Shown here one piece after another: positions 1 to 20,433 of a stretch of DNA of 20,433 nucleotides; position 1 is the stretch's first letter, and each line of letters starts with the position of its first letter. The DNA comes from a virus: the IMG/VR virus record IMGVR_UViG_3300025652_000716, positions 1 to 20,433 of that record; one strand, written 5' to 3'. Under the pieces are notes generated by a model that had not been told where the DNA came from, did no database searches, and saw nothing but the letters and a program-made list of their open reading frames with translations. A program made the translations under genes and the position numbers.

Positions 1-1197
1 GCGAGATACCACGACAAAGATGGATTACTTAAAGTAGCACCTAGAAACACTGCACGTTATGGTTACAGATATGACGGATTCAAGTGGGTAGATACTGGAT
101 TAATATTAGAAGGCTCGTCAGCTAACTTAATAACACACTCTCAAGATTTAGTTAATTGGAATCCAACCAGAACTACTCTGACTTCAAATGTTGCCGATAC
201 AACTGCTCCAGACGGATCTAATACAGCAGACAAACTTCTAGAAACTGCCGTTACAGGTGAACACGCTATTATTCGACACGTGGCTGTTCCAAATACTGGT
301 CACGCAACCCTGAGTATTTACGCAAAGGCCGCTGGAAGAAGTGTGTTCGGAATACAAATGTATAATGGTGGTGGCGGTGTAGATGGCAATCCCTTAGCAT
401 ATTTCGATCTCAGCGCAGGGGTAATTAACACTACCAATTCTGCCGTTTTAGACGCTACTATTAGTTATGCGGGTAATGGTTGGTGGAGAATCTCATTAAC
501 TGGTAATATCTCGACTGCTGGAGTAACTGCAAGTTGTTGGATGTATACAAGTAACTCCACTACATATACTGCACACTTAGGAGATGTGACAAAAGGCGTC
601 TATCTATGGGGTGGACAATTAGAACAAAATAGAAGCTTTCCATCTTCTTATATAGACACAGCAGGAACAACTGAATCTAGATCAGCAGACGTTGGAGTAT
701 CTATCAAAAATACTAGAAACGATGATGACGCAGAATTATTTTCAAATATATCGGAATGGTATACTTCTTCAGGTACAATTTACGTTGATTTCAATATGGC
801 AGGTGACACGGTGGGCAATTATGGAAACGTTCTACAGCTTGTTGAAGGCACAAGTATTCGCTCTGGATTTGTTACCACTAACAACGTTAACGGTTTAGGC
901 GGACTTGCTTATCGTGCCCCGAATCTCACGTTTACCTCTGGTTCTGCTGGCACTCTAACATATAACACTGGCATGAAGGCAGCACAAACTACTCCAGACG
1001 GAACTAATTTTATAACATCAGTAAACGGTGCGGCCGCAGTAACAACATCCGCAACAGCAATTACTAAACCTATTTCGCTGTATATTGGCAAAGCGATAAG
1101 CGACAACTACGTTTTTACAGGAACTTACAAGAAAATATCTTATTATCCAGAAAAATTATCTACTGATGAACTGCAAGCACTTACGGAGAATAACTAA
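1..1197 (+). CDS. Tail/adhesin protein with lectin-like C-terminus, 5' end missing
   Basis: The frame is open from base 1, so this is the C-terminal 398 codons of a gene that begins upstream. The GTG at 280 is only an internal valine codon. The visible protein has an early segment (residues about 35-210 of the fragment) with the pattern LILEGSSANLI, then TAPDGSNTADKL, which I know from marine phage structural proteins with carbohydrate-binding-like jelly rolls. A second beta-rich segment (about 250-390) ends in YYPEKLSTDELQALTE, the usual end of concanavalin/LamG-like phage domains. The likely role is a virion surface or tail-fibre protein that contacts the host; that is inference from fold type and from lying beside tail genes. 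Its stop overlaps the next start by one base (TAATG), so the two are probably translationally coupled. Confidence 0.7.
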   Translation, partial: ARYHDKDGLLKVAPRNTARYGYRYDGFKWVDTGLILEGSSANLITHSQDLVNWNPTRTTLTSNVADTTAPDGSNTADKLLETAVTGEHAIIRHVAVPNTGHATLSIYAKAAGRSVFGIQMYNGGGGVDGNPLAYFDLSAGVINTTNSAVLDATISYAGNGWWRISLTGNISTAGVTASCWMYTSNSTTYTAHLGDVTKGVYLWGGQLEQNRSFPSSYIDTAGTTESRSADVGVSIKNTRNDDDAELFSNISEWYTSSGTIYVDFNMAGDTVGNYGNVLQLVEGTSIRSGFVTTNNVNGLGGLAYRAPNLTFTSGSAGTLTYNTGMKAAQTTPDGTNFITSVNGAAAVTTSATAITKPISLYIGKAISDNYVFTGTYKKISYYPEKLSTDELQALTENN

Positions 1198-3680
1198 TGA
1201 GTAAACTTATAGGAACTAATCCGAATCAAGTGTCTACTAATGCTGATTTAGGATCAGCGGCTTTCATGGACAAGAAAGAACTTCTATTGTCTAGAGGATC
1301 AAGTATATCATCTATTGATAAGATAATACAAAGAAATGCTAGTTTTGTTCACATATATGATACTCGAAAAGATTCAGATGGTGGTGCATGGAGAAATCGT
1401 ACACAAAATACTTCGTGGTATAATGAAAGACTGAACACAGCGACACGTGGATCAACTAAAGAGTTTCCTGCTGTTGCCATTCTGATTGCTCACGAAGGTC
1501 TCGGCGGAGGTCTGTCAATATACAACGGAGATGATCCCGATCTTCCGTTTTGGATGAAGTTTGAGAATTATGGCACTGCATGGAATGATACTCTTCTACC
1601 TTTAGCGAGTGGTACTGGATTTCTTGCTAACATCGATGCAGTGAACGGAACTGTATATCTTGGAACGGTTGGTAATGCTCTAGGCTTGATGGCATTTTCC
1701 TTTATAGAAGATATGAGTAGATCCTACTTGAGTGCTAATTTTGGTGGAGTAGATTCTCTACCACTATCTCAAAGAAATGCTAAAAATCATACGTTCAATA
1801 ACGGTGGCACGAATCCAAGAGTGAATGATCTGCCTCAATTGACTAGTAATAGAATCAACGATCTCGCAGTAAAAGTTTTGCCTGATGCTCCCACAGATCA
1901 CAGAACAGGTCTACCTGTGCCCACTATTGCTATGGCAACTGACGGCGGTGTGGATATTATCAAGCATGATGGATCACATGTGTCTCTTCAATCATCAACA
2001 CATTCTAACGCAGGTAAAATAGATTTCACTAAAGAAAATCAGATAGCATTTTATAATAATCCTCATTACTCTTTAGCAGTACAAGATATTCCTGCTGCCA
2101 CTGTTACTGGTTTAGGTGCCATGTATAGTGGCAGTGAGATTAGATATTCATCATACGATGTTACAGGTTATCCTAATTTCGTAGGCGATTCTGGTGCTGG
2201 AAGTCCTGCAAGATTTGTCATGACTCCTAATTTTGGAATAGTCGCAGGTAGTAGTACAGGTCTCACGCAGATACAAAGAGTTCCTAGCGCACCAGCAACA
2301 GGACTAACAAACTACATAACACATAATTTCAACACAGGCTGGATGCCTGGAGCTGTAAAATTTGCGCTTTCAGACACAAAAACAGAGCGTATTTTATCAT
2401 CTCAAATGATTGTAAATCCAAATTTTGCAAGCAACGTAAACAGCTGGAATGCCAACACATCAACACTCTCACGTGATTCAGGATCTAATAGTGCCAAAGT
2501 ATTATCGCCTTCTGGTGGATGGGTTTCTGCTTATCAAGCTATCACAACTGAAGTGGGTAAGATGTATACAGTTTCCGGTGACATACATCCCGTCACCGCA
2601 TTGAACGGTGCCGCTATTCTTACTCAAACATCAGCCACTTTGGGTTTAGGTAGTCTCATATCTAGTCCTATAATTACACATGGCAGTAGCAAAACTAACG
2701 TCACTGTTACATTTTTTGCTACGACTACCACAACTTATATACATCTTCAATCTAAATGTTATGCCGCTAATGAATATGCTCTTTTTGATAATATAGAAGT
2801 GTACGTAGCTGAAGCCGACCGAAGTAGGTTTTTATCCACTGATCGTAGAGGCGCTCAAGTACTAGGAACTCTGAAAAAAGAAGAGGTTGCTCCTGGCGCT
2901 GATCTAGTAGCGTATAGCGGTTTTAGTTCATCATCAGCAACAGCAATACATCAACCATATAACTCAGAATTAGATTTTGGTACAGGCGACATGTGCATTA
3001 TGTTTTGGATAAAAACGTCTAGAACTTCTGGATATGCTGATATTGTTGGAAGAGGATCACAGGGTGATACTAGCTGGCAAGGCAGTAAGGTGGGCTCATG
3101 GTTCTTACAAATGGTACCTGCGAATCCTGGTCCCAGAAGCTTTGATTTTTATTATAGATACGGTAGTACATTAGGCTCTTTCAGTTCTACTAAATGTCTT
3201 CCAATTGATGTGTGGACTCAAGTTGTACTTCGAAAAAATGGATCAACTGCTGAATACTTCTTTGATGGTATTCTTGCGGGATCAACGACTTCTCTGACAC
3301 AGACTTTGACTATATCTAGTCCAGACAATCAAGATAAGTTGCGAATAGGTTGGCAAGGCGCATCTTATAATTTTCCATCAGAAACGGAAAGCATTGCATT
3401 GATGAGGATATCTTCAACAGCACCCACTGGTGAGCAAATCAAAAAAATGTACAATGATGAAAAACACTTATTCAGAGAGAACGCAAAGTGTACAATGTAT
3501 AGTCCAAACAATAATAACTATGGAATAAACGGACTGGATTATGATGATGACACGGGTTTAATTCATGCTGGCACAACTGAAGGTAGATCGATATTTCGTG
3601 GTCTAGAACGCATAGGTAATACAACAAACCCAGTAGCGGTGGGCATTAGCGCATCTAACGGTATGGTAATAGAGGACTAG
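1197..3680 (+). CDS. Large tail-fibre/adhesin-like protein with LamG-like domain
   Basis: An 827-residue protein. The N-terminus (about 1-30: IGTNPNQVSTNADLGSAAF) resembles the short lead seen in many marine phage fibre proteins and may be the virion-attachment end. Residues about 402-540 (NPNFASNVNSWN, then YQAITTEVGKMYTVSGDI) look like a CBM4/9-type jelly roll. Residues about 570-745 look like a LamG/concanavalin-A-like domain (ELDFGTGDMCIMFWIKT, then FFDGILAG, then LRIGWQG). A tail segment follows (MYNDEKHLFRENAKCTMY). No signal peptide, membrane helix or catalytic motif is visible. The likely role is receptor or polysaccharide binding on the virion; domain calls rest on pattern memory. 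It starts within the stop of the preceding gene, and the following gene starts two bases after its stop, so it belongs to the same transcription unit. Confidence 0.7.
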   Translation: MSKLIGTNPNQVSTNADLGSAAFMDKKELLLSRGSSISSIDKIIQRNASFVHIYDTRKDSDGGAWRNRTQNTSWYNERLNTATRGSTKEFPAVAILIAHEGLGGGLSIYNGDDPDLPFWMKFENYGTAWNDTLLPLASGTGFLANIDAVNGTVYLGTVGNALGLMAFSFIEDMSRSYLSANFGGVDSLPLSQRNAKNHTFNNGGTNPRVNDLPQLTSNRINDLAVKVLPDAPTDHRTGLPVPTIAMATDGGVDIIKHDGSHVSLQSSTHSNAGKIDFTKENQIAFYNNPHYSLAVQDIPAATVTGLGAMYSGSEIRYSSYDVTGYPNFVGDSGAGSPARFVMTPNFGIVAGSSTGLTQIQRVPSAPATGLTNYITHNFNTGWMPGAVKFALSDTKTERILSSQMIVNPNFASNVNSWNANTSTLSRDSGSNSAKVLSPSGGWVSAYQAITTEVGKMYTVSGDIHPVTALNGAAILTQTSATLGLGSLISSPIITHGSSKTNVTVTFFATTTTTYIHLQSKCYAANEYALFDNIEVYVAEADRSRFLSTDRRGAQVLGTLKKEEVAPGADLVAYSGFSSSSATAIHQPYNSELDFGTGDMCIMFWIKTSRTSGYADIVGRGSQGDTSWQGSKVGSWFLQMVPANPGPRSFDFYYRYGSTLGSFSSTKCLPIDVWTQVVLRKNGSTAEYFFDGILAGSTTSLTQTLTISSPDNQDKLRIGWQGASYNFPSETESIALMRISSTAPTGEQIKKMYNDEKHLFRENAKCTMYSPNNNNYGINGLDYDDDTGLIHAGTTEGRSIFRGLERIGNTTNPVAVGISASNGMVIED

Positions 3681-3682
3681 AC

Positions 3683-4237
3683 ATGACAGTATTTGTAAAT
3701 AAACCAGAAATAAATATTCGTGAGAAGTTGAATGAACTTGACTACACACATGTTCCTTATGAAAAAATGCCTGCAGGTAGTACAATTCAAACTGTAAGCG
3801 AGACGTATAATACCAGAATCGCAACTGGAAGCACAACTTTTGTATCTACTGGATTTTATGTAGAAATATCACCTAGATTTGAAAGCAGTAAGATTCTCGT
3901 ATCTGTATTGACTTCAGGTAATAATAACAATTCTGTTGGTCATGATCTATTTGCTACGTTGTTTCGAATAACCGATAGCGGATACGGTGGATCTCAAAAT
4001 TTGAACTTAGGTCACGCCAGTTATGGTTTCACTGGACTAAGAACAAACTCAGCGGCGAGCGGTATAAATAATAGACTAGAAGCAGGTATATGTATGGGAT
4101 ATATTGATTCTCCTAACACAACAGGCACAGTAAAATATGAAGTTTGGTTTAGATCAGAAGCTACTGCAACGTCTGTTGAAATTCCTCAACTTGTTGGTCA
4201 CCTAACAAGCATAACAGCACAGGAGATAAAGCAATGA
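3683..4237 (+). CDS. Small beta-rich virion/tail protein, unknown exact role
   Basis: A 184-residue protein. The N-terminal 40 residues (INIREKLNELDYTHVPYEKMPAGSTIQTVSETY) followed by alternating short hydrophobic and polar stretches (TTFVSTGFYVEISPRFESSKILVSV) match a type often seen next to fibre genes in marine T4-like phages, usually annotated as hypothetical structural protein. Glycine and asparagine rich loops and no helix-forming stretches suggest a jelly-roll or similar beta fold. It starts two bases after the stop of the 827-residue protein and its stop overlaps the next start by four bases (ATGA), so it is made together with the adhesins. A fibre tip or accessory virion protein is likely but unproven. 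An exact TATAAATA lies inside it at 4063-4070. Confidence 0.6.
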   Translation: MTVFVNKPEINIREKLNELDYTHVPYEKMPAGSTIQTVSETYNTRIATGSTTFVSTGFYVEISPRFESSKILVSVLTSGNNNNSVGHDLFATLFRITDSGYGGSQNLNLGHASYGFTGLRTNSAASGINNRLEAGICMGYIDSPNTTGTVKYEVWFRSEATATSVEIPQLVGHLTSITAQEIKQ

Positions 4238-4908
4238 GTATAGCAAAAGCATTACTAGAACTGACTCCAGGTGCAAAATGGGTTATAAGAGATGATGTTA
4301 TTATTGACTGGATGGATACTGAGCAGACTCAACCAACACAAGAAGAGATTGTTCAGAAGATTGCTGAGATAGAGTACACAGAAGAAGTAGAAGCTTATAA
4401 AGAAGTAAGAGCCAAAACATATCCTGTTATGTCTGAACAATTAGACAAGATTTTTCATGAAGGCATTGATGCATGGAAAGCAGACATTCAAGCGATTAAA
4501 GATGCTCATCCTAAAGCTGTTATAGATAATGATACATTAGAAGCCAGGAAGAGTCAAGCATTATTTGATCACCAGTTACAGGAATATACTAAAGCACGGT
4601 CACGACTTGCTCAATATCAAGTTGCACTTGGACGTGAAGAAGTAACTGAAACCGAAGATACTCTTGATCAGATATACAACGAAGAAACTGGCGAGATGGA
4701 TTATGTAACACGTGACGTAGTTACTGTATCGAATATTGAACCAGTTGACGCCACAATAGACGTTGTTGCGTATAACAATGACAAGGTTGCTACAACAACT
4801 ACAATTGAGAATCCTTTGATTACGCAAGACAAAACTCAACGTGCAGAAGCACAAGCTATCGTAGATGCAACACCTTCGACTGTTGTGGACGCTTACAACG
4901 CTTTATAA
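4234..4908 (+). CDS. XkdW-like tail-fibre-assembly type protein
   Basis: A 224-residue protein. The start (LTPGAKWVIRDDVIIDWMD, then QEEIVQKIAEIEYTEEVEAYKEVRAKTYP) and the following YPVMSEQLDKIFHEGIDAWKADI with KDAHPK resemble the XkdW/tail-fibre-assembly-like proteins that commonly follow fibre genes in marine phages. In those families the YPxxxEQLDxxxH stretch is the most conserved part. Residues about 95-145 are charged and probably helical, and the C-terminal third is rich in threonine, valine and asparagine and is not recognised. By position it may help fold or attach the adhesins encoded upstream. The four-base ATGA overlap with the preceding gene suggests coupled translation. Its stop codon lies inside the late promoter motif of gp13. 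The family assignment is moderate; a chaperone role is inference. Confidence 0.55.
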   Translation: MSIAKALLELTPGAKWVIRDDVIIDWMDTEQTQPTQEEIVQKIAEIEYTEEVEAYKEVRAKTYPVMSEQLDKIFHEGIDAWKADIQAIKDAHPKAVIDNDTLEARKSQALFDHQLQEYTKARSRLAQYQVALGREEVTETEDTLDQIYNEETGEMDYVTRDVVTVSNIEPVDATIDVVAYNNDKVATTTTIENPLITQDKTQRAEAQAIVDATPSTVVDAYNAL

Positions 4909-4911
4909 ATA
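4904..4911 (+). promoter_or_regulatory. T4-type late promoter for gp13
   Basis: Exact TATAAATA, the consensus recognised by the T4 late sigma factor gp55. It ends 30 bases before the gp13 ATG and overlaps the stop codon of the preceding gene. It would start a transcript covering gp13 to gp17. Confidence 0.75.
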
Positions 4912-4930
4912 GTTATAGCAATCTAACTAT
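4909..4930. repeat. Inverted repeat in gp13 promoter/leader
   Basis: Perfect 7-bp arms ATAGTTA (4909-4915) and TAACTAT (4924-4930) with an 8-base loop. The left arm overlaps the end of the late promoter box and the right arm ends just before GGGA, the likely gp13 ribosome binding site. If transcription starts about 6 bases after the box, only part of the hairpin would be in RNA, so a DNA-level role or chance is possible. Confidence 0.4.
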
Positions 4931-4941
4931 GGGAAATAGAA

Positions 4942-5685
4942 ATGGCACAGCCGACTACAAGAACAGAATTTACAGAATGGTGCTTACGAAAGTTAGGTAA
5001 ACCAGTCATTGAGATCAATGTTGATCAAGATCAAGCACAAGATCGTATTGACGAGGCATTGTCATATTACTGGGATTATCATTTCGATGGTACTGAAAGA
5101 ACATTTTTCAAGCACCAAATCACTCAAAACGATAAGACGAATCAGTACATAACTGTACCTGAGAACGTTATCGGAGTAATCAATCTATTTCCAGTAGGAT
5201 CAAGTATCACTGCAAGTACAGGTATGTTTAATGTTCAGTACCAATTCGTATTGAATAACATACATGACATGGTCAATTATAACTTAACCAACTACTTCAT
5301 GTCAATGCAAAACTTGCAATTTATGGAAGAAATATTAGTTGGTATGCAACCAATTCGATACAACAGACACGTTAATAGACTGTTTATCGATACAGACTGG
5401 GATAGACTTGTTATTGGTGAATACATCGTAGCAGAGTGCTATAAGGTTATTGATCCAACTACGTACTCAGATGTATTCAAAGACCGCTGGTTGCAAAATT
5501 ATGCGACAGCGAAGATCAAGTATCAGTGGGGCAGTAATTTAACAAAATTCAATGGCATGACTTTGCCTGGTAACATTCAGTTCAGCGGAGAGCAGATTTT
5601 AAATGACGCACGTGATGAAATAGCGAAGTTAGAAGAAGAGATGATCTCCTCTTACTCTCTTCCTGTTATTGACATGATAGGATAA
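4942..5685 (+). CDS. 13: Neck protein gp13 (head completion)
   Basis: A 247-residue protein with the strong gp13 pattern TRTEFTEWCLRKLGKPVIEINVD, then RIDEALSYYWDYHFDGTERTFFKHQI, characteristic of gp13 in T4-like cyanophages and relatives. In T4, gp13 and gp14 close the portal vertex after packaging so the tail can join. T4 gp13 is about 309 residues, so this form is shorter, as in other marine members. The ATG at 4942 is preceded by GGGA at 4931-4934; an upstream ATG at 4929 is out of frame. It is the first gene after an exact late promoter box and is followed five bases later by gp14, matching T4 order. Identification is firm; the function is taken from T4. Confidence 0.9.
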   Translation: MAQPTTRTEFTEWCLRKLGKPVIEINVDQDQAQDRIDEALSYYWDYHFDGTERTFFKHQITQNDKTNQYITVPENVIGVINLFPVGSSITASTGMFNVQYQFVLNNIHDMVNYNLTNYFMSMQNLQFMEEILVGMQPIRYNRHVNRLFIDTDWDRLVIGEYIVAECYKVIDPTTYSDVFKDRWLQNYATAKIKYQWGSNLTKFNGMTLPGNIQFSGEQILNDARDEIAKLEEEMISSYSLPVIDMIG

Positions 5686-5690
5686 AAACT

Positions 5691-6686
5691 GTGGCTAAAA
5701 ACTACTATTTCGAAAACTACGAGAACTCGATGGAGCAATCGCTCATCGATGATTTGGTCGTGGAATCAATAAAAATATACGGAATAGATACGATGTTTTT
5801 GCCTAGAACGATAGGCGCAAAAGACGATATTCTGAACGAAGATGATTTGCCTATTTACGAAGACGCATACGAAACTGAAATGTATGTTAAGAACGTAGAT
5901 GGGTTTGAGGGCGAAGGAGACTTTCTATCTAAGTTCGGATTACAGATCAGAGACTCGATTACTCTTACGATAGCAAAAACTACGTATGAGCAAGAGGTTG
6001 GCGTACATACAGAGATTAATAGACCACGTGAGGGAGATATTATCTATCTTCCTTTGAATCGAAAGATGTTTGTCATTCAACACGTAGAACACGAATCAAT
6101 CTTTTATCAGATGGGATCATTGCAGACATACGATTTGAGATGTGAACTATACGAATATAGCGGTGAGAGATTTGACACTGGCTTACCTTACTTAGACGAT
6201 CAGTTTAAAGATGAGAACTTGTTTATTGATAGCGCCGGAACAACGTTTACAGTAGAAGTTCGAAGTAGCGTGTTTCATATGATAGACACTGATGCGAGAG
6301 GCGATCTTGTGAGTACGCCTAAACTTGAAGCAAGAGTAGACGAGAAGATAATTTTTGACCAGTCACACGCATCAAATACTAATTATCCGTTAAGAATATA
6401 CACAACGACATCACCCAATACTGGTACAGAGATTACGACTGGAGTGACAATCACTGGTACACCAGGAGTAGATGGACTAGTGACATATATGCCCACAGCA
6501 ACAGGAACGTTTTATTACATCAATCCTACAACTATAGGAATGGGCGAAACTGTTACGGTAGAAGCATCTAAACTACAAAGTGTAGAGACTTATGACTCGA
6601 TTGCTGACAATACAACTATTGAATCGTTTGCTGATAACATTGTTGATTTTAGTCAGAGCAACCCATTTGGGGAGGATAACTTCTAA
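5691..6686 (+). CDS. 14: Neck protein gp14 with inserted cupredoxin-like domain
   Basis: A 331-residue protein starting with GTG, with AGGA at 5679-5682 eight bases upstream. Residues 1-185 carry the gp14 pattern (NYYFENYENSMEQSLIDDLV, then DTMFLPRT, then the acidic EDDLPIYEDAYETEMYVKNV), and the last residues ADNIVDFSQSNPFGE match the usual gp14 end. T4 gp14 is about 256 residues; the excess sits between about 188 and 290. That segment reads IFDQSHASNTNYPLRI, TGTEITTGVTITGTPG, FYYINPTTIGMG, very like the cupredoxin-like domain common in marine phage structural proteins. The usual Cys and His metal ligands appear replaced (N278, T281, Y232), with only M284 kept. Role by homology: neck completion with gp13. 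The stop overlaps the gp15 start by one base. Confidence 0.88.
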   Translation: MAKNYYFENYENSMEQSLIDDLVVESIKIYGIDTMFLPRTIGAKDDILNEDDLPIYEDAYETEMYVKNVDGFEGEGDFLSKFGLQIRDSITLTIAKTTYEQEVGVHTEINRPREGDIIYLPLNRKMFVIQHVEHESIFYQMGSLQTYDLRCELYEYSGERFDTGLPYLDDQFKDENLFIDSAGTTFTVEVRSSVFHMIDTDARGDLVSTPKLEARVDEKIIFDQSHASNTNYPLRIYTTTSPNTGTEITTGVTITGTPGVDGLVTYMPTATGTFYYINPTTIGMGETVTVEASKLQSVETYDSIADNTTIESFADNIVDFSQSNPFGEDNF

Positions 6687-7483
6687 TGTTCGGTCAACAC
6701 TTTTATAACGAATCAACACGTAGATATGTTGCTGTATTTGGCACACTGTTTAATGATATTCAGATAGGTCGCAGTAATAACGCAGGCACTGAAATACAGC
6801 GAATGACTGTACCAATTAACTATGCGCCAGCGCAGAAGTTGCTTGCGAGATTAGAAGGCGATCCAAACCTAGATAAGCCCGCTATTACTCTACCTCGTAT
6901 GTCATTCGAGATTATGGGCATGAACTATAATCCATCACGTAAAGTTGGATCTCTTGTGAGACAAACAAAGTCTATATCAACAGATGACGGTAATGTGTTG
7001 AATCTATATAGTCCTGCTCCGTATGATATCGACTTTCAGTTGAATATAATGACAAAGTACACTGAGGATGGCACAAAGATTCTAGAGCAAATTCTACCTT
7101 TCTTTAAGCCTGACGTAACTGTTAGTGTTAAGATGATTGATAACATGGACTTCTACGTAGATATTCCTGTTGTTTTGCAGAGTGTGACTACAGAAGACTC
7201 GTATGAAGGAGATTTTGAGACTAGAAGAGTTCTAATGTGGACATTAAACTTTCAGATGAAGGCATTTTACTTTGGACCAACGACTAATAAGAGAATAATT
7301 AAGTTCGTTGACAATAATATATATACTAATACAACGGCTACAGTTGCCGAAGAGCAAGTGAATGTGCAACCTGGTTTGACCTCTGGTGGTCAACCAACTA
7401 CAAAGATTGCTGATTCTGTCGCATACTCAGATATTAACATTGACGATAATTGGGCAGAGATAGTACAAATATTGGATGCTTAA
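6686..7483 (+). CDS. 15: Tail completion / sheath stabiliser gp15
   Basis: A 265-residue protein, close to T4 gp15 (272). It begins FGQHFYNESTRRYVAVFGTLFNDIQIGR and has QRMTVPINYAPAQKLLARLE, PAITLPRMSFEIMGMNYNPSRK and LYSPAPYDIDFQLNIMTKYTEDG. This is the recognisable gp15 series in T4-like phages. In T4, gp15 forms a hexameric ring on the head-proximal end of the tail, capping the last sheath disc and binding the neck. Position between gp14 and gp16 is the T4 position. Its ATG overlaps the gp14 stop by one base. A GGGGAGG at 6669-6675 gives a good ribosome binding site 10 bases upstream. No insertion or truncation is visible. Confidence 0.92.
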   Translation: MFGQHFYNESTRRYVAVFGTLFNDIQIGRSNNAGTEIQRMTVPINYAPAQKLLARLEGDPNLDKPAITLPRMSFEIMGMNYNPSRKVGSLVRQTKSISTDDGNVLNLYSPAPYDIDFQLNIMTKYTEDGTKILEQILPFFKPDVTVSVKMIDNMDFYVDIPVVLQSVTTEDSYEGDFETRRVLMWTLNFQMKAFYFGPTTNKRIIKFVDNNIYTNTTATVAEEQVNVQPGLTSGGQPTTKIADSVAYSDINIDDNWAEIVQILDA

Positions 7484-7484
7484 C

Positions 7485-7916
7485 ATGATTAAAGATGATA
7501 TTAGTAATAGCTTAGGTCTAGAGCCTTTGCAAAGTTTGAATGAGGGAGAAGGTGAATTGGTAGTTCCTAAGAAGAGTGAACTAGCAGAAATCAAGCCTGT
7601 CGATGATAAAGTTGACAGAGACTATGATTATGCTAGAACTAACTTCTACAATATCATTGAAACCGGCACGGAAGCACTAGAACAAATGTTAGATGTCGCT
7701 AAAGCATCAGAGCATCCTCGTGCTTATGAAGTGGTATCTACGATTATGAAAACATTAGTTGACGCAAACAAAGATTTAGTCTCTATGTCAACGAAGAAGC
7801 AAGAAAGCGAAGAAGTGAAGAATCCTAGCGAGAATGGAGTACATAACAACAACTTGTTCGTTGGCTCTACGGCTGAACTTCAACAGTTACTAAAAGATAT
7901 GAGAAGCAGTGAATAA
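7485..7916 (+). CDS. 16: Small terminase subunit gp16
   Basis: A 143-residue protein beginning MIKDDISNSLGLEPL, the usual start of gp16 in T4-like marine phages. I chose the ATG at 7485, one base after the gp15 stop, over the in-frame ATG at 7476, which would add only MLN and overlap gp15; TTGGA at 7472-7476 is a modest ribosome binding site for 7485. Residues about 40-110 (DYDYARTNFYNIIETGTEALEQMLDVAKASEHPRAYEVV, written here in shortened form as YARTNFYNIIETG and SEHPRAYEVVSTIMK) form the conserved helical core that oligomerises in T4 gp16. It recognises concatemeric DNA and regulates gp17. It lies directly before gp17, as expected. Length is slightly below T4 gp16 (164). Confidence 0.88.
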   Translation: MIKDDISNSLGLEPLQSLNEGEGELVVPKKSELAEIKPVDDKVDRDYDYARTNFYNIIETGTEALEQMLDVAKASEHPRAYEVVSTIMKTLVDANKDLVSMSTKKQESEEVKNPSENGVHNNNLFVGSTAELQQLLKDMRSSE

Positions 7917-7917
7917 T

Positions 7918-9525
7918 ATGCAGGTTAAAGGATATAATGGTAACGTCAATCTAAAACGAAAGGGCACGGATGTAGAATTTTCGCAAGAAATGGTATCCGA
8001 GTTTATTAAGTGTGCCAAAGATCCTATATACTTCTCAGAGAAATACATCCAAATTGTACACGTTGATCATGGTCTTATACCGATTAAGATGTATGATTAT
8101 CAGAAAGAAATCTGTACTGCTATCACAGAGAACAGGCGTGTCACAGTTAATACGTCAAGACAGGCAGGTAAAACTACTACAGCCGTAGCAGTAATTCTAC
8201 ACTACATCATATTTAACGACTTTAAAACAGTAGCATTGCTTGCTAATAAGGGCGATGCCGCACGTGAGATACTAGATCGAATTAAGATTGCATACGAAGC
8301 ACTCCCAAGCTGGCTACAGCAAGGAGTTATTGAGTGGAACAAAGGCTCAGTTGAATTTGAGAACGGGTGTAAGATTATAGCTGGCTCAACATCATCAAGT
8401 GCTATTCGTGGTAAATCTATATCATTCTTGTACATCGATGAGACTGCATTCGTAGAGAACTGGGACGAGTTTTTTGCTTCAGTTTTTCCGACAATCTCAT
8501 CTGGCGACACTACAAAAATTCTCTTTACTTCCACACCTAATGGACTCAATCACTTCTATAAGACATGCATTGGCGCACAAGAAAATAGAAATGGATACAT
8601 ATACATCGAAGTGCCATGGAACAAAGTTCCTCGCCGTGATGATAAGTGGAAAAAAGAAACTCTTGCGGCTATGGACTTCGATCAACAGAAGTTCTCCCAA
8701 GAATTTGAATGTGCTTTCTTAGGTTCTTCAGGAACATTGATAGAAGGCTCAAAACTCAAGACTATGGTTGACTTACAGCCCATTGCTCAGACTGATAAGA
8801 TGAAAGTCTATCAGCAACCAGAGAAAGATCACGTATATGTGTGTGTATGTGACGTATCTAGAGGAAAGGGTTTAGATTACTCTGCTTTTCAGATAATTGA
8901 TGTCACTGAGATGCCATATAAACAAGTATGCGTGTATAAAGACAACACCATTACCCCCATTGACTACGCTGAAATCATATATAGAAGTATAGAGAGATAT
9001 AACGAGGCTTATACTCTGATAGAGGTAAACGACATTGGCGAACAAGTATCAGAAGTGTTGCATTATGAATTTGAAGTTGAAACGCTAATGTATACAGAGT
9101 CAGCAGGAAGAGCGGGCAAAAGATTGTCCACTGGGTTTTCAAAAACCGCAGATAAAGGAATCAGAACTACAAAAAATGTGAAGTCTATCGGCTGTAATAT
9201 GCTCAAAATGTTGATTGAGCAAGATCAGTTAATTATTAACGACTTCGGAACAATAAATGAACTTTCGACATTCTCCAGACGTGGCAATTCTTATGAAGCA
9301 GAATCTGGAACACACGATGATTTGGTTATGTGTCTAGTGTTATTCGGATGGATGACTGATCAAACGTTTTTCAAAGAAGTCACAGACATAAATACTATCG
9401 ATAAACTCAGATCAAGGAACGAAGAAGAACTTATGGAAAGCCTTCTACCAATTGGTTTCAACACTTATGACGAGGATATCCTTGACGATGAGCAGATAGG
9501 AACAGCCCGGTGGTTAAACTACTAA
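7918..9525 (+). CDS. 17: Large terminase gp17 (packaging ATPase-nuclease)
   Basis: A 535-residue motor protein counted from the ATG at 7918, one base after the gp16 stop; a GTG at 7909 would add three residues and is the less likely start. N-terminal ATPase: Walker A SRQAGKTT (80-87), Walker B SFLYIDE ending in the catalytic glutamate (about 169-175), and coupling motif TSTPNG (204-209). C-terminal RNase H-like nuclease: acidic residues in CDVSRG (D312), EVNDIG (E369 region) and THDDLVMCL (D467/D468), which correspond to the T4 D401, E458 and D542 series. All key residues are present, so the enzyme should be active. It packages DNA through the portal gp20 and cuts at headful. No intein or intron interrupts it. 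Length is shorter than T4 gp17 (610). Confidence 0.95.
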   Translation: MQVKGYNGNVNLKRKGTDVEFSQEMVSEFIKCAKDPIYFSEKYIQIVHVDHGLIPIKMYDYQKEICTAITENRRVTVNTSRQAGKTTTAVAVILHYIIFNDFKTVALLANKGDAAREILDRIKIAYEALPSWLQQGVIEWNKGSVEFENGCKIIAGSTSSSAIRGKSISFLYIDETAFVENWDEFFASVFPTISSGDTTKILFTSTPNGLNHFYKTCIGAQENRNGYIYIEVPWNKVPRRDDKWKKETLAAMDFDQQKFSQEFECAFLGSSGTLIEGSKLKTMVDLQPIAQTDKMKVYQQPEKDHVYVCVCDVSRGKGLDYSAFQIIDVTEMPYKQVCVYKDNTITPIDYAEIIYRSIERYNEAYTLIEVNDIGEQVSEVLHYEFEVETLMYTESAGRAGKRLSTGFSKTADKGIRTTKNVKSIGCNMLKMLIEQDQLIINDFGTINELSTFSRRGNSYEAESGTHDDLVMCLVLFGWMTDQTFFKEVTDINTIDKLRSRNEEELMESLLPIGFNTYDEDILDDEQIGTARWLNY

Positions 9526-9536
9526 ATTGCTGTTTT

Positions 9537-9544
9537 TATAAATA
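9537..9544 (+). promoter_or_regulatory. T4-type late promoter for gp18
   Basis: Exact TATAAATA in the extended form TTTTTATAAATA, 50 bases before the gp18 ATG in the 69-base gap after gp17. A small inverted repeat AAGTT/AACTT (9556-9560 and 9564-9568) lies in the leader. Confidence 0.8.
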
Positions 9545-9594
9545 TAGAAATAAAGAAGTTTATAACTTACAAAATAAACAAGGAGAAATGAGAA

Positions 9595-11436
9595 ATGGCT
9601 TTTCAAACAAGTCCAGGCGTTAATATCAGCGAAATCGACCTAACAAATGTCGTCCCCGCTGTAGCAACAACTGAAGGCGCTATCGCAGGTGTTTTTCGTT
9701 GGGGTCCAGAAGATCAACGTATCCTAGTAACATCAGAGCAAGACTTAGCTAATCGCTTTGGCAAGCCTGCTTCTTACTACACAGATGCTGGTCTCACCAC
9801 ATTGTGGACAAACCATGAAACATGGTTTTCTGCCGCAAACTTTTTAGCGTATAGTGATGCACTGTACGTAACACGTGTAACTGATAGTACAGCCGCGGCT
9901 GCAACTGGTGTGAACTTTTTAGCAAAGTACAAAGGTAAATTAGGTAACTCTATTCAAGTATCATCCTGTACTGGTCCAGCTAACTTTGTGTCTACGCAAA
10001 GAGCAGATAGATTAGATATCACTGCATATTCAAATGAGGGTATTGTATCAAATCTAACTGCCGCAAACAGCGCAGATGCTTACCTCACAATAGGCACTAG
10101 AATTGTTCTCACTGACGGAATAGAACTTGTAGTCAGTTCGATAGCGACCGCTACAGCAGACGCTAACGACGGCAGTAAATTCCAGAGAGTGGTTACCTTC
10201 GACAGAAGATATAATCCTATTGATGGAGCAAATTACTCTGTGACTTCAAACGGCTATAAAACGCAGTGGGGAGATGCAGATTTATTTGACAGTGCCCCTT
10301 CGACTTCTACTAGAATACACGTTGTTGTACGTGATATCGATGGCGGAATTACTGGTACTGCAGGAACAATCTTAGAGAGATATGAGGATATCGATACTCA
10401 ACAAGGAGCAGTTAGTGCAGATGGTTCCACTAACTTCTCACCGGACGTTTTTGAAAATCGTTCAGATTGGATCAAATGTACTCCAGCTCAGGCAGTATTG
10501 CAAAGATCACTAACTTACAGTCAAGCGACACTGACTACAGGCGCTGATGGTAAAGATGAAGTTGCTATTACTACAGCCGATCTTTTGCCTGGATATAACC
10601 TATATAGAGATCCAGCTGATGTAGACGTATCACTCATTATTCAAGGTAAAGCAAAAGGAGCAGTCCTTGCCAATCACATTATTAATAATATTTGTGAAGT
10701 ACGTAAAGATTGTATAGCGTTTATCTCACCTGAATATGACGCTAGCCCGACTATTGCTGAGATGACTGCTTTTGCAAATACGCTGACAGCATCCACTTTT
10801 GCAGTCATTGACAGCGGATATAAATATCAGTATGACAAGTACTCAGATGTATATCGCTGGATTCCATTGAACGCTGACATTGCTGGTCTTTGCGCCAGAA
10901 CAGATGACGTAAGAGACCCTTGGTTCTCACCTGCTGGTTACAGTAGAGGCAACATTAAAAACGTTGTCAAGTTACAGTTGAACCCTTCTAAAGCTGAAAG
11001 AGATGTTCTCTACAAGAGCAAGATTAACCCAGTTATCACACAGCCAGGTCAAGGTACTATCTTGTTTGGTGATAAGACAAATGCACCAACAACATCTGCA
11101 TTTGATCGAATCAACGTGCGTAGACTGTTCATCGTACTAGAGAAAGCAATCGGTGTAGCCGCTAAGTCTACATTGTTTGAGTTCAACGATGACTTTACGA
11201 GAGCCCAGTTCAAGAACCTAGTTGAGCCTTTCTTGCGAGATGTTCAAGGTAGACGTGGTATCTATGACTTCAGAGTTGTTTGTGACGAAACTAACAACAC
11301 TTCGAATGTCATTGATAGTAACCAATTTGTTGGCGATATCTATATCAAGCCAGCACGTTCTATCAACTTCATTCAGCTTAACTTTGTAGCCGTTAGATCG
11401 GGCGTAGAGTTTTCTGAAGTAGTAGGTCAGTTTTAA
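9595..11436 (+). CDS. 18: Contractile tail sheath protein gp18
   Basis: A 613-residue protein starting MAFQTSPGVNISEIDLTN, the canonical opening of T4-like sheath proteins, followed by TTEGAIAGVFRWGP and WFSAANFLAYSDALYVTRV. The C-terminal conserved region (about 440-613) has WFSPAGYSRGNIKNV, then RRLFIVLEKAIG, then GVEFSEVVGQF at the end. Many copies polymerise around the gp19 tube and contract on infection. T4 gp18 is 659 residues, so the surface domains in the middle are somewhat reduced. AAGGAG at 9580-9585 sits nine bases before this ATG. An earlier ATG at 9588 is out of frame and closes after 11 codons. It has its own late promoter of the extended type, fitting high expression. It contains a chance-like TATAAATA at 10819. 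Confidence 0.95.
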   Translation: MAFQTSPGVNISEIDLTNVVPAVATTEGAIAGVFRWGPEDQRILVTSEQDLANRFGKPASYYTDAGLTTLWTNHETWFSAANFLAYSDALYVTRVTDSTAAAATGVNFLAKYKGKLGNSIQVSSCTGPANFVSTQRADRLDITAYSNEGIVSNLTAANSADAYLTIGTRIVLTDGIELVVSSIATATADANDGSKFQRVVTFDRRYNPIDGANYSVTSNGYKTQWGDADLFDSAPSTSTRIHVVVRDIDGGITGTAGTILERYEDIDTQQGAVSADGSTNFSPDVFENRSDWIKCTPAQAVLQRSLTYSQATLTTGADGKDEVAITTADLLPGYNLYRDPADVDVSLIIQGKAKGAVLANHIINNICEVRKDCIAFISPEYDASPTIAEMTAFANTLTASTFAVIDSGYKYQYDKYSDVYRWIPLNADIAGLCARTDDVRDPWFSPAGYSRGNIKNVVKLQLNPSKAERDVLYKSKINPVITQPGQGTILFGDKTNAPTTSAFDRINVRRLFIVLEKAIGVAAKSTLFEFNDDFTRAQFKNLVEPFLRDVQGRRGIYDFRVVCDETNNTSNVIDSNQFVGDIYIKPARSINFIQLNFVAVRSGVEFSEVVGQF

Positions 11437-11442
11437 TAAATA
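11435..11442 (+). promoter_or_regulatory. Probable degenerate late promoter for gp19
   Basis: AATAAATA, one mismatch from TATAAATA, overlapping the gp18 stop and 22 bases before the gp19 ATG. It sits in a palindrome TTAATA-AA-TATTAA (11433-11446). Because gp19 is needed in many copies a promoter here makes sense, but read-through from gp18 would also serve. Confidence 0.45.
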
Positions 11443-11464
11443 TTAATCAAAGGAGATATGAATA

Positions 11465-12019
11465 ATGGCTTTCAACATTAATGAAATTAAAAGCCAACTG
11501 ACCTTCGGGGGTGCTAAAGCATCGCTATTTCAAGTACAGATTACAAACCCTGTAAATGCAATAGCCGATCTTAAAACACCTTTCATGGTACAGGCGGCAG
11601 CAATTCCAGAGAGTACTCTGGGCACAATCGAGATTCCGTATTTCGGTCGTAAAGTAAAAATCGCAGGTGACAGAACATTCGCTGAATGGACTGTTACTAT
11701 CATGAATGATGAAGACTTCCTAATTCGCAATGCGATGGAAAACTGGATGGCTTCAATCAATGCACACGAAGGTAATACACGACAGTTGGCAACAGCGGCG
11801 AGTTCAGAGTATAAGTCACAAGCACAGATTACTCAGTACTCAAAAACTGGTGTACCGTTGAGAACGTATAACTTTAATGGTCTGTTCCCAACAGCAGTAG
11901 CTTCTATTGCTATGGATTGGAACACTACGGACGACATTGAAAGATTTGATGTGACATTCCAATACGATTGGTGGAACGTTGATGGTGGCATTACTGGCAC
12001 CGGCGGCACCAACGCTTAA
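11465..12019 (+). CDS. 19: Tail tube protein gp19
   Basis: A 184-residue protein (T4 gp19 is 163). It reads MAFNINEIKSQLTFGGAKASLFQVQI, then PFMVQAAAIPESTLGTIEIPYFGRKVK, then AGDRTFAEWTVTIMNDEDF and, near the end, FNGLFPTAVASIAMDWNT with FDVTFQYDWW. This is the typical series of the T4-like tail tube family. It forms the hexameric inner tube through which DNA leaves the head, surrounded by gp18. Ribosome binding site AAAGGAG at 11449-11455. As with gp18, a decoy ATG (11458) lies seven bases upstream and out of frame. It is followed by a hairpin at 12034-12056 that may lower transcription into gp20. It shares its motif order with the protein at 17559-18077. Confidence 0.93.
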   Translation: MAFNINEIKSQLTFGGAKASLFQVQITNPVNAIADLKTPFMVQAAAIPESTLGTIEIPYFGRKVKIAGDRTFAEWTVTIMNDEDFLIRNAMENWMASINAHEGNTRQLATAASSEYKSQAQITQYSKTGVPLRTYNFNGLFPTAVASIAMDWNTTDDIERFDVTFQYDWWNVDGGITGTGGTNA

Positions 12020-12033
12020 TTGGACAATAATTA

Positions 12034-12066
12034 GGGGAGAGAGTTTTTCTCTCCCTCTATTAGAGG
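12034..12066 (+). promoter_or_regulatory. Hairpin pair between gp19 and gp20, overlaps gp20 ribosome binding site
   Basis: Stem 1: GGGAGAGA (12035-12042) pairs with TCTCTCCC (12048-12055) around GTTTT; an extra G-T pair extends it to 12034/12056. No U-run follows, so it is not a classical terminator. Stem 2: CCTCT (12054-12058) pairs with AGAGG (12062-12066) around ATT. AGAGG is the likely ribosome binding site of gp20 (ATG at 12074). The stems share 12054-12056, so they compete: stem 1 would free the site and stem 2 would hide it. The base pairing is seen; regulation is inferred. Confidence 0.5.
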
Positions 12067-12073
12067 ATTAACT

Positions 12074-13645
12074 ATGGATTTATTTGGATTTGAAATAAAG
12101 CGGAAACAGGATGAGAATGACAACATTCCATCTTTCGTTACACCGCAAACTGATGACGGCGCTGTAAATATCGCCGCAACTGGTACTGGGATCAGTACTT
12201 TTTTGGATATGGACGGTACTGCAAAGTCAGAAGCAGAACTTGTACAGAAATATAGAACTATGATGCAACAGCCTGAGGTATCTCAAGCCATTGACGATGT
12301 AGTAAACGAAGCAATTTCAATCTCAAACGACCAAAAAGTCGTTGAGTGTGTTACAGACGATTTAGAACAGCCTGATAACATTAAGAAAAAGATTAGAGAA
12401 GAGTTCGATGGCGTACTTAAGCTACTAGACTTCTCTAATACTGGATACGAAACATTTCAAAAGTGGTACGTTGACGGAAGAATCAACTATCATGTGATGA
12501 TTGATATTAAAGCTCCTAAGAAGGGCATTCAAGAATTACGATACATTGATCCACGCAAACTAAGAAAAGTGCGTGAATATAAGAACGAAAAGATTGGTGA
12601 AAAAGATAACCAAGCTATAGCAAAGAAGATTAAGAACGAATATTATGTCTATAGTGAAAAAGGATTTAATAATATCAGTGGCAGTAAGCCACAAAGTTTT
12701 GCAGATGGTAGTACTCAGGGAGGAATGGCAGGTCTTAAGATTGCAAAAGACTCAATTGTAAACGCTAACTCTGGACTACTTAACGAAAATAGTACATTAG
12801 TACTATCACATTTACATAAGGCATACAAGCCTTTAAACCAATTGCGTATGATGGAAGACGCAGTTGTTATTTACAGAATTTCAAGAGCGCCTGAAAGACG
12901 TATCTTTTATATTGACGTAGGTAATTTGCCTAAGATGAAGGCAGAGCAGTATCTACGTGATATGATGACTAAGCACAAGAATCGTGTAGTCTATGATATG
13001 GCAACAGGTGACGTTAAAGATGATCGTAGGCATATGTCTATGACTGATGATTTTTGGTTACCTAGACGTGAAGGCGGCAGAGGGACAGAGATCACTACTC
13101 TACCTGGCGGTCAGAACTTAGGCGAACTTGATGATGTATTATATTTTCAGAAGCGTTTGATGAAATCATTGAACGTTCCCATCTCAAGAATGGAATCTGA
13201 TGCAGGGTTTTCTTTAGGAAGAGCCTCAGAGATATCCAGAGATGAGATTAAATTTAGTAAGTTTATCAGTAGACTAAGAGCAAGGTTCTCTACGCTATTT
13301 GACAAACTACTAGAGAAACAGTTAATTTTGAAAGGAGTTATTGCTCCTGAAGATTGGGCTAAAATTCAATCTAATCTCCGTTATGACTTCATGAGTGATA
13401 ATCACTTTGAAGAATTGAAAACAAGTGAGATTTTGAGAGAACGACTAGGGCTACTCAGAGACATTGATGAGTACACTGGAAAGTACTACTCGCAAGACTG
13501 GGTACGCAAGAATGTGTTGTATATGAACGAAGACGAAATTGAGAATATGGATAAAGCCATTAAGGATGAAGAAGAAAAAGATTCTGAAAATGACGATGAT
13601 TCCAGCTCGGATATGGATTTCGGCGCAGAACACAAGATTGTATAG
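12074..13645 (+). CDS. 20: Portal vertex protein gp20
   Basis: A 523-residue protein, nearly the T4 gp20 length (524). It shows the expected pattern: MDLFGFEIKRKQ at the start, QKYRTMMQQPEVSQAIDDVVNEAI (about 59-82), WYVDGRINYHVMID, LRYIDPRKLRKVRE, APERRIFYIDVGNLPKMKAEQYL and then FWLPRREGGRGTEITTLPGG. The last 25 residues are strongly acidic. Twelve copies form the dodecameric ring at one capsid vertex, where assembly starts, gp17 docks and the neck attaches. No late promoter box lies directly upstream; expression presumably comes from gp18/gp19 transcripts through the hairpin at 12034-12066. The likely ribosome binding site AGAGGA (12062-12067) is part of that hairpin. Homologues are widely used as a marine myovirus diversity marker. 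Confidence 0.95.
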   Translation: MDLFGFEIKRKQDENDNIPSFVTPQTDDGAVNIAATGTGISTFLDMDGTAKSEAELVQKYRTMMQQPEVSQAIDDVVNEAISISNDQKVVECVTDDLEQPDNIKKKIREEFDGVLKLLDFSNTGYETFQKWYVDGRINYHVMIDIKAPKKGIQELRYIDPRKLRKVREYKNEKIGEKDNQAIAKKIKNEYYVYSEKGFNNISGSKPQSFADGSTQGGMAGLKIAKDSIVNANSGLLNENSTLVLSHLHKAYKPLNQLRMMEDAVVIYRISRAPERRIFYIDVGNLPKMKAEQYLRDMMTKHKNRVVYDMATGDVKDDRRHMSMTDDFWLPRREGGRGTEITTLPGGQNLGELDDVLYFQKRLMKSLNVPISRMESDAGFSLGRASEISRDEIKFSKFISRLRARFSTLFDKLLEKQLILKGVIAPEDWAKIQSNLRYDFMSDNHFEELKTSEILRERLGLLRDIDEYTGKYYSQDWVRKNVLYMNEDEIENMDKAIKDEEEKDSENDDDSSSDMDFGAEHKIV

Positions 13646-13661
13646 ACTAGTTGTAAAAGAA

Positions 13662-13669
13662 TATAAATA
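13662..13669 (+). promoter_or_regulatory. T4-type late promoter for the core/protease genes
   Basis: Exact TATAAATA, 24 bases before the gp67-like ATG. It would drive the gp67-like, gp68-like and gp21 genes. A related TATAAACA follows at 13674-13681 but is a weaker match. Confidence 0.75.
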
Positions 13670-13693
13670 AGTATATAAACAAGGAGATAGTAA

Positions 13694-13888
13694 ATGAGCG
13701 TGAAAGAATTAATTAAACATGCAATGGACAAAGACGCAACTGAGTTTGAGTCTAAGTTCCAAGACATTATGGCAGACAAAATGACATCTGCTATCGAAAC
13801 GAAATATGCTGACATGTATCCTTCAGGCAAGGTAGAAGAAATCGAAGAGCCTGAAGTAGACGTAGAAGCGGAAACAACCGAAGAGTAA
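13694..13888 (+). CDS. 67: Small acidic prohead core protein, gp67-like
   Basis: A 64-residue protein with helix-prone first half (VKELIKHAMDKDATEFESKFQDIMADKM) and a highly acidic tail (EEIEEPEVDVEAETTEE). T4 gp67 is a small prohead core protein of 80 residues with the same layout, helix first and acidic tail second, at the same place between gp20 and gp68/gp21. T4 gp67 is needed for correct head length and is cut by gp21 during maturation. The call rests on position, size and composition more than on residue identity. The ribosome binding site AAGGAG (13681-13686) is strong, and a late promoter lies just upstream. The next gene follows after nine bases. Confidence 0.7.
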   Translation: MSVKELIKHAMDKDATEFESKFQDIMADKMTSAIETKYADMYPSGKVEEIEEPEVDVEAETTEE

Positions 13889-13897
13889 GGGGCAGCA

Positions 13898-14350
13898 ATG
13901 AAAAGCTTTAAGGAAATGCTCGCTGAGACTACAGATAAACCAAAGTCTCCAGATGAGCAGAATTTTTTAGACAAACATATCGTTGACAAGCGTGACCATC
14001 CTGTCGCACCAGATGATCAGTTTTCTGGCGAGATCAAGGGTAAGAAGAAAAAGAAGCGTGAAGCCGATCGTGAGGAAGGTCAAGATAAAGAAGTCTATGA
14101 AGAAGCTGAGTCAGAGATTGTTGTCGAAGGCGTACTTGAAGATTTAGCAAGTATCGTAAAAAAGAAGTCAATTGGACAGATCAAGTTTAAAGACGGTAAG
14201 AAGCAAAAGGTCGACATGACAACAGCATCAATGATTCTTTCAATGCACAAACAGTTGAATGGATCTAACAAAAAGAAGGTTGAAGGCATGCTAGACGATA
14301 GTAAAAAGTTTATGCAGATCGTTCAATTCGCAATGACGGCAGGTAAGTAA
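13898..14350 (+). CDS. Prohead core protein, gp68-like by position
   Basis: A 150-residue protein. The N-terminus MKSFKEMLAET is followed by a charged linker with a lysine cluster (GKKKKKREADREEG, about 48-61). A more ordered C-terminal part (about 75-150) includes IVVEGVLEDLASIVKKKSIG, KFKDGKKQKVDMTTASMIL and FMQIVQFAMTAGK. This C-terminal part recurs in marine T4-like phages between the portal and gp21. T4 has gp68 (141 residues), a head core protein, at this place, so a core role is likely, though direct similarity to T4 gp68 is not evident to me. It sits nine bases after the gp67-like gene and one base before gp21, so all three should be co-translated. Mixed basic and acidic blocks fit a scaffold component that is later degraded. 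Confidence 0.6.
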   Translation: MKSFKEMLAETTDKPKSPDEQNFLDKHIVDKRDHPVAPDDQFSGEIKGKKKKKREADREEGQDKEVYEEAESEIVVEGVLEDLASIVKKKSIGQIKFKDGKKQKVDMTTASMILSMHKQLNGSNKKKVEGMLDDSKKFMQIVQFAMTAGK

Positions 14351-14351
14351 C

Positions 14352-15050
14352 ATGACATTACTAATCAAAGAAATCGTTGAAGACGTTCAATATCTCCAAG
14401 AAGATATTCTAAACGAAGAAGGCGAAAAGACCGGAAAGAAGAATTATTTCATTGAAGGTATCATCATGCAAGGTGATATCAAGAACAGAAATGGACGTTT
14501 ATATCCTGCTACTATCTTAGAAGCAGAAACTAAGCGTTACAACGAATCTTATGTTTCTAAGAATAGAGCATACGGAGAACTAGGCCATCCTGCTGGTCCT
14601 ACTATCAATCTAGATCGTGTGTCTCACATGTTTACAGATTTAAGAAAAGAAGGCTCTAATATTGTTGGTAGAGCTAAAATAATGGAAACTCCTATGGGTA
14701 AGATTGTTAAAAATCTTATTGATGAGGGCGGTCTCGTAGGGATCTCTTCACGTGGTATGGGTTCTATTAAGCAGAACAAAGATGGCGTTATGGAAGTGCA
14801 GAGTGACTTTATGTTAGCTACTGCAGGAGATATCGTTGCAGATCCATCAGCTCCAGATGCATTCGTTAAGGGTGTTATGGAAGGCGTTGACTGGATCTAT
14901 GATGTAGCATCTTCTTCGTGGACAATGGCAAATGCATTTGATCAAATTGAAGAAGAGATCAGAGAAACTGCTAAAGTATCTACAAGGGAACTTGAGATCA
15001 AGGCAGCCGCTCTTTTCGAGAAATTTGTAAGTTCATTGTCAAAAACATGA
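14352..15050 (+). CDS. 21: Prohead core protease gp21
   Basis: A 232-residue serine protease of the T4 gp21 type, which shares its fold with herpesvirus assemblins. Visible features: YFIEGIIMQGDIKNRNGRLYP (about 32-52), GELGHPAG with the likely catalytic His79, and GLVGISSRGMG with the likely nucleophile Ser132 or Ser133. In T4 the enzyme sits in the prohead core, is self-activated, and cuts gp23, gp22 and other core proteins after L/I-x-E, then degrades itself. The matching substrate site is present in gp23 here (after E57). Length is close to T4 gp21 (212). The start is one base after the preceding stop. The next gene, gp22, has its own late promoter. Confidence 0.92.
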   Translation: MTLLIKEIVEDVQYLQEDILNEEGEKTGKKNYFIEGIIMQGDIKNRNGRLYPATILEAETKRYNESYVSKNRAYGELGHPAGPTINLDRVSHMFTDLRKEGSNIVGRAKIMETPMGKIVKNLIDEGGLVGISSRGMGSIKQNKDGVMEVQSDFMLATAGDIVADPSAPDAFVKGVMEGVDWIYDVASSSWTMANAFDQIEEEIRETAKVSTRELEIKAAALFEKFVSSLSKT

Positions 15051-15054
15051 TTTT

Positions 15055-15062
15055 TATAAATA
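15055..15062 (+). promoter_or_regulatory. T4-type late promoter for gp22
   Basis: Exact TATAAATA in the extended form TTTTTATAAATA, 36 bases before the gp22 ATG and directly after the gp21 stop. The leader holds an inverted repeat TAATAG (15063-15068) / CTATTA (15080-15085) just before the AAAGGAG ribosome binding site. Confidence 0.8.
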
Positions 15063-15098
15063 TAATAGATAAACACCTACTATTAAAGGAGAAACCAA

Positions 15099-16031
15099 AT
15101 GAGTGAAGAACTAGAGAAGAATCTAGACTTGGACGAAGCCAAAGCAACTGGTGAAGATTCTGTTGCGGCTGATCCTGTAACACCTGCTGGCGGCGCTGTC
15201 AAAAAGCGTAAAGGCGATGTTAAAAAGGCAGCCGATCCAAAAGCAGATAACATCGAAGACGATGTTAAAACACCACAGGGCTCAAATGACGAAGGACTGA
15301 AAGAAGCAGTCGAGCGTCTATTTGAAGGCACCGAATTGTCTGAAGATTTTAAAACACAAACAGTAGCTATCTTCGAAGCCGCTGTACAAGAAAAAGTGAC
15401 TGCTGAAAAAGCCTCACTTGAAGAAAAGTTTGAAAGTGATCTACAGGAGCAAGTTAATACTACTGTAGACGAGTTGGTAGAAAAAGTTGACCAATATCTA
15501 GACTACGTTGTAGAAAGCTGGATGGAAGACAACAAGGTTGAAGTCGAAAGCAACATTAAAGTTGAAGTCGCTGAATCACTGCTAACAAGTATCAAAGGTC
15601 TTGTTATTGAGCATAACATGGAAATCGATGATGAGCAAATCGATGCAGTTGCAGAACTGGAAGCTAAACTCGAAGAGTCTACTTCTAAGTACAACGACAT
15701 CGTAGAGCAAATGATTGAAGTTCGTGAAGCGAAAGAAAAGGCTGATCTTGACATCGCATTCAAAACTATTTCTGAGGACTTAACAGACACTCAAGTCGAA
15801 AAATTGCGTGTTCTCTCAGAAGGCGTGTCTTATGAATCAGTAGAAGAGTTTGCAACTAAGATGGAAGCCATTAAAACTTCCTACTTTGCCGAACAAGCTC
15901 CTGCTCCTGTGCAAGAAGACGAAACCGATCTTCTAAACGAAGAGACTGCGGAAGAAGCAGAGCAAGTAGCACATGTTGATCCATATGTTGCTCGTTATGC
16001 GGAATCGCTTGGCCGCTTTGCCGCAAAATAA
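15099..16031 (+). CDS. 22: Prohead scaffold protein gp22
   Basis: A 310-residue, strongly acidic protein (T4 gp22 is 269) with long helical, coiled-coil-prone stretches: about 95-160 (EEKFESDLQEQVNTTVDELV) and 180-225 (DAVAELEAKLEESTSKYNDI). The first 60 residues are alanine, lysine and aspartate rich and probably disordered. The C-terminal end HVDPYVARYAESLGRFAAK is the short conserved tail typical of gp22 in this group, likely to be the contact with gp23 or the portal. It forms the inner core around which the capsid shell assembles and is then degraded by gp21. Several L/I-x-E sites (for example LSE at about 79-81) would allow this. Position between gp21 and gp23 and its own strong late promoter support the call. 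Confidence 0.9.
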   Translation: MSEELEKNLDLDEAKATGEDSVAADPVTPAGGAVKKRKGDVKKAADPKADNIEDDVKTPQGSNDEGLKEAVERLFEGTELSEDFKTQTVAIFEAAVQEKVTAEKASLEEKFESDLQEQVNTTVDELVEKVDQYLDYVVESWMEDNKVEVESNIKVEVAESLLTSIKGLVIEHNMEIDDEQIDAVAELEAKLEESTSKYNDIVEQMIEVREAKEKADLDIAFKTISEDLTDTQVEKLRVLSEGVSYESVEEFATKMEAIKTSYFAEQAPAPVQEDETDLLNEETAEEAEQVAHVDPYVARYAESLGRFAAK

Positions 16032-16036
16032 ATTTT

Positions 16037-16044
16037 TATAAATA
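16037..16044 (+). promoter_or_regulatory. T4-type late promoter for gp23
   Basis: Exact TATAAATA in the extended form TTTTTATAAATA, 34 bases before the gp23 ATG and just after the gp22 stop. It fits the high demand for capsid protein. Confidence 0.8.
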
Positions 16045-16078
16045 ATACTAAGTAAAATCTCAAAAAAGGAGAACCACA

Positions 16079-17347
16079 ATGAGAAATGAAGAACTAATGC
16101 AAAAGTGGAAGCCGATTCTAGAGCATGGCGCTCTGCCCGGCATCCAAGATTCTCACAGAGCGGCCGTAACAGCTACTCTCTTGGAGAATACAGAAACATC
16201 CATGCAAGAAGGTGAAAGCCTAGGCGCATCTGGATCGTTACTTTCAGAAGCCGCACCAGCTAACTCAACTGCTGATATGGCTAAATATGATCCCGTACTG
16301 ATCTCTCTAGTACGCCGTGCAATGCCTAACTTGGTTGCATATGATATCGCAGGCGTACAGCCGATGACTGGCCCAACTGGCTTGATCTTCGCTATGCGTT
16401 CTAAGTACGAAGACACATCTGGTAAGCCAGAAGCCTTCTACAGCGAAGCAGATACCGATTACTCCGGTGCTGGTACTCATGCTAACGCATTGGGTGCAGG
16501 ATCAGAAACAACTGGTACTGGCCTTGCTACTGCTGATGCAGAAGCTTTGGGTGACGGGTCAGCCGCTGAGTTCGCTCAGATGTCTTTCTCAATCGAAAAA
16601 GTATCTGTAACTGCTAAGTCACGTGCTTTGAAAGCTGAGTACACAACTGAACTTGCTCAAGACCTTAAAGCTATCCATGGTTTGGATGCTGAGACTGAGT
16701 TAGCAAACATGTTGTCTGCTGAGTTGCTTGCTGAAATCAACCGTGAAGTAATCCGTACAGTGTACACAAACGCTGTAGCTGGTTCTCAAGGTGGGGTTGC
16801 TACTAACGGTACATTCAACTTAGACGTTGATGCAAACGGTCGTTGGTCAGTAGAGAAGTTCAAAGGCTTGATGTTCCAAATCGAGAAAGAAGCGAATCAA
16901 ATCGCTAAAGACACTCGTAGAGGAAAAGGTAACATGATCATTTGTTCATCTGATGTTGCATCTGCACTTCAAATGGCTGGCGTTCTTGATTACACACCTG
17001 CTCTTAACTCTAACAATCTGAACCCAGATGACACAGGCAATACTTTTGCTGGTGTTCTTAACGGTCGCTTCAGAGTATACATCGATCCATATGCTGGTGC
17101 AAACTACATGGTAGTAGGCTACAAAGGTTCAAGCGCATTTGATGCCGGACTTTTCTATTGCCCATATGTGCCATTACAGATGGTTCGTGCAGTTGGTGAG
17201 AACAGCTTCCAGTCGAAGTTGGGCTTCAAGACTCGTTACGGAATGGTTTCTAACCCATTCGCTCAAGGTGCAACTGTTGGATCTGGCGCACTTGCTGCCA
17301 ACACCAACGTGTACTACAGACGTACCGCAGTTACCAACTTGCTGTAA
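16079..17347 (+). CDS. 23: Major capsid protein gp23
   Basis: A 422-residue HK97-fold capsid protein. It aligns by eye with T4 gp23: KWKPILEHGALPGI at the start, VRRAMPNLVAYDIAGVQPMTGPTG, KSRALKAEYTTELAQDLKAIHG, FQIEKEANQIAKDTRRGKGN, VYIDPYAGANYMVVGYKG and GFKTRYGMVSNPFA. A gp21 cleavage site LSE|AA is seen at 55-59, at the place of the T4 site LTE|AE, giving a mature chain of 365 residues. T4 gp23 is 521 residues; the 100-residue deficit falls mostly between GVQPMTGPTG and KSRALKAEY, where T4 carries its insertion domain. Ribosome binding site AAAAAGGAG at 16064-16072. Three in-frame stops (TAATAATAA) end the gene, followed by an intrinsic terminator. Confidence 0.96.
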   Translation: MRNEELMQKWKPILEHGALPGIQDSHRAAVTATLLENTETSMQEGESLGASGSLLSEAAPANSTADMAKYDPVLISLVRRAMPNLVAYDIAGVQPMTGPTGLIFAMRSKYEDTSGKPEAFYSEADTDYSGAGTHANALGAGSETTGTGLATADAEALGDGSAAEFAQMSFSIEKVSVTAKSRALKAEYTTELAQDLKAIHGLDAETELANMLSAELLAEINREVIRTVYTNAVAGSQGGVATNGTFNLDVDANGRWSVEKFKGLMFQIEKEANQIAKDTRRGKGNMIICSSDVASALQMAGVLDYTPALNSNNLNPDDTGNTFAGVLNGRFRVYIDPYAGANYMVVGYKGSSAFDAGLFYCPYVPLQMVRAVGENSFQSKLGFKTRYGMVSNPFAQGATVGSGALAANTNVYYRRTAVTNLL

Positions 17348-17399
17348 TAATAAGATTGGGACTCTGATCGGGAAGATTAGAAATAACCCAACCTACTTT

Positions 17400-17428
17400 A
17401 AAGAGGCTCTTCGGAGCCTCTTTTTTTT
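17400..17428 (+). terminator. Intrinsic terminator after gp23
   Basis: Stem AAAGAGGCTC (17400-17409) and GAGCCTCTTT (17414-17423) closed by a UUCG tetraloop between C and G, followed by a T-run to 17428. This is a textbook rho-independent terminator, about 52 bases after the gp23 stop. It closes the head-gene transcripts. Confidence 0.93.
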
Positions 17429-17433
17429 GTCTG

Positions 17434-17441
17434 TATAAATA
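17434..17441 (+). promoter_or_regulatory. Late promoter motif just after the gp23 terminator
   Basis: Exact TATAAATA six bases after the terminator T-run. It lies 117 bases before the next ATG and 81 bases before a second exact box (17523). If used, its transcript would begin at the foldable stretch 17446-17519. Confidence 0.65.
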
Positions 17442-17445
17442 TAAC

Positions 17446-17519
17446 AGTATGGCAGAGTATCATGGGGCGTGATGCTTAATAGAGGCGACCCACTAAAGTC
17501 CGCTACCGTCTACCATACT
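17446..17519 (+). other. Foldable gene-less stretch between two late promoter boxes (candidate RNA element)
   Basis: A closing stem AGTATGG (17446-17452) with CCATACT (17513-17519) is extended after one mismatch by AGA (17454-17456) with TCT (17509-17511). Inside lie hairpin GTATCAT/GTGATGC (17457-17463 and 17469-17475, loop GGGGC, two G-T pairs) and hairpin GCGAC/GTCCGC (17485-17489 and 17498-17503, one bulge). Together this is a possible three-way junction. AGAGTAT (17454-17460) can also pair with ATACTCT (17515-17521), giving a rival fold. It is tRNA-sized but has no T-arm. I recognise no known RNA family. A 19-codon ORF (17472-17531) is an alternative reading. Confidence 0.35.
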
Positions 17520-17522
17520 CTA

Positions 17523-17530
17523 TATAAATA
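17523..17530 (+). promoter_or_regulatory. T4-type late promoter for the gp3-position gene
   Basis: Exact TATAAATA, 28 bases before the ATG at 17559, the same spacing as at other late genes in this window. It is the most likely promoter for the tail-tube-like gene. Confidence 0.75.
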
Positions 17531-17558
17531 GTACTATACAACTTTGATAGAGGATATC

Positions 17559-18077
17559 ATGTCAACATCAAATTTCTTATCGCCAGTAGAGTTTAAGTTA
17601 GTGATCAATAGATTGCCTAACACAGAGTTCTATGTTCAACAGATTAATCTACCTGGTCTGAACTCTGGATATGCAGAGAGATCGACTCCCTTCAAGAACA
17701 TCTATACACCTGGTGATAAACTAATTTTTGATGACTTGAACATTACGCTAGTCGCAGATGAAAATCTATCATCATTTAGAGAGTGTTCTGATTGGCTAAC
17801 TGCTATAACAAGAGCAGAGGGATTCGATGGATACAAAGGACTACAAGCACCTGTAGTAGGAGGTTCTACGCAGTTAGATGGTACAGGAACTGGCAGTATG
17901 TCAGACGCAAGTTTGATTGTGATGGACAGCAACAAAAACGCTAACATTCAGGTGTCGTTTAAAGATGTATTCCCAGTTAGCATTGGTCCAATACAGCTAA
18001 ATACAAGTGATTCAGATGTAGTACCACCTACATTCGATGTGACGTTTAAATATAGTAGCTATACTATAAAAGTTTAG
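17559..18077 (+). CDS. Tail-tube-like protein at the gp3 position
   Basis: A 172-residue protein. The ATG at 17559 has AGAGGA (17549-17554) upstream; the in-frame TTG at 17544 lies upstream of that site and is unlikely. It reads SPVEFKLVINRLPNTEFYVQQINLPG, PFKNIYTPGDKLIFDDLNITLVADENL, then FKDVFPVSIGPIQLNTSD and FDVTFKYSSYTI. The order matches gp19 in this window: an FxVxI start, QxxxIP, GDxxFxxxxxT with DE, and FxxxFP with FDVTFxY at the end. It is therefore a tube-family paralogue, probably a tail completion or baseplate tube-cap component. In T4-like cyanophages the gene between gp23 and uvsY is usually called gp3 (tail completion). Position fits, but I cannot confirm direct similarity to T4 gp3. 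Late promoter upstream; the uvsY promoter begins right after its stop. Confidence 0.65.
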   Translation: MSTSNFLSPVEFKLVINRLPNTEFYVQQINLPGLNSGYAERSTPFKNIYTPGDKLIFDDLNITLVADENLSSFRECSDWLTAITRAEGFDGYKGLQAPVVGGSTQLDGTGTGSMSDASLIVMDSNKNANIQVSFKDVFPVSIGPIQLNTSDSDVVPPTFDVTFKYSSYTIKV

Positions 18078-18079
18078 GG

Positions 18080-18108
18080 TTGACTTTTTAGTGAACTTAG
18101 TGTAACAT
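18080..18108 (+). promoter_or_regulatory. Sigma70-type promoter for uvsY-uvsW
   Basis: -35 TTGACT (18080-18085), 17-base spacer, -10 TAACAT (18103-18108). The -35 box begins two bases after the preceding stop. No TATAAATA and no clear MotA box (TTTGCTTA-like) lies here, so this unit should be read early by unmodified host polymerase. Confidence 0.65.
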
Positions 18109-18120
18109 GATATAGTTACA
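18101..18120. promoter_or_regulatory. Palindrome over the uvsY -10 box (possible operator)
   Basis: Perfect arms TGTAAC (18101-18106) and GTTACA (18115-18120) with an 8-base centre. It covers the -10 box and the expected start site, the place where a repressor would block initiation. It could also be an RNA hairpin or chance; no regulator is encoded in the window. Confidence 0.4.
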
Positions 18121-18142
18121 TGTACTTAATTATGGAGATATT

Positions 18143-18577
18143 ATGAAGATAGATGATATTATTAAAGAATGGGAAAAAGATGGCCCAGTTGATACCATCA
18201 ATATATCCAGAGAATCCTCTGAGATACCCAAGCTTCACAACAAGTACTTCAAATTCTATATGGGAGAAGGCTATCTCCTGAAGAAGATGAAGGCTGACTA
18301 CAAGAAGCTACACAAGCTAAAGACAGAGTATTACAGAGGTGAACTAGACATTACTGAGTTAAAGCAGTATGGATGGGAACCGCAACCTTTAAAGATACTT
18401 AGACAAGACATTCCATCCTATATTGACTCTGATGATGACATTATCGATGCTTCACTTAAAATTGGAGCGCAAGAGCAAAAGGTAGAGTACCTTGAGTCTA
18501 TTATCAAGCAGATCAACAATCGTGGATTTCAAATCAAATCAATCATAGACTGGGAGCGGTTTAGAACAGGTGCTTAA
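18143..18577 (+). CDS. uvsY: UvsY recombination mediator
   Basis: A 144-residue protein (T4 UvsY is 137). It is charged and helical: MKIDDIIKEWEKDGPVD, then IPKLHNKYFKFYM, a lysine-rich helix KKMKADYKKLHKLKTEYY with RGELD, and the end IIKQINNRGFQIKSIIDWERFRTGA. That end parallels T4 UvsY (SRGFAIKHIQDMRAFEAG). In T4, UvsY forms a ring that loads the recombinase UvsX onto gp32-covered single strands and so starts recombination-dependent replication. The ATG at 18143 has GGAG (18134-18137) five bases before it. It is the first gene behind a sigma70-type promoter with an overlapping palindrome. Its stop overlaps the uvsW start by one base (TAATG), so the pair is coupled, as in related marine phages. 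Confidence 0.88.
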   Translation: MKIDDIIKEWEKDGPVDTINISRESSEIPKLHNKYFKFYMGEGYLLKKMKADYKKLHKLKTEYYRGELDITELKQYGWEPQPLKILRQDIPSYIDSDDDIIDASLKIGAQEQKVEYLESIIKQINNRGFQIKSIIDWERFRTGA

Positions 18578-20037
18578 TGGATAATGTGAGTATTGAAAAG
18601 GTCGATGACGTTTACGTGAGAGTAAACGCAGACCCTGGGATTAAGATGGAGATGAGCGAGTACTTCACATTTGAAGTGCCTGGTGCTAAGTTCATGCCTG
18701 CTGTTCGTAATAAAGTCTGGGACGGCAAAATTCGTCTATTGAATACAATGACTGGCATGATCTACGCTGGACTAATTCCATACATACTCAAATTCTGCAA
18801 TACAAGAGAGTATCACGTTACGATTGATAAGGGTCTTGTGCCTAATAATGTTGTTAACGATGACGCAGGAATGCAACTCGCAGAAGAGTTTAACTCTCCA
18901 TTTATTCCACGTGACTATCAAAACGAAGCAGTTGTTCATGCACTGAGGAGCGAAAGGGCGTTACTGTTATCACCCACTGCATCTGGTAAGTCGTTCATTA
19001 TATACTTGTTAACACGCTTTCATGTTGATTCCAGCGATAGAAAAGTTCTCATCGTTGTGCCTACAACATCTCTAGTTGAGCAAATGGCATCGGACTTTGT
19101 TGAGTACAACAACGGTAATGAATTATCAATACACAAAATTCGTGGTGGTATCGACAAGAACGTAGATGCTGATATAACCATCACGACATGGCAGTCAGTC
19201 TACAAGCTAAGAAAAGATTGGTTTGAAAAGTTTGATGTTGTCGTAGGAGATGAAGCGCATCTATTTAAAGCCAAGTCACTAACAAAAGTGCTAGAAAAAA
19301 TGCCTAGCTGTCAATATAGATATGGGTTTACTGGTACATTAGATGGCACTCAGACACACAAACTGGTGCTTGAAGGTCTTTTTGGATCTGTTTACGAGGT
19401 GACTAAGACTAAGAAACTGATCGAAGACAACACTCTCGCCGACTTTGGAATTACGGCAATTGTTCTCCAATATCCTGATGAAATTAGGAAGATAAATAAA
19501 GGTAAGACATACCAAGAAGAAATTGACTGGATAGTTAGTAATGAAGCACGTAATAAGTACATTAAAAATTTGGCTCATAGTCTCAAAGGCAACACTCTTA
19601 TATTATTTCAGTTCGTTGAAAAGCATGGTAAAGTATTACATCCGATGCTTCAGATACAAGGGAAGAGTATACATTTCATACATGGAGGGATTGGTGCTGA
19701 TGAGCGTGAAGCAGTTAGGCATCTGGTTGAGTCAAGCAACGATAATATTATTCTCGCTAGTTATGGTACTTTTAGCACTGGCGTTAATATTAAGCGTTTG
19801 GATAATATCGTCTTTGCAAGCCCGAGTAAATCAAAAATACGAAACTTACAGTCAATAGGTCGAGTGCTACGTAAAAGTAGTGATAATACCAAAGCAACAT
19901 TATATGACATAGTTGATGATCTACAATGGAAATCTACTAAGAATTTTGCAACAAAGCACTTTATGGAAAGAGTTAAAGTTTACAACGAAGAGGGATTCGA
20001 GTTTCGTATATATAATGTTAACATAAAGGGGAATTAA
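18577..20037 (+). CDS. uvsW: UvsW SF2 helicase
   Basis: A 486-residue superfamily 2 helicase (T4 UvsW is 503). Residues about 1-95 form the small N-terminal DNA-binding domain (SEYFTFEVPGAKFMPAVRN, then WDGKIRLLN). Helicase core: Q-like region PRDYQNEAV (111-119), Walker A SPTASGKS (132-139), Ia VPTTSLVEQM (161-170), DEAH (225-228), motif III TGTLDG (252-257), motif V ASYGTFSTGVNI (394-405) and motif VI QSIGRVLRKS (425-434). All catalytic residues are intact. T4 UvsW moves D-loops, Holliday junctions and stalled forks, and removes origin R-loops, switching replication to the recombination mode. It pairs functionally with UvsY. Translationally coupled to uvsY; the next gene begins directly after its stop. 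Confidence 0.95.
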   Translation: MDNVSIEKVDDVYVRVNADPGIKMEMSEYFTFEVPGAKFMPAVRNKVWDGKIRLLNTMTGMIYAGLIPYILKFCNTREYHVTIDKGLVPNNVVNDDAGMQLAEEFNSPFIPRDYQNEAVVHALRSERALLLSPTASGKSFIIYLLTRFHVDSSDRKVLIVVPTTSLVEQMASDFVEYNNGNELSIHKIRGGIDKNVDADITITTWQSVYKLRKDWFEKFDVVVGDEAHLFKAKSLTKVLEKMPSCQYRYGFTGTLDGTQTHKLVLEGLFGSVYEVTKTKKLIEDNTLADFGITAIVLQYPDEIRKINKGKTYQEEIDWIVSNEARNKYIKNLAHSLKGNTLILFQFVEKHGKVLHPMLQIQGKSIHFIHGGIGADEREAVRHLVESSNDNIILASYGTFSTGVNIKRLDNIVFASPSKSKIRNLQSIGRVLRKSSDNTKATLYDIVDDLQWKSTKNFATKHFMERVKVYNEEGFEFRIYNVNIKGN

Positions 20038-20397
20038 ATGCTTATTCATATTAAAATGAAATCAGGTGATGACCTTATAGCAGACCTGATATCAAACGAT
20101 GATCATGAACTGACTATCGAAAACCCAATACAAGTCAAAATACATCCTGTACACGGATTCTTTGCTAAGAGCTGGATGCTATTATCAGAGTCAAATCACG
20201 TGAGCCTCACTCATAGAGATATCACGTTTTGGGGAGAAGCAAACAACAAAGCAATTGAGTACTATGATACATTTGCTGAACGTTTAACCAACCTACACAA
20301 TCTCAGAGATAGAGAGGCTGAGATGAAAGAGCAGGGTGAAGAGATAGAAGATGTTCTAGTAGCCTATCTAGAGTCTAAAGACTCAATAAAGCATTAA
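20038..20397 (+). CDS. Small Sm-like-fold protein downstream of uvsW
   Basis: A 119-residue protein starting directly after the uvsW stop, with GGGGAA (20027-20032) as ribosome binding site. The first 45 residues (LIHIKMKSGDDLIADLISNDDHELTIENPIQVKIHP) follow the Sm/Hfq-type pattern: a strand, a GD turn, a long bent strand, then a short strand. Residues about 40-60 (GFFAKSWMLLSESNHVSL) and a helical acidic tail (about 80-119) follow. Proteins of this look are common after uvsW in T4-like cyanophages and are annotated as hypothetical. A nucleic-acid-binding role linked to recombination would fit the neighbours but is not shown. It is complete. The 36 bases after it hold no gene that I can support. 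Confidence 0.65.
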   Translation: MLIHIKMKSGDDLIADLISNDDHELTIENPIQVKIHPVHGFFAKSWMLLSESNHVSLTHRDITFWGEANNKAIEYYDTFAERLTNLHNLRDREAEMKEQGEEIEDVLVAYLESKDSIKH

Positions 20398-20433
20398 TAT
20401 ACTTAAACATCGTATAACTCTATTATACACGAA

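Follow-up and report, generated by a model that had tools for sequence, protein, structure and literature searches.

A conserved structured RNA of 72 nt lies between the genes for the major capsid protein gp23 and a gp3-like tail protein in a marine-type T4-like phage. We consider it rather probable that this RNA represents a new family of small structured noncoding RNAs of marine T4-like phages, which has its own late promoter and probably acts in trans.

Results

Genomic setting of the RNA

The DNA analysed, hereafter the window, is the whole 20.4-kb virus record IMGVR_UViG_3300025652_000716 (20,433 nucleotides). Its gene order gp23-gp3-uvsY-uvsW matches that of Kyanoviridae-type phages, such as Melnitz and Mosig, and exact copies of the late promoter box TATAAATA occur nine times in the window, compared with 1.6 expected. 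The features surrounding the RNA are as follows.

16079..17347, + strand: gp23 major capsid protein gene, the upstream neighbour of the RNA (Pfam PF07068, E 2.7e-144)
17400..17429, + strand: intrinsic terminator that ends the capsid transcript (a 10-bp stem with a TTCG-type loop, then a T run; kept in relatives)
17434..17441, + strand: late promoter box 1 (TATAAATA, exact match), predicted to drive the RNA; 5 nt before stem P1
17447..17518, + strand: conserved structured RNA, 72 nt, predicted to begin at +1 (covariance model R1, 94.4 bits; covariation)
17523..17530, + strand: late promoter box 2 (TATAAATA, exact match), predicted to serve gp3; a direct repeat with box 1 where the cassette is gained or lost (single-box empty sites in L002, L003, L022 and L023)
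17559..18077, + strand: gp3-like tail completion/tube protein gene (PHROG 45, tail tube; gene order in relatives)

A first-pass annotation of the window had pointed to a terminator after gp23, two exact late boxes and a 117-nt gap before gp3. All of these were borne out: the terminator stem occupies 17400-17423 and is followed by a T run, both boxes are where they had been placed, and gp3 starts at 17559, 117 nt past the first box. As judged from its sequence, the gp23 terminator keeps capsid transcription separate from the RNA. In the window there is no terminator 3' of the RNA, which could therefore be no more than the first part of a longer gp3 mRNA; box 2 is a gp3 promoter that bypasses the RNA.

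The distance between the end of the late box and the start of P1 is exactly 5 nt in seven flank variants (the window, L046, L053, L056, L057/L203, L095 and L119). In T4, late transcription starts approximately one helical turn downstream of the promoter, an 8-bp TATA box (PMC2988020). Because the spacing between box and stem is fixed, this geometry predicts that transcription should begin at the first paired base, 17447.

Comparative evidence for the fold

The elements of the RNA are listed below.

17447..17456, + strand: closing stem P1, 5' strand GUAUGGcAGA (compensatory changes in 8 of 10 pairs)
17457..17475, + strand: hairpin P2 with the invariant GGGGC loop at 17464-17468 (100% of cells paired, double changes in 4 of 7 pairs; a loop-relaxed scan gave no new member)
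17476..17481, + strand: junction J2/3, UUAAUA, the same in all copies (a relaxed scan gave chance matches only)
17482..17507, + strand: third arm, consisting of the base pair 17482-17507 (G-C or U-A) and P3; pairs 36-61 and 41-55 covary
17509..17518, + strand: closing stem P1, 3' strand UCUaCCAUAC (P1 covariation)

The three-way junction that had been proposed by eye is real, but its closing stem comprises 10 bp with one C.A mismatch, rather than the 7 bp originally drawn. P1 and P2 (7 bp, 17457-17463 with 17469-17475) are stacked, with no intervening nucleotide, while P3 consists of 4 bp (17485-17488 with 17500-17503) and its loop opens with an invariant CCC (17489-17491). Invariant columns account for 33 of the 72 positions, many of them unpaired, and the core (GGGGC loop, CTTAATA and ACCC) does not vary across copies.

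Taken alone, the window sequence folds within the range expected by chance (z -1.3 to -1.4); when the 72-nt core was shuffled 200 times, 22 of the shuffles folded equally well. The fold is judged to be real on the comparative evidence and not on single-sequence folding. Covariation analysis, one of the checks suggested in the first-pass annotation, was applied to 16 distinct sequences and a hand-drawn structure of 22 pairs (P1, 10 bp; P2, 7 bp; the base pair of the third arm; and P3, 4 bp). In this set 92.3% of cells were paired, compared with 75.2% in shuffles; double-sided changes were found in 15 of the 22 pairs, but in only 2 to 5 when the structure was slid along the alignment; and the covariation score of 0.531 (0.212 in shuffles) was reached by none of 500 shuffles. 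A lineage-thinned set of ten representatives gave the same result (0.585 versus 0.234 in shuffles), and RNAalifold returned nearly the hand-drawn fold. The sequences of P1 and P2 vary heavily yet their pairing is retained, with compensatory changes in P1, P2 and P3 that include G-U pairs. Such changes, together with an invariant single-stranded core, indicate that selection acts on the RNA.

Two other readings of the interval fared differently. The rival pairing AGAGTAT/ATACTCT, which had been proposed to break the closing stem, is present in the window. In a comparison of 12 sequences, however, it displayed zero double changes, one of its pairs was broken in 8 of the 12, and all 500 shuffles equalled its score. 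A two-state switch through this helix, which unlike P1 lacks covariation, was therefore rejected. The window also contains a 19-codon open reading frame (17472-17531) whose ATG is preceded by GGGG, and it had been suggested that this leader peptide is what is expressed. In many copies, however, the start codon position reads ATA, ACG, TCA or TTG; the fold is retained in L203, L104 and L146 despite frameshifting indels; internal stops occur; and substitutions track pairing, not codons. The frame is thus refuted as a conserved feature, and we give its translation next to no chance.

Distribution and gene contexts

Copies were gathered from gp3-anchored loci and from degenerate DNA scans of IMG/VR. 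The RNA is present in about 48 other IMG/VR contigs, as 45 full copies and three that are cut off at contig ends, never more than once per contig and always in the same orientation with respect to the late promoter and the genes. Scans in which the GGGGC loop, the UUAAUA junction or all sequence 3' of the junction was relaxed recovered no genuine extra member; four candidates (L227-L230) were discarded as chance pattern matches. The copies occupy at least eight gene contexts, listed here as upstream/downstream neighbour with examples.

gp23 / gp3: the window
topoisomerase II / gp3: L095
ORF / uvsY: L046
gp32 / curli-like cluster: L203, L057
gp32 / YRG peptide: L052
DUF6267 / cytidyltransferase, via YRG peptide: L059, L195
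D5-like regulator / DnaB-type helicase, with a terminator 3' of the RNA: L075, L082
PDDEXK_5 endonuclease and tRNA pieces, on a cyanophage-like contig with a wcaG RNA: L104, L194, L196
further carrier locus: L146

Several of these loci have features of their own. In L052, L059 and L195 the RNA is followed immediately by a second conserved stretch, CGCATTKGTTCATGCGTTAAAAGA, and then by the short 'YRG' peptide ORF (MSYELTYRGVKYTK..., MNTLMYRGASQQ...). This stretch, which had no Rfam match at gathering thresholds, may be another structured leader. The genes 3' of the RNA in L203 and L057 are curli-like (CsgG/CsgA-like by eye) and adjoin gp32 in a phage contig. In L104 and L196, and also in L194, scrambled tRNA pieces surround the RNA, reaching approximately 700 bp upstream and 110 bp downstream. 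The order in L104 and L196 is a tRNA 5' half (GCCCCGT...), a complete tRNA-Arg within a 12-bp inverted repeat (CTTAGAACAACC/GGTTGTTCTAAG), a late box, the PDDEXK_5 endonuclease gene, a tRNA 3' half, the RNA and a tRNA-Val-like gene. The last of these is missing its own 5' acceptor strand, and its 3' acceptor, ACGGGGC, fits the distant tRNA 5' half.

Gain and loss of the cassette

Presence of the RNA is patchy among close relatives. A single TATAAATA stands in place of box, RNA and box in L002/L003 and L022/L023, and L020 also lacks the RNA, while L024, whose gp3 is 97% identical to that of L022/L023, carries it. In L018, whose gp3 is identical to the gp3 of carriers, a remnant that keeps the two ends of the closing stem but has lost the interior lies approximately 70 to 30 bases before the gene. 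In L048 (4174-4292) the RNA and the second late box are as in the window and precede a different gp3 allele, an arrangement suggestive of recombination at the late promoter. On this sequence evidence, the RNA unit behaves as a dispensable promoter-flanked cassette that is exchanged at TATAAATA repeats.

Relation to known RNAs

An Rfam search had also been suggested at the outset; at the gathering threshold of Rfam 15 no family matched the RNA in the window or at nine other loci. At E<=10 only matches far below threshold appeared, none of them to a ribozyme model; a ribosomal leader match in L104 (E 0.0035) was rejected, as it scores below its cut-off and falls on the other strand. In isolate phages blastn gave short partial matches only, most within annotated genes. 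Model R1, when run on 11 isolate records, scored 22 bits in Synechococcus phage B23, within a CDS, and 12 bits in the unannotated AG-345-O18, which was taken as chance. Five pattern matches in bacterial genome contigs did not score with the model, and matches in plasmids were short, partial and located in BRO genes.

Among characterized systems, T4 RNAs C and D (rnaC/rnaD, species 1 and 2) are small late phage RNAs of unknown function (PMC9697503). They resemble the RNA described here in being small and phage-encoded, and one lineage of the latter lies among tRNA genes; in contrast, they are 139 and 119 nt long rather than 72, and show no match to it in sequence or structure (the best score of R1 over the T4 region, with filters off, was 6.7 bits, E 1.1, which is chance level). 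The manA and wcaG motifs (RF01745, RF01761) are structured RNAs found mainly in marine metagenomes and T4-like cyanophages (PMC2864571). L104 contains both a wcaG RNA and the new RNA, but the two motifs are candidates for gene control in 5' untranslated regions with recurring gene associations, and the new RNA matches neither of them in Rfam. As each named family tested fails a defining feature, the RNA is classed as a new family within structured phage RNA.

Discussion

The data presented here support the suggestion, made in the first-pass annotation, that the interval encodes a dedicated small late RNA: compensatory changes conserve the fold, several lineages keep the predicted 5' end and the late box in register, and the gene contexts are unrelated. 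We propose that transcription of the RNA, from a late promoter of its own, begins with the first nucleotide of P1, such that the 5' end would be buried in the stem of a presumably stable molecule. A loop-loop contact, probably made between the GGGGC loop of P2 and the third-arm CCC, would shape the invariant core (UUAAUA, AG, AAAGU and UAY); we infer this contact, because both of its sides are invariant and covariation is thus uninformative. In the window the 3' end is probably freed by cleavage in the A/U-rich flank before box 2 and trimming to P1, whereas at other loci it would be provided by a terminator or by tRNA processing. The folded RNA would then act in trans, probably by binding a partner through the invariant core, and would move as a cassette between late promoter boxes. 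A stand-alone trans-acting RNA is favoured because the downstream gene is not fixed, the 5' end is buried in P1, and some copies lie in terminator and tRNA contexts.

It could be argued that the RNA is instead a 5' leader, either a riboswitch or a translational leader, that tunes or senses for gp3. Indeed, it lies directly upstream of gp3 in several lineages (the window, L053, L119, L095 and L048), including L095 in which a topoisomerase replaces gp23, and this position could hint at a role in cis. The class of the downstream gene is not constant, however, as gp3, uvsY, the curli-like cluster, the YRG peptide, the DnaB helicase and a tRNA-like sequence all occupy this position; the RNA is followed by a terminator in L075/L082 and by the tRNA-like sequence in L104; and close relatives keep gp3 without the RNA. 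The two-state leader envisaged in the first-pass annotation fits poorly with these differing downstream genes, with the second promoter that skips the RNA and with an alternative pairing that does not covary, leaving no conserved switching helix. We therefore regard a gp3 leader as improbable, and as less likely than a stand-alone RNA.

A new self-cleaving ribozyme would also be a small, compact fold in which the unpaired core is invariant and the stems vary, carried by phages next to no constant partner gene, and both the conservation pattern and the scattered contexts of the RNA fit this description. Self-cleavage could, in addition, set the end of the RNA at the main locus, where a terminator is absent. 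The succession of a hairpin-loop GGG, UUAA-UA and then CCC recalls the pistol ribozyme, which has three stems and a pseudoknot (Harris 2015, PMC4604425). Pistol is likewise a small RNA associated with phages, with G's in a hairpin loop that could pair with C's of a later joining strand. The pistol model (RF02679), however, matched the RNA neither in the window nor at the other loci searched, no Rfam ribozyme model did so even at E 10, and the sequence names no cleavage site. In topology, too, the RNA is unlike pistol, since its hairpin is nested within the closing stem and the P1-P2 junction has no unpaired bases. A self-cleaving ribozyme is thus the leading exotic alternative but an unlikely identity for the RNA, and a similarly small chance attaches to the broader proposal of a self-cleaving, otherwise catalytic or ligand-binding RNA class, built on a three-way junction and a GGGGC/CCC contact, that has been moved in late-promoter cassettes of marine T4-like phages.

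The mobility of the unit raises the further possibility that it is a DNA-level mobile or recombination element, a promoter-flanked repeat whose RNA fold has no function. PeSLs are promoter/stem-loop mobile cassettes of T4-type phages, comprising an early promoter and a stem-loop terminator. By description, the unit reported here resembles them, as it is flanked by promoters and appears to be gained and lost by recombination at promoter sequences: gain and loss fall exactly between TATAAATA repeats, leaving empty single-box sites, and differing gp3 alleles are found behind the same RNA and box (L048). Unlike PeSLs as described, its promoter is a late one, the cassette contains no terminator, and the conserved, functional-looking fold is not a simple hairpin. 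The compensatory changes with their G-U pairs, the invariant single-stranded core and the single orientation of all copies relative to the late promoter and genes make a purely DNA-level element very unlikely.

Stable small RNAs encoded by phages have been known since early work on T4, and the functions of rnaC and rnaD are still not known. The new RNA constitutes a family that is compact and independent. Comparison supports it strongly, its start site is predicted and natural pairs of genomes with and without it exist, so that it is directly testable. This study indicates that the late regions of marine phage genomes hold RNA genes that are missed by protein annotation and are mobile as promoter-flanked units.
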